Assembly: GCF_900290275.1 (NCBI RefSeq)
Contig: NZ_LT985324.1
Coordinates: 495,609 to 559,608 of the forward strand
Direction of reading: 5' to 3'
DNA length: 64,000 nt
Source: Prevotella merdae
GTDB taxonomy: Bacteria; Bacteroidota; Bacteroidia; Bacteroidales; Bacteroidaceae
Shown here: positions 1-64,000 of the stretch, in pieces
Layout: each line of letters starts with the position of its first letter
Position numbering within the stretch: position 1 is the first letter of the stretch
The notes under the pieces: generated by a model
Told to the model about the DNA's origin: nothing
Database searches by the model: none
The model's input: the letters and a program-made list of their open reading frames with translations, nothing else
Made by a program: the position numbers and the translations under genes

Positions 1-2
1 GC

Positions 3-2117
3 AAAGGCGTCTTGCTGATATGCATCATCAGCTTGGGTCTTTTTGCGTTCATCGCCGAAGAGGCGTTCCGTTCATGCGAGTCGTCAAGCAATGATGCGCG
101 ACAGCAGGTCGGAGAAGTTTTAGGTGAGAAAATCAACGTTACAGAGTTCCAGAAGCTCGTTGACGAGTACACCGAGGTAATTAAGATGCAGCAGGGTCAG
201 GACAACCTTAATGAAGACCAGCTCAATCAGGTTAAGGACATGGTTTGGAACACATATGTTCAGACCAAGCTTATCGAGAACGAGACCAAGAAGCTAGGTC
301 TTACCGTTACAGATGCCGAGTTGCAGAATGTTCTGACAGAGGGTACCAACCCTATGCTTATGCAGACTCCGTTCGTCAACCAGCAGACTGGTCGCTTTGA
401 CGTTAATGCTCTTAAGAAGTTCCTTGCCGAGTATAAGGCTCAGGGACAGGCTAATCCGCAGCTCGCAAAGCAGTATGACACTATCTACAAGTATTGGACA
501 TTCATCGAGAAGACTCTTCGTCAGCAGCTTCTCGCACAGAAGTATCAGGGCTTGTTCGCTCATTGCTTCTTGAGCAACAAGGTAGAGGCTCAGATGGCTT
601 TCAACGATCAGAACCAGGAGAGCCAGATACAGCTTGCCGCTCTTTCTTACTCAAGCATCGACGACAACAAGGTTCAGATTTCTGACGCCGACCTTAAGGC
701 TAAGTATGACGAGGTTAAGGGTCGCTTCAAGCAGTATGTAGAGAGCCGCGACATCAAGTATGTTGATGTTCAGGTTAAGGCTTCGGCTGCCGACCGTGCA
801 GCTTTGCAGAAGGAGTTTGCTGGCTATAGCCAGGCTCTTGCTTCGGCTACAGATGCCTCGGACGTTGTACGCAAGAGCACCTCATTGGTTAACTATCTTG
901 GTGTTCCTGTTTCAAAGGATGCTTATCCTTACGATATTGCACAGCGCCTCGACTCAATGGCAGTTGGCTCTACAAGCAAGGTATTTGAGAACAACTCTGA
1001 CAATACTCTTAACGTTATCAAGCTTGTGTCTAAGCAGTTGCTCCCTGATTCGGTACAGTATCGTCAGATTCAGGTTGCTGGTGCTACAGCAGAGGAGAGC
1101 GCTAAGCGTGCCGATTCTATCTACAATGCACTTAAGGCTGGTGCCGATTTCGAGGTAATTGCCAAGAAGTATGGTCAGACTGGCGAGAAGACATGGCTTA
1201 CAACACGTCAGTATCAGAGCGCCCCGTCGCTCGACCATAATACTAAGGATTATATCATGTCACTCAACACAATGTCGGTTAACGAGCTTAAGAACGTGGC
1301 TCTCTCGCAGGGCAACCTCATCGTTCAGGTTGTAGACCGCAAGGGCATGATCAACAAGTATGTTGCAGCCGTTGTAAAGAAGAATGTAACCTTCAGCAAG
1401 GACACTTACTCGGCTGCTTACAACAAGTTCAGCTCGTTTGTAAGCGCTAACCTTACTGCCGACGCTATAGTTAAGAACGCTGCCAAGGCAGGTTTCAACG
1501 TACAGGAGCGTAAGGATGTTACTACAGCCGAGCACAATCTTGCTGGTATCCGCAGCACACGCGACGCTATGCGTTGGTTGTTTGATGCTAAGAAGGGTGA
1601 TGTTTCTCCTCTCTACGAGTGTGGCGACAACGACCATCTCTTGGTTGTAGTTCTCGATAATATTAATAATGTAGGCTATCGCTCACTTGATGATGCTCAG
1701 GTTAAGGAGTATGTTAAGGGCGAGGTATTGAAGGATAAGAAGGCAGAGATGCTTATGGCTAAGCTCAATGGCGTTAAGTCAGTTGCAGCTGCCAAGGCTA
1801 AGGGTGCTAATGTTTCAACTGTTAATCAGGTAACATTCGCTGCTCCTGTATTTGTTCCTGCTACTGGCGCAAGCGAGCCTGCATTGAGTGGTGCTGTTGC
1901 AGCTACTGCTAAGGGTAAGTTCTGCAAGCTTCCAGTTAAGGGTAACGCAGGTGTTTATGTGTTTGAGGTTACAAACAAGACACAGCGTCCTGGCAAGTTT
2001 GATGCAGCTACCGAGATGCAGAAGCTTCGCCAGAAAGAGATGCAGATGGCTAGCAACTTCATGAACGAGCTTTACATCAAGGCTAAGGTTGTTGACAACC
2101 GCTACCTCTTCTTCTAA
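3..2117 (+). CDS. SurA/PpiD-type peptidylprolyl isomerase, 5' end missing
   Basis: Periplasmic, membrane-anchored folding chaperone that helps secreted and outer-membrane proteins mature. The reading frame is open to the window edge (705 codons visible), so the true start lies upstream; the TTG at base 12 is not the start. The first visible residues form one hydrophobic segment (LLICIISLGLFAFIA), the usual single anchor. A SurA-like N-terminal helical domain follows (about residues 30-190), then a parvulin-like region near residues 340-440 (QYRQIQVAG...AKKYG). A long helical C-terminal region completes the protein. Length and layout match Bacteroidetes 'SurA N-terminal domain' proteins. Codon use is strongly biased, as in well-expressed genes. 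A strong terminator follows. Confidence 0.88.
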   Translation, partial: KGVLLICIISLGLFAFIAEEAFRSCESSSNDARQQVGEVLGEKINVTEFQKLVDEYTEVIKMQQGQDNLNEDQLNQVKDMVWNTYVQTKLIENETKKLGLTVTDAELQNVLTEGTNPMLMQTPFVNQQTGRFDVNALKKFLAEYKAQGQANPQLAKQYDTIYKYWTFIEKTLRQQLLAQKYQGLFAHCFLSNKVEAQMAFNDQNQESQIQLAALSYSSIDDNKVQISDADLKAKYDEVKGRFKQYVESRDIKYVDVQVKASAADRAALQKEFAGYSQALASATDASDVVRKSTSLVNYLGVPVSKDAYPYDIAQRLDSMAVGSTSKVFENNSDNTLNVIKLVSKQLLPDSVQYRQIQVAGATAEESAKRADSIYNALKAGADFEVIAKKYGQTGEKTWLTTRQYQSAPSLDHNTKDYIMSLNTMSVNELKNVALSQGNLIVQVVDRKGMINKYVAAVVKKNVTFSKDTYSAAYNKFSSFVSANLTADAIVKNAAKAGFNVQERKDVTTAEHNLAGIRSTRDAMRWLFDAKKGDVSPLYECGDNDHLLVVVLDNINNVGYRSLDDAQVKEYVKGEVLKDKKAEMLMAKLNGVKSVAAAKAKGANVSTVNQVTFAAPVFVPATGASEPALSGAVAATAKGKFCKLPVKGNAGVYVFEVTNKTQRPGKFDAATEMQKLRQKEMQMASNFMNELYIKAKVVDNRYLFF

Positions 2118-2140
2118 GATTATTAAATTAACAACATAAA

Positions 2141-2180
2141 AAAGAGTCTGAAAACGCAATTGTTTTCAGACTCTTTTTTT
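2141..2180 (+). terminator. Rho-independent terminator after the foldase gene
   Basis: Perfect 15-bp stem (2141-2155 with 2162-2176), six-base loop GCAATT, then a run of T. It ends the transcript of the upstream foldase. Confidence 0.9.
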
Positions 2181-2432
2181 GTTTATACGGAATTTGGAGT
2201 GATGGCAGATATTGTCTTGTTATAGTTCCCACAGAACGCACGGAATGCACAGAAGCCTACGGGGTTATTTTTTTCGAATCCACAGAGCGTATAGACGCGA
2301 CGCGTCATACGACAGACGGCACAGAAATGAAAACTTGTGTCGGATGAGCCTTTTTTATCGCTCACACAGAACATAGGGTGATGTATGATCAATTGCTGTT
2401 TACTGTGGATGGTTTGGGGGCGATGGTGCATA

Positions 2433-2520
2433 TTTGACAGTAAGCAAAAACTCGTTTGATAGCAAGCAAATGTACATTTGATAGCAAGCATAGAAGCATT
2501 TGATAGCATGCAAAGAACGA
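2433..2520. repeat. Four tandem 22-bp units in an intergenic region
   Basis: Units begin exactly at 2433, 2455, 2477 and 2499. Each starts TTTGAYAG(C/T)A(A/T)GCA and ends in a variable 8-9 bases. The period is 22 bp, two helical turns and not a multiple of three, so it is not a coding repeat. The rest of 2181-2597 holds no gene I can support. Confidence 0.8.
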
Positions 2521-2597
2521 ATTTGTATGTTATCTGCGTTGTGTTATGTCGTTTGCTAAGTGGCAGTAATATAAGTCCTGGCAATATCAGCCTTAGT

Positions 2598-3032
2598 TTA
2601 AACCTGTATCTTGTATACATTGGTTTCCCGTTTCTCGAATCCAACAGATTGGTATAGCTTGTTTGCAGCCACACGCATAGGGCGTGATGTCAGCATAAGC
2701 GAGCATGGACTGTATTTCTTAGTATATTCTACCACATGGTTGACAAGCTTCTTGCCAATGTGCTTGCCTCTGAAGTTGTTGTCCACGACAACATCTTCCA
2801 CCCAGGCTTTTGTTCCCGTAGGTATTACATACGCGGCAAGAGTGGCCATGCCCACCATCTGGTTGCCAATGTAGGCAAGGAACAGGTGGGTGCGGTCCGA
2901 CTCAACTATGGCCTGCAACAGCGCTTCGTTCATCTCTTTAGGCAACGATGTCAGTTGACCAAGCAGGTTGTTGATACCGTCGATATATTCGGTTCTAACC
3001 TCTTTAGCCTCTATAAAAATCAAATCTTCCAT
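2598..3032 (-). CDS. GNAT family N-acetyltransferase
   Basis: Small cytoplasmic acetyl-CoA-dependent transferase of 144 residues, a full-length single GNAT domain. The acetyl-CoA loop is visible as VVVDNNFRGKHIGKKL (about residues 83-98, R-G-x-x-I-G pattern). The usual C-terminal N-K-L-Y-Q-S-V-G-F-E-K segment near residues 124-134 is also present. The acceptor cannot be read from sequence. It is transcribed away from the ABC genes through an overlapping divergent promoter. The longer minus-strand frame that overlaps its 3' end is not coding. Confidence 0.88.
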   Translation of the reverse strand: MEDLIFIEAKEVRTEYIDGINNLLGQLTSLPKEMNEALLQAIVESDRTHLFLAYIGNQMVGMATLAAYVIPTGTKAWVEDVVVDNNFRGKHIGKKLVNHVVEYTKKYSPCSLMLTSRPMRVAANKLYQSVGFEKRETNVYKIQV

Positions 3033-3050
3033 ATTTTTTATTAATTGATA

Positions 3051-3086
3051 ATTGCAAAGATACCAAATTTAGTATACCTTTGCAAG
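3051..3086. promoter_or_regulatory. Back-to-back overlapping promoters
   Basis: Plus strand: a -33 like ATTG at 3051-3054, a 20-nt spacer, and TACCTTTG at 3075-3082, for the ABC operon. Minus strand: CTTG read from 3086-3083, a 20-nt spacer, and TATCTTTG read from 3062-3055, for the acetyltransferase. Each promoter's -33 element abuts the other's -7 element, so the two directions probably compete. Confidence 0.65.
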
Positions 3087-3110
3087 TATAATAAGGCAAA
3101 TAAAGAAGAA

Positions 3111-3740
3111 ATGATAATAGAGTTGTATAAGGCGGGTATGGAAGACTGTCGGACAAAAATGTTTGACAACTTGTCGTTTGTGTCTGCTCCCGGCGACGTT
3201 GTTGCTATAACAGGAGGTACTTTACGTGGCAAGTCGGCGCTTCTGCTATCCATTCTTGGTATGAAGCGATTAGCGTCTGGGTGGGCGAGTGTAGACGGCG
3301 AACCTGTGCATCCAGCTACATCTGCCTATTACCGACATTTTATGTCGTGGGTTCCGCAGTCGTTCAGCTTTGGCGCCAGTACTGTAAGGGATATTGCCAA
3401 TTCAATGTTTCGGCTCAAGATAAACAAAGGCGAGGCATATTCGGACAATGATGTGATAGCAGAGTTTAACAGCCTTGGGCTTTCGGGTGAGCTGATGAGC
3501 CAGCGCTTTTCCAGTCTCGACAATTCGCAAGCCCAGCGTGTGCTTTTGGCACTTGCAGGTGTAAGCAGCCGTCCGGTATTGTTGCTCGACCAGCCAACTT
3601 TCTTTCAAGGTGAGACCGAGCGTGGTATGATAGCAGCTTATCTAAGGCAACCCCAATTTGCCGACACCTCAATAGTGGTAACCACCGACGATCCCTTGTT
3701 GTTACAGGTAGCCAATAAGGTGGTGCCTTTGAATGAGTAA
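3111..3740 (+). CDS. FetA-like ABC transporter ATPase with altered motifs
   Basis: ATP-binding subunit paired with the FetB-like membrane protein just downstream. FetAB is known in E. coli as an iron exporter. I take ATG 3111 (209 residues), because the longer frame would start inside the promoter. Walker A is visible as GGTLRGKS (residues 35-42). The other motifs are unusual: the ABC signature position reads LDNSQAQR (136-143) instead of LSGGQ. Walker B reads LLLDQP with Gln161 where the catalytic Glu belongs. The switch histidine appears replaced by Thr (VVTTDD). It may bind ATP but hydrolyse it slowly. The spacing of 18 nt to the next gene supports an operon. Confidence 0.75.
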   Translation: MIIELYKAGMEDCRTKMFDNLSFVSAPGDVVAITGGTLRGKSALLLSILGMKRLASGWASVDGEPVHPATSAYYRHFMSWVPQSFSFGASTVRDIANSMFRLKINKGEAYSDNDVIAEFNSLGLSGELMSQRFSSLDNSQAQRVLLALAGVSSRPVLLLDQPTFFQGETERGMIAAYLRQPQFADTSIVVTTDDPLLLQVANKVVPLNE

Positions 3741-3758
3741 TTAATACAGAAATAGTTT

Positions 3759-4580
3759 ATGATATCAATGTTAGGAATAGGCCTTATGGCCATATTTATT
3801 ATACTTCCCTTGCTCGTTGCAAGCATGTTTCGCATAGACGCAGTTAAGACCGTTTTTGCGGCATTAGTCAAGATGCTTTTGCGTGTGGGTGTGTTAGGCG
3901 CGGCTGTCTACTATCTTGTAGCAACCGACAGCGTATGGTTCGATGTGGCTTTTGGCTTAGCCTTTGTAGTCTATTCAATTATAACGGTTGTTGTGCAAGC
4001 CAAGTTGTCTGTGCGTATGTACCTGCTTCCGGTATGTGCCGGAATGCTTGTGGCCCTGTTGGTTACGGGCAGTTTGCTGCTGCTTCTTAACAATTCGGTA
4101 GACAAAGGCTTCGGTTCTCATTTCCTTCTGCCTGTTATAGCCTTGCTTGCAGGCAGCATTGTAGAGCCAATGTCGCGTTCGCTTTCAGTGTATTATATGG
4201 GTTTGCGCCATCACAATCATCTCTACTACTATCTTATAGGCAATGGAGCAACGCGTACAGAGGCGCTCAACTATCTCATGAAGCGAGCCATAGAGAAGTC
4301 TTTAGTGCCAGGTATGCGCCAGATGTCGAGCCTTGTTGTGGGATGTTCGCCAGTAGTAATGTGGACAATGATAATGTGTGGCGTTGAGGTATTGGATGCC
4401 GCCTTCTTCCAGTTGCTCATTGTGCTTGCCGTGTTTGCGGCCTCAGTACTGTCGGTATTTGTGGCTGTATGGACAGCACGCCGCTATGTTGTGGATGGAT
4501 ATGCAAGAATAAAATCAGAGGCAGTTGAAATAGATAAAGTTTCTGAGCAAAATATAGTAAACAATGAACAGAATATTTAA
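3759..4580 (+). CDS. fetB: FetB/UPF0014 family ABC permease
   Basis: Inner-membrane subunit, 273 residues with about seven hydrophobic segments, the usual size of the UPF0014 (YbbM/FetB) family. Characteristic pieces are the segment after the fourth helix (EPMSRSLSVYYMGLRHH) and GATRTEALNYLMKRAIEKSLVPGMRQMSSLVVG near residues 160-195. Family members move iron or another metal outward together with a small ATPase, here the gene upstream. Its last 17 bases overlap the next gene, so translation of the two is probably coupled. Confidence 0.85.
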   Translation: MISMLGIGLMAIFIILPLLVASMFRIDAVKTVFAALVKMLLRVGVLGAAVYYLVATDSVWFDVAFGLAFVVYSIITVVVQAKLSVRMYLLPVCAGMLVALLVTGSLLLLLNNSVDKGFGSHFLLPVIALLAGSIVEPMSRSLSVYYMGLRHHNHLYYYLIGNGATRTEALNYLMKRAIEKSLVPGMRQMSSLVVGCSPVVMWTMIMCGVEVLDAAFFQLLIVLAVFAASVLSVFVAVWTARRYVVDGYARIKSEAVEIDKVSEQNIVNNEQNI

Positions 4581-5388
4581 GTTATTAGTAGTGTGCTGTC
4601 TTGGCAGCCTGTTGGGTTCGTGCGATGTTGTAGTAAAGCGCATGGACGCCAAGGTTGCTGAAACCAAGCAAGAAGTAACCCAATCGGCACCTGAGACATA
4701 CGAGAGTATTGAATTGCCAGCCCCGCTAACGTCTGTGCCCGAACAGATACTTGTACGCAAAGGCTATACCGTGTCTTACAACAAGGATAGACGTGTGCCC
4801 AATTGGGTGGCATGGCATCTTACGGCAGCACATCTAAAGGGTAGTGTAAAGCGCAGCGATGCCTCGTTCCACGAAGACGAGGAAGTGCCTATGCCACGTG
4901 CCATTGACTCTGATTATGTACGCTCTGGATACGACCGTGGACATATGTGTCCAGCTGGTGACAACAAATGGAGCGCAAAGGCTATGGACGAATCATTCCT
5001 CTTTACAAATGTTTGTCCTCAAGCTCCACAACTTAATCGTGGCGACTGGAACGAGATGGAACAGGCTTGCCGCAAATGGGCAAAGGAGAATGGCGACATA
5101 TATATAGTGTGCGGTCCAATATTCTATAAGAAGCGTGCCAAGACAATAGGCAAGAACAAGGTGGCTGTGCCAGACGCATTCTTCAAGGTGGTGCTAACGA
5201 TGAAAGGCAATCCTAAAGCCATAGGTTTTATATACAAGAATGGGGATGGCAACCGTCCTAAGGGCGACTATGCCAACTCTGTTGACGAGGTGGAGCGCAT
5301 AACAGGCATCGACTTCTTCCCGTCGCTTCTAGATAAGATAGAAAAGCAGGTAGAGGCTCAATGCAATCCTGATGACTGGAATATTTAA
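4564..5388 (+). CDS. DNA/RNA non-specific endonuclease, lipoprotein
   Basis: Secreted sugar-non-specific nuclease of the NUC1/Serratia type. The N-terminus is a lipoprotein signal with lipobox LLGSC (Cys20). The catalytic motif DRGH lies at residues 124-127 and is followed by MCPAGDNKWS. The metal-ligand region N-x-G-D-W-N-E-M-E is near residues 158-166. Length (274) fits the family. The start ATG overlaps the end of the permease gene. Likely role: nucleic-acid breakdown at the cell surface or in the periplasm. A link to metal export by its neighbours is only positional. Confidence 0.88.
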   Translation: MNRIFKLLVVCCLGSLLGSCDVVVKRMDAKVAETKQEVTQSAPETYESIELPAPLTSVPEQILVRKGYTVSYNKDRRVPNWVAWHLTAAHLKGSVKRSDASFHEDEEVPMPRAIDSDYVRSGYDRGHMCPAGDNKWSAKAMDESFLFTNVCPQAPQLNRGDWNEMEQACRKWAKENGDIYIVCGPIFYKKRAKTIGKNKVAVPDAFFKVVLTMKGNPKAIGFIYKNGDGNRPKGDYANSVDEVERITGIDFFPSLLDKIEKQVEAQCNPDDWNI

Positions 5389-5524
5389 AGGAATATAGGA
5401 GGAAGCAAGGTATATAATGAGATATTAGGGATATATAAAGATAGGATAGGGATGGCGTGCCAATTCATTTGTTAAATAAGATTAATAATATATTGGCTTA
5501 GCCGTTATCTATAAATAGAAATTG

Positions 5525-5532
5525 TATCTTTG
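5525..5532 (+). promoter_or_regulatory. -7 box of the phosphohexomutase promoter
   Basis: TATCTTTG matches the Bacteroidetes -7 consensus TAnnTTTG, 54 nt before the start codon. No clear -33 TTTG at the expected distance. Confidence 0.55.
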
Positions 5533-5585
5533 TATAATACTAAAAACGAATACAAATATTAACGTTAACATATATTTAAATTATT

Positions 5586-7337
5586 ATGGATAATAATAAA
5601 GAACTGATTGCTCAGTGTGAGGAAAGAGCAAAGCTGTGGCTCACACCGGCATTTGATGAAGAAACACGTAAGGAAGTTCAGGCTATGCTTGACAACGAAG
5701 ATAAGTCGGCACTTATCGACGCTTTCTATCAGAACTTGGAATTCGGTACAGGTGGTCTGCGTGGTATTATGGGCGCAGGTACAAACCGTATGAATAAATA
5801 TATCGTTGGTATGGCTACTCAGGGCTTTGCCAACTACATCCTTAAGGCTTTCCCAGGCGAGGAGAATCTGTCGGTAGTTGTAGGTCACGACTGCCGCAAC
5901 AACTCACGTCTTTTTGCTGAGACTGTAGCTGCTATCTTCTCGGCTAATGGCATCAAGGCTTATCTCTTCGAGAGCTTGCGTCCTACACCAGAGATTTCTT
6001 TTGCTATCCGTCAGCTTGGCGCAAAGGCTGGTGTAAACGTTACCGCTTCGCACAACCCTAAGGAATATAACGGTTACAAGGCTTACTGGAGCGATGGTGC
6101 ACAGGTTCTTGCTCCGCACGATACTGGTATCATCGAGGAGGTGAATAAGGTTACTATAGACCAGGTTAAGTTTGAGGCCAACTGGGATAAGATTCAGATT
6201 ATCGGTGGCGAAATGGACTACGACTATATGACAGCTGTTCACTCTGCTATGATTGACCAGGACGTTATCAACCGTCAGAAGGATCTTAACATCGTTTACT
6301 CTGCTATGCATGGTACAGGTCGTGTTATCGTTCCTCTATGCTTGCGTTCTTGGGGCTTCCAGAACATCAATGTAGTTCCTGAGCAGATGGTAGTAGATGG
6401 CAACTTCCCAACAGTTGTTTCGCCTAACCCAGAGAATGCAGAGGCTATGACTCTTGGTATGAAGCTTGGTACTAAGCTTAATGCCGACCTCGTTGTAGCA
6501 ACCGACCCTGATGCAGACCGTCTTGCTATTGTTTGCCGCGACGATAAGGGCGAGTGGATGATTATCAATGGTAACCAGACTTGTATGATGTTCTGCTACT
6601 ACATCATCGAGAACAAGAAGAAGCTTGGCTTGTTGAAGCCAACCGACTTCCTTGTTAAGACTATTGTTACCACAGAGGTTATAGCCAAGATTGCAGAGAA
6701 GAACAATGTAGAGCTTCGCGACTGCTATACTGGTTTCAAGTGGATTGCTCGCGAGATTGCTATTTCTGAGGGCAAGCAGCAGTATATCGGCGGTGGCGAG
6801 GAGAGCTTCGGGTTTTTGCCCTACGATAAGGTACGCGATAAGGACGCTCCTGCTTCTATCTGCTTGATTTGCGAGATTGCAGCTTGGGCTAAGGACCAGG
6901 GCAAGACTCTCTACGATCTCTTGATGCAGATTTATGCTGAGTATGGCTTCAGCAAGGAGTTTACTGTAAACGTTGTTCGCCCAGGTAAGACTGGTGCTGA
7001 TGAAATCAAGCAGATGATGGCCAACTTCCGCTCTAATCCTCCTAAGGAGCTTGGTGGCAGCCAGATTTGCTTGTGGAAGGACTATCAGGCACTTACAGCT
7101 ACTAAGGAAGACGGCAACGTTGAGAAGCTTGACATGCCTGCTACAAGCAACGTGCTACAGTGGTTCTGCACAGACGGAACTAAGGTTAGCGTTCGTCCTT
7201 CAGGTACAGAGCCTAAGATTAAGTTCTATATCGAGGTTAAGGATTCTTCGTTCAAGTGTGCTGGCTGCTACGAGCGTTGCAACAAGGCTGCTGAGGAGAA
7301 GATCGAGGCAATCAAGAAGAGTCTTGGACTCAACTAA
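5586..7337 (+). CDS. Phospho-sugar mutase (phosphoglucomutase/phosphomannomutase)
   Basis: Cytoplasmic alpha-D-phosphohexomutase, 583 residues, the long PGM2-like class. It interconverts hexose 1- and 6-phosphates. The catalytic phosphoserine loop TASHNP is at about residue 155. The metal loop is DPDADR near 317, the sugar-binding loop GGEESFGF near 400, and the phosphate-binding loop RPSGTEPKIK near 540. All four domain signatures are intact. Substrate choice (glucose or mannose) cannot be set from sequence. It has its own promoter and terminator, so it is probably a single-gene unit. Confidence 0.93.
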   Translation: MDNNKELIAQCEERAKLWLTPAFDEETRKEVQAMLDNEDKSALIDAFYQNLEFGTGGLRGIMGAGTNRMNKYIVGMATQGFANYILKAFPGEENLSVVVGHDCRNNSRLFAETVAAIFSANGIKAYLFESLRPTPEISFAIRQLGAKAGVNVTASHNPKEYNGYKAYWSDGAQVLAPHDTGIIEEVNKVTIDQVKFEANWDKIQIIGGEMDYDYMTAVHSAMIDQDVINRQKDLNIVYSAMHGTGRVIVPLCLRSWGFQNINVVPEQMVVDGNFPTVVSPNPENAEAMTLGMKLGTKLNADLVVATDPDADRLAIVCRDDKGEWMIINGNQTCMMFCYYIIENKKKLGLLKPTDFLVKTIVTTEVIAKIAEKNNVELRDCYTGFKWIAREIAISEGKQQYIGGGEESFGFLPYDKVRDKDAPASICLICEIAAWAKDQGKTLYDLLMQIYAEYGFSKEFTVNVVRPGKTGADEIKQMMANFRSNPPKELGGSQICLWKDYQALTATKEDGNVEKLDMPATSNVLQWFCTDGTKVSVRPSGTEPKIKFYIEVKDSSFKCAGCYERCNKAAEEKIEAIKKSLGLN

Positions 7338-7377
7338 ATAATGTGTTGATATTTTTTAATTAAAATTATATAGTAGG

Positions 7378-7427
7378 AAAGTCCGCTTAAAAGTTTGGTT
7401 TAACATTCATTCTTTTAAGTGGATTTT
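7378..7427 (+). terminator. Terminator after the phosphohexomutase
   Basis: AAAGTCCGCTTAAAAG (7378-7393) pairs with CTTTTAAGTGGATTTT (7412-7427), then a short T-rich tail. Confidence 0.75.
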
Positions 7428-7493
7428 CTTATGTTTATCATCGTCTAACAGCGCCGTCGTTTGTATGGGCGCCATTAAACTGTTGTATAAATA

Positions 7494-7646
7494 ATGGAAT
7501 CTATAGGTTATTATATCTTTTGCATCATTGCAGCCGTTGTTTGCTTCTTGCTTATAAAGAAGCTAACTGGTTGTATGATAAAAATGTTGGTTGCGTTTAT
7601 AGCCGCCGCTATTATCGCTGCAATTTACTTTTTGTATTTCAAATAG
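7494..7646 (+). CDS. Small membrane protein, 50 residues
   Basis: ATG 7494 to TAG 7646. Two hydrophobic stretches (YYIFCIIAAVVCFLLI and MLVAFIAAAIIAAIYFLYF) are joined by a short KKLTGC link, suggesting a hairpin in the inner membrane. The stop is one base before the next start, so it is almost surely co-transcribed with the BadF-type kinase. I recognise no family. Confidence 0.6.
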   Translation: MESIGYYIFCIIAAVVCFLLIKKLTGCMIKMLVAFIAAAIIAAIYFLYFK

Positions 7647-7647
7647 A

Positions 7648-8541
7648 ATGGTAAGACTGATTGTTGACAGTGGTAGCACAAAAACAGACTGGTGCTTTGC
7701 TACGCCCGACGGAAAATTTGTACGTATAAATACAAGTGGTATAAATCCAGCAGTTCAAGCTCCAGATATTATCGAAGGTATTTTGAACAACGAGTTGTTG
7801 CCTTCGCTCACAACACAAGCTATAAATCGTAATGATGTAGGCGAGATATATTATTATGGCGCAGGGTGCACACCCGACCGACAGCCCATAATGCGCAATA
7901 TGCTTATTCGTACCTTCTCCTCGTCAAAGACAATAGAGGTTAACAGCGACTTGCTGGCTGCCGCACGTGCATTGTGCTTGCGCAAGGAAGGCATAGCATG
8001 TATACTTGGCACAGGAGCTAACTCTTGTTTGTATGATGGAACCAATATCATTGCACAAACTCCAGCACTTGGCTATATTTTAGGCGATGAGGGTAGTGGG
8101 GCTGTGCTTGGACGAAACTTTCTTAATGGCATACTTAAAGGGTGGTTGCCAATCGAACTGCGCAACCTCTTTATGTCTGAATGGCAGCTTAATGTTTCTG
8201 ATATAATAGAAAAGGTGTATCGTGAGCCTTCGCCTAACCGTTTCATGGCGTCTATCACACGCTTTATAGCAAGCAACATGGATAATTATCCTCAGCTTGC
8301 CGATATGGTGGTGCGCAATTTCGAGACGTTTATTGATGTAAACATCCAACCTTACCTTAAGGAAAGAACAAGAGAAAACGTAGATGAAAACGCTAAAAAA
8401 ATAGCAATAAATGCTGTTGGAAGCATCGCGTTTTATTTCAAACATCAGTTGGAATGTGCCGCAAATAACCGTGGACTTGTTGTTGGCAGAATTGTCAAAA
8501 GTCCAATGCAAGGACTTGTAGAGTACCATCTGAGCATGTAA
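7648..8541 (+). CDS. BadF/BadG/BcrA/BcrD family ATPase, N-acetylglucosamine kinase-like
   Basis: Cytoplasmic sugar kinase-like protein of the ASKHA fold, 297 residues. The phosphate-1 loop is visible at the start (VDSGSTKTDW, residues 6-15). The phosphate-2 region is ACILGTGANSCLYDG near 117-131, followed by LGDEGSG near 148. Bacteroidetes members are usually annotated as BadF/BadG ATPases and resemble GlcNAc kinase. Probable role: phosphorylation of an amino sugar from wall recycling or the diet. The small membrane protein directly upstream is its operon partner. Confidence 0.82.
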   Translation: MVRLIVDSGSTKTDWCFATPDGKFVRINTSGINPAVQAPDIIEGILNNELLPSLTTQAINRNDVGEIYYYGAGCTPDRQPIMRNMLIRTFSSSKTIEVNSDLLAAARALCLRKEGIACILGTGANSCLYDGTNIIAQTPALGYILGDEGSGAVLGRNFLNGILKGWLPIELRNLFMSEWQLNVSDIIEKVYREPSPNRFMASITRFIASNMDNYPQLADMVVRNFETFIDVNIQPYLKERTRENVDENAKKIAINAVGSIAFYFKHQLECAANNRGLVVGRIVKSPMQGLVEYHLSM

Positions 8542-8629
8542 AAAACTTGCATTTTGTCGTGTTTATATTGCTTTGTTTGCGTAAACAGTAAAAAATGCTA
8601 TATAGAGATAGCAAATTTCCCCTAAAAAA

Positions 8630-8661
8630 TTTGGCTCTTAACAAAATAGAGATTATCTTTG
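8630..8661 (+). promoter_or_regulatory. Promoter of ppdK
   Basis: TTTG 8630-8633, 20-nt spacer, TATCTTTG 8654-8661: a full Bacteroidetes-type promoter about 70 nt before the start codon. Confidence 0.8.
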
Positions 8662-8731
8662 CATGTATATTAAAAACCAATATTTAATCACAGGAATAAA
8701 TTAACAAATATAATAAATAGACCTATTAGCT

Positions 8732-11452
8732 ATGAATGAAAAAAGAGTTTATACCTTCGGTAATGGACAGGCTGAAGGTAACGCCTCAATGCGTGAGGTA
8801 CTCGGTGGCAAGGGTGCTAACCTTGCCGAGATGAACCATATTGGTGTTCCTGTACCTCCAGGATTCACTATCACAACCGATACTTGTAATGAGTATTATA
8901 GAGTAGGTCAGGAGAAGATCGTTGAGCTTCTTACTGATGAGGTTAATGCAGCTGTTGCTCATACTGAGAAACTGATGAACTGCAAGTTCGGTGACCCAAA
9001 GAATCCTCTTTTGGTTTCTGTACGTTCTGGTGCACGCGCTTCTATGCCAGGTATGATGGATACCATCCTCAACCTCGGTTTGAACGACGAAGTAGCCGAA
9101 GGTATGGTAGAAAAAACTGGCAACCCTCACTTTGTTTACGATAGCTATCGTCGTTTCGTTCAGATGTACGGCGACGTTGTTCTTGGCATGAAGCCAGAGA
9201 ACAAGGAAGATATTGACCCATTTGAGGCTATCATCGAGAAGGTTAAGCAGGAGCAGGGTGTTGTTCTTGACAAGGACCTCTCTGTAGAGTCACTCAAGAA
9301 ACTTGTTGAACTCTTTAAGAAGGCAATCAAGGAGCAGACCGGTAGCGACTTCCCAACCGATCCTAAGGAGCAACTTTGGGGTGCTATATGCGCTGTGTTC
9401 CGTAGCTGGATGAACGAACGCGCTATCCTGTATCGTAAGATGGAGGGTATTCCTGACGAGTGGGGTACAGCCGTTTCGGTTATGGCTATGGTATTTGGTA
9501 ACATGGGCGAGACATCTGCAACAGGTGTTTGCTTCAGCCGTGACGCTGGTAACGGCGAGAACCTTTTCAACGGTGAGTATTTGATTAATGCTCAGGGTGA
9601 GGACGTTGTTGCTGGTATCCGTACTCCTCAGCAGATTACTAAGATTGGTTCGCAGCGTTGGGCTGAACGTGCCGGTATATCTGAGGAAGAGCGTGCTGCC
9701 AACTATCCTTCTATGGAGGAGGCTATGCCTGAACTATATAAGGAGCTTGACGCACTTCAGGACAAGCTCGAGAAGCACTATCGCGATATGCAGGATATGG
9801 AGTTCACCGTTCAGGAGGGCAAGCTTTGGTTCCTTCAGACACGTAACGGTAAGCGTACTGGTACTGCTATGGTTAAGATTGCTATGGACCTTCTGCACGA
9901 GGGTATGATTGACGAGAAGACAGCTATCCTTCGCTGCGAACCACAGAAGCTCGACGAGCTCTTGCACCCTGTATTCGACAAGTTGGCTCTCTCTAAGGCT
10001 AAGGTTATCACACAGGGTCTTCCTGCTTCTCCAGGTGCTGCTTGCGGTCAGATTGTATTCCATGCTGATGACGCAGAGGCATGGCACGAGGACGGCAAGA
10101 AGGTAATTATGGTTCGTATCGAGACATCTCCTGAGGACCTCGCTGGTATGTCTGCTGCTGAGGGTATCCTCACAGCTCGTGGCGGTATGACTTCTCATGC
10201 AGCTGTAGTTGCACGTGGTATGGGTAAGTGCTGCGTATCAGGTGCAGGCTCTATCAATGTAGACTATAAGACTAAGACTGTAGAGATTGAAGGCGTTGTT
10301 TACAAGGAAGGCGACTTTATCTCATTGAACGGCACAACAGGTCAGGTCTACGCAGGACAGATTGAGACTAAGGCAGCTGAGCTTTCAGGCGACTTCAAGG
10401 AGCTTATGGACCTCTGCGACAAGTATACAAAGATGGAGATTCGCACAAATGCAGATACTCCACACGATGCTGAGGTAGCCCGTGCATTCGGTGCTAAGGG
10501 TATTGGTTTGACACGTACAGAGCATATGTTCTTCGATGACCAGAAGATTGTTGCAATGCGTGAGATGATCTTGGCTGACTCGGTAGAGGGTCGCGAGAAG
10601 GCTCTTGCAAAGCTTCTTCCATATCAGAAGGCCGACTTCTATGGTATCCTTAAGGCTATGGATGGTTGCCACGTTAATATTCGTTTGCTCGATCCACCTC
10701 TCCACGAGTTCGTACCTCACGATAAGGCTGGTCAGGAGACAATGGCTAAGGAGATGGGCGTAAGCGTTGAGGAAATCAAGAAGCGTGTTAACTCTTTGGC
10801 CGAGAACAACCCAATGCTCGGTCATCGTGGTTGCCGTCTTGGTATCACATTCCCAGAGATTACTGCTATGCAGACACGTGCTATCCTTGGTGCTGCTTGC
10901 CAGCTTAAGAAGGAAGGCTTCAACCCTTGTCCTGAGATTATGGTTCCTCTTATCGGTACTGTTCAGGAGCTCAAGCAGCAGAAGTCTATCATCCTTGCTA
11001 CTGCCAAGGAGGTATTTGTAGAGTATGGCGTAGAGGTTGAGTTTGAGATTGGTACAATGATCGAGATTCCACGTGCTGCCCTTACCGCAGGTAAGATTGC
11101 TGAGGAGGCTCAGTACTTCTCATTCGGTACAAACGACTTGACACAGATGACCTTCGGTTATTCTCGTGACGACATCGCTTCGTTCCTCCCTGCATATATG
11201 GAGAAGAAGATTTTGAAGGTAGACCCATTCCAGGTTCTCGACCAGGAAGGTGTTGGTCAACTTATCAAGATGGCTGTAGAGAATGGTCGTGCTACTCGTC
11301 CAAACCTCCGCACTGGTATTTGTGGCGAGCATGGTGGCGAGCCTTCATCAGTTAAGTTCTGTGCTAAGGTAGGCATGAATTATGCATCATGCTCACCGTT
11401 TAGAGTACCTATAGCAAGACTTGCGGCGGCTCAGGCTGCTGTAGAGGAATAA
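8732..11452 (+). CDS. ppdK: Pyruvate, phosphate dikinase
   Basis: Interconverts pyruvate, ATP and phosphate with PEP, AMP and pyrophosphate, at the PEP-pyruvate node. It is full length at 906 residues. Visible in order: an N-terminal nucleotide-binding domain (GGKGANLAEM at 25-34, SVRSGARASMPGMMDT near 90-105), a swivelling domain with the phospho-histidine motif GGMTSHAAV (His near residue 489), and a C-terminal PEP/pyruvate barrel with GHRGCRLG and FGTNDLTQMTFG. Codon bias suggests strong expression. It stands alone between its promoter and terminator. The mobile element is inserted just past that terminator, leaving this gene intact. Confidence 0.97.
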   Translation: MNEKRVYTFGNGQAEGNASMREVLGGKGANLAEMNHIGVPVPPGFTITTDTCNEYYRVGQEKIVELLTDEVNAAVAHTEKLMNCKFGDPKNPLLVSVRSGARASMPGMMDTILNLGLNDEVAEGMVEKTGNPHFVYDSYRRFVQMYGDVVLGMKPENKEDIDPFEAIIEKVKQEQGVVLDKDLSVESLKKLVELFKKAIKEQTGSDFPTDPKEQLWGAICAVFRSWMNERAILYRKMEGIPDEWGTAVSVMAMVFGNMGETSATGVCFSRDAGNGENLFNGEYLINAQGEDVVAGIRTPQQITKIGSQRWAERAGISEEERAANYPSMEEAMPELYKELDALQDKLEKHYRDMQDMEFTVQEGKLWFLQTRNGKRTGTAMVKIAMDLLHEGMIDEKTAILRCEPQKLDELLHPVFDKLALSKAKVITQGLPASPGAACGQIVFHADDAEAWHEDGKKVIMVRIETSPEDLAGMSAAEGILTARGGMTSHAAVVARGMGKCCVSGAGSINVDYKTKTVEIEGVVYKEGDFISLNGTTGQVYAGQIETKAAELSGDFKELMDLCDKYTKMEIRTNADTPHDAEVARAFGAKGIGLTRTEHMFFDDQKIVAMREMILADSVEGREKALAKLLPYQKADFYGILKAMDGCHVNIRLLDPPLHEFVPHDKAGQETMAKEMGVSVEEIKKRVNSLAENNPMLGHRGCRLGITFPEITAMQTRAILGAACQLKKEGFNPCPEIMVPLIGTVQELKQQKSIILATAKEVFVEYGVEVEFEIGTMIEIPRAALTAGKIAEEAQYFSFGTNDLTQMTFGYSRDDIASFLPAYMEKKILKVDPFQVLDQEGVGQLIKMAVENGRATRPNLRTGICGEHGGEPSSVKFCAKVGMNYASCSPFRVPIARLAAAQAAVEE

Positions 11453-11477
11453 TAGCAAATATTTGACTCTCAATAGA

Positions 11478-11526
11478 TTAAGTGGAAAGTCCTTGTAACA
11501 GAGGACTTTCCACTTAATTCGTTTTT
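11478..11526 (+). terminator. Terminator after ppdK
   Basis: Perfect 15-bp stem (11478-11492 with 11503-11517), loop TTGTAACAGA, then a T-rich stretch. Confidence 0.8.
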
Positions 11527-11563
11527 AGCGGAAGTACCACTGAAATGCTACAAATGATGATGG

Positions 11564-11580
11564 ATGTTTTACATATGTTT
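11564..11580. repeat. Candidate attL, 17-bp core
   Basis: ATGTTTTACATATGTTT, identical to 29068-29084. A related 22-mer starts 33 bp further on (11597). GTTTTACA occurs four times between 11566 and 11617, which is how integrase arm-type sites look. Confidence 0.65.
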
Positions 11581-11658
11581 TACAATTTCCAAGGACATGT
11601 TTTACACATGTTTTACAACTTTCGAAATGATTCTAAGAACAATTTAAACATAAAAGAT

Positions 11659-13137
11659 ATGGCAACATTTAAAACAGTGGCACTGAGACAGAGAGCAGAT
11701 GGATTCTGGAATGTATCTATCCGGGTTACTCACAACAGAAAGTCAAGGTATCTAAAAACAGACAAAATCGTAGAAACAAAATCTGTGAACAAAAAGAACC
11801 ATGAAGTCAAGGATCCTTTTGTTCTTGAAGCATGTACTGTCAAGATAGCCCATTTTGCGGAAATGCTCAACAAACAGCCTATTCGCACATGGAGTGTGGA
11901 TGATGTCGTAGCATATTTGGAAAGCGGTACAGCTGATGTATGCTTTTCTGATTATGCAAGGCAATACCATGACAATCTATACAACAATGGTCATGAACGG
12001 AACGCCAGAAACTACGAACTTGCCTATAGACATTTGGAACTCTATGCAGGTTCCAATAAAGTAATGTGTTCGCAACTCACATCCAAGTTTATCAATGGAT
12101 GGATAAAGTCTCTTGCCAAAACAGCAAGAGCCAAGGAAATGTACCCTATATGTATAAGACAAATATTCAGGCAAGCGTTGCTTGAATTTAACGACTATGA
12201 TTGCGGTATCATCCGTATAACAACAAATCCATGGCTAAAAATAAAAATACCAAAGGCAGACACTCCAGAGAAGCGAGCTATTACTATGGAAGAATGCCGT
12301 GCTTTCTTTGCCGCTCCTCTCCCACCTTCCGACCGTATATTGCCTTTGGCAGAGCTTGGACATGATGTTGCCATGATGGTGCTTTGCCTTGCAGGAATGA
12401 ATACGGTTGATATATATAATTTGAAGAAAGAAGATTACCATGATGGCATCATTAGCTATGAGCGAGCAAAAACTCGCAAGTTCAGAAACGATCATGCTTA
12501 TATGGAAATGAAGATACCTGGTATCTTGCAACCTGTATTCGACAAGTATCTTGATAAAACAACCTCGCCTTATCTTTTCGATTTCCACAAACGTATGACC
12601 AACAGCGACAGTTTTGGTGCCAACATTAATTGCGGAATCCGTCAGATATGCGAGAAAAGTCTCCATATTCCACATGAGAAGGCGTATTGTGTATATACAT
12701 TTCGTCATACATGGGCAACTGTTGCCCAAAACGAATGTGGAGCATCCATTGATGAGGTTGGCTTTGCTATGAACCATTCAGACCGTCATCGTGTAACAAG
12801 GTCTTATGTTAAGATAGACTTCTCACCTGCATGGGCATTGAATGAGAAAGTCTTGGAGAAGATATTCTTCACTGAGGATAAATCAAGAGATTATTCGAAG
12901 GCTGATAGCACGGTATTTGAACGTTTCTCATTCCGTCAGATGATGAAAGGCTCTATTTTTTATCGAGGAAGGAAAATCAGTGAGATCACTGATGTTGGCT
13001 TTAACAACGTGGAGGAAATAATAGGTAAACTGATGAAAGAACTTCCAAGCACGATTCCATCAAGAGCAATGGTTCTTATCAAGATAGAGAATGTCGATAA
13101 AGGACAAACTCAAACCTATAGTCGTATGGTTGAATGA
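11659..13137 (+). CDS. Tyrosine recombinase/integrase
   Basis: Site-specific integrase of the mobile element, 492 residues from ATG 11659. The frame is open back to 11545, but that part runs through the att repeats. It has an N-terminal arm-binding region, a SAM-like core-binding domain (about 95-200), then the catalytic domain. Visible catalytic pieces: Arg-His in YTFRHTWAT, His in MNHSD, and the nucleophile Tyr in TRSYVKI. The first arginine of the usual tetrad is replaced (AGMNTVDIYNL, Asn where Arg is expected), and the box-II histidine position is Tyr. Loss of Arg I is known in Bacteroides integrases such as IntDOT. About 90 residues after the tyrosine form an extra C-terminal tail. Confidence 0.88.
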   Translation: MATFKTVALRQRADGFWNVSIRVTHNRKSRYLKTDKIVETKSVNKKNHEVKDPFVLEACTVKIAHFAEMLNKQPIRTWSVDDVVAYLESGTADVCFSDYARQYHDNLYNNGHERNARNYELAYRHLELYAGSNKVMCSQLTSKFINGWIKSLAKTARAKEMYPICIRQIFRQALLEFNDYDCGIIRITTNPWLKIKIPKADTPEKRAITMEECRAFFAAPLPPSDRILPLAELGHDVAMMVLCLAGMNTVDIYNLKKEDYHDGIISYERAKTRKFRNDHAYMEMKIPGILQPVFDKYLDKTTSPYLFDFHKRMTNSDSFGANINCGIRQICEKSLHIPHEKAYCVYTFRHTWATVAQNECGASIDEVGFAMNHSDRHRVTRSYVKIDFSPAWALNEKVLEKIFFTEDKSRDYSKADSTVFERFSFRQMMKGSIFYRGRKISEITDVGFNNVEEIIGKLMKELPSTIPSRAMVLIKIENVDKGQTQTYSRMVE

Positions 13138-13214
13138 CCATTATCTATAATTACACGGTACAGTATAGAAAGAATACATATATAGTAATAGAAATCTTTA
13201 TACGGAAACAATAT

Positions 13215-13239
13215 TATTCTATATAAATGTTATATGGAA
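13215..13239. repeat. Palindrome, copy 1
   Basis: ATTCTATATAA and TTATATGGAAT around a 3-base centre; arms of 11 bp with one G-T pair. A second copy lies at 15944-15968. Confidence 0.5.
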
Positions 13240-13260
13240 TATATCTATGTGTGTATTATC

Positions 13261-13566
13261 CCCTTTCGCCAGTTATCTCCATGCACGGCGTTGCTGTGTA
13301 TTCCGCAAACATGGCGAAACTGCCCAGGAGCAAAGCTTCTCTTCCCTCCAGAGCAGCAAGGGAGATAGGTCGAACATTCTTCAGGGGTGTTGCGAACAAC
13401 ACCCCATACTACGGATGCTGCACACTTTCCGGGCTGCCATCAGAAAGTAAGGCTCGTTCTTTTTCTCAGAAGCTGAATGTTGTCCATGCTTCACTGAGAG
13501 AATGAGACTTACTTTCTGCCTCTGCCACATGGTCTATAAGACCACTCGGAAAGAGTACGGCATCCT
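13261..13566. repeat. 306-bp non-coding repeat N, copy 1
   Basis: Matches 13863-14168 at 295 of 306 positions by my count. It contains a 9-bp stem with loop CGAA (GGGGTGTTG/CAACACCCC, near 13384-13405). A larger imperfect inverted repeat starts CAGAAAGTAAG and ends CTTACTTTCTG (about 13440-13519). A plus-strand frame starting MHGVAVYSANMAKLPRS exists in both copies. Most coding differences between the copies change amino acids, so I do not call it a gene. A structured RNA is the more likely content. Confidence 0.7.
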
Positions 13567-13572
13567 TCAAAC

Positions 13573-13618
13573 CCGGCATACCGATGTCTGCCTTGACAAG
13601 GCGGACGGTGTATGCCGG
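13573..13618. other. Long hairpin after repeat N copy 1
   Basis: CCGGCATACCG at 13573-13583 pairs with the segment ending GTATGCCGG at 13618, and inside it GTCTGCCTTG pairs with CAAGGCGGAC. A second, weaker hairpin follows (13627-13639 with 13651-13667). Copy 2 of repeat N lacks this tail. Confidence 0.55.
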
Positions 13619-13710
13619 AGAGAGGTAGGCACGGCAAGGCTCCCTGCGGTCACTTTGCCATGCCTTGATTGTTTGATTATCCATATACATTCATATCTAT
13701 ATTGCTATCC

Positions 13711-13806
13711 GTATTACTTTATATCTATATTGCTACATTACCATATTGATGTATTGTTGTATTGCTATATTGTTCCATTTCTACATTATCGTATATCTGC
13801 ATAGCC
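13711..13806. repeat. Array of 8-bp tandem units (array B)
   Basis: Twelve consecutive units in strict 8-bp register, consensus RTATTGYY; the best matches are 13727-13774 (ATATTGCT, ACATTACC, ATATTGAT, GTATTGTT, GTATTGCT, ATATTGTT). Another unit at 13699-13706 is separated by 4 bp. The unit is the same as in front of parA. Confidence 0.7.
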
Positions 13807-13862
13807 TTATTTATGTCTATATGGATATACAGGAATATCAACATATCTATATTGGTATTGTT

Positions 13863-14168
13863 CCCTTTCGCCAGTTTTCTCCATGCACGACGTTGCTGTG
13901 TATTCCGCAAACATGGCGAAACTGCCCAGGAGCAAAGCTTCTCTTCCCTCCAGAGCAGCAAGGGAGATAGGTCGAACATTCTTCAGGGGCGTTGCAAACA
14001 ACACCCCATACTACGGATGCTGCACACTTTCCGGGCTGTCATCAGAAAGTAAGGCTCGTTCTTTTTCTCAGAAGCTGAACGTTGCACGAGCTTCACTGAG
14101 AGAATGAGGCTTACTTTCTGCCTCTGCCACATGGTCTATAAGACCACTCGGAAAGAGTACGGCATCCT
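13863..14168. repeat. 306-bp non-coding repeat N, copy 2
   Basis: Second copy of the 13261-13566 module, offset exactly 602 bp with no gaps. In this copy the GGGGTGTTG stem reads GGGGCGTTG, giving one C-A mismatch, so that hairpin is slightly weakened here. Confidence 0.7.
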
Positions 14169-14186
14169 ATATCTTTGTTTACATCT

Positions 14187-14242
14187 ATATTGCCGTATTG
14201 GCATATTACTGTATTGTTGTATATCAGTATTGTCATATTACT
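14187..14242. repeat. Array of 8-bp tandem units (array C)
   Basis: Seven consecutive units: ATATTGCC, GTATTGGC, ATATTACT, GTATTGTT, GTATATCA, GTATTGTC, ATATTACT. Same unit and period as arrays at 13711 and 18669. Confidence 0.7.
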
Positions 14243-14283
14243 CTCTATATCTATTGTTTGCAATAAGGCTATATATGTTTTTC

Positions 14284-14688
14284 TATATCTATATTTCTGT
14301 TTCCGTTTCTTATGTTCAACCTCAATTTTTTTAGCATAGGTTGTGCCGTTAACCATCACCATAGCTTTTTAACGTGCAAATGTATGGCAGCCCAGGCAGA
14401 CACCAAACACCAGTCGATGCTCTCCCTATCGGCGAAGATTTTTTGCAGCAGACTTCCGCAATCAGAGATTGGGTATTCTACAAAAATTCTCTACCGATTG
14501 TTTGGCTTACTGCCTTATTGGGTTGCCATCTTCTAAAGCACGTAAAAAGGCTTAGGTGATGACGGTTATGCCGGAATGATTCTAAAAAAAAATCTCGGAT
14601 TGAACGAAACGGAAAGTCTTTAAAAAGGCAGATGAATCAGGAAATCCAGAATAATTATATTGTTAAACCCTTTAAAGCAGATTTGATT
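14284..14688 (+). repeat. Structured leader repeat L, copy 1
   Basis: About 405 bp, repeated at 15992-16393 with few changes. Similarity stops at the ATG of the gene that follows in both copies, so this is a 5' leader and not part of the proteins. The outer stem is ATGGCAGCCCAGGCAG (14384-14399) with a segment ending GGGTTGCCAT (about 14510-14529). Inner pairs are TATCGG/CCGATT and AGATTTTTTG/CAAAAATTCT. Frames in the leader are poorly supported as genes. It may be a regulatory RNA or riboswitch-like leader. Confidence 0.65.
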
Positions 14689-14976
14689 ATGGCAGATTAT
14701 TCAATTATCAGTGAGAATGACAAGCAGTTTGCAGACGAGTTTTCTCGTTTCGTTAATGGTAAGATGAGCAGTGCTAAGAAGACAGGCATTGAGCTTGCCA
14801 ATGACCACCGTTTCTTGGTACAAGAGAAATTCAAGGTCGCAATGTATTTCATCGAGCAGTTGGCAGCCAACTACCAAAAGGGCTATTATGACCCACGTGA
14901 TGAATTGGCTTGCAAGTTGGCGGATGAAACTATCAAGCATCTTAGTGAGAAAGAACTTTATTATCCAACCATTTAA
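14689..14976 (+). CDS. Unknown cargo protein, 95 residues, first gene after leader L
   Basis: Not recognised. Mostly helical, charged, cytoplasmic; starts MADYSIISENDKQF. I place the start at 14689, because the upstream 19 codons (from 14632) lie in the shared leader and are repeated before an unrelated gene at 16394. It is followed after 11 nt by the 14988 gene, so the two are an operon ending at the 15564 terminator. Confidence 0.6.
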   Translation: MADYSIISENDKQFADEFSRFVNGKMSSAKKTGIELANDHRFLVQEKFKVAMYFIEQLAANYQKGYYDPRDELACKLADETIKHLSEKELYYPTI

Positions 14977-14987
14977 AGTAATGAATT

Positions 14988-15557
14988 ATGGCAAATTGGG
15001 CAAGAACAGACTATCGTATTGAGGGTAATCAAAAAGACCTTCAGGAAATATATTACCTCTGCAAGGCGTTCGACAATAGCGAACGCCCTGTAATGGAGGA
15101 TGGTGCGTCAAAGGATTGGGAAGGCAATATTATATTGGCTCTTGGCATAGAAAAGGGTGAAAGTTACCTTCGTGGATTTATCCAGTCCTGCGAATTATCG
15201 GATGGTCTCCTTTGCATCGAGGCAGAGGAAGCTTGGGGTGCAACAGATTTCAGACATCTTCTTGAAAAACACTATAATGGTATGAAAGTGTACTACATTG
15301 TTGAGGAAGATGGATGTGAAGTTTATGCCACAAATGACATTGATGGCAAATACTTTGCCTACCATTTCATCGTGGCTTCTTGTGTAGAAGGAGAGGATGA
15401 ATACGAGGAGTTCAAGTCGGAAGAGGAAGCTTTGGCATACGCCGCTGTTCGTATTAAACGTGATTCTGTTACTATTGCTGATATTGACAAGTGGAACGAA
15501 GAACACGAATATGATGATGATTACATAAGCATACACGAGTTTAAATTTGTGGCATAG
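14988..15557 (+). CDS. Unknown protein, possibly Api92/ferredoxin-like fold
   Basis: 189 residues, acidic. The opening MANWARTDYRIEGNQKDLQ resembles mobile-element proteins of the Api92/DUF1281 type, which start M-x-N-W and then a beta-strand ('ferredoxin-like domain'). That is only a resemblance at the N-terminus. It ends in a Glu/Asp-rich tail (EEHEYDDDYISIHEF). Cytoplasmic, no signal. Second gene of the leader-L operon. Confidence 0.65.
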   Translation: MANWARTDYRIEGNQKDLQEIYYLCKAFDNSERPVMEDGASKDWEGNIILALGIEKGESYLRGFIQSCELSDGLLCIEAEEAWGATDFRHLLEKHYNGMKVYYIVEEDGCEVYATNDIDGKYFAYHFIVASCVEGEDEYEEFKSEEEALAYAAVRIKRDSVTIADIDKWNEEHEYDDDYISIHEFKFVA

Positions 15558-15563
15558 TAAATG

Positions 15564-15601
15564 ATGCTCTTGCTTCTATTTAAAAGCAAGAGCATTTTTT
15601 C
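15564..15601 (+). terminator. Terminator of the first leader-L operon
   Basis: ATGCTCTTGCTT (15564-15575) pairs perfectly with AAGCAAGAGCAT (15584-15595), followed by six T. Confidence 0.85.
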
Positions 15602-15682
15602 GGACTGCTCCCTCATCGGTCGCAGCCATCAGGCGAACCATTCAGCTTCACCTGTAAAGCGGTATCTCCGATGGTTGTCCGA
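15599..15682. other. Nested inverted repeat, possible structured RNA
   Basis: TCGGAC (15600 region) pairs with GTCCGA (15677-15682), and inside it CATCGG (15614-15619) pairs with CCGATG (15668-15673). No reading frame of note. It lies between a terminator and a convergent small gene. Confidence 0.4.
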
Positions 15683-15699
15683 TTTTCATTATGATATTC

Positions 15700-15909
15700 T
15701 TATCTAATCAAACGTGATCTTATTATCAATACCTTTTTGGATAGAAGGTGATTTCCATCTTCCACCAGAGCGTGGCTGATATATTCCTTACTATATCCTA
15801 TTTCTTCTTCGCTGAACTTCTTGAAGATGGCAGCAACACTGCCAAAGTAGAAGTTCTTATGAGTGGTTAGGAAATGTACATGTATAATCTTACAACTTTT
15901 TCTTTCCAT
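15700..15909 (-). CDS. Small unknown protein, 69 residues
   Basis: Reads toward the 14988 gene on the opposite strand. Contains FGSVAAIFKKFSEEEIGYSKEYISHAL, which looks like a small helical DNA-binding unit with a repeated-helix pattern. No family recognised. It is basic overall. The start at 15909 follows an A+T-rich stretch. Confidence 0.5.
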   Translation of the reverse strand: MERKSCKIIHVHFLTTHKNFYFGSVAAIFKKFSEEEIGYSKEYISHALVEDGNHLLSKKVLIIRSRLIR

Positions 15910-15943
15910 CTATATATCTATTCATTAATTAATAATACTATAT

Positions 15944-15968
15944 ATTCTATATAACGTGTATATGGAAT
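15944..15968. repeat. Palindrome, copy 2
   Basis: ATTCTATATA and TGTATATGGAAT, matching the copy at 13215-13239 except at the centre; both stand upstream of the duplicated non-coding modules. Confidence 0.45.
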
Positions 15969-15991
15969 ATTTATTATGCTTTTCTTATTTT

Positions 15992-16393
15992 TATATCTAT
16001 ATTCTTATTTCCGTTTCTTGTGTTCAACCTCAATTTTTTAGCATAGGTTGTGCCGTTAACCATCACCATAGCTTTTTAACGTGCAAAGGTATGGCAGCCC
16101 AGGCAGACACCAAACACCAGTCGATGCTCTCCTTATCGGCGAAGATTTTTTGCAGCAGACTTCCGCAATCAGAGATTGGGTATTCTACAAAAATTCTCTA
16201 CCGATTGTTTGGCTTACTGCCTTATTGGGCTGCCATCTTCTAAAGCACGTAAAAAGGCTTAGGTGATGACGGTTATGCCGGAATGATTCTAAAAAAAATC
16301 TCGGATTGAACGAAACGGAAAGTCCTTAAAAGGCAGATGAATCAGGAAATCCAGAATAATTTTATTGTTGAACCCTTTAAAGCAAGTTTGATT
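15992..16393 (+). repeat. Structured leader repeat L, copy 2
   Basis: Second copy of the 14284-14688 leader. The outer stem is perfect here (GGCTGCC), where copy 1 has GGTTGCC; a G-U pair keeps the stem in copy 1. Similarity again stops at the start codon, ATG 16394, of an unrelated gene. Confidence 0.65.
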
Positions 16394-16633
16394 ATGGGAA
16401 AGATTTTGAATTTTTACAAGAAAATGAGTGTAGAGGATGCTATTTGCGTTTTCTGTCTATTAGGTTTTGCATTGATGATATTTGCCATAGCTGGTATCTT
16501 CGGTCGTTTCTTAGCAGAGTGGATTTCGGTATGGCTCTTCTTCTCAGGTGTGGTTGTGTCTGCTGTAGCTGTTATTATTTTGTTCGGCAAAAATGACTGC
16601 TTTATACATGATATAGCAACAGACAACAACTAA
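16394..16633 (+). CDS. Small membrane protein, 79 residues, after leader L copy 2
   Basis: Not recognised. Two hydrophobic helices (AICVFCLLGFALMIFAIAGIF and WISVWLFFSGVVVSAVAVIILF) and short polar ends; probably inner membrane. I chose ATG 16394, where the leader repeat ends. It shares the same leader as the cytoplasmic 14689 gene, so the leader and not the protein is what is conserved. Confidence 0.55.
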   Translation: MGKILNFYKKMSVEDAICVFCLLGFALMIFAIAGIFGRFLAEWISVWLFFSGVVVSAVAVIILFGKNDCFIHDIATDNN

Positions 16634-16676
16634 AAGGTAACGGAACGGCTAACCACCGTTCTATAACTAACATATT

Positions 16677-17003
16677 ATGGAACATACAGATTTTTACATG
16701 ATGTACAAGGCAATAAGAGACAAGGAAGTTGTTGAGCTTAAAAATGCCTTGCAGAAATTTCCTAATCATCAATATGATTGGGATGAAAACGACGAACCAC
16801 GTCCACGAATTGTGGCGAGTCCGAAACATAGTGATTATACAAGTGATTATGAGGTGTGTAGAATTACAGAAAATCTTGGCTATGATTGTGGCATTTTTAT
16901 TAAAGATTTGGAAAGCGGAGAAGTTGTAGAAACAGGCTATGCTTTTCTTGAATTTGGCTCAATAGACAGCCTTCTTGATGAATTGCCAGAGATTACAGAG
17001 TAA
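16677..17003 (+). CDS. Unknown acidic protein, 108 residues
   Basis: Not recognised. Cytoplasmic, rich in Asp and Glu, starts MEHTDFYMMYKAIRDKE and ends SLLDELPEITE. It lies 43 nt after the small membrane gene and directly before a bidirectional terminator, so it is the last gene of the second leader-L operon. Confidence 0.6.
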   Translation: MEHTDFYMMYKAIRDKEVVELKNALQKFPNHQYDWDENDEPRPRIVASPKHSDYTSDYEVCRITENLGYDCGIFIKDLESGEVVETGYAFLEFGSIDSLLDELPEITE

Positions 17004-17008
17004 TAAGG

Positions 17009-17063
17009 AAAAAGAAAGAAGCAGAATATATGGCAGTGTCCTTTATCCTACTTCTTTCTTTTT
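17009..17063. terminator. Bidirectional terminator between convergent operons
   Basis: AAAAAGAAAGAAG (17009-17021) pairs with CTTCTTTCTTTTT (17051-17063). It serves the plus operon and the minus partition operon. Confidence 0.7.
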
Positions 17064-17066
17064 ATT

Positions 17067-17342
17067 TTAATATTCCGAGAGGGCTTCTTCTCTTGGTACA
17101 TTTCTCGCAACAAAACAGAAAGAACATTTAGTCGTTTCTTTGGAACATTTATCACCAACTTTTTCTGCTGCAACACAAAACTCCAATAAGGTTATACTCT
17201 TGTTTGGATATTCAGCAACTAAAGCCTGTAGCTGCTCATAATACCAAAATGCCTTCTTTCCATTGTACACGACAACAAGATTGGCGTTACACTCTAAAGC
17301 TGCTCTGCAAACATCCTGTTTGAATATCTCCATTCCATCCAT
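17067..17342 (-). CDS. Unknown protein at the end of the partition operon
   Basis: 91 residues from ATG 17342, 9 nt after the stop of the RHH gene; an alternative start at 17381 would overlap that gene. The core LVVVYNGKKAFWYYEQLQALV suggests a small alpha/beta fold. It has five cysteines, four of them in the last 30 residues (C-x10-C-x6-C-x2-C). No family recognised. Confidence 0.6.
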   Translation of the reverse strand: MDGMEIFKQDVCRAALECNANLVVVYNGKKAFWYYEQLQALVAEYPNKSITLLEFCVAAEKVGDKCSKETTKCSFCFVARNVPREEALSEY

Positions 17343-17352
17343 AATGCCGTTT

Positions 17353-17715
17353 TTAGAGATTGAATACTTTTCCCACATCACCTTTCTTTGGCTTCTTTAC
17401 CTGTATTGTTCCGTGAAGTTCCTCGTACTTCTTTATGACAATATCCAAACCAAGGTCAATGATAGAATTGATTGTAAGTCCTTCCGTTTTTGCAATAGCA
17501 CGTATCTTGTTCAAGCTATCAGCATTAACTGTTGCGCAGATATGTTGCTTGACTGGCTTATTTCTGTTGCCTTTGCTTTTTTGTGATTGCTTTGGAGGCT
17601 CAGAAGTATGGCTTTCCTCATTGGCTTGCTCATGTTCGATGGATATATTCTCTTCATTTCCTGAAAGACCAGAGATGAGTTTATCCATGGCATCCATATT
17701 TATTCCCTTTCCCAT
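17353..17715 (-). CDS. Ribbon-helix-helix partition/centromere-binding protein candidate
   Basis: 120 residues. A low-complexity Ser/Glu/Lys N-terminal half is followed by a C-terminal ribbon-helix-helix unit (HICATVNADSLNKIRAIAKT, then EGLTINSIIDLGLDIVIKKYEE, about 58-98). Proteins of this kind act as centromere binders and repressors for ParA partners. It sits in the parA operon, and an array of 8-bp repeats lies at the operon promoter, which is the kind of DNA these dimers bind. The function is an inference from fold and context. Confidence 0.7.
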   Translation of the reverse strand: MGKGINMDAMDKLISGLSGNEENISIEHEQANEESHTSEPPKQSQKSKGNRNKPVKQHICATVNADSLNKIRAIAKTEGLTINSIIDLGLDIVIKKYEELHGTIQVKKPKKGDVGKVFNL

Positions 17716-17722
17716 TTTTTTG

Positions 17723-17872
17723 TTACTGATTTGTATTGTTGTCGCTTATTGCTGAATTTACAAGCCCTTCAACTTCTTCTACATTCCAGTAGCCATCATT
17801 GTCGATGTCGGTGTATTCGCTCTTGAAGTCGGCAAGTAATTCACTTAGCGTATTTAATTGTTCTTGTGTCAT
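17723..17872 (-). CDS. 49-residue protein with an EF-hand-like loop
   Basis: Starts MTQEQLNTLSELLADFKSE and contains DIDNDGYWNVEE, which matches the EF-hand/dockerin calcium loop D-x-D-x-D-G-x5-E. Stop lies 7 nt before the RHH start; start lies 23 nt after the parA stop. Tight spacing on both sides argues that it is translated. Too short to assign. Confidence 0.55.
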   Translation of the reverse strand: MTQEQLNTLSELLADFKSEYTDIDNDGYWNVEEVEGLVNSAISDNNTNQ

Positions 17873-17895
17873 AACTTAACATTTTAAGGAGAGAA

Positions 17896-18654
17896 CTATT
17901 TCATTCTCTCCAAAATCTCGTCTGTAAATGCCTGATAGTCGATAGCTCCATTGCTCTTTGGGTCATACTCAACTATGTTGGTAGCTTCCAATGGTGCTTG
18001 GGCGATAGTCACGTTCTTGCGAATTTTGGTCGTGAATATTTTTTCTCCCAAATTATTGCGAAGACGCTCCTCGATACCCTTGCTAAGATTGGTTGATTCC
18101 CATCGTGTGATGAGAATACCCAATATCTCTATTTTAGGGTTCAGATACTTCTTCAACTGACCTATAAAGTCTGAAATCATCTTCAATCCGTTGAATGGTA
18201 GTATTTCTGCAACCAATGGGATAATCACATAATCAGATGCCGTAATGGCATTGAATGTCATAAGACCAAGGGAAGGTGGACAATCCATAATGATATAATC
18301 GTACTTGTCCTTGTAATCTTCTAAAAGATTGGCAAGGATTCTTTCTCTGGCTATTTTTGAAGCCATTTCAAAATCTGCCTGAGCAAGTTCAAGGGATGCA
18401 GGAACTAAATCCAACTCTGTCTTCTCATTAACTCTATATATAGGAAGTGCAGTGGATTTTTTCATTGCATCATATATTGATGCAGAAACCTCTCCCTTAA
18501 TGAGTGAACTTGTCAAGTTTGCCTGTGCATCGAGGTCGATGACAAGAACCTTGTAACCCTTAGTGGCAAGAATTGAACCCACACTTGCCGTTGTGGTTGT
18601 TTTACCGACACCACCCTTGTGGTTAGCGATAGAAATAATCTTTGCTTGTTTCAT
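17896..18654 (-). CDS. parA: ParA family partition ATPase
   Basis: Cytoplasmic Walker-type ATPase that distributes plasmid or element copies, 252 residues. The deviant Walker A KGGVGKTT is at residues 13-20. Walker A' VLVIDLDAQANLT is near 35-47. Walker B IIMDCPPSLGLMT is near 120. It lacks an N-terminal DNA-binding extension, like the short type Ib ParA proteins, which work with small RHH partners. First gene of a four-gene minus operon. Its promoter overlaps an 8-bp repeat array (18669-18724). Confidence 0.92.
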   Translation of the reverse strand: MKQAKIISIANHKGGVGKTTTTASVGSILATKGYKVLVIDLDAQANLTSSLIKGEVSASIYDAMKKSTALPIYRVNEKTELDLVPASLELAQADFEMASKIARERILANLLEDYKDKYDYIIMDCPPSLGLMTFNAITASDYVIIPLVAEILPFNGLKMISDFIGQLKKYLNPKIEILGILITRWESTNLSKGIEERLRNNLGEKIFTTKIRKNVTIAQAPLEATNIVEYDPKSNGAIDYQAFTDEILERMK

Positions 18655-18668
18655 ATTACCTTATTTAT

Positions 18669-18724
18669 ATATTGTTATATTGTTATATTGCCGTATTGAC
18701 ATATTGCTATATTGTCGTATTTCC
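18669..18724. repeat. 8-bp tandem repeat array A, candidate centromere/operator
   Basis: Seven exact 8-bp units: ATATTGTT, ATATTGTT, ATATTGCC, GTATTGAC, ATATTGCT, ATATTGTC, GTATTTCC. It begins 14 bp before the parA start codon and ends just past the parA -7 box, so a protein bound here would also control the operon. Confidence 0.75.
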
Positions 18725-18737
18725 TTAAATACGACTG

Positions 18738-18745
18738 CAAAGATA
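18738..18745 (-). promoter_or_regulatory. -7 box of the parA operon
   Basis: TATCTTTG on the minus strand; transcription would begin at the edge of the 8-bp array. Confidence 0.65.
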
Positions 18746-18784
18746 TAAATATTTTCTTAAATAGAGAAATATTTCTATAAAAAC

Positions 18785-18815
18785 TTGCGTATTTCATTAA
18801 TTTTTTGTATCTTTG
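18785..18815 (+). promoter_or_regulatory. Promoter of the secreted cargo gene
   Basis: TTG 18785-18787, 20-nt spacer, TATCTTTG 18808-18815, about 35 nt before the start codon. Confidence 0.75.
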
Positions 18816-18850
18816 CAGTGTAATTAATTAATAAAACCTTATATTAAGGT

Positions 18851-19396
18851 ATGAAACATTTGATATTGACATCAGCATTGTTCTTGACTGCAACATTAGG
18901 ATTTGCTCAGAACATTACAGAACCAGAGTATAAAGGACAGGTAGCTGTCATTAACGCAGACAGCACCACAACGCTTCTCCAGAAGGAAACAGGAGAACAC
19001 AAGGCAAAGTCTTCGGCTTTCGCCCTGGTTCCAATTCCAGGAGCTTCCCTTCTTGACAGAACTAAAGCTTACCTCACAGTGAAGGGAGCGGAAAGCCCTA
19101 ACAAGATTTCCTCCAAGAAGTTCTCCCTCATCATCCGTGTGAAGGACAACAGCGAGGAGCCAAAGAACGCCTTCGGCATCTTCAAGTTCGAAACCAAGAA
19201 GAAGGAACGCAGATTCAAGATGGCAGACATCGGCTTCGGCAGCGCATCGGCTACCACCAATTTCACCACCGTGGATTACGAGGCGAAGAAGTATGGATTT
19301 TCATCTTACCTCGTCACTCTCCATGACCTGCCAGCAGGAGAATATGGAGTGGTGGCTAACGGTTTTGACAGTATCGCCACATTCTCAGTGAAGTAG
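18851..19396 (+). CDS. Secreted protein of unknown function
   Basis: 181 residues with a clear signal peptide (MKHLILTSALFLTATLGFAQ). The mature part looks like an all-beta domain with many Lys/Thr/Ser and ends YGVVANGFDSIATFSVK. Not recognised. Codon use in the middle is more G+C rich than in its neighbours in the element (runs such as aacgccttcggcatcttcaag), so it may have a different source. It is divergent from parA. Confidence 0.75.
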   Translation: MKHLILTSALFLTATLGFAQNITEPEYKGQVAVINADSTTTLLQKETGEHKAKSSAFALVPIPGASLLDRTKAYLTVKGAESPNKISSKKFSLIIRVKDNSEEPKNAFGIFKFETKKKERRFKMADIGFGSASATTNFTTVDYEAKKYGFSSYLVTLHDLPAGEYGVVANGFDSIATFSVK

Positions 19397-19431
19397 AAAT
19401 CATTTTGTAGAACCAGTTAAAGTTTACAGAT

Positions 19432-19587
19432 ATGGGAACAGTATTTTTATGGTTATTCATGGCATGGCTCTTCAAGGGCTTCGGTAAGGCAATGACACAT
19501 TCAGGCGGCAAGAAACGCAAGGAAAGCTGGGATGGACTCAGCTACGAACAGAAGGCATGGCTGCATGACAAACATAATGGGCGATAA
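19432..19587 (+). CDS. Small membrane-anchored protein, 51 residues
   Basis: One N-terminal hydrophobic helix (VFLWLFMAWLF), then a basic tail (SGGKKRKESWDGLSYEQKAWLHDKHNGR). It is 35 nt after the secreted protein gene and probably co-transcribed. Not recognised. Confidence 0.5.
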   Translation: MGTVFLWLFMAWLFKGFGKAMTHSGGKKRKESWDGLSYEQKAWLHDKHNGR

Positions 19588-19884
19588 GCCATTGTGTAAC
19601 TGCGTCAAGGATAAATAGTGAAATTGACATATTGAAAGAAACATCAATCATTAAGCATTTCAGTAGTGCTATTATCCCTCTGTGCGTGAGTATCGAGGGG
19701 TTCTTTTCGGGGTGTTCAAAAGGCTGCTTGGTGATATAATTAAGTGGTTGGTTGAAATGGGGTTCGATACCCTGCACTCCACACAACTATAATCAAATTA
19801 AGAAGTTTTAAAGGTGGATTGTCATAAGTTCATCCAAGGAGGGCGGTTGTTGTTCGTGAGAATGATGACCGTTTTTCTTTTGTA
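19588..19884. other. Gene-free stretch with two terminator-like hairpins
   Basis: A short stem CCCTC/GAGGG lies at 19676-19699 followed by GTTCTTTT. A stronger one lies at 19845-19872 followed by five T and ends transcription between the convergent operons. A T-arm-like GGGGTTCGATACCCT near 19756-19771 does not belong to a complete tRNA. Confidence 0.5.
19845..19877 (+). terminator. Terminator facing the long minus operon
   Basis: CGGTTGTTGTTC pairs with GAATGATGACCG (several G-T pairs), loop GTGA, then five T. Confidence 0.7.
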
Positions 19885-20430
19885 TTAATCCACCTCGAAG
19901 CAGAGCTTCTTCTTGATGTTGTAGATTTCTTCATCTGTAAATTTTCCACATAGTCGCTCCAGTAGGGGCACAAGTGTTTGGGAACGAGGAATATACTCTG
20001 TATATATCTCTACTGCTATATCACACTTAGCTAAATAGTAAGACATAAGCCCTAAAACATCCTTTTCTGTTGTACCAATGGGATTGAACAAAGGAAAGGC
20101 AACCGATGTGATTCCTTTCTCCTGATATGTGGCAAGAAATTTAGCCAAGCCTAACTCCATATATCTATATATTTCTTCGCCATGTTGCAGAACAGGAAAT
20201 ATTAATATCTTGCGCTTCGATGGGGAATTGTATATCCAGAGTTTGCCGGGGGCAAGAAGACCTTGTTCACATATCCATTTGTAACGCTCAAACATATAAG
20301 GATAGCGTCTTCTGAATATTGACGCTATCCCTTCATCCATCGTTCCTTCACAATTGACAGGAACCACAATAGTTTGGCATGTACTAAACTGAATATCTCC
20401 AGTCTCGTAAAAGATATTTGTATCAGTCAT
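19885..20430 (-). CDS. Macrodomain protein, DarG/TARG-like
   Basis: 181 residues, a single macrodomain. The binding-loop region IVVPVNCEGTMDEGIASIFRRRYP (about 21-44) matches DarG-type macrodomains, which remove ADP-ribose from DNA. Here the usual G-K-G or G-x-G is replaced by M-D-E-G. No DarT-like transferase lies beside it. It is the last gene of the long minus operon. It could reverse or block host or phage ADP-ribosylation, or process ADP-ribose; this is inference. Confidence 0.75.
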   Translation of the reverse strand: MTDTNIFYETGDIQFSTCQTIVVPVNCEGTMDEGIASIFRRRYPYMFERYKWICEQGLLAPGKLWIYNSPSKRKILIFPVLQHGEEIYRYMELGLAKFLATYQEKGITSVAFPLFNPIGTTEKDVLGLMSYYLAKCDIAVEIYTEYIPRSQTLVPLLERLCGKFTDEEIYNIKKKLCFEVD

Positions 20431-20644
20431 TCCAAGGGTCTTTATCGTAATAAGGAAAATTATTATAAGACCAACGTTCTAAGCAAAAGACGAGAACGAA
20501 TGAAAATACATATAAAGCACACCATTTCAAACTAAAAACAGGTATAAAGATGAAAGCATAAATTGCAAAACAAATCATGCCTATCATGGTAACCTTTGCT
20601 AAAATGTTTAATGCCTGCACTATTAAAATTACATAATCTCTCAT
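20423..20644 (-). CDS. Small membrane protein, 73 residues
   Basis: Two long hydrophobic stretches (ILIVQALNILAKVTMIGMIC..., then LKWCALYVFSFVLVFCLERW) and an acidic tail FPYYDKDPWND. Overlaps the macrodomain gene by 8 nt, so translation is probably coupled. Not recognised. Confidence 0.6.
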   Translation of the reverse strand: MRDYVILIVQALNILAKVTMIGMICFAIYAFIFIPVFSLKWCALYVFSFVLVFCLERWSYNNFPYYDKDPWND

Positions 20645-20646
20645 AT

Positions 20647-20982
20647 TTACTTGAATTTAATGATAAAATATTCTTTGTTTAAAAACTCTTTCGGGCAAAG
20701 TCCTTTCTTGGGCTTGCCAATTGTTATATCCACAATCTTCTTCTCAACGGACGGCTCATTACCTTTCGGATAGCCTTTTACGAAGAGAACGTGGGTATAA
20801 GGACGATACAGCACCTCTCCATAATGTGTTTCTGCTGCCACATCATAGGGAACTTCGCAGTTGGTGGTTAAACGCTTTATCCAATGCGGCTTAATTTCCC
20901 GGTATTCTTCCATCTTCTCAGCGGATACAATCATCGAATACCAAGGTTCTGCAAGATGCAAAGTCAAAACTTCCTTTTCCAT
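20647..20982 (-). CDS. ASCH-domain protein
   Basis: 111 residues. The opening TLHLAEPWYSMIVSAEKMEEYREIKPHW is typical of phage and mobile-element ASCH proteins (L-x-x-x-x-P-W...G-x-K-x-x-E-Y-R). ASCH domains share the PUA-like fold and bind or act on RNA or modified nucleosides. The specific activity is unknown. It begins on the last base of the next gene upstream, within the long operon. Confidence 0.72.
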   Translation of the reverse strand: MEKEVLTLHLAEPWYSMIVSAEKMEEYREIKPHWIKRLTTNCEVPYDVAAETHYGEVLYRPYTHVLFVKGYPKGNEPSVEKKIVDITIGKPKKGLCPKEFLNKEYFIIKFK

Positions 20983-21236
20983 TACTTGATAAAATTAAAT
21001 ACTACATTACATCTATCAAGAAGATCTTTTTTGTTCTTGTAGTAGATGCCGTTGCAAACATATCTAACAACTTGACTACGCCACACCTTCTTGCCGTTCC
21101 TAACCTTGTATTTTATAATCATTGTTAGCTTTGGAATGCAGTTAGTCGTGTCACTGAATGAAACTTCAAACTGATCAGTTTCCAGACTGTAGGATGTTCC
21201 CCACCATCTTGTTTTGTCTAAATCCTCTTGTGTCAT
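20982..21236 (-). CDS. Unknown protein, 84 residues
   Basis: Not recognised. Predicted beta-rich and cytoplasmic, starts MTQEDLDKTRWWGTSYSLE. One-base overlap with the ASCH gene. Its start is 10 nt from the 21247 stop. Confidence 0.6.
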   Translation of the reverse strand: MTQEDLDKTRWWGTSYSLETDQFEVSFSDTTNCIPKLTMIIKYKVRNGKKVWRSQVVRYVCNGIYYKNKKDLLDRCNVVFNFIK

Positions 21237-21246
21237 AATTTATCTT

Positions 21247-21507
21247 TTAAAAAGGCAACTGTTCCGTGTTCTTCCAATGAGGTATAGAACATGGAAACAA
21301 TTTGCGTTTAATTCTTCCTATCTTTTGAAGATAATGATTACGTCTTTTGTATTTCCACATTGCATTCGTAAATTCACAAAAGTTATTGTCACATCTAAAA
21401 CATACACTCTTTTGGTATTCATCCTCTGTGGCAAAATTACTTTCGTAGTAACACCAAGTACATGGATTGAAAGCCTGTGTAGGAATGAACGATTTACTAT
21501 ATCTCAT
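21247..21507 (-). CDS. Small Cys-rich, zinc-ribbon-like protein
   Basis: 86 residues. CTWC near residue 17 and CFRCDNNFC near 37 give paired CxxC motifs, suggesting one bound zinc. The C-terminal half is very basic (KYKRRNHYLQKIGRIKRK), compatible with nucleic-acid binding. Overlaps the preceding gene by 11 nt. Confidence 0.6.
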   Translation of the reverse strand: MRYSKSFIPTQAFNPCTWCYYESNFATEDEYQKSVCFRCDNNFCEFTNAMWKYKRRNHYLQKIGRIKRKLFPCSIPHWKNTEQLPF

Positions 21508-21823
21508 GCTTAAATCTCTTTAAAGTTAGTTCACTCCAGGCTTCAAGTCCTTGCTCTTGATATACTATATCTTCTTCAAGGCTATTCAAAAAAGCTTCCA
21601 AGCTACCATGAAATCCATGGTAGCGGAACTTTGAAAAGCACACCTGGCACTCACATACCTTCATAAGACCTTTTGGTGTGTCACACCAACCGATAACTTT
21701 AGATTTTCCCTCCATAAAAGAGCCATCATCGCCATTTGGACATTGAAGTCCTACACTATATGGAATAGACTCCCAATTACTAATCTTCATTGCAAGGAGT
21801 CTTTTTCTTATTGATCCATTCAT
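21497..21823 (-). CDS. Unknown Cys-containing protein, 108 residues
   Basis: Not recognised. Cysteines in LQCPNGDDG and MKVCECQVCFSKFRYHG could form a zinc site. Overlaps the upstream gene by 4 nt (ATGA-type junction). Confidence 0.6.
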   Translation of the reverse strand: MNGSIRKRLLAMKISNWESIPYSVGLQCPNGDDGSFMEGKSKVIGWCDTPKGLMKVCECQVCFSKFRYHGFHGSLEAFLNSLEEDIVYQEQGLEAWSELTLKRFKHEI

Positions 21824-22101
21824 TTATCATCCAATTGTTTGGCAACGATTCTTACCAATTTGTTAAACATTTGTCCTTTAATTTCTGGATGTAATTTCTT
21901 CACCGCTTGTTTTGCCGTTGCCAGGTTATCCTGCTTGGCAACGGCTTTCAGATATTTCTTGCGAAAGGAAACTATTCCCTCAATAGCCTCGGATGCCTCT
22001 TTTACATAGTTTTCATCCGAGGCTCCTTCTATTGCTCCAGTGACCTGTTCTCTGCAAAACATGATTGCCTCATATTCCGCTTTAGTAACACTTACCATCA
22101 T
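21820..22101 (-). CDS. Unknown helical protein, 93 residues
   Basis: Not recognised. Charged and helical, with Lys/Glu-rich heptad-like stretches (YVKEASEAIEGIVSFRKKYLKAVAKQ). In the long operon, 3 nt after the 22105 gene. Confidence 0.6.
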   Translation of the reverse strand: MMVSVTKAEYEAIMFCREQVTGAIEGASDENYVKEASEAIEGIVSFRKKYLKAVAKQDNLATAKQAVKKLHPEIKGQMFNKLVRIVAKQLDDK

Positions 22102-22104
22102 AGT

Positions 22105-22308
22105 TCAGTCCTCCAATAAGTGTCCTTTGCGTTTTAGAAACGCCTTGACCTCATTCATAAATGTACATGAATCCTTTTCCAGTTCAAGAATCTTCTTCTT
22201 ACCAAAACCAGCTTCTCTACAAAGCTCCATAGCGGTTTGGTCATCCTTCATAAAGGTTATGACGTTCTGAATGACCGACCATTGCCCTTTTTCAAATTCT
22301 GTAATCAT
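22105..22308 (-). CDS. Unknown protein, 67 residues
   Basis: Not recognised. Helical, cytoplasmic, starts MITEFEKGQWSVIQNVITF. Spaced 3-4 nt from both neighbours in the operon. Confidence 0.55.
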   Translation of the reverse strand: MITEFEKGQWSVIQNVITFMKDDQTAMELCREAGFGKKKILELEKDSCTFMNEVKAFLKRKGHLLED

Positions 22309-22312
22309 ATCT

Positions 22313-22819
22313 TTAATGTTTACTTTCCAGTTTCATTCTTGTTTTATTTAATTCTCTTATTGCCGCTAAGTTCCAAGCTACCAAAACTAATGTAATAATC
22401 ATATAAGACAGTCCGATGGAAATCAGCAACGCTAAAATAAGACTTCTTATCAGCGTGAAGTGTATTGCAAGCCATAAAGTCACAAGTAAGAATCCGAATA
22501 TGACAAAAATAACTGTTTTGCATTTTTTGTCGTGTTCGAAATTATACAAGTTTATGCCTTCCACGGAAGCGTTATTCTTGGCTATGTCATAGACCTTCTT
22601 TGTTCTGTCAAACACTCTCTTGAAGTTCTCGTCTGACGCAATAATTTCCGCATTACAAGCAAGCAGCAATAGAACATAGACAACGAAAAGCAAGGTCGGC
22701 GTAATGCCCCTTCCTCCTTCATTTATTGACTCATCGCACCAAGCGAAAATTCCTACGATACCTATACCTGAAAGTATAGCGATGCCGTGCAGCAAACTGA
22801 TACCATTAATCTTTTTCAT
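22313..22819 (-). CDS. Four-helix membrane protein, unknown
   Basis: 168 residues with four hydrophobic helices in two pairs (near 8-28, 42-62, 100-122, 124-150) and a charged loop between the pairs. Arrangement resembles small two-by-two helix membrane proteins of mobile elements, but I recognise no family. Confidence 0.6.
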   Translation of the reverse strand: MKKINGISLLHGIAILSGIGIVGIFAWCDESINEGGRGITPTLLFVVYVLLLLACNAEIIASDENFKRVFDRTKKVYDIAKNNASVEGINLYNFEHDKKCKTVIFVIFGFLLVTLWLAIHFTLIRSLILALLISIGLSYMIITLVLVAWNLAAIRELNKTRMKLESKH

Positions 22820-22835
22820 TGATATATCTTTTTAT

Positions 22836-23198
22836 TTAGTCAAACAATTCGAGTTGTCGTATATCATATAAGTTGATGCCTTTTCTGATTTCAGACAACA
22901 TTTCTTTTTGGAACTTGCTTTTTTTCTTTTCTAAAGCAAGTCTCTCTAAACGTTTAAGAGAATTGTAAATTGCTTCCTTCTGGGAGTCATACAACTCACG
23001 ACTCTTTCTGTTGCAACCGCAGCTTGCACAGGAATCTCCCATATTGCAATCAAGCCCACATACCCATCCTTTAGGAGTTAATGCGGTAAAGACATCAAAA
23101 GACCATCCCATAGAAGGCTTTCCTTCACTAATCCATGAAACTGGAGTATTGGGATTGGTACAGATATTATTCTTGTTAAAAACAAACGTCTTATCCAT
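22836..23198 (-). CDS. Cys-rich small protein, 120 residues
   Basis: A central cluster CGLDCNMGDSCASCGC (about 48-63) holds six cysteines and may bind zinc or an iron-sulfur centre. A charged coiled-coil-like tail follows (QKEAIYNSLKRLERLALEKK). Third cysteine-cluster protein in this operon. Not recognised. Confidence 0.6.
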   Translation of the reverse strand: MDKTFVFNKNNICTNPNTPVSWISEGKPSMGWSFDVFTALTPKGWVCGLDCNMGDSCASCGCNRKSRELYDSQKEAIYNSLKRLERLALEKKKSKFQKEMLSEIRKGINLYDIRQLELFD

Positions 23199-23204
23199 AA
23201 TTTC

Positions 23205-23780
23205 CTATTTTAATTGTCCTTTACACATGGCTTCTGCATAGTGCAGGACATCACGCATAAAAGGAAGATTAATCTTATCTATTTCCCCATGTTCCAAGGC
23301 TGCCAATTGCTTCTGGAATATCTCATGATCATGTTCGAACGAATAAGCCAGGAAATATCTTAGCCACATTTGCACACTCTTAGGTCGAGGCAAGTTTAAT
23401 TCATTAAGAATCATTACAGATATTCTTATCTCGTTGAGCCAGTTGAAGTATATACTTGAACCGTTCTCATCAATGAAACCGAATAGCATGTGAGCCATGC
23501 TGTCAGTTCTGTCTATAGCAATTTGGAAACAATCGATATTGAACTTGTCTCTCAACTTGTCAGACAAGGCGAGAAGTTGCTCAATCGTAGTGGATGCCTT
23601 AATCAAAAAGGACATCTTTCTGATTATCTTCATTCTGGCAGTAGGGGTAAAATGCTTATGTTGTATAACCCTATCTGTAAGCTCCTTAAACTTCTCCTCG
23701 AAATCAGCTTTCTGCCAATACTCAGGAGTCTTTTCCAATCCATTTTTACAATGGATAATAGTGAAAACATTGTCTATCAT
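23205..23780 (-). CDS. Unknown protein, 191 residues
   Basis: Not recognised. Helical and cytoplasmic with no signal; central part IDRTDSMAHMLFGFIDENGSSIYFNW. In the long operon, 6 nt before the 22836 gene. Confidence 0.6.
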   Translation of the reverse strand: MIDNVFTIIHCKNGLEKTPEYWQKADFEEKFKELTDRVIQHKHFTPTARMKIIRKMSFLIKASTTIEQLLALSDKLRDKFNIDCFQIAIDRTDSMAHMLFGFIDENGSSIYFNWLNEIRISVMILNELNLPRPKSVQMWLRYFLAYSFEHDHEIFQKQLAALEHGEIDKINLPFMRDVLHYAEAMCKGQLK

Positions 23781-23822
23781 ATATATAACTTTTTAGTAGC
23801 CGCATAAATGCGGACGATTCAT

Positions 23823-23930
23823 TCATTTTTTCCAAAGGTCACCATCACGATACGTATGCTTTATCTCATATATAAAAGCTATTGCGATTGCAATGATGAC
23901 CACACCAAGTGCTATGCAAAGTATCTTCAT
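23823..23930 (-). CDS. Single-pass membrane peptide, 35 residues
   Basis: MKILCIALGVVIIAIAIAFIYEIKHTYRDGDLWKK: one membrane helix and a short polar tail. Start is 13 nt after the stop of the Toprim-like gene. An upstream in-frame extension overlaps that gene and is not used. Confidence 0.5.
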   Translation of the reverse strand: MKILCIALGVVIIAIAIAFIYEIKHTYRDGDLWKK

Positions 23931-23943
23931 GCTGTTATACCCT

Positions 23944-24558
23944 TTATTTGTTGACTTCTTCCAAATAGGCATGGGCAAAATCATGCAATGTTTCATTGGC
24001 TGCATACAGAAGGCTACAGTCATGCACATGCTTGAAATTGCGGTTCTGTATGGTTTTGGCTATAGTATAGCCAGTGTCATTATTTGGGAAGAACATATAA
24101 ATATTCTCGTAATCGTCTGTATCAACTACCATAGGTATGAAGTTTCTTACATCAGACATAATGAAACAGTCGCAGTCTTTAGGAAGATTCAGAAAATGTT
24201 TCTTCTGGATGGAGAGATAAGCAAGATAATCCGTAAACTCCCAAAATAGACAGCAATGCTTATTGCTGTCGTCTTTAGAGTGGGCAACAAAAACATATCC
24301 TTTGTTATCCAATGTTATAGGATTTTTCATATAAAGTGGATTAATGAACTCTATCCCACCATTGACATTTCTGATGCCATACCCTCTATAGTTTCTGTTG
24401 AACGAGGAAAATTCAACAAAATAGAGGTTGGGAGAGATTGCCCATTTTTCTGTATTGTGCTGCTTTGCCAACTCTTTTCGTTCTTCGTCTGTCATAGATA
24501 CAAGGCGAAGATTACCTCCTAAATGACTGTATTCTACTCTTCTTTTTGAAATTTTCAT
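23944..24558 (-). CDS. Toprim-like protein, degenerate, next to the primase
   Basis: 204 residues. The second half follows the Toprim layout of mobile-element primases: FWEFTDYLAYLS (acidic motif, about 120-131), DCDCFIMSDVRN, then YMFFPNNDTGYT. In active Toprims the last motif is D-x-D; here the first Asp is Asn. It overlaps the primase gene by 4 nt. It could be a regulatory or structural partner of the primase rather than an enzyme. Confidence 0.6.
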   Translation of the reverse strand: MKISKRRVEYSHLGGNLRLVSMTDEERKELAKQHNTEKWAISPNLYFVEFSSFNRNYRGYGIRNVNGGIEFINPLYMKNPITLDNKGYVFVAHSKDDSNKHCCLFWEFTDYLAYLSIQKKHFLNLPKDCDCFIMSDVRNFIPMVVDTDDYENIYMFFPNNDTGYTIAKTIQNRNFKHVHDCSLLYAANETLHDFAHAYLEEVNK

Positions 24559-25595
24559 GTTCTTTGTTCATTAATGAGTTTGATAAAATCTTCCGTTGTA
24601 TTGCCTATGGCGAAATAGTCACTGATGTCTTTCTCTTTCTTGCTACCTTCCAATGGTAATTGAAGACGAGAAACATTGTATCTATTTTTGAAGTCTTCGA
24701 CTCGTTCTTTCGACTCCTTGATGCCTGTTTCATCTGAATCATACAGAAAGATTATTTCCTTGAAACGCTCAGAAAGTTCTTTCAACTTATCTTCCGGCAC
24801 CTTTGCAGTCTCGCTGTTGAAGGCTATTCCATAAAAACCATGAGCTGCAAGCGAAAGCACGTCTTTCTCACCGCCTGTTATGAATACACGTTCTCCAGAT
24901 GTAGGCAATTTGTTCCATCCGAAAATATATGGCTTGGGTAAGTCACCTGCATACATGAAACGATATTCAGACTTTGGACGATAAAATTTGATGCCAAGCC
25001 CTCCATTGAAGTAATATCCATATATAGGAACAAGTTCACTGCTTACGATAGTAAATTTCTTTCCGTCTGTTTTGACAAACGAACAGCTTTTGATACTTTT
25101 CACGTCGTATCTCAGCAGCGTTTTCTCATCTATCCCATAACGTTGCCAATATTCCAACTCTTTGTCCGAAAAATGCTTTGTTATAGGTTTGAACTCAGAA
25201 ATGGAACATTGCTTTTCCTTGCTACCACAGGCTATGACCTTTTTCAGCTTCACCTGTTTGCTATGAAAACCATCATCATAAGATGAAAACACATTGAGTT
25301 TCATATCTCGGTCAATCTGTTCAAGAAGTCGCTTGAAATCTGTGTTTAAGTTATAGTCAAGCAATTTGGCAACAATAACAAAACAATTACCACAGAATTT
25401 GCTATCACCGAAGTCTTGAAGGAAATAGTAGTAACTATCTCCTCCAGACTCGTTCTTATACAGACGGCAAGATGCCCTTTTGTCCTTACGATAAGGATTG
25501 CGGAAAAACTGGGCAGTACAATCTTCGCCAAGGTAGTGCTTGAAAACGTCAAGTCCTCCATGGGTCTTTTGCAATATTTTCTTAGCTTCTTCCAT
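24555..25595 (-). CDS. DNA primase with zinc motif and Toprim domain
   Basis: 346 residues. The N-terminal CHC2-like part has FFRNPYRKDKRASCRLY and FGDSKFCGNC (about 30-72). The Toprim domain has GGEKDVLSLAAHG and FLYDSDETG near residues 240-305, both with intact acidic residues. Makes primers for replication of the element. It has no helicase domain, so it must act with the host or another helicase, consistent with the loader gene just upstream. Confidence 0.85.
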   Translation of the reverse strand: MEEAKKILQKTHGGLDVFKHYLGEDCTAQFFRNPYRKDKRASCRLYKNESGGDSYYYFLQDFGDSKFCGNCFVIVAKLLDYNLNTDFKRLLEQIDRDMKLNVFSSYDDGFHSKQVKLKKVIACGSKEKQCSISEFKPITKHFSDKELEYWQRYGIDEKTLLRYDVKSIKSCSFVKTDGKKFTIVSSELVPIYGYYFNGGLGIKFYRPKSEYRFMYAGDLPKPYIFGWNKLPTSGERVFITGGEKDVLSLAAHGFYGIAFNSETAKVPEDKLKELSERFKEIIFLYDSDETGIKESKERVEDFKNRYNVSRLQLPLEGSKKEKDISDYFAIGNTTEDFIKLINEQRT

Positions 25596-25600
25596 CCCAA

Positions 25601-26311
25601 TTATAATTTATTTAAAAACGTATATTCATTAACCTTAACTCTAAAATCTATGTCTGGCATAACGATGATGTCGAACATTTCATTCATTCTTGCAGCTATT
25701 CTGTCTCCATACTTAGGGCGAATTTCTACGTTTGCAATGTTTGTTGTCATTATAGTTGGCAAACGAGCCTCGTATCTATAAGCCAGAATATCGGAAACAG
25801 GAGTGTATTCATTGCCGTATGAAGAGACAACCGTAGGCTCCAAGCCAAACTCATCTATACCAAGTATAGTGGAGTTCTTGTATTGCTTGAATGCTGTTTT
25901 GTCTTTGATGGCAACTTCACATAGCTCTTTAGCCGTTTGGCATCTAAAGCCTAACACCTTGTTCTCTGAAATCGGGTTAGGATCTTCAAGTTCCAAAGCA
26001 TTGATAACTTTTCTTATTGCCATAAGGGTTGTTGTCTTTCCATTGCCAGGAATGCCATTCAGCAGCAGACCCCATTTCTTTTCAGGTGAGACAAGCCAAT
26101 TGGCAACTGCTTCCAACTGTTTGCTCTGCTGCTCATTTTTGATGTAATGATGAAAACCGCTTTCCACGACTTTTTCAAACGCACATTGCAAGCCTCGCTT
26201 GCAAAGGTCTTCATCAATAGGCAGCTTAGAAAGATTGGGTATAGACTGCTCCTTCAGACGACTTAGGAACAAATCTACTTCCATTTTGCTTGCCTTGTTT
26301 AGAAACTCCAT
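25601..26311 (-). CDS. DnaC-like helicase loader ATPase
   Basis: AAA+ ATPase of the DnaC/IstB type, 236 residues from ATG 26311 (open frame to 26338). Walker A is GIPGNGKTT near 92-100. Walker B is TILGIDEFG near 150, followed by the sensor TIMTTNI near 192. A downstream HMGDRIAARMNEMF-like region (YGDRIAARMNEMF) is typical of loaders. Stop is 5 nt before the primase. Overlaps the initiator gene by about 85 nt. Together with that gene it forms a lambda O-P style pair. Confidence 0.82.
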   Translation of the reverse strand: MEFLNKASKMEVDLFLSRLKEQSIPNLSKLPIDEDLCKRGLQCAFEKVVESGFHHYIKNEQQSKQLEAVANWLVSPEKKWGLLLNGIPGNGKTTTLMAIRKVINALELEDPNPISENKVLGFRCQTAKELCEVAIKDKTAFKQYKNSTILGIDEFGLEPTVVSSYGNEYTPVSDILAYRYEARLPTIMTTNIANVEIRPKYGDRIAARMNEMFDIIVMPDIDFRVKVNEYTFLNKL

Positions 26312-27566
26312 ATTGATTATTACTTTTTGATGTTGCACTATTATTTTTATAAAGCCAATCTACAAAATGGCTCTTGTAATCTTGAATGTCCGTATGAGTT
26401 GTCTTTCCTCGACATATCATGTCTAAATCGAAATCCTCCAACCTACACTTTACAAGTTCAACTCTGGCAAGAGAGAACTTTCTTGCGATAGCTCCAAGCC
26501 AAAGCTCATCCTGCTCCAAAAGCTCCAGGAAACTTTCTTTCCTTGCTTTCTTTTGTTGGTTTTCTTTCTCTTCTTTCCCATCCAAAACTTCCAAATTCTC
26601 AACTTCTCTCGCATGCGCGGATGTTGATGATATATTTTTCTTTATTTCTTTATTTCTTATATTCTTATATGTTGTTACTTGTATGTTATCTGTGTGTTGG
26701 TCGTGTGTTGGCTGCATGTTAGCAGTATGTTGGTTGTATGTTAGCTGTGTGTTAGTTTGAGAATCATTATCAATGTAACCCATTACACCACAGGTGTTTA
26801 CATCCAAATTTGGTTGGTCGCTTTTCGAGGCGAAAACCAAAGCTTGCTGCACACTTTCACACTGAATGTTAGTTGTATGTTGGTTGTATGTTAGCTGTAT
26901 GTTAGAAGGTGCAAATCCAGACTGGTAACTATCATAATTACAGATAGTTATGATGTGTGGTCGGTTGGTCGCTTTTTGAGAAATTAATATTTCTTTAGAT
27001 TTCTGCAACTTCTCTATACACGTTCTGATACTCCTGTCCGATATGTTGGTCGATTCTGTCAGAGACCTTCTTGTCACCATTATTTGACCTCTTCCAAGAA
27101 TATTCTCACCATTCGCAGAAGGACAGTAGTTAACATTCAACAACAGGTGTATGAACAGATGAAAGGTTATGGCATCCTTGTACCAACGCCAATCTTCTAT
27201 CTTACGATACAACTTTACCCAATTTGGGTTGAGTTCGTCCTTACCCTCTGGCTGAAAACTATCATACGCCACGACAGATATTGTTGTGTGATGTTTGCAA
27301 GACAAAACTTTTATCTGTTTGGTCTTCAATAACTTCTTTATGCAGGTTCGCACTGTCTGCAATGACAAACCAGTATTGTTGCACAATTGTGCATAGCTTG
27401 TGAGCATCTGTCCTCTCTTGATAACCACTTCCCCTATTTCCTTGTCGGAAAATGAGGCGTGAAGAAGAATATGCAGGTACAGAAGCACCATGTGCGAATC
27501 TTTATACCAACGCCAATCACAAAATGTTCTTGGCAATTTTATCCAACTATAATCCAAACCTATCAT
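26226..27566 (-). CDS. Replication initiator with two winged-helix domains and internal iterons
   Basis: 446 residues. The N-terminal half holds two related domains (WIKLPRTFCDWRWYKD... at 8-100 and WVKLYRKIEDWRWYKD... at 115-205). Each ends in a winged-helix unit (LSLQTVRTCIKKLLKTKQI and ISDRSIRTCIEKLQKSKEI). The middle is a low-complexity stretch with an 11-residue repeat (TYNQHTANMQ-like), encoded by two blocks of 11-bp DNA repeats. The C-terminus resembles DnaD-like or loader-binding ends. The layout is that of lambda O: an initiator whose own gene carries the origin. Confidence 0.75.
   Translation of the reverse strand: MIGLDYSWIKLPRTFCDWRWYKDSHMVLLYLHILLHASFSDKEIGEVVIKRGQMLTSYAQLCNNTGLSLQTVRTCIKKLLKTKQIKVLSCKHHTTISVVAYDSFQPEGKDELNPNWVKLYRKIEDWRWYKDAITFHLFIHLLLNVNYCPSANGENILGRGQIMVTRRSLTESTNISDRSIRTCIEKLQKSKEILISQKATNRPHIITICNYDSYQSGFAPSNIQLTYNQHTTNIQCESVQQALVFASKSDQPNLDVNTCGVMGYIDNDSQTNTQLTYNQHTANMQPTHDQHTDNIQVTTYKNIRNKEIKKNISSTSAHAREVENLEVLDGKEEKENQQKKARKESFLELLEQDELWLGAIARKFSLARVELVKCRLEDFDLDMICRGKTTHTDIQDYKSHFVDWLYKNNSATSKSNNQYGVSKQGKQNGSRFVPKSSEGAVYTQSF
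26681..26757. repeat. Seven 11-bp iterons, candidate origin block 1
   Basis: Units of the form GTATGTTRGYT at exact 11-bp steps from 26681 (GTATGTTATCT, GTGTGTTGGTC, GTGTGTTGGCT, GCATGTTAGCA, GTATGTTGGTT, GTATGTTAGCT, GTGTGTTAGTT). All lie inside the initiator coding sequence. Confidence 0.75.
26864..26907. repeat. Four 11-bp iterons, candidate origin block 2
   Basis: GAATGTTAGTT, GTATGTTGGTT, GTATGTTAGCT, GTATGTTAGAA: the same unit and period as block 1, about 105 bp away. Confidence 0.75.
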
Positions 27567-27567
27567 T

Positions 27568-27882
27568 CTAATTCACATTAAGTTCATCGTCTTCACATCG
27601 TTCAATAACGAAAGACAACATTAGATTACCTTTCTTTGACATTATCTTTATGTAATCTTCACAGATAACCAGTTTGCAGAATTTACCTATCATGGAATGG
27701 TGCTGGTGCCAATAATATTTCTGACCATTTATGGCACTCGATATTGCCTTCAGATTCTTCTGACATTCTTCCTTTTTCGGATGAGGATCATACAAATTAG
27801 GCATAATGTTGAACAGAAGACATTGCATCCACAAAGGTTTCTTAGCCTTATATATGTTTTTTTGTATTCTGTACATGGACAT
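27568..27882 (-). CDS. Unknown protein, 104 residues
   Basis: Not recognised. Basic and cytoplasmic. Its start overlaps the excisionase-like gene by 35 nt, and its stop is one base before the initiator start, so the three are surely one transcript. The start may be a later Met. Confidence 0.55.
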   Translation of the reverse strand: MSMYRIQKNIYKAKKPLWMQCLLFNIMPNLYDPHPKKEECQKNLKAISSAINGQKYYWHQHHSMIGKFCKLVICEDYIKIMSKKGNLMLSFVIERCEDDELNVN

Positions 27883-28162
27883 AACTGGAGAAGTAATCTT
27901 GTTGTTGATTGAAGAGAGTCTTCAAATCCGACATTTTATACTCTATCTTTCCTGGTCGCTTGGCAAATGGTTTAAGTCTGCCTTCCTTCACCCATCTACG
28001 CACATTACCAGTTCCATAACGTCTGTATGCCTCTCTTTGAGAACAGACGGTCTGTGGAGTTTTCTTCATCATTGCCACAAGTTTCGGGGCAAGGGCATCC
28101 GTTAGCTTGGCAATAAAAGCCTCATAAGCTCCACGGTCTTCATCCAATATTATCTGTACCAT
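27848..28162 (-). CDS. Excisionase-like/MerR-type helix-turn-helix protein
   Basis: 104 residues. The C-terminal half reads SQREAYRRYGTGNVRRWVKEGRLKPFAKRPGKIEYKMSDLKTL, the wing-and-helix pattern of small excisionases. In Bacteroidetes elements such proteins direct excision or act as early regulators. Overlaps the 28140 gene by 23 nt. Confidence 0.7.
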   Translation of the reverse strand: MVQIILDEDRGAYEAFIAKLTDALAPKLVAMMKKTPQTVCSQREAYRRYGTGNVRRWVKEGRLKPFAKRPGKIEYKMSDLKTLFNQQQDYFSSYVHVQNTKKHI

Positions 28163-28469
28163 AATAATTATTATTAGGATTATTCATATCAAAGAAGTAA
28201 GTTGGTTTGGCAGCTCGTTCTTCGGCAGTAGGATAATAAAGCGGCTCTTGGCTGCTTTTGTACACACCTGCCTTTGTGAGCATAACTCTTATACCAGCTC
28301 TTGTAAGCTCATACTTCTTTGCCAACGCTTCGAAAGCGCAATTTGGAGAAATAACCTTTTTCTTAATCATTTCACCGAAGGTATTAAGATATTCATCAAC
28401 CACCTTCATTCTTCTCAGTTGGCTTTTTGGAAAAACCTCCTGATAAATTTCAAGATTTTCTTTTGTCAT
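28140..28469 (-). CDS. Helix-turn-helix protein, first gene of the long operon
   Basis: 109 residues from ATG 28469. Contains AFEALAKKYELTRAGIRVMLTKAGVY (about 50-75), a helix-turn-helix-like unit. The start is preceded by a -7 box at 28492-28499. Upstream frame to 28652 runs through the promoter and is not used. By position it may be the early activator or Cro-like protein opposed to the XRE gene. Confidence 0.6.
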   Translation of the reverse strand: MTKENLEIYQEVFPKSQLRRMKVVDEYLNTFGEMIKKKVISPNCAFEALAKKYELTRAGIRVMLTKAGVYKSSQEPLYYPTAEERAAKPTYFFDMNNPNNNYYGTDNIG

Positions 28470-28491
28470 ATTACTTTTTTTATTAATTTTG

Positions 28492-28548
28492 CAAAGATAA
28501 TGGATAAACTTTCGAAAGAATATCCTTAAACTTTCGTGTGCAAAGATA
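28492..28548. promoter_or_regulatory. Operator-promoter region between the XRE gene and the long operon
   Basis: Minus-strand -7 boxes TATCTTTG at 28492-28499 and 28541-28548. A perfect palindrome CTTTCGAAAG (28509-28518) sits between the -33 and -7 of the first, and a half-site AAACTTTCG lies at 28528-28536. A near copy, CTTTCGAAAT, lies at 11619-11628 just upstream of the integrase. Confidence 0.6.
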
Positions 28549-28614
28549 ATAAAATTATTAATTACATATAATAAAACACTTAAATATATAAGAAATATTA
28601 ACATAAATAAGGGT

Positions 28615-28989
28615 ATGGATGGACTTGAATTAAAGAAAATCTTAATCGGCAAGGGCTATATGTTGAAAGACATTGCCGCCAAATTAGGAATGACACAACC
28701 TAATTTCAGCCAAATAATAAAGGCACAGGATATAAAAACTGGCACATTGGAGAGTATCTGTGATGTACTTGGCGTAAAGATGGATTTCTTCTATGGCGAG
28801 ACAAAGTATGCTCCTGTTACCAAACAGGAGCCAACCGAAGATGACCAAATGGCAACCGAAGACCTTAGCCAAAAGGTTCAGTATTTGCAAGGTCAGTTGA
28901 CAGCAATGAAGGAAGCCTACCGTTTCCTTCTCGACAGCCTTTCAACAAACGGCTCGTCTAATACTTTGCGTCAAGCAGCGAACGAGTAA
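28615..28989 (+). CDS. XRE-family repressor with coiled-coil tail
   Basis: 124 residues. N-terminal helix-turn-helix domain (LKDIAAKLGMTQPNFSQIIKAQDIKTGTLESICDVLGV, about 15-55), a linker, then a heptad-like tail (SQKVQYLQGQLTAMKEAYRFLLDSL) for dimer or tetramer formation. Divergent from the replication operon, with a palindromic operator in between; this is how a repressor keeps an integrated element silent. Confidence 0.82.
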   Translation: MDGLELKKILIGKGYMLKDIAAKLGMTQPNFSQIIKAQDIKTGTLESICDVLGVKMDFFYGETKYAPVTKQEPTEDDQMATEDLSQKVQYLQGQLTAMKEAYRFLLDSLSTNGSSNTLRQAANE

Positions 28990-29067
28990 AACATGAGTGT
29001 AAAATCATCTATCATGATTTCACTAAAGGTAATAAGAAAAAGTAATATACTATAAATATATATGGAA

Positions 29068-29084
29068 ATGTTTTACATATGTTT
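29068..29084. repeat. Candidate attR, 17-bp core
   Basis: Identical to 11564-11580. On the far side lie 100 bp of ordinary intergenic sequence and a terminator. Confidence 0.65.
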
Positions 29085-29183
29085 CCGATAACTTCACGCA
29101 TCTCCCATTTACAAAGGATTTTTTGCTGCGGCTCAGGGCGCAATTGAAGGATAATACTTGAATAGTGAGAATTAGTTAAATAT

Positions 29184-29220
29184 GAGGCAAGGGTCTTGGA
29201 AACAGACCCTTGCCTCTGCT
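29184..29220. terminator. Terminator-like hairpin right of the element
   Basis: Perfect 13-bp stem (29184-29196 with 29204-29216), loop TGGAAAC, followed by TGCTTTTATT. Confidence 0.75.
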
Positions 29221-29563
29221 TTTATTACGTACGTTCAGCACATTACGAAAGCATATACCAAATCACAAAAGGAAATGCTATTCTAAGAAGTCGCTTTTTG
29301 TAAAAATCCTTCATGGAGATTTTGACGGGGAGAAGAAGTATTCCCGTAATCATCACAAATAAAGGTACACATGGTCTGAGAAATGAGCCATATATACTAC
29401 CCCAGAAGCTCTAGTCTGGGTTTGACCGGGCTTCGGGTGACACGTTGAAGGGTCTGAGCAATGGACACATATAACCATAAAAATAGCATTCAGCTTTAAT
29501 ACGTCAAGCCATACATTCTTTTCATTCTTTTTGATTTAATATTTTAAAGTATACTTTGTCTAA
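29221..29563. other. Gene-free stretch
   Basis: No gene I can support. Only a small hairpin CCCAGA/TCTGGG near 29402-29421 and A+T-rich sequence before the ATPase stop. Confidence 0.5.
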
Positions 29564-31012
29564 TTAAATAAACAATTCATCCATCGTAATCTGTTTCTGT
29601 ACGATGTCGCTATGTTTGTTCTGCTTCAATCCGAAAGACGTAATCAATGTGAGGAGAAGCGATTTGGAAGTCTTCGTCTCTTCTGTAAAGATACGAAGTT
29701 TCTCCTGCAATTTCTCCTCATATTCCTTGCTGATTTCGAATTCGCTCTTGTAGAATTTCATCTCACAGATGTTGATGGTTTCATCTTTACGGTCTATCAG
29801 CAAGTCTATTTGAGTTCCCTTTTCTGTGTTGCTGCTTCGCCATGAGCAAACCAAGGTCTGTACTCCCGAAATTCCCAGGGCATGCTTTATTTTTTCTATA
29901 TGGTTTAGACAAAGCATCTCAAACGACAGTCCTGCCCAAGTATGGTATAGCTGACTGTTCTGGGAGGACGACCAGAAACTGGAATCCTGATACTTGTTGT
30001 GCTTGATGAACCGGAAGTAGAAGAGCGTATAGAAATCTACCAATTGGAATAAGGTGTTTCGCTTTTGGCGAATGTCGGAAGATATCTTGTTGGCTGTGCT
30101 GAATGGTTCATATAGACGGATGAATCCGCATTGTTCTAATTCTTCCAGTACAGTAGAGAAGGCACCGTTATCTTTTCCTCCCGATGCCTTGACCAGTTCC
30201 TGTCGGGTCATACCCATTCCTTTGGTAGCAAGGGCAGTAACCACGGCGATATGGTCGGCTGATTTCTTAAACAAAGCTCTGTATAAGTCGTTGAATTCAT
30301 CTTTCAGTTCTGCATTGTCTGCGAAAAACAGTTGGTCGATGTTCTGTACCAGACTTTTCGACTTATCCATCATAGACAGATAATAAGGTATTCCTCCCAT
30401 AACCATATAGCATTCTGCTATCTGTTTTCGGCTGTAGCCGAAGTGGTAAGCCTTGAAGTATTCTTCGCATTCGTGCAGGGTGAATGGTTTTACAATCAGA
30501 TGATGGGTCAGTCGGTTGTGCAAGCCACCACGGTTGCGAATCAGGTTGTTGATCATCCAGGAGGTGGCGGATCCGCAAACTATGAGTTTGATGTTGTTGC
30601 GCAGTACTGCCCAACTGTTCCAGAAGTTTTCCAGTGCAGGTATGAATCCCGATTTGGCGGTATCCATCCATGGCAATTCATCGATAAATATAACTTTCTT
30701 GCCTTCCGGAAGTGTTTCTATGTATTGTGACAGGGCATAGAATGCCAGCAGCCAGCTCTTGAATGTCTGCAGAGTGGTGGAGTGGGTATATTTTTGCAAG
30801 GCAATGCTGAAGTTGACAAGCTGTTCGCCTTTGGCAACTCCGTTCATTCCAGTCATGAAGAAGGCAAAATGATCCTCTACGGCTTTTCTGATGAGAAAAG
30901 TCTTGCCTACACGTCGTCTTCCATAGACGGCGATAAACTCTGATCTATCGGAGTTTATATATTCATTGAGAAGTTTGAGTTCTGCTTCTCTTCCTATCAG
31001 TTTCTGTTCCAT
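29564..31012 (-). CDS. ATP-binding protein of the archaeal-type/DUF234 family
   Basis: 482 residues. N-terminal AAA+ domain: Walker A GRRRVGKT near 31-38 and Walker B VIFIDELPW near 107-115. Then a winged-helix region (MGMTRQELVKASGG). The C-terminal DUF234 domain has a PD-(D/E)XK-like core (GTQIDLLIDRKDETINICEMKF). Such genes are frequent and mobile in Bacteroidetes genomes; their role is not established. The promoter is overlapped by a perfect palindrome, suggesting self-control. Confidence 0.85.
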   Translation of the reverse strand: MEQKLIGREAELKLLNEYINSDRSEFIAVYGRRRVGKTFLIRKAVEDHFAFFMTGMNGVAKGEQLVNFSIALQKYTHSTTLQTFKSWLLAFYALSQYIETLPEGKKVIFIDELPWMDTAKSGFIPALENFWNSWAVLRNNIKLIVCGSATSWMINNLIRNRGGLHNRLTHHLIVKPFTLHECEEYFKAYHFGYSRKQIAECYMVMGGIPYYLSMMDKSKSLVQNIDQLFFADNAELKDEFNDLYRALFKKSADHIAVVTALATKGMGMTRQELVKASGGKDNGAFSTVLEELEQCGFIRLYEPFSTANKISSDIRQKRNTLFQLVDFYTLFYFRFIKHNKYQDSSFWSSSQNSQLYHTWAGLSFEMLCLNHIEKIKHALGISGVQTLVCSWRSSNTEKGTQIDLLIDRKDETINICEMKFYKSEFEISKEYEEKLQEKLRIFTEETKTSKSLLLTLITSFGLKQNKHSDIVQKQITMDELFI

Positions 31013-31032
31013 CTCTTTCGTTATTTTCTGCG

Positions 31033-31088
31033 CAAAGATATAAGAAAATACACATTAGCGCAAATTATTTGCTGATAATTTGCGCTAA
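31033..31088 (-). promoter_or_regulatory. Promoter with palindromic operator for the DUF234 ATPase
   Basis: Minus strand: TTTG (31064-31061), 20-nt spacer, TATCTTTG (31040-31033). TTAGCGCAAATTA (31055-31067) and TAATTTGCGCTAA (31076-31088) are perfect inverted arms covering the -33. A related GCGCATATTA half-site follows at 31110. Confidence 0.7.
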
Positions 31089-31253
31089 CGGTGCGGAAAA
31101 GGCATATTAGCGCATATTATCTGCGTGTTTTTGTCTTTTCATTTAATACAGAACCATCGGCAAGAGGGAGGATAAACAGGGGCTACTGTTTCTTCGATTT
31201 GCCCCATTGATTTGTTTGATGGTTGATATAAAATACACTTTTAAGGACGACTT

Positions 31254-31286
31254 TTTGTGTTCTTTGAAATAAAAAATGTATCTTTG
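31254..31286 (+). promoter_or_regulatory. Orphan promoter pointing into an opposite-strand gene
   Basis: TTTG 31254-31257, 21-nt spacer, TATCTTTG 31279-31286. The first ATG downstream (31317) reads only MKRNLHIN before a stop. It may be the remains of a deleted gene, or it drives antisense RNA to the 31336 gene. Confidence 0.45.
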
Positions 31287-31335
31287 TATTCGGAAATATC
31301 AAATAATCAGATAGTTATGAAGAGAAATCTGCATA

Positions 31336-32424
31336 TTAATAGTCGTGGTATGCATTCTCGTGAGAACGTAAATCTGCAGAATTGGTAAAGGTTGCGCCAC
31401 ACGACCTGCATACATATTGACCATTACCACCTCCTGTTGCTATTCCAAGACCAAATCCGGTCATGGCATCTAATTGCTCTTTGGTAAAATGTTGGTTGTA
31501 CCATTCCAGTTCCTGTTTGGTAAATACTTTGGAACGAATGAAGTCGAACAGCAAACTTCTCAAGCTTATGTTTGAGCTATTACTGCGATTTACCGGTGTG
31601 GCAGTAAAGATATCCAGATTGCCATTATTTTTGTTTATTTGGAAAAGTCTCCATTTAGATGATGGATTTCCAACAGTATTGACTCCGTATGCGATAAGTT
31701 TAGAACAGATATAATCTTCTTTCAGCTTTCTTGGATAGTTACCAGAAATGGAATAATTTATTTCATCCATTTCTTCTTTGGAAATCTCTCTGTAATAATA
31801 CTGGTTTGCATAATTTCTGTTAGTCTGTACTATAATGCCACAATCGCCCCTCTTTTGTACGTTGTACGCCATTTCTAAATGGGTTATTCCGGCAGCTTGC
31901 GGTAGTAGATCTGTTAGAACATTCTCAAAGCCCGAGGGTCTTCCGAAATATTTATCCTTAGTATCTTCTCGTGTTATGACTTTATCAAATCCAGAAGGAT
32001 ATATATAATGCTTGTCGTCAAAGTCAAATACAACTGCGTCATGCCATCTCTGTCCGTTGAACATCAAATAGCCGTATTTGTTTTGTGTACAACCTAACGA
32101 CAGAAAGTAGTTTTTCATAATTGTTTTCTTCTGAGCTATACTTCCTCTTCCCCAGATTCTTGAAAGAAGATCGTCGACCTCGAAATTCATTAGACGAATG
32201 AATTCTGTTTCTTCACGAGCATTATCTTTCTTTGCAATTAGTGTATGAAACCCATTTGGGTATGGTTTTTCCAAAGTCAACTTGATTATGCCTTTGGGGG
32301 CAACAGCAATCAAGTTAATCTTATCAGGAATTTGCATTCCTTTCTTGTAGTCAGATCTAATTTGAGCTAGGGTTACTATCGATAAAGATAGTAATAATAC
32401 AGCAAAGAGAAATCTTTTCTTCAT
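31336..32424 (-). CDS. Secreted protein with a C-terminal C2H2 zinc finger
   Basis: 362 residues. Signal peptide MKKRFLFAVLLLSLSIVTLAQ. The body is not recognised; it contains a YLMFNGQRWHDAVVFDFDDKHYIYPSGF stretch. The last 26 residues form a textbook C2H2 pattern: C339-x2-C342-x12-H355-x4-H360, with Phe346 and Leu352 at the usual core positions. A Zn finger on an exported protein is odd and points to a cell-surface or toxin-like use, or to a finger that only stabilises the C-terminus. Confidence 0.75.
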   Translation of the reverse strand: MKKRFLFAVLLLSLSIVTLAQIRSDYKKGMQIPDKINLIAVAPKGIIKLTLEKPYPNGFHTLIAKKDNAREETEFIRLMNFEVDDLLSRIWGRGSIAQKKTIMKNYFLSLGCTQNKYGYLMFNGQRWHDAVVFDFDDKHYIYPSGFDKVITREDTKDKYFGRPSGFENVLTDLLPQAAGITHLEMAYNVQKRGDCGIIVQTNRNYANQYYYREISKEEMDEINYSISGNYPRKLKEDYICSKLIAYGVNTVGNPSSKWRLFQINKNNGNLDIFTATPVNRSNSSNISLRSLLFDFIRSKVFTKQELEWYNQHFTKEQLDAMTGFGLGIATGGGNGQYVCRSCGATFTNSADLRSHENAYHDY

Positions 32425-32496
32425 AATTTTTGTTTGATAATATTTGTTGTTTTTATATATTGTACTTGTTTGTCTATATTGTCGAAAGAGACGTGC

Positions 32497-33000
32497 TCAC
32501 GAGTAGTGCTTTTCAATCCAAGCCATAAGTACAGCAACAGCATATTGCTGTTCTTCCCTTGTAAGCAGCCTTCCTGCTGGTATATGATGCCATTTGGAGA
32601 AACAGCCACGGCAACAGCAGCCTGTGGCATGTTGTGCAATAAATACAGGATGTCCTCTCATAGGAGTCTGCTTGCCGTCGTTGGGAATAATAGCAGGCGC
32701 AAGACGTTTGGTCACGAAATCCTCTGCATGTTTGCGGATTGTGGCTAAACCTTTCTCGGCTATGTATTCCCTGTCCTTTTGTGAGAGGTGGAATCGGCTG
32801 CGGAATGCAGACTTTGAAAGCCTTTCAAACAAATTGGTAAAGTCATACTTATTGCTTTCGTCTGAGCTATACTCATTGCCTTTGTCTGAATTATACTCTT
32901 TGCGTTTGTCCGAGTTGTATTTCTTGTTCCATTTCGAATCGGAACTCTTTTGAGTTTCCTCCTCTTCCTCTGGGAATAAATTCAGTTCAACGTATTTCAT
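32497..33000 (-). CDS. DUF4186 protein with a repetitive N-terminus
   Basis: 167 residues. The C-terminal 100 residues match DUF4186 (FHLSQKDREYI..., GKQTPMRGHPVFIAQHAT, CCCRGCFSKWH). Function unknown; the family's His and Cys pattern suggests a metal site. The N-terminal part holds three to four 8-residue repeats (KEYNSDKG-like), encoded by 24-bp DNA repeats at about 32860-32935, which are likely variable in number. Confidence 0.8.
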   Translation of the reverse strand: MKYVELNLFPEEEEETQKSSDSKWNKKYNSDKRKEYNSDKGNEYSSDESNKYDFTNLFERLSKSAFRSRFHLSQKDREYIAEKGLATIRKHAEDFVTKRLAPAIIPNDGKQTPMRGHPVFIAQHATGCCCRGCFSKWHHIPAGRLLTREEQQYAVAVLMAWIEKHYS

Positions 33001-33032
33001 AGTTTTTTTTAATTGTGACTAATTATATAGTA

Positions 33033-33890
33033 TCAAGGTTTTCTATTCATTAGCGCCTTCTCTATACCCTCAACGCTGTCGTTGAAGCGAATGCCGAAAT
33101 TGTTTATTAGCGAACAGTCCATTGTAAGGTTTCTTGTTTGTTCGCTAAATCTTTCCTCATCGGGTAGGATAAACGTTGAAGGCTCTTTAGCGCCCATAAT
33201 ATTTGCAACTTTCAGAAACAGTGTATAGCTGTCAATATGGTTGCCACTTCCATAGTTGTATATGCCTCCAGGCAGCTCAAGTGTTTGTTCCATATTTCTT
33301 ACCACCTCCCAGATATTGGTTACGCCACGATATTCGTGTGTGGCTGCTTTGATGGTAGTGCCCTCGTCTAATGCCTTCTGAATATTTACCAATATGTTGC
33401 TGTTTAACTTCATAGGGCTACTGGGCACGTCGTACATCCATGTTAGTCTTAGAGCTACAGACATAGGATTGTTTCGCAATGCTCTTTGCTCAGCCTCAAG
33501 CTTGTGCCGACCATATACGTTGACAGGCTGAAATACATCCTGTTCCTTAAGAGGTTCTGAGACAGGAGTTCCATTATATACTTGGTCGCTGGACATAAAA
33601 ACCAGTTTGGCTCCAATATGCTTGCAAGCCTTTGCTATCTTAACGGTACCTTGCACGTTAACCCTATGCGACTCGTCAGAATGTTGCTCGCAATACCAAG
33701 TGTTGCTTAGGGCAGCGCAATGCAGTACAATATCCGGTTGAAATTGTTCCATATATGCCATAACAGCCTCTTCGCGACTGACGTTCAGTTCGCTGTGTGT
33801 TGGCAACAGCAACTCGTATTTGTCTTTATAGTATAAGGCCAACCTGCTTCCTAAGAATCCAGAGCTGCCAGTAATAAGTAATTTCTTCAT
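33033..33890 (-). CDS. RmlD-like NAD(P)-dependent sugar reductase
   Basis: Extended short-chain dehydrogenase, 285 residues. The nucleotide loop GSSGFLGSR is near the start (G-x-x-G-x-x-G). The catalytic pair appears as YGRHK near residue 132. HCAALSNTW and SSDQVYNG are RmlD/GalE-type motifs. Closest to dTDP-4-dehydrorhamnose reductase and its relatives. The substrate is not certain, since no other rml genes lie nearby. Confidence 0.82.
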   Translation of the reverse strand: MKKLLITGSSGFLGSRLALYYKDKYELLLPTHSELNVSREEAVMAYMEQFQPDIVLHCAALSNTWYCEQHSDESHRVNVQGTVKIAKACKHIGAKLVFMSSDQVYNGTPVSEPLKEQDVFQPVNVYGRHKLEAEQRALRNNPMSVALRLTWMYDVPSSPMKLNSNILVNIQKALDEGTTIKAATHEYRGVTNIWEVVRNMEQTLELPGGIYNYGSGNHIDSYTLFLKVANIMGAKEPSTFILPDEERFSEQTRNLTMDCSLINNFGIRFNDSVEGIEKALMNRKP

Positions 33891-33921
33891 CTTTTGAGAT
33901 ATTGTTTTGTGGTTTATGACT

Positions 33922-33929
33922 CAAAGGTA
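33922..33929 (-). promoter_or_regulatory. -7 box of the RmlD-like gene
   Basis: TACCTTTG on the minus strand, 32 nt before the start codon. Confidence 0.6.
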
Positions 33930-33974
33930 CTTAAAACGAAGTGAAAAACTGCCTATTGTTTAAAGAAAAATCGT

Positions 33975-33982
33975 TAAATTTG
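33975..33982 (+). promoter_or_regulatory. -7 box of the MATE gene
   Basis: TAAATTTG, 75 nt before the start codon, divergent from the RmlD-like promoter. Confidence 0.55.
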
Positions 33983-34056
33983 TAAATCCCTTTCATCTGC
34001 AATGCCAGGTATGGTGTTGTGGATGCACATAAATCAACAATTAATAAAAATATATA

Positions 34057-35412
34057 ATGTCAGAGAAACTAACAAAGGACGCGATAGACCTTAGTACGCT
34101 CAGTATTCCGCGCCTCTTCGGGCGTTATTTCCTTCCGACACTGTTAGGTATGCTCAGCATATCGGCAATGACAGCCATTGACGGCATCTTTGTAGGTCAT
34201 GCTGTAGGAGCCGACGGTATAGCAGCTATAAATATATGTGTGCCAATATTTATGGTGGTTACCGGGCTGGGTTTGATGATGGGAGCTGGCTGTTCGGTAG
34301 TTGCGTCTATACATATGTCGCAACTCAAGCTAAAGGCTGCCCGCATCAATGTAACGCAGGCATGGATATTTGCTACCATGGTTATTATTGCAATGATAAT
34401 TCCAGTTATGTTCTTCCCATCGGCAATAGGACGTATGCTTGGATCGTCGGATGCTCTGTTGCCATTGGTACGAGAGTATATGCTTGGTTTTATGCCAGGC
34501 GAGTTGTTTGGTGTGTGGGCAGCATTGCTATTATTTGTCATTAGACTTGATGGCAGTCCGCGACTGGCAATGTGGTGCAATGTGGTGTCGGCAATAGCCA
34601 ATATCTTTTTTGATTGGTATATGATAGTATACATGGGGTGGGGACTGTTTGGTGCAGCTATTGCCTCTTCGTTGAGTATGGCTATTGGTGGCATTATTGC
34701 TGTATGGTATATGTGCTTTGCGGCTCGTCAGTTGAGGCCAATACGTTTGAAGTGGAGTTGTCGTTCGTTGCTGTATTCCATACGCAATATTGGTTATCAA
34801 TGTACAATAGGCATGTCGGCACTTATGGGCGAGTGTACAATGGCTGTGCTTGCGCTTATTGGCAATTATGTATTTGGCGCTTATCTAGGCGATCCGGGAA
34901 TAGGCGCCTTTGGTATAGCTTGTTACTATACCCCCTTTGTATATATGATAGGCAACGCCGTTGCACAGTCGGCACAACCCATAATAAGCTATAATTATGG
35001 CAGTGGCGATAGCTGTCGTGTACGTTCCACATTGCGTGTGGCTCTGCTTGCTGCAGTAGTGTGTGGTGGTTCGGTGAGTACGGCATTTGTGTTCTTTCCT
35101 TATCAGCTTGTAGAATTGTTTATCAATACCAACGAGGCAGCCTTTCCACTTGCTGTTAAGGGATTTCCGCTAATGGCAACAGCGTTTGTGTTCTTCATAG
35201 TAAATCTCACGCTCATTGGCTATTATCAAAGTGTGGAGCGTGTGCGTCCGGCAATGGTATTTGCCTTGTTGCGAGGCATCTTTTTTCTTGTGCCATGCTT
35301 TCTTGTGCTGCCATTGTGGTTTGACGAAACAGGTATTTGGATTGCTCTTGGCATGTCGGAGATGCTAACAACGCTATGTATAATAGGGTATATGTGGCAT
35401 GGTAATAGGTAG
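34057..35412 (+). CDS. MATE family efflux transporter
   Basis: Inner-membrane cation-coupled drug or metabolite exporter, 451 residues with about twelve helices in two halves. Typical first-half signature: PTLLGMLSISAMTAIDGIFVGHAVGADGIAAINICVP (about 27-65). Second half: PGIGAFGIACYYTPFVYMIGNAVAQSAQPIISYNYGSG near 276-313. Substrate unknown. Stands alone before a strong terminator. Confidence 0.92.
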   Translation: MSEKLTKDAIDLSTLSIPRLFGRYFLPTLLGMLSISAMTAIDGIFVGHAVGADGIAAINICVPIFMVVTGLGLMMGAGCSVVASIHMSQLKLKAARINVTQAWIFATMVIIAMIIPVMFFPSAIGRMLGSSDALLPLVREYMLGFMPGELFGVWAALLLFVIRLDGSPRLAMWCNVVSAIANIFFDWYMIVYMGWGLFGAAIASSLSMAIGGIIAVWYMCFAARQLRPIRLKWSCRSLLYSIRNIGYQCTIGMSALMGECTMAVLALIGNYVFGAYLGDPGIGAFGIACYYTPFVYMIGNAVAQSAQPIISYNYGSGDSCRVRSTLRVALLAAVVCGGSVSTAFVFFPYQLVELFINTNEAAFPLAVKGFPLMATAFVFFIVNLTLIGYYQSVERVRPAMVFALLRGIFFLVPCFLVLPLWFDETGIWIALGMSEMLTTLCIIGYMWHGNR

Positions 35413-35468
35413 AACATGGCATACCGACTTAAGAAGAAGCAATATTTTGGAGAGTAAATACAAAAATA

Positions 35469-35507
35469 AAAAGAGGAGGGAAGCAGTGTTGCTTTCCTCC
35501 TCTTTAT
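35469..35507. terminator. Bidirectional terminator
   Basis: AAAGAGGAGGGAAGCA (35469-35484) pairs with TGCTTTCCTCCTCTTT (35489-35505). Lies between the MATE gene and the convergent DUF4270 operon. Confidence 0.8.
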
Positions 35508-35534
35508 AATAATGTGTGTATTGATCGCTAATTG

Positions 35535-35663
35535 TCAATCGTTATTAAAGCGTTCGCGAGCTCTTTTTAATATAGCCGCCACGCTGGTAGCTGGCTTTTT
35601 GGTTTGTTGCTGCTTGCGCTCTTCGTAGTCGCGTCTTTGGCGTTCGAGAAAATTATCTGCCAT
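35535..35663 (-). CDS. Small basic protein, 42 residues
   Basis: MADNFLERQRRDYEERKQQQ, then TKKPATSVAAILKRARERF. Helical and highly charged. Its start is 8 nt after the DUF4270 stop, so it is translated from that transcript. Similar short 'MADNFLE...' proteins are common in Bacteroidetes and of unknown role. Confidence 0.6.
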   Translation of the reverse strand: MADNFLERQRRDYEERKQQQTKKPATSVAAILKRARERFNND

Positions 35664-35671
35664 GACTACTC

Positions 35672-37123
35672 TTACTTAAACTTACTGTAAATAACACTAA
35701 TCTTGATTTCGCCATACTTACTGTTGCTGCCACCTACAAGACGTGTGCTCGACATGGACATGTCGTGAGTAACGCTGATAAGCTCGGGAACATTGTTTGT
35801 GGTGTTGTAGGTAACCGATACCGGAATGATAACCACCTTGTTCCAATCGGCCTTGGTACGGTCGCCCGACTGGTAGAGATGCTTTACAAGGCTGCCTATA
35901 TTGTTGAATGTATAGGTGTTGCTTGAGCTGTTGTAAGCGGCAAGGAACGACGTCTTATAGTCGGCAATACGGTTGTTTTCGAAGAACGAGTACATATCGG
36001 CCTTAGGCAATATGAGCAAAGTTTTTGGTATACCGAAGGCGTACTTGCCAGACACGGTGTTGTTGATGCGCTTAAGCACCACCTTAGCCGTGTTGATAGT
36101 GTCGTTCTTGTGGCTGTATGTCTTGCCATCGGCACCAATGTATGTCTTCTCAACAATCTCGTCAACAGGCAATGTCATCTCGGTGAAGATGCCAGCCGGA
36201 CTCTTGATATAGGTACAGGTGTTGTCGTCGACCAACTTCTTGATAACCGCCTTGTCATTAGAGATATTGGTAGTTTGAAGCACCTCTTGTGTACCAGGGA
36301 ACGATGCCATAGATGTTACGATAGTATCGCTCTTGGTTCCGTCGGTCTTGGTGTAGGTAGTCTTATGACGGAAGTACACATTAAGCTGACTAAGCGAGAT
36401 ATATGCCATAGAGCCTATACCGCCCATGGTCTTGAAGTAGAATCCCGGTACAAGATTGTGAATAAACGTGTACGAGTTCTTGAAGGTTTCAGGATTTTTG
36501 TAATACTTCTGAATAATCTTCGAGCCATAGTCCTTGTTGAGCGAAATGCGAATGTTAGGCATATAGTCGCTTCCCTTGCGTGTGCTCTCGTCGACATTAA
36601 GGTCGGTAAGAGTGTAAACCTTGTCGGCCTTGAGTGTGCTGCCAGGAGTGATATAGTCCTTCTCTGGATTGAAGTTAGAGTAGAACTTCTGTCCTTCCTC
36701 AACAGGCTTTGACAGTTCGTATGCCGAAAGCTTCATGGTAGCGAGTGAGTCGCCATAGTAGCTTGTGTAGTAGAGACGTATGTCGCAAGAGTCTGCCACA
36801 ACGTTGCCCTCTGCATCAAGGCTTATGATGTTCTGCTTTTCAGGGAATTCAAAGTTCTCTGGTGTATAGAACTGTGTCATGAAGTTGCTCGTAGTGTAGG
36901 CACCTGTCTCAGGGTCGCGCACCATACCAAGGTATCCTGTAATGCTGCGCGAAAGAACCGAGTCGGCCACGATAGATCGTGTAGTAACCTTAAAGGTGTC
37001 GGTCATAACGTTCAGCTTGTCCACATTGTCGGTAAGCGACGAGCCAATATTGTCGGTTGTGTCGTCGCACGACACAACGAAAAGAGCGGCAAGCATCAAG
37101 CCTGCCAAGTATTTTATGCTCAT
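35672..37123 (-). CDS. DUF4270 lipoprotein
   Basis: 483 residues with lipoprotein signal and lipobox VVSC (Cys19), then DDTTDNIGSSL. The rest is beta-rich, with the DUF4270 hallmarks (TRSIVADSVLSRSITGYLGMVRDPETG near 49-75). The family is restricted to Bacteroidetes and is probably at the outer membrane; function unknown. It is followed by a tiny gene and preceded by the glycogen synthase N-domain gene. Confidence 0.88.
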   Translation of the reverse strand: MSIKYLAGLMLAALFVVSCDDTTDNIGSSLTDNVDKLNVMTDTFKVTTRSIVADSVLSRSITGYLGMVRDPETGAYTTSNFMTQFYTPENFEFPEKQNIISLDAEGNVVADSCDIRLYYTSYYGDSLATMKLSAYELSKPVEEGQKFYSNFNPEKDYITPGSTLKADKVYTLTDLNVDESTRKGSDYMPNIRISLNKDYGSKIIQKYYKNPETFKNSYTFIHNLVPGFYFKTMGGIGSMAYISLSQLNVYFRHKTTYTKTDGTKSDTIVTSMASFPGTQEVLQTTNISNDKAVIKKLVDDNTCTYIKSPAGIFTEMTLPVDEIVEKTYIGADGKTYSHKNDTINTAKVVLKRINNTVSGKYAFGIPKTLLILPKADMYSFFENNRIADYKTSFLAAYNSSSNTYTFNNIGSLVKHLYQSGDRTKADWNKVVIIPVSVTYNTTNNVPELISVTHDMSMSSTRLVGGSNSKYGEIKISVIYSKFK

Positions 37124-37187
37124 AGTATTTGCAAAAATGGTGTTACTGATAAAACCTTTTTAATCTGTTTGTCACAGCATGTATGGC

Positions 37188-37985
37188 TTACAGCTCCTCG
37201 TAGAACTTCTTGTATGCCACGGTGTAGTCTTCGCCGGGGTAGGCAAGAACAGGTATGCCTTTGCTCTTGGCATATGCAATTAGTTCGGGGTTTGCACCTT
37301 CTTCTGCCTCAACTACAGCGTCGCTGTTGTCGATAGCAAGCTTGCCAAGTTCCATAAAGTCGAAGTCGTCCTTGTATGCTGAAAGGCTGTCTACAGTTAC
37401 GTCCTTGAATTCGAGACAGTTCTTGAAGTTGTCGCCAATATTCTTCTTAAGTCCGTCGGCAAAGACAGATGTCACAACCTTAGTGTCGGCAAAAGCTGGT
37501 TCGGAGTTGTATGCAGCCTTGATAAATAGTGGCACTATATAGCCCATCCATCCTTGACAGTGGATGACATCAGGCGACCAGCGCAACTTCTTGACAGTTT
37601 CGAGCACACCACGAGCAAAAAATATGGCACGCTCGCCATTGTCATCGTATTCCTCGCCATTTTCGTCTGTAGCCATCTTGCGCTTCATGAAGAAGTCATC
37701 GTTGTCGATGAAGTATACCTGCAAGCGTGTCTGTGGTATTGATGCTACCTTAATAATGAGTGGATGGTCGGTGTCGTCGATAACGAGGTTCATGCCCGAA
37801 AGACGTATAACCTCATGCAGTTGCCCCCTACGCTCATTGATGTTGCCCCACTTGGGCATGAATGTGCGAATCTCTAAACCTTCCTCCTGCATTTTGCTTG
37901 GCAGGTCTCTGCCCATTACAGAAAGTGTAGTGTCTGGAACATACGGGGATATTTCCTGATTGATGAATAAAATTTTATTTGCCAT
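37188..37985 (-). CDS. Glycogen/starch synthase N-terminal domain protein
   Basis: 265 residues from ATG 37985. It matches only the N-terminal half of GT5 glycogen synthases (FINQEISPYVPDT, then WGNINERRGQLHEV, then DVIHCQGWMGYIVPLFIK). The C-terminal catalytic half is absent, so it probably does not make glycogen on its own. Truncated forms next to panC are common in Bacteroidales, so it is likely a genuine stand-alone protein and not a fragment. Role unknown. Confidence 0.78.
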   Translation of the reverse strand: MANKILFINQEISPYVPDTTLSVMGRDLPSKMQEEGLEIRTFMPKWGNINERRGQLHEVIRLSGMNLVIDDTDHPLIIKVASIPQTRLQVYFIDNDDFFMKRKMATDENGEEYDDNGERAIFFARGVLETVKKLRWSPDVIHCQGWMGYIVPLFIKAAYNSEPAFADTKVVTSVFADGLKKNIGDNFKNCLEFKDVTVDSLSAYKDDFDFMELGKLAIDNSDAVVEAEEGANPELIAYAKSKGIPVLAYPGEDYTVAYKKFYEEL

Positions 37986-38061
37986 GCTTTTTTGTTTTAT
38001 AGGTGTGCACACTATAACGACAGACAACGACGGTGTAGCCTCATGTGTACACTTTTGTCTG

Positions 38062-38069
38062 CAAAGTTA
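38062..38069 (-). promoter_or_regulatory. -7 box of the glycogen synthase-like gene
   Basis: TAACTTTG on the minus strand, about 75 nt before the start codon. Confidence 0.55.
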
Positions 38070-38238
38070 CGAAAAAAAACTAAGATAATTGCCAAAAAAG
38101 CCGAATAACACCTTTTAAATAGTGTTTTTGCCATATTTTTAAATTAATTCTTTCTTATTTAAGAAAAAAGTTGTTATTTTGCATCGAATTTAGAAAACAG
38201 ACAAGCCCCGTGAGGGTTTTTAAAAACTTATTGTAAAG

Positions 38239-39093
38239 ATGAAACTGTTCAGAAGTATTGTTGAACTTCAGAATGAGTTGTTCGAAGTTCGGAAGGAAGG
38301 AAAGAATGTTGGTATTGTTCCTACAATGGGAGCATTGCATGAAGGTCATGCCTCACTTGTAAAGCGTAGTGTAAAGGAGAATGATGTAACCGTTGTATCT
38401 GTTTTCCTCAATCCGACCCAGTTCAATGACAAAAAAGACTTGGAGCGCTATCCGCGCACACTTGATGCCGATTGTGCCTTGCTCGAATCATGTGGTGCAA
38501 CTTATGTGTTTGCCCCATCAGTGGAGGAGATGTATCCAACACCAGACAAGCGTCAGTTTGATTTTCCGCCCGTAACCACAGTTATGGAGGGAGCTCATCG
38601 TCCTGGTCATTTCAATGGTGTGTGCCAGGTAGTATCGCGCCTGTTCTATATAGTACGTCCAGACCGTGCCTACTTTGGCGAGAAAGACTGGCAACAGATA
38701 GCAGTAGTAAAGGCTCTTGTGCGTTTCTTGGGATTAGGCGTGCAGATTGTTGAGTGCGATACAGTGCGCGAGGCTGATGGTCTTGCAAAGAGTTCGCGCA
38801 ACACATTGTTGTCTGCCGACGAGCGTGCCATAGCACCTAAGATATACGAGGCCTTGAAAGCAAGTAAGGAGTTTGCAAAGAACCACACTCTTAAGGAGAC
38901 ACACGACAAGGTAGTGGCAGACATCAATGCCGTTGATGGACTAGAGGTGGAATACTACTCAATTGTTGACGGCAACACTCTGCTTGACGTGGAAAACTGG
39001 GACGACAGCGACTATATTGCAGGTTGCATAACCGTGTATTGCGGCAAGACCCCGATACGCCTTATTGACCACATCACATACAAAAACAAGTAA
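38239..39093 (+). CDS. panC: Pantothenate synthetase
   Basis: Joins pantoate and beta-alanine with ATP to make pantothenate. 284 residues, full length. The HIGH-type motif region is [15 protein letters not shown] (about 30-44). [11 protein letters not shown] is near 147 and SSRNTLLS near 184-191 (the KMSKS-equivalent region). First gene of the panC-panD-dnaB run. Its product needs the beta-alanine made by panD. Confidence 0.95.
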
Positions 39094-39107
39094 GCAACGA
39101 TAAAATA

Positions 39108-39455
39108 ATGATGATAGAAGTACTGAAGTCGAAACTTCATTGTGTACACGTGACACAGGCCAACCTCAACTATATGGGCAGCATAACCATTGACGAAGAC
39201 TTGATGGATGCAGCCAATATGATTGAGGGCGAGAAAGTACAGATAGTGAACAACAACAACGGCGAGCGTTTTGAAACATACATTATCAAGGGTGAGCGCG
39301 GTTCGGGATGTATATGTCTTAACGGTGCTGCGGCACGCAAGGTGGCTATCGGCGATACGGTGATTATCATTTCTTATGCACTGATGGATTTTGAGGAAGC
39401 CAAGTCTTTCCGCCCGACAGTGGTGTTCCCTGAGGACAACAAGATAGTGAAGTAA
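39108..39455 (+). CDS. panD: Aspartate 1-decarboxylase (pyruvoyl enzyme)
   Basis: Makes beta-alanine for the pantothenate pathway. 115 residues. The self-cleavage Gly-Ser is visible in [11 protein letters not shown] (Gly24-Ser25), giving the pyruvoyl group. [13 protein letters not shown] near 66-78 is the other signature. Fourteen bases after panC; one transcript. Confidence 0.95.
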
Positions 39456-39482
39456 ATCCGGTAAATCGCTTTTGACATATTT

Positions 39483-41030
39483 ATGCCTACTACAAATACA
39501 GACAGAAAAACGTCGCGCCAACAACAGAAGGCGTTCGACAAGAACTATGGACACTTGCAGCCACAGGCTGTAGATATGGAGAAAGTGGTCCTTGGTGCGC
39601 TCATGATAGACAAGGATGCCTTCTCCATGGTATCGGAGACGCTGCGTCCTGAGACTTTCTATGAGCCGCGACACCAGAAGATATACAATGCCATACAGAC
39701 TCTATCGGTGAACGAGAACCCTGTGGACATTATGACTGTTGTCGACGAGCTAAAGCGTGAGGGCACTTTGGAGGATGTTGGCGGTGCTCCTTACATTGTG
39801 GAGCTTAGCTCGCATGTGGCTTCGTCGGCACATATAGAATATCATGCCAAGATTCTTGCACAGAAGTTTCTTGCTCGACAGCTGATATCCTACGCCAGCG
39901 TGGTTGAGACAAAGGCCTTTGACGAGACACAGGATATTGACGAACTGATGCAAGAGGCAGAGGGCTCGCTCTTTGAACTGTCGCAGCGCAATATGAAGAA
40001 GGACTACACACAAGTAGACCCTGTCATAACACGAGCTATAGAGATATTGCAGAAGGCTTCGGAGAATGCTGGTGGTCTAACTGGTGTGCCTACAGGATAT
40101 GAGGAATTGGACAAGAAAACTAGTGGATGGCAGAGTTCGGACCTTGTGATTCTGGCTGGTCGTCCTGCGATGGGTAAGACATCATTTGCGCTATCATTGG
40201 CCAAGAACATTGCAGTGGACTACAACACACCTATAGCTTTCTTCTCTCTTGAGATGAACAACGTGCAGCTTGTAAACCGTCTTATATCTAACGTGTGCGA
40301 GATTCCTGGCAGCAAGATGCTTAACGGTCAGTTGTCACCAGACGAGTGGGAACGTCTTGACAAGAACATACGCTTGCTGCAAGGTGCGCCATTGTATATA
40401 GACGATACACCAGGTTTGTCAATTTTTGAATTGCGTACCAAGGCACGTCGTCTGGTGCGTGAGAAAGGTGTAAAGATTATAATGATTGACTACCTTCAGC
40501 TTATGAATGCCAACGGTATGCGCTTTGGTAGCCGTCAGGAGGAGGTTTCGAAGATATCGCAGTCGCTTAAGGGTCTTGCCAAAGAGCTTGATATACCTAT
40601 TATAGCACTTTCGCAGTTGAACCGTACTGTAGAGAACCGTGAGGGACTTGAAGGAAAACGTCCACAGCTTAGCGACCTTCGTGAGTCGGGAGCTATCGAG
40701 CAGGATGCGGATATGGTGCTCTTTGTGCATCGTCCAGAGTATTATCACATCCTGACAGACGAAAAGGGTAATGACCTTAGAGGTATGGCACAGATTATCA
40801 TTGCCAAGCACCGTAAGGGTGCAACGGGCGATGTGTTGCTTACCTTCCGTGGTGAATTCACACGATTCCAAGATCCGGAGAAACAGTCGGCACCGCTTAA
40901 TGACGCTCCTTTTGGATCGGAAATTATTGGCAGCAAGATGAATGGAGGTGATGCACCAATGCCGCCTGACTTTGCAGCTATGCCAGACAATGCGCCATTT
41001 GGCGATTCGTCGGAACCGGCACCATTCTAA
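39483..41030 (+). CDS. dnaB: Replicative DNA helicase
   Basis: Hexameric 5'-3' helicase of the replication fork, 515 residues. The N-terminal domain (about 25-140) has the usual LGALMIDKDAFSMV. RecA-like core: Walker A GRPAMGKTS near 224, Walker B IIMIDYLQLM near 335, and DLRESGAIEQDADMV near 400. The Pro/Met-rich tail is typical of Bacteroidetes. It lies 27 nt after panD. It could also be the helicase loaded by the mobile element's own loader. Confidence 0.95.
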   Translation: MPTTNTDRKTSRQQQKAFDKNYGHLQPQAVDMEKVVLGALMIDKDAFSMVSETLRPETFYEPRHQKIYNAIQTLSVNENPVDIMTVVDELKREGTLEDVGGAPYIVELSSHVASSAHIEYHAKILAQKFLARQLISYASVVETKAFDETQDIDELMQEAEGSLFELSQRNMKKDYTQVDPVITRAIEILQKASENAGGLTGVPTGYEELDKKTSGWQSSDLVILAGRPAMGKTSFALSLAKNIAVDYNTPIAFFSLEMNNVQLVNRLISNVCEIPGSKMLNGQLSPDEWERLDKNIRLLQGAPLYIDDTPGLSIFELRTKARRLVREKGVKIIMIDYLQLMNANGMRFGSRQEEVSKISQSLKGLAKELDIPIIALSQLNRTVENREGLEGKRPQLSDLRESGAIEQDADMVLFVHRPEYYHILTDEKGNDLRGMAQIIIAKHRKGATGDVLLTFRGEFTRFQDPEKQSAPLNDAPFGSEIIGSKMNGGDAPMPPDFAAMPDNAPFGDSSEPAPF

Positions 41031-41108
41031 TATGCGACTTGAGTTGCACTATGTTGCGGCTTGAATAAGGCTAATGTATAGACGTTTTGAATAGAAATGA
41101 AATATTAG

Positions 41109-41155
41109 ACACCGAAGCCTGCCTCATTGGTATATGAAGCAGACCTCGGTGTTTT
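41109..41155. terminator. Terminator between dnaB and the convergent addB-like gene
   Basis: ACACCGAAGCCTGC pairs with GCAGACCTCGGTGT (two mismatches or wobbles), followed by TTTTG. Confidence 0.65.
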
Positions 41156-41164
41156 GTGTGGTTA

Positions 41165-43972
41165 TTATATCCCGCAAATCATTCTGAACGCACACATTTC
41201 GCATGTGCGCTTGTCATTTGTGGGCACAAATGGTTTTTGCTTGCTGAATATTTCGCCCAGTTTCTCTTTCAGCAGTTTAAGATACTCGGTTTGGTATATA
41301 CCGATGTCCGTCACTTTGTGCTCATCGATACAGAGAACCGGGTCGTAGTTGTCGGCAGAGGCTTGTTTGATGAACAACAAGGCAGGGCTGACATTGTATT
41401 TAGACGGATTAAGCTTGCTCGAATTGTTGATGATGAGCGAATAGAGAAATGTCTGTAGGTAATAGTCGGAATGTTTGTAACTGTTGCCTTCGAAGACTTC
41501 GTCTATCGACCTAATAACCGACTTGATAGGGCTGCCCGTCTTATAGTCGACAACTCTTATAGTAGGTTTTCCGGTTGTAGGGTCGGTAACCATATCCAGG
41601 CGGTCGATGATACCTCCTATTTTGATTTTGCGTTGCGCTCCATCCTCGGTGTTGAATACAATGTCGTTGTAGACCTGTTTTTCTAAGCCGAGTACTGTGA
41701 ACGGAGCAAGTCGTTGGTCGGTCTTAAGCAGTTGTTGCAGATATTCAATTATCACCTTGCGGTTGATAATCTGCAGACCATTGTATTCGGTTGCGCGTTT
41801 CTTGTTGGCTGCCTCAGATGCTGACAGCTTGAACAGTTCCTCATTGAATGCACGGTCTACCACGGTCTCCAGCATTTTCTCGTCCTTTAGATATTTCTGC
41901 AGTTGAGTTTTCTCAACAGTAGCATGTCGACTAGTTACATCTTCATAGATGAATTGTGCCGCCTTATGGAAAATATTTCCAAACATGCGGTTGTCCACAG
42001 TATCGTCCTCGCAGTCGGGCTCTTTAATTCTTGCCACATATTCATAGAAGAACGCCAGTGGACATCTGATGTACACATTAATGGCAGATGGCGAGATGTT
42101 CTTCATTTGGTCGAGTTCCTGCTGTATCTTCTCGTCTTTGACTATAGCCTTAGAGCACATAGTAGTAGGTACGTTTTGTGCCAAAAGGTTGAGGTGTTTA
42201 ATATTGTGAGTGCCGTCTACCATCAGTTGCAGCATGAATCTACTCATCTCGCCCGTGTGTCCATTGTCGGTGGTATTGTTGTAGACGATGGTTACATCTT
42301 GGGCGCGTTGCAGAAGCCTGTGGAAGTAGTAGGAGTAGATGGCCACCTTGTTGTCGATAGTAGTAAGTCCGTGTGCCTTGCGTATGGAGTAGGGAATGAA
42401 CGACGAGTCGTTAACGCTCTTAGGCATGTTGCCCTCGTTGCACGACAGCAGCAGCACATGGTTAAAGTCGAGGTTGCGCGTTTCCAGTACACCCATTATC
42501 TGTATGCCCACAACAGGTTCGCCATGGAATGGTATAGTGGTGGTGGTGATGAGTTGCTTGGTAAGGCGACGTAGCGTTGTTACGTCCACGTCCATATCGC
42601 CAGATGCGGCAAGCTGTTCAAGGCGGTTGATGATGGTATACATACGGAAAATAGATTCCTGAAATAGAGCGTCGCTCTCGTCTTTAGCCTTAACACCAAC
42701 ATGTTTAATCAATGTGCCTATCTGTTGCAGCAGTGTGATGTTGTCTATCTTGCCCATAGGCGATAGTGGAATGCAGTCGGCTATATATTGGGCATAAGGA
42801 TGGGCGAGTACCTTATCTACATATTGGGTGCGGTAGCGTCTGCTATGCTGCATTGCGCCTGTTGTGTATAGATCGAACAGTAGGCTAATGAGCGATGCAA
42901 CGGGAGTCATACCCAAAGGAAATCCGCTTGTGATATTCACCTTATCGGCCTCGTTGGGCAAGCTATGCATAACTGGCAGCAGAATATTCTCATCGCACAT
43001 CACCACAGCCGTATGTCGTCCGTCCTTGTATCTATTATCGTTGCGTAGCCATTGGCTTACGTATCTGGCTTGTATGTTTTCTGTGGCGGCGCTGATGTAA
43101 CTGATGTGTTTGGGTTGTCGCATGTTGGCGTATATCTCCTTAGAGCGAGTGTCGAGTTCGTTAGGGAAATGTTCCAGATACATAGATATATAGTGTCCAG
43201 CATCGGTGGCGCTTGTGGTCTTGTGGCGTGGCATGTAATACTCGTCAAAGTCCCAATAGAAATTGGCCTTGCCCATTTTCTTCAGACGTGCGAAGAGTTT
43301 TTGCTCCACCTGCTGCAGAAGGTTGAATCCAACGAATATGTAGCGGTCGTATTTAAACTCGATGTTGTCCTTGGTTGCCACTTCGCGGTAGATAGCGCCT
43401 TCATATCCCAGGCCTTGCTCTTGTAGACGCTTGTTGTAGTCGTGGTAGATGTCGCTAAAATGACTCCACAGGCTAAGGAAGCGTCGTTTAAGCTCCGACT
43501 CATGGTCGTCACTGAAGTTGGCAAAGAAGCGTTTGAGCATCTTGCGTTGTTCGTCGTCGAGATAAGAAATGTCGTCGAGCTCGTGTATATCCTTGAGGTT
43601 GCAGAATATGCGGTCGGCATCGGCCATATTCTTGTCAATATCGTCGAAGTCGGTCAGCAATAGTTGGCCCCACCCATAGAAGTGGTCGAGCGACTCGTTT
43701 AGTCCAGTGCATTTGACAAATGACTTGTGCAGGTCGCATATCAGCTTTATTGAATCGCCCACTTGCATATCGGAGTGGCGACGGAAGAGGTCGCTGATAG
43801 TTATATAAGCCGGGCTCCACATAGGCTTTCGGGCATATCGTGCAAGATGCTCGTTCATGAAGAGAGCCGCACGCTTGTTAGGGAACACTACTGCCACGCG
43901 TGACAGATCAGTGCCCCATTTATGTATTATGTCCTCGGAGACAAACTCCAGGAAGGTTTTTGTTTGGTTCAT
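41165..43972 (-). CDS. addB: AddB-type recombination nuclease subunit
   Basis: 935 residues. The helicase-like N-terminal part lacks a clear Walker A, as in AddB. The C-terminal PD-(D/E)XK nuclease carries IRVVDYKTG. An iron-sulfur cluster is supported by one Cys in YIRCPLAFFYEY (near 640) and three in TCEMCAFRMICG at the very end. With the helicase gene upstream it forms the AddAB complex that resects double-strand breaks. Spacing of 35 nt supports an operon. Confidence 0.85.
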   Translation of the reverse strand: MNQTKTFLEFVSEDIIHKWGTDLSRVAVVFPNKRAALFMNEHLARYARKPMWSPAYITISDLFRRHSDMQVGDSIKLICDLHKSFVKCTGLNESLDHFYGWGQLLLTDFDDIDKNMADADRIFCNLKDIHELDDISYLDDEQRKMLKRFFANFSDDHESELKRRFLSLWSHFSDIYHDYNKRLQEQGLGYEGAIYREVATKDNIEFKYDRYIFVGFNLLQQVEQKLFARLKKMGKANFYWDFDEYYMPRHKTTSATDAGHYISMYLEHFPNELDTRSKEIYANMRQPKHISYISAATENIQARYVSQWLRNDNRYKDGRHTAVVMCDENILLPVMHSLPNEADKVNITSGFPLGMTPVASLISLLFDLYTTGAMQHSRRYRTQYVDKVLAHPYAQYIADCIPLSPMGKIDNITLLQQIGTLIKHVGVKAKDESDALFQESIFRMYTIINRLEQLAASGDMDVDVTTLRRLTKQLITTTTIPFHGEPVVGIQIMGVLETRNLDFNHVLLLSCNEGNMPKSVNDSSFIPYSIRKAHGLTTIDNKVAIYSYYFHRLLQRAQDVTIVYNNTTDNGHTGEMSRFMLQLMVDGTHNIKHLNLLAQNVPTTMCSKAIVKDEKIQQELDQMKNISPSAINVYIRCPLAFFYEYVARIKEPDCEDDTVDNRMFGNIFHKAAQFIYEDVTSRHATVEKTQLQKYLKDEKMLETVVDRAFNEELFKLSASEAANKKRATEYNGLQIINRKVIIEYLQQLLKTDQRLAPFTVLGLEKQVYNDIVFNTEDGAQRKIKIGGIIDRLDMVTDPTTGKPTIRVVDYKTGSPIKSVIRSIDEVFEGNSYKHSDYYLQTFLYSLIINNSSKLNPSKYNVSPALLFIKQASADNYDPVLCIDEHKVTDIGIYQTEYLKLLKEKLGEIFSKQKPFVPTNDKRTCEMCAFRMICGI

Positions 43973-44007
43973 TCAATTGTATTTTATACGTTGTCAATGT
44001 ATTACTG

Positions 44008-47000
44008 TTAAACTTCCTCTATCCTGTTGGAATAAACAAACCACAGGTAGCCTTTCACGTTGGGGTAGCCCATGTTTTGGGTGAGGGCTTTATAGCGGTT
44101 TACTTGTTCCACGTATTCAGGTCGTGGAGATCCGAACTTGAAGTCGACTATAACTACTTCTCCAGTTTTCTCGTCCTTCATTACACGGTCGGGACGATGT
44201 TCGCGAACAGTATCTGTTGCTGCATCATAGTCGAGTATGGTGCATTCGTTGAAGAGGGTCCATCGTGATGAGAACCAGTCGGCTACCTGTCTGTTGGAAA
44301 ATCGTTTGTGCAGCATGTCGCGTAATCGTTTGATATTAGTGCCGCTTTCTTCGATAAGTCCGTCCATCTCGAGTTGTGCAAGACTCGTGTCAATGTCGTC
44401 GGTGGTGTTGATGGTAGAGAATAGGTAGTGCAGTATTTTGCCTGTCTTGATATAGCTCAGCTGTTTGCGGTCGTCATCATCTGTATTCTCATCATCATCG
44501 GCAACGAAGTCACGACTCTTGTTGCTCTGTTTAAATTCAACCTTGTTGCTGAAGGTTGCCATATCGACATTCATGTTTTCTACCTCTGGTGTGAAGATAT
44601 TGTCCGACTTCTTCTTGGCCTTTGTCTCAACAATCTCCAGTTCGCCGTAGCTAAATAGCAATTCCGCCTTCTTGTCGGACGGGTCGCCATCAAGCGAGCT
44701 ACCTTCAAGTTTAATGTCGGTAATAGCTTGTTCCACAATGTAAGAACGTGAGGATGGGGTGCCACGTTGGGCAATGACAAACAGGCTTGATGCTGCGCGT
44801 GTGAATGCAACGTATAGCAGATTGAGGTTGTCCACGCAGTTTTGTAGATGTTCCTCGTTGTAATCGAACTCGTAGATGGTGCCCTTCATCTGACTGGCAC
44901 TGAAGTCTACGGGTATTAGAGGCAGTTCGTTGTATGGTTCCACTTGAGGGGTACACCATATAGTGTTGCCTTTCTCCAATGTCCAGTCGCAGAATGGTAT
45001 GACAACATGCTCAAATTCCAATCCCTTACTCTGGTGAATGGTGATGATTCTGATACCGTCTATGGCACTTGCCTGTATTGTTTTTTCCGCTATACTGTCG
45101 TTCCATTCTTCTACAAACGAGTCGATGTCGGCTGTGTTGTTGGCAATGAAGTCGGTAAGAGCATCGTAGAATGCATATAGGTATGCGTCCTCGCCTTTTA
45201 TGTTGCCTATATTAAATAAGGTGTAAATTTGTTCGGCAAGTTCGAAGATCGGCATAGTCAGAAGGTCGTCGCGCTTGTCGATAAGAGCACAAGGCAGTGC
45301 ACTGTCAATGCCTTCAGCAGTTGCAAGCAGCTTGTTGGTTTCTTGCTCACTTTTTTCTAGCACGTATGTCTGGTAGGCCTTGGCTATGTAAGCCTTTGCA
45401 AGGATGTTGTCGGGGTGGGTGAGCCATAGCATTGCATTGACAATGATGTTTACCGATACAGAACTGTCGAGTCGGAAAGCCTCGTCGCTGACAATCTTAA
45501 CGTCGGGCAGCTCGTTGGCGAAGAACTCAGCTATGAGTTGTATAATGTCGTTGGAGCGTACAAGTATGGCAATGTCCGAATAATTGGCTCCCGAGTCGAG
45601 CAAGAGACTAACAGCTTCGGCTGTCTTTTGCAGAGCTTGTTGGCGATAATCCTCGTTTGGCAGAAGGTTTATGCTTACGTAGCCGTGATTATCGCGGAAT
45701 GACGGCACTTTTTGTGCCACATCCGAATAAGCCTTTTTTAGTTGCTCGGGTGATGAAGTGTTTGGGGTTGAGCTCTTTTGGTCGGCATATTCCAGTTCGG
45801 AGGCACGCTTAAAGAAGGCATTGTTGAATGTTATAACGCGTCGTGACGAGCGATAGTTTGTGTCGAGCGAGCACACATTGAGCATAGAATTAAGGTATGG
45901 AAACTCACGCTCAATATTGTTGAGCATACGCCAGTCGCCCGAGCGCCAACGGTAGATGCTCTGCTTAACATCGCCAACTATCAGATTGCCTTGTTGTTCG
46001 CCGTGGCTCATACATTCCTCCAAAAGCACCTTGAAGTTTTGCCACTGCACGGTACTTGTGTCCTGAAACTCGTCAATCATGATGTTTTCCAGGTAGTTGC
46101 CAATCTTTTCGAAAATAAATGGCGAGTCAGTATCGCGTATGAGCGAGTGGAGTAGGGTGTGTGTGTCGCTCAGAAGAAATCTGTTCTGCTCCACGTTCAT
46201 CATTCTGACCTTATTCTCTATGCTGTTGAGCAAGCGCAGTTGATTGAGGTGTCGCAATGTGAGCACAGCAGAGCCATATATATACCAGTTTTTCTGTCTA
46301 ACGTCTTCGGCATGATGTACCAGGGGGGTTAGTGTGGAATTGGCAAGTTCTCTTACAATATCCTGGGTCTCCTTAGATGATTTCTGTTTAACCCAAGAAC
46401 TTTCGCTGCCCTCGTCGAGCACTTTTTGTAATCGTTTGGTTACAATAGTGTTGTTGTATATGCCTTTCTTAATCTTGATGAAGTAACCAGCAGGACCATT
46501 CTTGCCATTGTTGAGGTCGTCTATCTCTATTCCGTTGTGGTTAAGCGCATCGAAGAATTGAGCGGCCTCATTCTGCATTTCCACCTCAGCCTCATTGCGC
46601 ATTTGACGTAACTTGGTGGTGTATTGCTTGAAGAATCCTTCCTCGAGCAATCGTTCGTTGAGCTTCTTGCTATTGGTTTTGTAGTACTCGCGGAATATGT
46701 TTTCACCGAACCTCTTTATGTTTCCAATTACATTCCAGTCTTTGTCGTCGTCCATATTCTCGCGTATATATTCCATAATCCATGTTAGCAGTTCGCTGTT
46801 CTCGTCAAGCGAATTGATGAGTTCGTCCACAGCGTTGCGCTCTATCTGATAGTCGTTGAGCTCGATACGCAGATTGGCAGTAAGGTCGAGTTCTCGTGCG
46901 AGATTGCGCAACACGCTTTGGAAGAACGAGTCGATGGTCTCAATGCGGAAGTAGCTATAGTTGTGCACAATGTTGTGAAGAGCTATACCAGCACGTTCGG

Positions 47001-47268
47001 ACATATATTCCTCGGTAACGTCGAGATCTTCCTTAATCTTGTCGATATAACTTTTAGAGTCGGGCAATAGTTTCCAAATGCCGTACAGCTGGCTAAGTAT
47101 ACGTAGTTTCATCTCTTCTGTAGCTTTGTTGGTAAAGGTAACAGCGAGGGTAGAGCGATAACTTTGCGGGTCCTTGATAAGGAGTTTGATGTATTCTACG
47201 GAAAGGGTAAATGTTTTTCCGCTGCCGGCACTTGCCTTATAGATTGTAAGGGCGTAAGAGTTGGTCAT
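44008..47268 (-). CDS. addA: AddA/UvrD-type helicase-nuclease
   Basis: 1086 residues. SF1 helicase motifs in order: ASAGSGKTFTLS (Walker A, about 11-22), the DEFQDTSTVQW motif II near 395, GDVKQSIYRWR near 427, and TIHQSKGLEFEHV near 760. The C-terminal nuclease has H in KILHYLF and D-x-K in EVVIVDFKFG. Unwinds and degrades DNA ends in break repair and against foreign DNA. Confidence 0.92.
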   Translation of the reverse strand: MTNSYALTIYKASAGSGKTFTLSVEYIKLLIKDPQSYRSTLAVTFTNKATEEMKLRILSQLYGIWKLLPDSKSYIDKIKEDLDVTEEYMSERAGIALHNIVHNYSYFRIETIDSFFQSVLRNLARELDLTANLRIELNDYQIERNAVDELINSLDENSELLTWIMEYIRENMDDDKDWNVIGNIKRFGENIFREYYKTNSKKLNERLLEEGFFKQYTTKLRQMRNEAEVEMQNEAAQFFDALNHNGIEIDDLNNGKNGPAGYFIKIKKGIYNNTIVTKRLQKVLDEGSESSWVKQKSSKETQDIVRELANSTLTPLVHHAEDVRQKNWYIYGSAVLTLRHLNQLRLLNSIENKVRMMNVEQNRFLLSDTHTLLHSLIRDTDSPFIFEKIGNYLENIMIDEFQDTSTVQWQNFKVLLEECMSHGEQQGNLIVGDVKQSIYRWRSGDWRMLNNIEREFPYLNSMLNVCSLDTNYRSSRRVITFNNAFFKRASELEYADQKSSTPNTSSPEQLKKAYSDVAQKVPSFRDNHGYVSINLLPNEDYRQQALQKTAEAVSLLLDSGANYSDIAILVRSNDIIQLIAEFFANELPDVKIVSDEAFRLDSSVSVNIIVNAMLWLTHPDNILAKAYIAKAYQTYVLEKSEQETNKLLATAEGIDSALPCALIDKRDDLLTMPIFELAEQIYTLFNIGNIKGEDAYLYAFYDALTDFIANNTADIDSFVEEWNDSIAEKTIQASAIDGIRIITIHQSKGLEFEHVVIPFCDWTLEKGNTIWCTPQVEPYNELPLIPVDFSASQMKGTIYEFDYNEEHLQNCVDNLNLLYVAFTRAASSLFVIAQRGTPSSRSYIVEQAITDIKLEGSSLDGDPSDKKAELLFSYGELEIVETKAKKKSDNIFTPEVENMNVDMATFSNKVEFKQSNKSRDFVADDDENTDDDDRKQLSYIKTGKILHYLFSTINTTDDIDTSLAQLEMDGLIEESGTNIKRLRDMLHKRFSNRQVADWFSSRWTLFNECTILDYDAATDTVREHRPDRVMKDEKTGEVVIVDFKFGSPRPEYVEQVNRYKALTQNMGYPNVKGYLWFVYSNRIEEV

Positions 47269-47274
47269 AGTATT

Positions 47275-47532
47275 TTATTGATTAACATTCAGAAATTTTT
47301 CTAACCTTTCCTCCGCCTCCTGCATATCTTTTGCAAAAGTACGGTGGTCGGTCAAGAAGTCTTGTTTGCCATTAGCGATTTCGGTGTATAGTTGGCGGTC
47401 CATGCCCTCCACGTACTGGGCGATGGCATACTCGATATCGTCTTTTTGCCAGTCAATAGTGGAGAACTTGTAGACGCGCCACTTTTGGTGAATAAAGCAG
47501 TAGGCAGATTCAATGGAGTCCTTGCTTATCAT
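47275..47532 (-). CDS. Small protein in the addAB operon
   Basis: 85 residues, cytoplasmic and helical (SIESAYCFIHQKWRVYKFSTIDWQKDDIEYAIAQYVEGMDRQLY). Not recognised. Gaps of 6 and 5 nt to its neighbours place it firmly in the operon. Confidence 0.7.
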   Translation of the reverse strand: MISKDSIESAYCFIHQKWRVYKFSTIDWQKDDIEYAIAQYVEGMDRQLYTEIANGKQDFLTDHRTFAKDMQEAEERLEKFLNVNQ

Positions 47533-47537
47533 ATATG

Positions 47538-48278
47538 TTATTCCTCAACTACGCTAACCTTCATCGTCAAATCGTCAGTAGGACGGTCAGCATTGTCGGT
47601 GTCTACATCATTAATAGCGCTGACAACGTCAAGTCCATGTTCTACCTCGCCGAATACAGTGTATTCGCCATCAAGGAATGGAGTGCCGCCAATAGTGGTG
47701 TATGCTTCAGTCTGCTCGTTGCTGAATCCAACAGGATTTGCCTTGCAGATATCCTGTGCTTCCTTCATTAGGCGTTCTTGCATATCCTGAAGTCCGGTAC
47801 GGTCGCGGTTGCGACGCATATCCATAATCTCGTTCTTGTGGTAGGTAACAAGGTCGTTGAAAGTGATGGTTATCTGGTTCTGCTTCATCTGCTTCTCCAT
47901 CTGCTTGAGTTGTGCAGGCTTGTATACCTCACCACATACGATGTAGAACTGGCTGCCACTTGACTCTTTGTTAGGGTTTACTTCGTCGCCAAGACGTGCT
48001 GCACACAAGGCGCCACGCTTATGGAATAGCTGAGGGTTTATTTCTGCTTCTATAGTGTATTCTGGACCGCCTGCACCTAGATGTTTGCCTTTGGGTGCAC
48101 CCTTGCTGTCGGGATCGCCACCCTGGATCATAAAGTCCTTAATGACACGGTGAAAGAGTGTGCCGTCATAATATCCCTCCTTTGCGAGTTTAAGGATGTT
48201 GTCGCGATGTTTCGGAGTTTCGTCGTAAAGGCGCACTATGATGTCGCCCTTTGGAGTTTCGATTTTAATCTTTGCCAT
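47538..48278 (-). CDS. Cyclophilin-type peptidylprolyl isomerase
   Basis: 246 residues. Core cyclophilin motif FHRVIKDFMIQGGDP near 42-56 and ESSGSQFYIV near 107. An insertion of about 50 residues (approximately 120-175, KQMEKQMKQNQITITFN...) splits the domain, as seen in Bacteroidetes members. No signal peptide, so cytoplasmic. First gene of the operon that continues to addAB. Confidence 0.9.
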   Translation of the reverse strand: MAKIKIETPKGDIIVRLYDETPKHRDNILKLAKEGYYDGTLFHRVIKDFMIQGGDPDSKGAPKGKHLGAGGPEYTIEAEINPQLFHKRGALCAARLGDEVNPNKESSGSQFYIVCGEVYKPAQLKQMEKQMKQNQITITFNDLVTYHKNEIMDMRRNRDRTGLQDMQERLMKEAQDICKANPVGFSNEQTEAYTTIGGTPFLDGEYTVFGEVEHGLDVVSAINDVDTDNADRPTDDLTMKVSVVEE

Positions 48279-48299
48279 TGTTGTGTGTATTGATTACTG

Positions 48300-48307
48300 C
48301 AAAGTTA
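48300..48307 (-). promoter_or_regulatory. -7 box of the cyclophilin-addAB operon
   Basis: TAACTTTG on the minus strand, 22 nt before the start codon. Confidence 0.6.
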
Positions 48308-48327
48308 GCATTTTAATATTACAAAAA

Positions 48328-48364
48328 ATAGGATTTTACCTTTTTTAAAAAGATAAAACCCTAT
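48328..48364 (-). terminator. Terminator after pgk
   Basis: ATAGGATTTTACCTTTTT pairs with AAAAAGATAAAACCCTAT (two mismatches); on the minus strand a T run follows. Confidence 0.6.
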
Positions 48365-48425
48365 TGGAATATGTGTCTAACGAGGCTCAGTGAAGCCTAA
48401 TTAGCCTATTTGTTGCATGCTTTAA

Positions 48426-49673
48426 TTAAGCCTCGATAGCAGCTACGCCAGGAAGAACCTTACCCTCGATAGCCTCAAGAAGAGCACCACCACCAGTAGA
48501 GATGTAAGAAACCTGATCGGCCAAACCAAACTTGTTGATGCAAGCTACAGAGTCGCCACCACCGATGAGTGAGAATGCGCCCTCCTTAGTAGCCTCAGCG
48601 ATAGCGTCGGCAATAGCTTTTGAGCCACCAGCGAAGTTATCGAACTCGAATACACCTGCAGGACCATTCCAAAGGATAGTCTTAGCACCCTTGATGGCAG
48701 CAGCGAAAGCCTTGCGAGTCTCAGGACCTGCGTCCATACCTTCCCAGCCGTCAGGGATATTGTTAGATGGGCAAACCTGTGTATTGCAGTCATTCTTGAA
48801 GTCGTCACCGCAGATAGAATCGGTACCGAGAACGAGGTTAACACCATTCTCCTTAGCCTTCTTGATAACGTCGAGAGCAACGTCGAGCTTATCGTCCTCG
48901 CAGATAGACATACCGATCTTTCCACCAAGAGCCTTAGAGAATGTATATGTCATACCACCGCAGAGGATGAGGTTGTCAACCTTTGTGAGAAGGTTCTCAA
49001 TGATACCGATCTTTGTAGATACCTTAGAGCCACCCATGATAGCTGTGAAAGGACGCTTGATATTACCGAGGACAGCATCAACTGCCTTTACCTCTTTCTC
49101 CATAAGGTAGCCGAGCATCTTGTGATCCTTGTCGAAGTACTCGTCGATAACAGCTGTAGAAGCGTGCTTACGGTGAGCTGTGCCAAAGGCATCCATTACG
49201 TAGCAGTCTGCATAAGAAGCAAGCTTCTTTGCGAATTCTTGCTGACGTGTCTTCATTTCCTTCTTTGCAGCGTCATATTCAGGTGTGCCCTTTTCTACGC
49301 CAACAGGCTTGCCTTCCTCTTCAGGATAGAAGCGGAGGTTCTCAAGAAGCAAAGCCTCGCCTGGCTTCAAAGCAGCAGCCTCCTCAGAAGCATTGCCACA
49401 ATCCTTAGCGAACTTAACCTCAACACCGAGAGCTGCAGAAACGTTAGGAACAATCTGGCTCAAAGAAAGCTTCATGTTAACCTTGCCCTTTGGCTTGCCC
49501 ATGTGAGACATCATAATGAGGGCACCACCGTCAGCAAGTACCTTCTTCAATGTAGGAAGGGCACCGCGGATACGGGTATCGTCAGTTACATTTCCGTTCT
49601 CGTCCAATGGTACGTTGAAGTCAACGCGTACAATTGCCTTTTTACCGGCAAAGTTGAAATCTTCGATTTTCAT
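48426..49673 (-). CDS. pgk: Phosphoglycerate kinase
   Basis: Glycolytic ATP-forming enzyme, 415 residues. [19 protein letters not shown] at 18-36 and the C-terminal [13 protein letters not shown] are the standard signatures; [10 protein letters not shown] lies near 213. Single-gene unit with its own promoter and terminator. Codon bias points to high expression. Confidence 0.97.
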
Positions 49674-49750
49674 TATTGTAAATGTTATTTAAAAGTTAGG
49701 AATATAAATTCTACTATAACAATATTATATGGGATGTCCTTTATAGAGCG

Positions 49751-49758
49751 CAAATTTA
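49751..49758 (-). promoter_or_regulatory. -7 box of pgk
   Basis: TAAATTTG on the minus strand, 78 nt before the start codon. Confidence 0.55.
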
Positions 49759-49808
49759 CTAAAAATATATATATTGTACGAAGAAAAGGCCGTTAAATTT
49801 CATTTATA

Positions 49809-50465
49809 TTATTCTTCGTATATCGTATAATCTTCAATTCCAGCTTCAAAAAGCGCTTCTTTTCGCTCCACACATGTGCCGCATTTGCCGCAATGTTTTT
49901 CGCCGCCTTTATAGCAACTCCATGTTTCGGTGTAGTCGATACCAAGTTTTTTACCTATTCTTGCTATATCGCTTTTGGTTATTTTTGTGTATGGGGCTAT
50001 AACCTTTACGTTGTTGTAGGTTCCGGCATTGGCTGCGCTGTCTATTGCATTGATGAATTCAGGACGGCAGTCGGGGTATATAGTATGGTCGCCACCGTGA
50101 TTGGCAATAAACACTTGGTCGAGATCGTTGCTTTCGGCTATGCCTATTGCTATAGACAGCATGATGCCATTGCGGAAAGGTACAACGGTAGACTTCATAT
50201 TGTCATCGGCATAATGTCCCTCGGGAATTGCATCGGCACCATCAAGTAAACTTGACTTGAAGTATTGGTGCATAAAGTCGAGGTTGATAGTAATGTGCTT
50301 TATGCCCAATCGCTCGCAATGCATCTTGGCAAAGGGTATCTCCCGTGCATTGTGGTTGCTTCCATAGTCGAACGATATGCCAAGGGCTATCTCATCCTTG
50401 TGGTCATAAAGTAGGGTGATGCTGTCCATGCCTCCACTTACTATGATTACTGAGTTTTTCTTCAT
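49809..50465 (-). CDS. queC: 7-cyano-7-deazaguanine synthase
   Basis: Forms preQ0, a precursor of queuosine in tRNA. 218 residues. ATP-loop SGGMDSITLLY at 10-20. The zinc site is CYKGGEKHCGKCGTCVERKEA near 183-203 (four Cys). No other queuosine genes lie beside it. Faces the same way as radA upstream. Confidence 0.95.
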   Translation of the reverse strand: MKKNSVIIVSGGMDSITLLYDHKDEIALGISFDYGSNHNAREIPFAKMHCERLGIKHITINLDFMHQYFKSSLLDGADAIPEGHYADDNMKSTVVPFRNGIMLSIAIGIAESNDLDQVFIANHGGDHTIYPDCRPEFINAIDSAANAGTYNNVKVIAPYTKITKSDIARIGKKLGIDYTETWSCYKGGEKHCGKCGTCVERKEALFEAGIEDYTIYEE

Positions 50466-50533
50466 TGCTATTATATTAATGTGATTTGTTAATATATGTT
50501 GGTTTTATGTTTCTCTTTTTACTTGAGCCTAAA

Positions 50534-51937
50534 TCAGCCGAACAGGGCACGAAGCGCCTCTTCTACCTTGCGGACAGGATGTATGTTAATCTTGTATTTG
50601 CTTGTATTTAAATTTTGAACGTTAGACTTCGGAAGTATGATGTCGGTAAATCCAAGTTTTTCGGCTTCGGCAATTCTCTGTTCTATTCGGTTTATGGGGC
50701 GTACCTCTCCGCTTAGTCCTACCTCGCCTGCCATGCACCAACCTGGCTCAATAGCAGTATCAACATTGCTTGACAATACGGCTGCTATGACACTTAGGTC
50801 CATTGCAAGGTCGGTGACACGCAATCCGCCTGCAATGTTCACAAAGACATCTTTTTGTATCAACTTAAATCCTACACGTTTTTCAAGCACAGCAAGCAAC
50901 ATGTTTAGTCGGCGTTGGTCAAACCCTGTAGCAGAGCGCTGTGGTGTGCCGTATGCAGCAGAAGACACAAGAGCCTGTGTTTCTACAAGGAAAGGACGCA
51001 CGCCTTCAATAGCAGAACTGATAGCAACACCAGAAAGACCTTCGTGGTCTTGTGATAGGAGCAATTCGGAAGGGTTGCTAACTTGACGCAGTCCGGTTTG
51101 CTGCATCTCGTATATACCGAGTTCGGATGTACTTCCAAAACGGTTCTTTATCGATCGTAATATGCGGTACATATAATGTTGATCGCCTTCAAACTGTATT
51201 ACGGTATCAACGATATGCTCTAATATCTTAGGACCGGCAAGTGTGCCTTCTTTGTTGATGTGTCCAATCAGTATGACAGGTGTTCCGCTTGTCTTTGCAA
51301 ATCGCAAGAGAGATGCTGCGCACTCGCGGACCTGTGTTATGCTTCCAGGGCTACTGTCAACATCCTCAGTGGCTATAGTTTGTATAGAGTCGATAATAAG
51401 TATCTCTGGAGACAAGTCGTCGGTATATTCAAATATTCTTTGCAGGGAAGTCTCGCAAAGGATGTTGATATTATCAAGGCTGTCGTTGCTGTTTGAGCCT
51501 TGTCGGTTAAGCAAGCGTTCGGCACGCATTTTAAGCTGGTGTGCACTCTCCTCACCGCTGACGTACAGTATATTCTTGTCGTGTATGTTTAGGATGGTTT
51601 GCAGTGTAAGGGTACTCTTGCCTATACCTGGCTCGCCACCCAACAACACTATACTTCCGGCAACAAGTCCTCCTCCAAGAACTCGGTTAAGTTCGGCATC
51701 GTGCATGTCGATACGTGGGTCGTCCTGGGTTGGAATGTCACGCAACTTAACAGGACGGTTCTTGTCAGGTGTGGATTTGTCGTTATGAAATAGTCCGTTG
51801 GTGTTGCTGTTGGTGTTTGCTGTTAGGTGTATCTCCTTAAAAGTGTTCCATTCACCACAGCTTGGACATTTGCCAATCCATTTTGTCGATTCCTGTCCAC
51901 AGTTGCTGCATACATATGCTGTCTTAATCTTTGCCAT
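50534..51937 (-). CDS. radA: DNA repair protein RadA
   Basis: 467 residues from ATG 51937 (open frame to 51967). Zinc finger CSNCGQESTKWIGKCPSCG at 8-26. Walker A GGEPGIGKST near 97. The RadA motif KNRFG is near 257. A Lon-like C-terminal domain ends VRKVEEALRALFG. Helps branch migration in recombination. Confidence 0.95.
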   Translation of the reverse strand: MAKIKTAYVCSNCGQESTKWIGKCPSCGEWNTFKEIHLTANTNSNTNGLFHNDKSTPDKNRPVKLRDIPTQDDPRIDMHDAELNRVLGGGLVAGSIVLLGGEPGIGKSTLTLQTILNIHDKNILYVSGEESAHQLKMRAERLLNRQGSNSNDSLDNINILCETSLQRIFEYTDDLSPEILIIDSIQTIATEDVDSSPGSITQVRECAASLLRFAKTSGTPVILIGHINKEGTLAGPKILEHIVDTVIQFEGDQHYMYRILRSIKNRFGSTSELGIYEMQQTGLRQVSNPSELLLSQDHEGLSGVAISSAIEGVRPFLVETQALVSSAAYGTPQRSATGFDQRRLNMLLAVLEKRVGFKLIQKDVFVNIAGGLRVTDLAMDLSVIAAVLSSNVDTAIEPGWCMAGEVGLSGEVRPINRIEQRIAEAEKLGFTDIILPKSNVQNLNTSKYKINIHPVRKVEEALRALFG

Positions 51938-51964
51938 AACGCTCAAATGTGTTTTGTATAGATA

Positions 51965-51972
51965 CAAAAGTA
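51965..51972 (-). promoter_or_regulatory. -7 box of radA
   Basis: TACTTTTG on the minus strand, 27 nt before the start codon. Confidence 0.5.
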
Positions 51973-52004
51973 CTAATATTTTTCGGCGTTACAAAATTTA
52001 TTGT

Positions 52005-52012
52005 TACTTTTG
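52005..52012 (+). promoter_or_regulatory. -7 box directly before the lipoprotein gene
   Basis: TACTTTTG, only 4 nt before ATG 52017. The -33 position reads TTTC (51981-51984). If used, the transcript would have almost no leader. Confidence 0.45.
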
Positions 52013-52016
52013 CCTT

Positions 52017-52922
52017 ATGAAAAAGTTTCTATTATATATAATAGCATTATTTTTTGCCATATCTTGTGGTAATTCTTACGAGGAGCAAAAAAGATTGTCA
52101 AGAGCAGAGCGTGCGCGTTTGCATCGTGAAGACTCTCTTGCATTGAAGATTGCAGTTATGCCAACGCTTGACTGCTTGCCCCTTTATTTAGTTAAGGAGC
52201 ATGTGTTGTATGATACAGCTAAACTTGACTTGCGTCTTAAGTATTTTACGGCGCAGATGGATTGCGACACGGCTGTGATAGGACGTAGTGTAGAAGGGGC
52301 TGTGAGCGACCTTGTGCGTACTGAACGTATGAAGCATGAGGGTGTGAAGTTGGACTATATCACATCAACAAATGCTTATTGGCAACTTATCACAAACCAT
52401 AAAGCGCGCATTAAAAAGGTTGATCAACTTGGTGACAAGATGGTTGCAATGACACGATATTCGGCTAGCGACTTCCTTACAGACCGTGTGCTTGACGGTG
52501 TAAAGACGCAGTCGATGGTGTTTCGTATACAGGTGAATGATGTCAACATAAGGCTTTCGATGCTTCTTAATAACGAAATGGATGCTATGTGGCTTACAGA
52601 ACCACAGGCTACTACAGCACGTCGCAATGGCAATGTTGTAATTGCTGATAGTAGAGACCTTAAACAAAAACTTGGTGTGTTGGCTGTAAGGTCTGAAGTT
52701 ATGAAAGACAAGCGTAGAAAAGTACAAATGGCAGAGCTTATAAAAACATACAATCAGGCTTGTGACTCTATCAACCAAAATGGAATAAAGCACTATGCCG
52801 AGATAATAAAGAAATATATGAAGACGGATGAGAAGACCATATCGCAACTTCCTAAGATAAAGTTTGCTCATGTGGCAAGTCCTAAGCAAGATGATATAAA
52901 TACTATTAACCGCAAAAAATAA
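52017..52922 (+). CDS. Periplasmic-binding-like lipoprotein (SsuA/NMT1-like)
   Basis: 301 residues from ATG 52017 (open frame from 51798 not used: it crosses the radA promoter). Lipobox ISC with Cys17 after a hydrophobic signal. The body has the two-lobed binding-protein pattern (LKIAVMPTLDCLPLYLVKEH, AVIGRSVEGAVSDLVRTERM, AMWLTEPQATTARRNGNVV). No transporter genes are adjacent. The ligand is unknown. Followed after 6 nt by the TPR gene. Confidence 0.75.
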   Translation: MKKFLLYIIALFFAISCGNSYEEQKRLSRAERARLHREDSLALKIAVMPTLDCLPLYLVKEHVLYDTAKLDLRLKYFTAQMDCDTAVIGRSVEGAVSDLVRTERMKHEGVKLDYITSTNAYWQLITNHKARIKKVDQLGDKMVAMTRYSASDFLTDRVLDGVKTQSMVFRIQVNDVNIRLSMLLNNEMDAMWLTEPQATTARRNGNVVIADSRDLKQKLGVLAVRSEVMKDKRRKVQMAELIKTYNQACDSINQNGIKHYAEIIKKYMKTDEKTISQLPKIKFAHVASPKQDDINTINRKK

Positions 52923-52928
52923 AAACCA

Positions 52929-55100
52929 ATGAAACCAACTATAAAAGATACTATAGTTATTGACCGCAATGTGGGCGAAGCGTTGCGTATGCTTGAAAAA
53001 CGAATGGCAGAATTGCACCTTTCTGCCGGTAAGGATATGCTCGAAGTTGTAAAGGCTGACTATCAGCTTATGCTTGATTGTTTCGAGCGTGGAATACAGG
53101 ACCCTAATGGTGATGAAGTGTATATGGATTTGTTGCGTAGAACATATAACTTGTACAACACTGTGCGACTTGATTCTATCCTAAACCGTCGTGTGTCTTT
53201 TTCGCAAGCCAAAGCGATTGCTGATAGCTTTTCTAAAGATAAGGACTCAATTGTGAGTACACTTGAGGGGTACGTTCAAGATTGTGCCATGGCTTCGCTG
53301 CTTGATGAGACTGAGCAAAAGGAGGCCATAAAAAAGGCTAATGCTGTGCATCAGCAATACGTGGAGCGTCTTTTCAACTATATTATGGTTTCTGGGCAAT
53401 GGAGTGATGAAACAACTTCGTTCTACTTGTCATTGATACAGTCGCCTACGATAGATCTGAATGATGCGCAGGTTATTATAAGTGCTATAACAATATCCTT
53501 GCTTACAGTGTTTGATGTAAACAAGTGGTTGGTGCTTGCAGCTATATATGAAAATAATAATCCTATGCGCTTACGTCATCGTGCATTGGTAGGTATTATG
53601 TTGTCTCTTCCAGAAGGGGAACATGTATTGTTTCCTGAGGTGAAATCTGTCTTGCAGCGTGTGTTTACAAATGAAGAGGCTAGGAGAGAACTTGTTGAAT
53701 TGCAGATGAATTTGTATTATTGTTCGCATGCCGAGGCTGATAGTGCCGAGATTGAGCGCGATATTATGCCAACTTTTGTGAAAAATAATAATTTAAAGAT
53801 AACTCCTATAAGCATAGAGGAAAAAGAAGAATCTATTGACGACATACTTGATTATGGGGCTACAGACCGGAATTTGGATGAAATGGAAGCCAAGATGAAA
53901 AAGATGAGAGATATGCAGATGTCGGGTAGTGATATCTTTTTTGGTGGATTCTCAAAGACGAAGCAATGTTCATTCTTCTATCAGATAAGCAACTGGTTTG
54001 TTCCTTTCTATCCAGATCATCCTTATGTGGCCAATCTCATAGATGCATCTTTATATGATGTTGTGCGAAGCCTTTCTTTATATGGTACCTTTTGTGATTC
54101 GGATGTTTATTCGTTTGTTTTCTCATTGTCAGCCATATCAAATCAATTGCCGGACAATGTGAAGGAAATGATGGCTAATGGACCTTCTGGAGGGATGCCG
54201 TGTGATGTCGACAGAAATTCGCCTGCTTATATAAAACTGTTCTATTTGCAAAATCTTTACAGGTTCTTTATGCTGTATCAAGGACACAAGGATTTTACCA
54301 ATCCGTTTGCTGATGTTGACGGTGTGGCAGGAAGCGGGCGCTTCTTGTTCTTTGGCAATGAGTTGATGCATGATGTAATTGTTTCTGATTATGTAGAAAT
54401 CGAGCGTTTTTTCTTTAAAAATAAGAAGTATGAGTATGTGGTAAAGCTTGCCAATATGAGTTTGGGTGATGAAACTAATGTGGAAGAAGTTTCATTGCTT
54501 GGACATTCTTACATGAAGCTCGGACTGTATTCGGATGCTTACAAAACGTTTATGGGACTGGTAGACAAAGGTTGCAATGAAGCTTCGGTATTAAGGGGCT
54601 TGGCAGATGCTTTATTCATGCTTTGCAAGTATGATGAAGCGGCAGAAGCCTATAATCGACTCATTCTTGAGAATGGTGAAACAAAGAATTTGGTAGTATG
54701 TCAAAGTATAGCCCTTGTCAATAGTGGCAAGGTGAAAGATGGATTTTCTGGTCTGTTTAAAATTGATTATGAGGAAAACGGAAAAAACTTAGTTGTTAAA
54801 CGTGCCATTGCATGGGGATATCTTATGGATGTCAAGCCATTGGAAGCCGAAAAAATATACGACCAGCTTGTAGAAGGCAATAATGCAGCTGGAGTAGATT
54901 TTTTGAATATTGGATATACAAAATGGATACTGCATAAGACAAAGGAGGCTGTTAGCTACCTTAAATCTTATGCAGAATCGGTTGATGCTGCCGATCGCAA
55001 TATTCTTAACGACTTTAATATGGACAAGAATATGCTTGAAATAAACGGAATCAAAAGCTATGAATTAAAGCTAATGGTTGATGCACTTGGGGTGTCTTGA
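52929..55100 (+). CDS. Large TPR-repeat protein
   Basis: 723 residues, no signal, cytoplasmic. C-terminal half shows tetratricopeptide-like helices (VSLLGHSYMKLGLYSDAYKTFMGLVDKG, LADALFMLCKYDEAAEAYNRLI), a protein-binding scaffold. The N-terminal half is helical and not recognised. Probably co-transcribed with the lipoprotein gene, 6 nt upstream. Function unknown. Confidence 0.82.
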   Translation: MKPTIKDTIVIDRNVGEALRMLEKRMAELHLSAGKDMLEVVKADYQLMLDCFERGIQDPNGDEVYMDLLRRTYNLYNTVRLDSILNRRVSFSQAKAIADSFSKDKDSIVSTLEGYVQDCAMASLLDETEQKEAIKKANAVHQQYVERLFNYIMVSGQWSDETTSFYLSLIQSPTIDLNDAQVIISAITISLLTVFDVNKWLVLAAIYENNNPMRLRHRALVGIMLSLPEGEHVLFPEVKSVLQRVFTNEEARRELVELQMNLYYCSHAEADSAEIERDIMPTFVKNNNLKITPISIEEKEESIDDILDYGATDRNLDEMEAKMKKMRDMQMSGSDIFFGGFSKTKQCSFFYQISNWFVPFYPDHPYVANLIDASLYDVVRSLSLYGTFCDSDVYSFVFSLSAISNQLPDNVKEMMANGPSGGMPCDVDRNSPAYIKLFYLQNLYRFFMLYQGHKDFTNPFADVDGVAGSGRFLFFGNELMHDVIVSDYVEIERFFFKNKKYEYVVKLANMSLGDETNVEEVSLLGHSYMKLGLYSDAYKTFMGLVDKGCNEASVLRGLADALFMLCKYDEAAEAYNRLILENGETKNLVVCQSIALVNSGKVKDGFSGLFKIDYEENGKNLVVKRAIAWGYLMDVKPLEAEKIYDQLVEGNNAAGVDFLNIGYTKWILHKTKEAVSYLKSYAESVDAADRNILNDFNMDKNMLEINGIKSYELKLMVDALGVS

Positions 55101-55112
55101 AGAGATTAAGTG

Positions 55113-55937
55113 CTAAAGGCCTCTTGCTTTGTATATTGTTTCCTTTGCTGCGTTTATCTCTTGGAGTTTCTTTTCGGCTGCTTTGCGTACATCATCACCA
55201 AGTGTTGCTACGCGGTCTGGATGATGCTTTAAGGCCATTCGTCGATAAGCGGCCTTCACCTCGTCGTCGTTTGCATCGGCTGTGATACCAAGTACCTTAT
55301 AGGCAGCGTCAAGGTTGGAGCCGCCAGTTGACAGGTTAAGCATTGAGTTTAGGTCTTCTGGTGATATACCAAGATTGGTTGCTATAAACTGTAGTGCATC
55401 AATTTCACTCTGAGGAACGCTGCCATCTGCCTGTGCTATTAGTACAAGGAAGTTGATAAGTTGGAGTCGCTGTGAATAGTCCATGTTCTGTGCTATTTCA
55501 GCGCAGGCCTCACGTATTGTGTTCTTAAATGCTTCGCTACCCATTTGTTTCTGACTTTCAAACAGGCGTAGAAGTATCTGCTCGCCTTGGTGCATTGCTA
55601 TATCGCCAAAGTTGCGACGAAGAAAAGAGCGTACATACTCCATCTCTGAGTGCATTACTCGTCCGTCTGCCTTAATTATATAAGACGCAAGAGCAAGTAA
55701 TGAGAACAGAAACGAATTACGTTGTCCTTCGTGTCTTTGTTGGGCAGAATAGGCATTGTTGTTGTATCTGCCTTCTTCCCACGTGTTGCTGTATGTGCCG
55801 TTTGGATTCGTATATTCTATGCTAAATCCTTCGGCACCCTTTTCAAATAGCCACCCAACGGCATAGCCGGCAAGTGCTCCAAGCGGTCCTCCAGACATAA
55901 AGCCAAGGAATCCGCCAATCCATCTTCCTACTCCCAT
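55113..55937 (-). CDS. TerB-DnaJ (DjlA-like) protein
   Basis: 274 residues. N-terminal glycine-rich membrane-associated segment (GRWIGGFLGFMSGGPLGALAGYAVGWLF). TerB-like helical domain about 80-190 (SLLALASYIIKADGRVMHSEMEYV). C-terminal J domain 210-270 with HPD (KHHPDRV). A co-chaperone that recruits Hsp70, likely at the membrane. Convergent with the TPR gene. Confidence 0.9.
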   Translation of the reverse strand: MGVGRWIGGFLGFMSGGPLGALAGYAVGWLFEKGAEGFSIEYTNPNGTYSNTWEEGRYNNNAYSAQQRHEGQRNSFLFSLLALASYIIKADGRVMHSEMEYVRSFLRRNFGDIAMHQGEQILLRLFESQKQMGSEAFKNTIREACAEIAQNMDYSQRLQLINFLVLIAQADGSVPQSEIDALQFIATNLGISPEDLNSMLNLSTGGSNLDAAYKVLGITADANDDEVKAAYRRMALKHHPDRVATLGDDVRKAAEKKLQEINAAKETIYKARGL

Positions 55938-55988
55938 AGTTTTATTGTTTTCTTTTATTTATTGTTGAATAAAGTATCAGTTCTTAAT

Positions 55989-56537
55989 TTATAAGTGTTT
56001 TTTTACTATAGCGGGATTGCCAGCGGCCAGTGAGTCGGCTGGTATATCGCGTATTACTACGCTTCCTGCAGCTATGATGCAGCGTGGTCCTATAGTGACA
56101 CCAGGACATACAGTAACGCCACCGCCCAACCAACAGTTGTCGCCTATGTTTATTGGCAGACATGTTTCAACAGGCTTTATGCGCTCTTGATAGTCAATAG
56201 GATGCTGTGGTGTAAAGAAATGACAGCGTGGTCCTATTTTACAGTGTGCACCTATCTTTATGTATCCTCCATCAAGCATAATGCAGTCGTAATTGATAAA
56301 CGTGTGTTCGCCAATTGTTATGCCGTTTCCGTGGTCGCAATGGAATGGTGGGTTTATGGCTGATGATTTCGGGATACCTGGAATCAGTGTTTCTATTGTA
56401 TGTCTGTATTCAGGTGAGGCGAGAGTCATTGTTGACAGTTGGGCGCACAATTCGTTTGCTCTTGTGGTGCTGGCAAGCAAATCAGGGTCTTCAAAGCAAT
56501 ATAGCTGCTGATTGCGCATTTTTTCGAATTCTGTCAT
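55989..56537 (-). CDS. Maltose O-acetyltransferase-type sugar acetyltransferase
   Basis: 182 residues. N-terminal Mac domain (MRNQQLYCFEDPDLLASTTRANELCAQ), then the left-handed beta-helix of hexapeptide repeats. Visible: IGEHTFINYDCIMLDGG, IGDNCWLGGGVTVCPGVTIGPRCIIAAGSVVIRDIP. Uses acetyl-CoA. The sugar acceptor is not certain. Confidence 0.92.
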   Translation of the reverse strand: MTEFEKMRNQQLYCFEDPDLLASTTRANELCAQLSTMTLASPEYRHTIETLIPGIPKSSAINPPFHCDHGNGITIGEHTFINYDCIMLDGGYIKIGAHCKIGPRCHFFTPQHPIDYQERIKPVETCLPINIGDNCWLGGGVTVCPGVTIGPRCIIAAGSVVIRDIPADSLAAGNPAIVKKHL

Positions 56538-56618
56538 ATATATAATAATGTATAGTTGATGAAATATTTCTATCTAATGATTCTGTTATGGTTATATAAA
56601 GAAACTAATTTTATTTTC

Positions 56619-57077
56619 TTATGGCCGTGTAATATCATTATAGTCGGGTATGTCTTTTAGAAATTCGTATCTACGGTTCTCGTAGTCCATACGACAGCAA
56701 TAATGCTGTAAGCCATTACTCATAACAAGATAGTCGACGTGTAGCAACAGATTGTATGCTGCAACCTGTTCAAGTACCTTTTGCGTGATTTTTATTGTTG
56801 GCGCCTTATATTCTATAATCATACGTGGTTGTAACCTTCGGTCATAGAGTACGCTGTCGGCGCGTAGTTTCTTGTTGCCTATATTAAGGCTTATTTCATT
56901 TGCCATTAGTGCAGCAGGGTAACCCTTGTGTTCTGTAAGATAGTGTACAAAGTGTTGGCGTACCCATTCTTCTGGTGTCAAGGCTACATAACGGTGACGT
57001 AGAATATCGAATATTCGTGGATGTTGCTGTGTTCCTGACAACTTTATTGCGAAAGAAGGTAGGTTTAATCGAATCAT
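56619..57077 (-). CDS. Type I restriction HsdR N-terminal-like nuclease domain protein
   Basis: 152 residues from ATG 57077 (open frame to 57158). Contains LRADSVLYDRRLQPRMIIEYKAPTIKITQ, the D...E-x-K core of the HsdR_N fold. No modification or specificity gene nearby, so this is the common stand-alone Bacteroidetes version. Role unknown. Divergent from holA. Confidence 0.82.
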   Translation of the reverse strand: MIRLNLPSFAIKLSGTQQHPRIFDILRHRYVALTPEEWVRQHFVHYLTEHKGYPAALMANEISLNIGNKKLRADSVLYDRRLQPRMIIEYKAPTIKITQKVLEQVAAYNLLLHVDYLVMSNGLQHYCCRMDYENRRYEFLKDIPDYNDITRP

Positions 57078-57123
57078 TTTCGTAATTTTGCTTCTAAATG
57101 TCGCATAGGCGACAACCAATGTA

Positions 57124-57131
57124 CAAAAGTA
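57124..57131 (-). promoter_or_regulatory. -7 box of the HsdR_N gene
   Basis: TACTTTTG on the minus strand, 46 nt before the start codon. Confidence 0.5.
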
Positions 57132-57203
57132 CGTAATTTTAACGAGAAAAACGAGCATAAAAGCGGCTCGTTAATGTATTTTTACACCTTATATAATATA
57201 ATT

Positions 57204-58235
57204 ATGGCTGATAAAAAAACTCAGGCAACATTCGATTCTATAATGCGCGACCTTAAAGCCAAGAAATATGCGCCAGTATATGTGCTTATGGGCGACGAGT
57301 CTTATTATATAGATAAGATTTCTGATTATATAGCCGAGAACGTGCTTGATTCTGATGATCGTGACTTTAACCAAACCATTGTGTTTGGTGCGGACTCTAC
57401 TGCTGCACAGATTGCCGATCTTGCCAGAGGATATCCTGTAATGCCTTCACAATATCGGGTCGTTATAGTGAAAGAGGCACAAGGGTTAAGGTCGCTTGAT
57501 GCTCTTGAGCGATACTTTGAAAAGCCTTTGATGTCGACAATACTTGTAATATGCTACAAAAACGGCACTATTGACAAGCGTAAGAAGGTTGTTGGTAAGG
57601 CGGAGGCTGTTGGGCTTGTGTTTGAGAGCAAGAAGAAAAGGGATTATGAGCTTCCTTCTTTCATCGAATCGTATCTTAAGAGTAAGCATGTGGCTATTGA
57701 TCCTAAGTCGTGTTCTATGATAGCCGAGCATATAGGTGCGGATCTTAGTCGACTGATATCCGAACTTGATAAGGTTATGATTTCGTTGCCTGATGACAAT
57801 AGGAGAGTGACGCCAGAGATAGTAGAGCGGGAGATTGGAGTAAGCAAGGACTTTAATGTGTTTGAGTTGAAGACTGCTATCATTGAGAAGGATGTTTATA
57901 AGGCTAATCAAATAGTAAAATATTTTGACAATAATCCAAAAGCGGGTTCATTGTTCTCTTGTTTGCCCTTATTATACTCTTTCTTTCAGAATCTGTTAGT
58001 TGCTTATTATGCACCTGATCGTAACAATGATAATTCTCTTGCGGCTTATATGGAGCTTAAGTCTGTGTGGGGTATAAAGGACTACCGTGCGGGTATGCGC
58101 AACTACACAGCGATGAAGACTCTTATGATTTTGTCTAAAATAAGAGAAATTGATGCCAAAAGTAAGGGTCTGGACAACCAAAATACCTCTAATGGAGATC
58201 TTATGAAGGAGCTTGTCTTCTTTATTTTGCACTAA
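57204..58235 (+). CDS. holA: DNA polymerase III delta subunit
   Basis: Clamp-loader subunit that opens the sliding clamp. 343 residues from ATG 57204 (open frame from 57174). YVLMGDESYYIDKISDYIAENVL near 20-42 is the typical delta N-terminus. RLISELDKVMISL, then EREIGVSKDFNVFELKTAI (about 183-230), is also delta-specific. The Walker A of other clamp-loader ATPases is absent, as expected for delta. Confidence 0.93.
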   Translation: MADKKTQATFDSIMRDLKAKKYAPVYVLMGDESYYIDKISDYIAENVLDSDDRDFNQTIVFGADSTAAQIADLARGYPVMPSQYRVVIVKEAQGLRSLDALERYFEKPLMSTILVICYKNGTIDKRKKVVGKAEAVGLVFESKKKRDYELPSFIESYLKSKHVAIDPKSCSMIAEHIGADLSRLISELDKVMISLPDDNRRVTPEIVEREIGVSKDFNVFELKTAIIEKDVYKANQIVKYFDNNPKAGSLFSCLPLLYSFFQNLLVAYYAPDRNNDNSLAAYMELKSVWGIKDYRAGMRNYTAMKTLMILSKIREIDAKSKGLDNQNTSNGDLMKELVFFILH

Positions 58236-58296
58236 AAACAATCCAATTGGCGTCTGTTTTTATCTAGAATAGAAAATCTCACGAAGGTTATTTTTT

Positions 58297-58335
58297 AGCC
58301 TAATTCCCTATATTTCAAGGGAGTTAGGCTTTTTG
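58297..58335 (+). terminator. Terminator after holA
   Basis: AGCCTAATTCCCT (58297-58309) pairs with AGGGAGTTAGGCT (58318-58330), then five T. Confidence 0.85.
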
Positions 58336-58339
58336 TTGT

Positions 58340-58928
58340 CTTTAATACTTGTTATTCTTTGAAGCATTCAATTGGTGGTTCGGATTTTTTTAGTATTGCA
58401 AAAAATCGTGTTTTTAGACTGTTTCAAAATATGAAATTACATATGTTAACATTTATAATCTTGAATATACTTTTGTGAAACCAATGATAATATAATTTTT
58501 ATAAATACACAAATGTAAAAAAATTCTTTAAGCGAATTTATATTCTGAGATGTAAATTACAGCGAAATAAATCAATGTTTGTAAATACACAAACCTATAT
58601 GTATATATATACATGTAGGTTAAATAGTTTGTAACCTATTGATAATAAGTGGTATTAACATATTTGTTAAAGTATAAACGATGTGGTTTTTGTAACATGT
58701 ACTTATCTATTGCGAATATTGTTGATAATATTAAATATATACAAATGTAAATGTATTGAAAATCAATAACTAACACAAATGAGTTAAATATATACATATA
58801 ATAATATTGTACAGTTAATATGTATATATGTATATTTTATCGTAATACACTACTTTATCTTGTTTGTTTTTGTAAAATAACTATTTGTCTATTTGAAATT
58901 TTAAATTTGAAAATATAAATATATAAAG
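58340..58928. promoter_or_regulatory. Long A+T-rich upstream region with palindromes
   Basis: No gene. Contains repeated AAATACACAAA-type motifs (58503-58517, 58583-58594, a variant at 58737-58751, and TAACACAAATG at 58771). GTTTGT/ACAAAC inverted arms lie at 58577-58594. A 30-bp near-perfect palindrome lies at 58592-58621. Likely operator DNA for the XRE gene that follows, or a nucleoid-protein target. Confidence 0.5.
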
Positions 58929-58960
58929 TTTGCATATCTCAATTAAATAGTTTAACTTTG
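58929..58960 (+). promoter_or_regulatory. Promoter of the XRE gene
   Basis: TTTG 58929-58932, 20-nt spacer, TAACTTTG 58953-58960. Confidence 0.75.
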
Positions 58961-59003
58961 TAAATTGAAATGTAAAGCTAAGATTTAGGCATTATATATA
59001 AAT

Positions 59004-59549
59004 ATGACTTTAATGAAGGATAGAATAAGAAAAATTTTGGAGTCTCAACACATGACTCAACAAGAGTTTGCAGAGACTATAAAGGTGGCGCCTGCAACAT
59101 TGAGTAGTATCTTTACTGGACGCACTGCTCCATCGCTTAAGATAGTTGAATCGATAAAGAGTCGTTTTCCAGATATATCTACCGATTGGCTTTTGTTTGG
59201 TCGAGGTGCTATGACCGATTATAGTTCTGTAGAAGCTGGTGAAACATTCAACTCCCCCTCTACTGCTGATCATGCCGTGCTTGACTTTGGCGCTGCTTCT
59301 GGTAATGTTGAAGATAATAATGTAAAGCAGGCTAAGTCTAACGTTGATGCTTCTTGCTCTAATAATGTTTCCCAGGGTTCAGGAGATGCGGTGCATAATA
59401 ATGCAGGGCAGCACCATAAAGCTAATGATGGCAAGTTTAATAAAGGTGTGCAATTAGTAAAAAATAATGACATATCTAATCGTGATATAGTAGAGATACG
59501 TATATTCTATAGTGATCAAACTTGGGAAACTTTTGTCCCTAAGAAATAG
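59004..59549 (+). CDS. XRE-family transcriptional regulator
   Basis: 181 residues. N-terminal helix-turn-helix (MTQQEFAETIKVAPATLSSIFTGRTAPSLKIVESI, about 17-51). A long Asn/Ser-rich linker. A short conserved-looking C-terminal segment DISNRDIVEIRIFYSDQTWETF. Starts at 59004 or ATG 59013. The unusual 590-bp upstream region suggests heavy control. It is not part of the mobile element. Confidence 0.82.
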   Translation: MTLMKDRIRKILESQHMTQQEFAETIKVAPATLSSIFTGRTAPSLKIVESIKSRFPDISTDWLLFGRGAMTDYSSVEAGETFNSPSTADHAVLDFGAASGNVEDNNVKQAKSNVDASCSNNVSQGSGDAVHNNAGQHHKANDGKFNKGVQLVKNNDISNRDIVEIRIFYSDQTWETFVPKK

Positions 59550-59642
59550 TATATAGTCTTTGGTAAAGTGTAAGGATACTTAGTTGTACGTTTTGTCTAA
59601 GTATGAAATCTTACTTTTTATGTTTTATTTTGGATATTGTAG

Positions 59643-59673
59643 TTGTGTTATCGCTCGATATGTCGTAACTTTG
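59643..59673 (+). promoter_or_regulatory. Promoter of tex
   Basis: TTG 59643-59645, 20-nt spacer, TAACTTTG 59666-59673, 40 nt before the start codon. Confidence 0.7.
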
Positions 59674-59712
59674 TATTCTAATTTAAGCATATACCTTATT
59701 ATATATTAGACA

Positions 59713-61839
59713 ATGAATGTATTTACAAAAATCATAGCCGATGCCCTGTCTTTGCCGGAGCGTGGCGTTGAGAACACCCTTGAACTTTTGGACGAGAATT
59801 GTACTATACCGTTCATAAGTCGTTATCGCAAGGAGCGTACTGGTAATTTAGATGAGGTTCAAGTGTCTGACATTGCCCTTATGCGTGAAAGGTTGATAGA
59901 TGTTGCCAAGCGTAAGGAGACTATCGTCTCTACCATTGAGGATGCGGGCAAGATGACTGATGAGTTGAGGAAACGTATAGAGCAATGCTGGAACATGTCA
60001 GAACTTGAAGACATCTATCTTCCTTACAAGCCCAAGCGTCGTACTAAGGCAGATATCGCACGTCAACAGGGGCTTGAACCTCTGGCTCAGTTGCTTCTTA
60101 TTCAGCGTGACCCTAATCCTATTGCTACTGCGTCAAAGTATGTTAAGGGTGATGTCAAGACTGCGGAGGATGCTATACAGGGTGCTAAGTATATTATTGC
60201 CGAAACTATAAACGAGAACGAGAAGGTTCGCAAGAATATACGTGGTGTATTTCGTCGTGGGGCAGTTATCTCTTCTAAGGTTGTAAAGGCAAAGTCAGAA
60301 GAAGATGATGCTCAGAAGTATAGCGACTATTTCGATTTCTCCGAGCCTCTTCGTCGTTGTTCGTCGCATCGTTTGCTCGCTATGCGTCGTGGCGAAAAAG
60401 AGGGATTCTTGCGTGTAAGCATATCTGCAGACGATGAAGAATGCAAGGAAAGGATACGACGTCAGTATGTTATAGGACGTAGTGAGTGTAGTAAACTGGT
60501 TGGCGAGGCTGCCGACGATGCTTTCAAGCGATTGCTTAAACCTTCCATCGAGACTGAGTTTGCATTGTCAAGCAAGCAAGATGCCGATAAGGAAGCTATA
60601 GGTGTTTTTACCGAGAATCTGCGTCAGTTGCTTCTTGCAGCCCCGTTGGGGCAGAAGCGTGTAATGGGTGTAGATCCTGGCTTCCGTACAGGTTGCAAGG
60701 TTGTGTGTCTTGATGCACAGGGATCCTTGCTTCATTTTGAGGCTATCTATCCTCATGCGCCAAAGAACGACCGTACAGGAGCGTCTCGTCAAGTATTGGC
60801 AATGGCTAATAAGTATGGTATAGAGGCGATAGCCGTAGGCAATGGTACGGCAAGTCGTGAGACATCTGCTTTCTTGAAGGATATAGGTTTAAGTTCGGAT
60901 ATTAATGTTTTTGTGGTTAGCGAGGATGGTGCATCTGTATATTCGGCATCCGAGGCTGCACGCGAGGAGTTTCCTGATAAGGATGTTACTGTTCGTGGTG
61001 CTGTTTCGATAGGTAGACGACTTATGGATCCACTTGCCGAGCTTGTGAAGATAGATCCCAAGAGTATAGGTGTCGGCCAATATCAGCATGATGTTGATCA
61101 GACAGAGCTGAAGAAGAGTCTGGATATGGTTGTAGAGTCGTGTGTTAATACTGTTGGTGTTAATCTTAACACGGCAAGTCGTCACTTGTTGATGTATGTC
61201 AGCGGACTGAATGCCTCTACAGCCAAGAATATCGTAGAGTATAGAGACAAGAACGGTGCCTTTAAGTCGCGTGCTGAATTGAAGAAGGTTCCTCGTCTTG
61301 GTCCGGTAGCATATGTACAATGTGCGGGTTTCTTGCGTATACCAGGTGCTAAAAACCCTCTTGACAATAGTGCGGCGCATCCCGAGAGTTACGACATAGT
61401 GAAAGCAATGGCTAAGGACAAAGGCTGTACAGTGGCTGAGCTTATTGATAACAAAGAGCTTCAAAAGACAATACGTCTGAAGGATTATGTAACAGAATCT
61501 GTAGGAATGCCTACGCTTAATGATATTATGGCCGAGCTTCAGCGTCCAGGTCGCGATCCTCGTGCCGCAGTTGAGGCTTTTGAGTTCGACCCTCGTGTAC
61601 ATGAGGTTGCTGATTTGCAGGTAGGAATGTTATTGCCTGGTATTGTTACAAACATAACAAACTTTGGTGCCTTTGTTGACGTTGGTGTTCATCAAGACGG
61701 ACTTGTGCATATCTCTCAATTGGCCGATCGATACGTTAAGGACCCCAATGAAGTGGTAAAACTTCATCAGCATGTGGTGGTGAGAGTGACAGAAGTGGAT
61801 AATAAACGACAGAGAATATCGTTGTCGATGAGAGAGTGA
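59713..61839 (+). CDS. tex: Tex-like RNA-binding transcription accessory protein
   Basis: 708 residues, full length. Tex N-terminal helical region (IPFISRYRKERTGNLDEVQV near 36-55). YqgF/RNase H-like domain from about 315 (VMGVDPGFRTGCKVVCLD). HhH motifs near 480-560 (VNLNTASRHLLMYVSGL, LKKVPRLGPVAYVQCAGFLRI). C-terminal S1 domain 635-708 (VGMLLPGIVTNITNFGAFVDVGVHQDGLVHISQL). Binds nucleic acid and affects transcription. Confidence 0.96.
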   Translation: MNVFTKIIADALSLPERGVENTLELLDENCTIPFISRYRKERTGNLDEVQVSDIALMRERLIDVAKRKETIVSTIEDAGKMTDELRKRIEQCWNMSELEDIYLPYKPKRRTKADIARQQGLEPLAQLLLIQRDPNPIATASKYVKGDVKTAEDAIQGAKYIIAETINENEKVRKNIRGVFRRGAVISSKVVKAKSEEDDAQKYSDYFDFSEPLRRCSSHRLLAMRRGEKEGFLRVSISADDEECKERIRRQYVIGRSECSKLVGEAADDAFKRLLKPSIETEFALSSKQDADKEAIGVFTENLRQLLLAAPLGQKRVMGVDPGFRTGCKVVCLDAQGSLLHFEAIYPHAPKNDRTGASRQVLAMANKYGIEAIAVGNGTASRETSAFLKDIGLSSDINVFVVSEDGASVYSASEAAREEFPDKDVTVRGAVSIGRRLMDPLAELVKIDPKSIGVGQYQHDVDQTELKKSLDMVVESCVNTVGVNLNTASRHLLMYVSGLNASTAKNIVEYRDKNGAFKSRAELKKVPRLGPVAYVQCAGFLRIPGAKNPLDNSAAHPESYDIVKAMAKDKGCTVAELIDNKELQKTIRLKDYVTESVGMPTLNDIMAELQRPGRDPRAAVEAFEFDPRVHEVADLQVGMLLPGIVTNITNFGAFVDVGVHQDGLVHISQLADRYVKDPNEVVKLHQHVVVRVTEVDNKRQRISLSMRE

Positions 61840-61847
61840 GAATAAAG

Positions 61848-61895
61848 ACAGGAGTTAAGAAGTGAGACATTACTTCTTAACTCCTGTTTTTTTTA
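61848..61895. terminator. Bidirectional terminator between tex and metY
   Basis: Perfect 16-bp stem (61848-61863 with 61872-61887), followed by eight T. Confidence 0.9.
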
Positions 61896-61906
61896 TTTCT
61901 AATTTA

Positions 61907-63190
61907 TTATATTTTCTCCAATGCTTGTTTGATGTCGTCCAGGATATCCTCAACATCCTCAATTCCTACAGACAGGCGAATAAGGTCTGGTGCAACACCA
62001 GCCTCACGCAATTGTTCGTCGGACATCTGACGGTGTGTATGGCTTGCTGGATGTAGGACACAGGTGCGTGCGTCTGCCACGTGTGTCACGATGTTAATCA
62101 TGTTAAGCGAGTCCATGAATTTTATGGCAGTTTCACGGTCGCCCTTCAGTCCGAAGGCAATTACACCGCAAGAGCCATTTGGAAGATATTTCTTGGCAAG
62201 TTCATGATACTCGTCTCCTGGCAGTCCGCTAAAGTGAACCCACGCTACACGTTCGTCAGATTTCAAGAATTCGGCCACACGCTGTGCATTGGTACAATGC
62301 TGTTTCATGCGCAAGTGAAGCGACTGTAGTCCAAGGTTCAGTATGAATGAGTTCATAGGGGCTGGTATAGATCCAAGGTCGCGCATCAGTTGTGCCACGA
62401 GCTTTGTTATATATCCCATTTTGCCAAATTTCTCTGCATAAGTCAGTCCATGATAGCTTTCGTCTGGTGTGCAAAGTCCTGGGAATTTGTCGGCATGTTC
62501 CATCCAGTTGAAGTTGCCGCTATCAACCACGCAACCGCCTACCTGACTTGCCGTACCGTCCATATATTTTGTAGTGCTGTGTGTTACGATATCGGCTCCC
62601 CATTCAAATGGTCGACAGTTAATAGGGGTGGCAAAGGTATTGTCTACGATAAGAGGTACGCCATTCTTGTGTGCTATGCGTGCAAACTTCTCTATATCAA
62701 GCACTGCGCATCCGGGGTTGCTGATAGTCTCTCCGAACACCACCTTAGTGTTAGGTCTGAAAGCCTTCTGTATTTCTTCTTCTGAATCATTAGGATTAAC
62801 GAATGTGCACTCTATGCCCAATTTCTTCAGCGTAACACCAAACAGGTTGAATGTTCCTCCATAAATCTCGTTGCTTGTAACGATGTGGTCGCCAGCCTCG
62901 CAGATATTGAATACGGCATAGAAGTTGGCAGCCTGTCCGCTGCTTGTAAGTACAGCGCCCACACCTCCTTCGAGTTGTGCTATCTTCTGTGCCACTGCAT
63001 CGTTTGTAGGATTTTGTAATCGGGTATAGAAATAGCCCTCTTTCTTAAGGTCGAAGAGCATAGCCATCTCTTCCGAGTTGTCATACTTAAACGTGGTGCT
63101 CTGAATGATGGGCACCTCGATAGGTTCTCCGTTTTTTGCCTCATAGCCTCCCTGTACGCAGATGGAAGCTGTTCTAAGATTTTTCTTCAT
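61907..63190 (-). CDS. metY: O-acetylhomoserine sulfhydrylase (Cys/Met metabolism PLP enzyme)
   Basis: Makes homocysteine from O-acetylhomoserine and sulfide in methionine synthesis. 427 residues, the MetY length, longer than cystathionine synthases. PLP lysine in THSTTKYMDGTAS near 205. VLTSSGQAANFYA near 82 and VDNTFATPINCRPFEWGAD near 180-198 are family motifs. The start is ATG 63190 (or 63193). Confidence 0.92.
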   Translation of the reverse strand: MKKNLRTASICVQGGYEAKNGEPIEVPIIQSTTFKYDNSEEMAMLFDLKKEGYFYTRLQNPTNDAVAQKIAQLEGGVGAVLTSSGQAANFYAVFNICEAGDHIVTSNEIYGGTFNLFGVTLKKLGIECTFVNPNDSEEEIQKAFRPNTKVVFGETISNPGCAVLDIEKFARIAHKNGVPLIVDNTFATPINCRPFEWGADIVTHSTTKYMDGTASQVGGCVVDSGNFNWMEHADKFPGLCTPDESYHGLTYAEKFGKMGYITKLVAQLMRDLGSIPAPMNSFILNLGLQSLHLRMKQHCTNAQRVAEFLKSDERVAWVHFSGLPGDEYHELAKKYLPNGSCGVIAFGLKGDRETAIKFMDSLNMINIVTHVADARTCVLHPASHTHRQMSDEQLREAGVAPDLIRLSVGIEDVEDILDDIKQALEKI

Positions 63191-63289
63191 CAAATTCCTT
63201 TTATTGTGGTTTTATGTTGTTTTATTAGGATTTCTAAAAGCGAAGGTACAAATAATATCACGACTTTGCTAACTTTTTGTTGCATTTTT

Positions 63290-63320
63290 TTTGGAATTAA
63301 TCTAAAGCAGACTACCTTTG
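63290..63320 (+). promoter_or_regulatory. Promoter of the small lipoprotein gene
   Basis: TTTG 63290-63293, 19-nt spacer, TACCTTTG 63313-63320. Confidence 0.75.
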
Positions 63321-63355
63321 CAACGAATTTGAATATTAATAGATATTTATAAAGA

Positions 63356-63772
63356 ATGAAAAAGATACTATTTGTTTTGCTGGCTATGATATTGGCCACT
63401 ATGATAGGTATGACGACAGTCAGTTGTTTTGCCCCATCGTATAAAGATGGCGACACGGTTGCAGCTTCCGAGTTTGAGCCTACCGACACCTCGTTGTTGT
63501 CAAAGAAGAAGCTTGCCGACTCTATAAAGCTTGGTGGTAAGTCTGCAGTGGTTGACAGTGTAGGTATATATTATGTAGGAACAGGGTCCACAAAGCAGTT
63601 TCTTCAACTTGTCTCTTATCCTTCAAGGCGTGACACGCTTGTCTATGGCAAGACACGTCATGTAAAGGTTAAGGGTAGTGCCGACTTTAATAGTGTTGTG
63701 CGCGTAAAGTTCTATCTCCTTAATGGCAAGGACTCGCTTGTAAGCGCTGTAGAGCAGGTCGTGGTAGAGTAG
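63356..63772 (+). CDS. Small exported lipoprotein, unknown
   Basis: 138 residues. Signal with lipobox-like TVSC (Cys24), then a polar beta-rich mature part (SVGIYYVGTGSTKQFLQLVSYPS). No family recognised. Own promoter; no partner seen before the window ends. Confidence 0.7.
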   Translation: MKKILFVLLAMILATMIGMTTVSCFAPSYKDGDTVAASEFEPTDTSLLSKKKLADSIKLGGKSAVVDSVGIYYVGTGSTKQFLQLVSYPSRRDTLVYGKTRHVKVKGSADFNSVVRVKFYLLNGKDSLVSAVEQVVVE

Positions 63773-64000
63773 GGATGTACCTGTAAAAACAATTAGTCAA
63801 ATCCATAGGATAATGGTGTCAAAGCGTAAAATTGACATCAACAGGATTATAATGATAAAATAATAAGTAACTGTTCAAAATTAATTTTACAAATATGAAT
63901 AATTCACGAATAAGTTCGTACCCACAGAGGCCAAGGCCCTGTTCGTACAATAGAAAAGCGAGTCCGTAGTCTCGTAATCTATCGGTCTTATCCATTTGCC
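63773..64000. other. Gene-free right edge
   Basis: Only very short frames (for example 16 and 24 codons) are present. I see no supported gene. Confidence 0.4.

What the first reader, a model, noticed from the sequence alone, without database searches (positions are those of the whole stretch)
26681..26907. Origin iterons inside the initiator gene, lambda O-P style
Two blocks (7 and 4 units) of an 11-bp repeat GTATGTTRGYT lie within the coding sequence of a two-winged-helix initiator. The next genes are a DnaC-like loader and a primase. In lambda the origin also lies inside gene O, followed by the loader gene P. Eleven bp is about one helical turn, and 33 bp gives the 11-residue protein repeat, so one stretch serves as both DNA site and peptide.
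Basis: partly seen in the sequence, partly recalled or inferred. Interest (0 to 1): 0.8.

Follow-up and report, generated by a model that had tools for sequence, protein, structure and literature searches.

The report
Replication origin inside its initiator gene
A small mobile element in a bacterial chromosome appears to hide its replication start site as short repeats inside the gene for the protein that reads them, a phage-like trick whose protein-to-DNA matching rule can be read from related sequences.

Summary
In detail: 7 + 4 units of an 11-bp repeat lie in the predicted-disordered linker of a 446-aa initiator with two winged-helix (wHTH) domains; loader and primase genes follow. The DNA is constrained beyond what the peptide requires. 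Of 91 non-redundant wHTH initiator genes from fetched loci, 68 have 11 bp as best frame-breaking period (8 of 91 after codon shuffling); arrays start right after the wHTH codons and an AT-rich stretch usually follows. Repeat sequences differ but follow one recognition-helix residue: Gln with YAAC, Arg with YGAC, Ser with YGAA (held-out arrays with Q, R or S: 76 of 86 fit, 74 by a stricter rule; 21 of 107 have other residues). The window's first wHTH has Gln and all 11 units are YAAC; a Segatella plasmid relative has Arg and GAC-core units. The second wHTH carries the other residue, and sites of its predicted type are enriched in the gene.

Best reading: an origin inside the initiator gene (lambda O / SPP1 gp38 / TP901-1 Rep kind) on a ~17.5-kb integrative element, with a tandem-wHTH initiator that may read two site classes. 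The idea is known; my searches did not find the 11-bp rule, the helix code or the two-specificity initiator.

The parts
26226..27566 (-). Initiator gene, 446 aa: two tandem wHTH domains, predicted-disordered linker coded by the iterons, C-terminal DUF7833 (PF25200)
27246..27557 (-). First wHTH (residues ~4-107); recognition helix 69-82 with Gln70, wing with Lys91
26919..27224 (-). Second wHTH (residues ~115-216); recognition helix 177-189 with Arg178, wing with Asn201 (model weak at 199-201)
26680..26756 (-). Iteron block next to the AT-rich region: 7 units of 11 bp, coding-strand core YAAC
26863..26906 (-). Iteron block upstream in the gene: 4 units of 11 bp, core YAAC
26620..26679 (-). AT-rich (82%), purine-rich (70% on coding strand) stretch beside the 7-unit block: candidate unwinding element
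   Evidence: an AT-richer stretch follows the array in 70 of 74 genes
26813..26823 (-). Candidate second-class site AAGCGACCAAC (coding strand), between the blocks
26964..26974 (-). Candidate second-class site AAGCGACCAAC
27045..27055 (-). Candidate second-class site AATCGACCAAC
25601..26338 (-). DnaC-like helicase loader (start may be the ATG at 26311), overlapping the 3' end of the initiator gene
24555..25595 (-). Toprim DNA primase
11545..13137 (+). Integrase ORF (Phage_int_SAM_5 domain) of the element
11564..11580 (+). Candidate left attachment core, 17-bp direct repeat
29068..29084 (+). Candidate right attachment core, same 17 bp; element would be ~17.5 kb

Best explanation
The stretch is the replication origin of a ~17.5-kb integrative element and is built into the gene of its own initiator. 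The first winged-helix domain binds the 11-bp YAAC units, one per helical turn, so that several initiators line up on one face of the DNA. This strains and opens the AT-rich, purine-rich stretch next to the 7-unit block (inferred). The initiator's C-terminal part then brings in the DnaC-like loader, which loads the host replicative helicase, and the element's primase starts synthesis (inferred from gene families). The coded linker is predicted disordered, so the DNA can evolve as a binding site while staying open in frame. The second winged helix carries a different recognition residue (Arg178) and may read a separate class of sites (AAGCGACCAAC) in the same gene. Shown here by sequence: the arrays, their constraint beyond the peptide, their covariation with the recognition helix, and the flanking AT-rich DNA. 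Not shown: binding, unwinding, replication.
For: Array real and 11-bp based. Relatives: 68 of 91 non-redundant genes have best frame-breaking period 11 against 8 of 91 codon-shuffled; 78 of 91 beat a peptide-preserving null at p<0.05; 74 of 91 have an array scoring at least 22/33, with AT above gene mean after it in 70 of 74. Held-out set: period 11 in 93 of 125, control 8 of 125. Covariation: of 105 domain columns two pass the permutation limit, one at the start of the recognition helix and one in the wing (model). Code in 62 training arrays: Q 17/17 YAAC, R 12/14 YGAC, S 13/13 YGAA, other residues 18. Held-out, 107 arrays: Q 42/46, R 3/3, S 31/37, other residues 21. Eleven disjoint R/Q pairs on the best tree: 8 go the predicted way, 0 opposite, 3 do not differ or are unclassed. 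Tandem family: window WH1 Gln, 11 of 11 units YAAC; Segatella WH1 Arg, eight units in register, six YGAC and two AGAC (read); P0059 WH1 Arg with a linker peptide fully compatible with an 11-bp repeat (33/33, 0 of 400 shuffles) whose unit would contain CGAC (codon-table inference). Fold like iteron-binding RepE and Pi. Precedents: SPP1 oriL in gene 38 (passages), lambdoid ori in O (passages).
Against: No binding or replication data. The recognition column was picked on the same training set it describes; the held-out loci were found with queries built from training members, so they are new sequences but not free of kinship. Under the stricter phase rule training S is 11/13, held-out S 27/37 and R 2/3. 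The tree is weakly resolved (18 of 178 inner branches starred); on supported branches only 2 independent R/Q pairs remain, too few for significance. 17 of 91 genes have no array at the 22/33 cut. In the automatic scan the best period of the Segatella gene is 13, at another place, with 11 second. 28 of the 30 homologues P0009-P0038 are 396 aa, and the one aligned lacks one block, so either one block suffices or those are assembly collapses. Cumulative GC skew shows no turning point at the array. Other repeat arrays in the element (8-bp TATTGNNR) could also be part of an origin.
Confidence: 0.83

Rival explanations
1. The repeats are initiator-binding sites used for autoregulation or copy-number control (roadblock, handcuffing), while the actual origin is elsewhere, for example at the 8-bp TATTGNNR arrays or the AT-rich gap near 28.55 kb.
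For: TATTGNNR arrays at 13744-13775, 14188-14219 and 18662-18717 exceed chance (14 hits window-wide, 2.4 expected, 0 of 100 shuffles); the stretch near 28550 is the most AT-rich of the 24.0-28.6 kb part scanned.
Against: The TATTG array at 18.66 kb sits directly upstream of parA, as partition sites often do (recalled). An AT-richer stretch after the in-gene array recurs in 70 of 74 genes, and in SPP1 the in-gene repeats belong to an origin that works in vitro (passages).
Confidence: 0.1
2. The DNA repeat is a by-product of a selected peptide repeat (an 11-residue protein motif).
For: The peptide does repeat every 11 residues (TYNQHTTNIQL), and much of the DNA self-match follows from it (null mean 92 of the 113 matches at lag 11).
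Against: Lag 11 exceeds a peptide-preserving null here and in 78 of 91 genes; linker peptides differ between homologues yet the seven tested all fit an 11-bp DNA unit; linker predicted disordered.
Confidence: 0.03
3. Neutral tandem-repeat expansion by slippage.
For: Homologues differ by 11 residues (P0047, P0075) or by loss of a block (P0009, P0098).
Against: Slippage of an 11-bp unit breaks the frame; 33-bp duplication would make units three apart clearly more alike than neighbours, which is not seen (8.6 against 8.3 of 11); covariation with the recognition helix.
Confidence: 0.04

Closest known systems
Lambda O / ori-lambda (and HK/Sf6-type O proteins)
   Same: Initiator gene holding its own iterons with an AT-rich stretch (passages), helicase loader gene next; the annotated putative in-gene origin of Sf6 gene 43 (L082 1820-1915) overlaps the 11-bp array found in that gene (L082 about 1809-1852)
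   Different: Lambda iterons are 18 bp, starting 20, 24 and 23 bp apart; here 11 bp and two wHTH domains, on an element with no phage structural gene found
SPP1 gp38 with oriL
   Same: Direct repeats within the initiator gene plus AT-rich DUE, separate helicase loader (passages)
   Different: Phage, with a second origin elsewhere; record not in the collections, so repeat length not compared
Lactococcal TP901-1 / Tuc2009 Rep (DnaD-like)
   Same: Repeats in the DnaD-like gene followed by AT-rich DNA (TP901-1); the Tuc2009 record notes that the gene contains the origin
   Different: 15-bp repeat period in TP901-1; one wHTH (recalled, not tested)
Plasmid Rep proteins RepE (F) and Pi (R6K)
   Different: 6-10% identity; their iterons lie outside the gene (recalled)

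Membership tests
DnaD-like / O-like phage initiators | Sequence match of the N-terminal wHTH | tested here: met
   phrog_2514 1.3e-33, phrog_186 2.5e-18; tblastn to phage O proteins
In-gene origin class | Iterons within the initiator coding sequence | tested here: met
In-gene origin class | AT-rich unwinding region beside the iterons | tested here: met
   82-86% AT at 26620-26680; that it unwinds is not tested
In-gene origin class | Replication starts there | not testable with these tools
   needs experiment
Lambda ori proper | 18-bp iterons spaced 20-24 bp | tested here: not met
   11-bp units against lambda record
Tandem-wHTH plasmid initiators (RepE/Pi) | Tandem winged helices in one chain | tested here: met
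   model mean pLDDT 64.9, pTM 0.49, so the arrangement of the two domains is less sure than each domain
Tandem-wHTH plasmid initiators (RepE/Pi) | Sequence relationship | tested here: inconclusive
   No PDB sequence hit at E 0.1; 6-11% identity in fold alignments; no Rep_3 among the Pfam hits listed
Temperate phage | Structural or packaging genes in the element | tested here: inconclusive
   None among the ORFs scanned between 11.5 and 29.1 kb; small ORFs were not all scanned, and PHROGs was run on the 22.8-29.0 kb proteins only

The most novel reading that the evidence does not exclude
A widespread class of origins obeys a readable one-residue code. The residue at the start of the wHTH recognition helix predicts the core of an 11-bp iteron array lying about 340 nt into the same gene. 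The tandem-wHTH members (this window, Segatella plasmid) are two-specificity initiators: the first wHTH reads the iterons and the second reads a separate set of sites in the same gene, with the two specificities exchanged between the two elements.
Probability: 0.42. Interest if true: 0.78.

Novelty: new variant of a known kind. Interest (0 to 1): 0.62.

Why it matters
If right, origins of many uncultured phages and elements (543 and 337 relatives confirmed in two viral scans, of which 80 each were kept) could be located, and their initiator specificity predicted, from one gene. It links phage O/DnaD-type initiators with tandem-wHTH plasmid initiators. It is also a clear case of one sequence constrained as a DNA site across all three reading frames while coding a tolerated disordered linker.

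Tried and rejected
No whole genome is held for the window, so its genome could not be searched. Near-identical DNA was not found in plasmids. P0060 as query found no viral relative; searches with it in 397 family-level and 111 genus-level genomes gave partial-length matches only, so the 40%-identical tandem family was studied as protein only. PDB sequence search gave nothing at E 0.1. Cumulative GC skew of the element had no turning point at the array. NCBIfam named only the loader, below its cut-offs. The longer second-class motif GTTGGTCGMTT with one mismatch is not clearly above chance window-wide (5 hits, 1.7 expected, 4 of 100 shuffles reach 5), unlike the 8-mer GTTGGTCG (7 hits, 4 of them in the initiator gene, 1.15 expected, 0 of 100). 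The peptide-repeat and slippage explanations are disfavoured (see rivals). Paper searches (search listings seen) listed nothing whose title or abstract start described an 11-bp iteron rule or a recognition code in phage initiators; subscription papers are not held. Rows dropped: 129 distinct genes to 91 (short or redundant); 91 to 74 (array under 22/33); 74 to 62 (array under 24/33, which took out the Segatella gene, and the window itself); 185 new loci to 125 (redundant or like training) to 107 (array under 24/33).

Full report
What is there. The window carries, at 26680-26756 and 26863-26906, seven and four tandem units of an 11-bp repeat. Read on the coding strand the units are variants of CTAACATACAA, and all 11 hold YAAC. 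They sit inside a 446-codon ORF, 26226-27566 on the minus strand. The protein has two tandem winged-helix domains of the DnaD/O type and a C-terminal DUF7833. A structure model (mean pLDDT 64.9, pTM 0.49) is mostly confident within both winged helices; residues 218-330, which include the part coded by the arrays, are below 50 and read as disordered. A DnaC-like loader and a Toprim primase follow in the same direction. The surrounding element has an integrase ORF at 11545-13137 and a ParA, and a 17-bp direct repeat at 11564 and 29068 that may be the attachment core, giving about 17.5 kb. No phage structural gene was seen among the ORFs scanned; not every ORF was scanned.

Is the DNA repeat more than the peptide repeat? 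Yes. Among 2000 synonymous sequences coding the same linker, 1 reaches the observed 11-bp self-match (113 of 268 positions, null mean 92); the 33-bp self-match is fully explained by the peptide. Units three apart are hardly more alike than neighbours (8.6 against 8.3 of 11), so the array is not a set of 33-bp duplications.

Relatives. Loci came from GTDB genomes, IMG/VR, phage and plasmid records. A wHTH initiator gene was found in 154 of 157 sources, 129 distinct, 91 non-redundant of at least 150 aa. For 68 of the 91 the best period that is not a multiple of 3 is 11, for 7 more it is 22; after one codon shuffle per gene 11 wins in 8 of 91. 78 of 91 beat a peptide-preserving null at p<0.05. 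74 of 91 have an array scoring at least 22 of 33, starting at a median of nt 340, just after the winged-helix codons. The 60 bp after it are more AT-rich than the gene in 70 of 74 and more purine-rich in 63 of 74. That count took the window's 4-unit block, which is not followed by AT-rich DNA (53%); the window's AT-rich stretch lies beside the 7-unit block and was measured apart. In a second set, 185 further loci gave 125 genes unlike the first set; period 11 wins in 93, 22 in 14, against 8 of 125 for 11 after shuffling. Seven proteins (P0059, P0060, P0083, P0075, P0053, P0052, P0001; the last is nearly the window's own) were tested without DNA: all fit an 11-bp unit, 0 to 2 of 400 shuffled linkers doing as well, while at lags 8, 10, 13 and 14 at least 29 of 400 do.

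The protein reads the repeat. On 62 arrays with single-domain proteins, similarity of iterons was compared with identity at each of 105 protein columns after removing overall identity. Two columns pass the permutation limit of 0.226: the one aligned with Gln70/Arg178 (0.309), at the start of the recognition helix, and the one aligned with Lys91/Asn201 (0.250), in the wing. The first gives a simple rule: Gln goes with YAAC (17 of 17), Arg with YGAC (12 of 14), Ser with YGAA (13 of 13); the other 18 arrays have other residues and no rule. A stricter phase rule gives 17 of 17, 12 of 14 and 11 of 13. The Arg-guanine and Gln-adenine preference is textbook (recalled). On 107 held-out arrays: Gln 42 of 46, Arg 3 of 3, Ser 31 of 37; stricter rule 45 of 46, 2 of 3 and 27 of 37; 21 arrays carry another residue. 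Kinship is a concern: on supported branches only two independent Arg/Gln pairs exist, too few for a test. On the weakly resolved best tree 11 disjoint pairs exist; 8 go the predicted way, none the other, 3 do not differ or are unclassed.

The tandem family. The first winged helices of the window protein and of the Segatella plasmid protein lie in one starred set of six rows (99), by the nearest rows printed the six first domains of the tandem proteins (the members of the set are not printed). The window has Gln in domain 1 and YAAC iterons. The Segatella hominis 317-kb plasmid, which carries the same initiator-loader-primase order (annotated as hypothetical, hypothetical, toprim), has Arg in domain 1 and eight 11-bp units in register, six YGAC and two AGAC, followed by AT-rich DNA (read; extends its array to 7 units). 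The automatic scan ranks a 13-bp period elsewhere in that gene first and 11 second. So domain 1 appears to read the array in both. Domain 2 has the opposite residue in both. In the window gene, sites of the Arg type, YGACCARC, occur 4 times against 0.58 expected from synonymous sequences (1 of 20000 as many); the exact CGACCAAC occurs 4 times against 0.15 (0 of 20000), though that string was chosen after seeing it. The Gln-type pattern is not enriched (2 against 1.36). In the Segatella gene the Arg type is absent, the Gln-type pattern YAACCARC occurs once (1380 of 20000 as many, not significant) and GTAACCAG twice (18 of 20000, chosen after the fact). A homologue 60% identical over two thirds of the window protein (P0058) has KATNP where others have KSDQPN between the blocks; both can be coded by AAAGCGACCAACC in different frames (codon-table inference). 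Two of the window's sites code conserved parts of domain 2 itself, so protein constraint may help to keep them. I take all this as a promising but unproven sign that the second domain has its own sites.

Verdict. The arrangement is a known kind. What I did not find described is the family-wide 11-bp rule, the recognition-helix code, and the tandem-domain variant on an integrative element and a plasmid (paper searches; listings only), which does not exclude subscription papers.

Noticed in passing
13744-13775, 14188-14219, 18662-18717: Three arrays of an 8-bp motif TATTGNNR, the last directly upstream of parA: candidate partition sites or part of another control region.
   Followed up: partly
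11564-11617: Repeats of ATGTTTTACA next to the integrase start, overlapping the candidate attachment core; may be integrase arm sites.
   Followed up: partly
26784-26796: Short inverted repeat ACACC-TGT-GGTGT (coding strand) in the spacer between the two iteron blocks, read by eye.
   Followed up: no
protein homologues P0009-P0038: 28 of these 30 close homologues are 396 aa; P0009, the one aligned, lacks one iteron block by a 50-residue deletion. Recombination between blocks or assembly collapse.
   Followed up: no
protein homologue P0051: Initiator N-terminal part fused to a C-terminus with conjugation coupling-protein Pfam accessions (names recalled) in a 78-kb contig; chimera or recombinant.
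   Followed up: no
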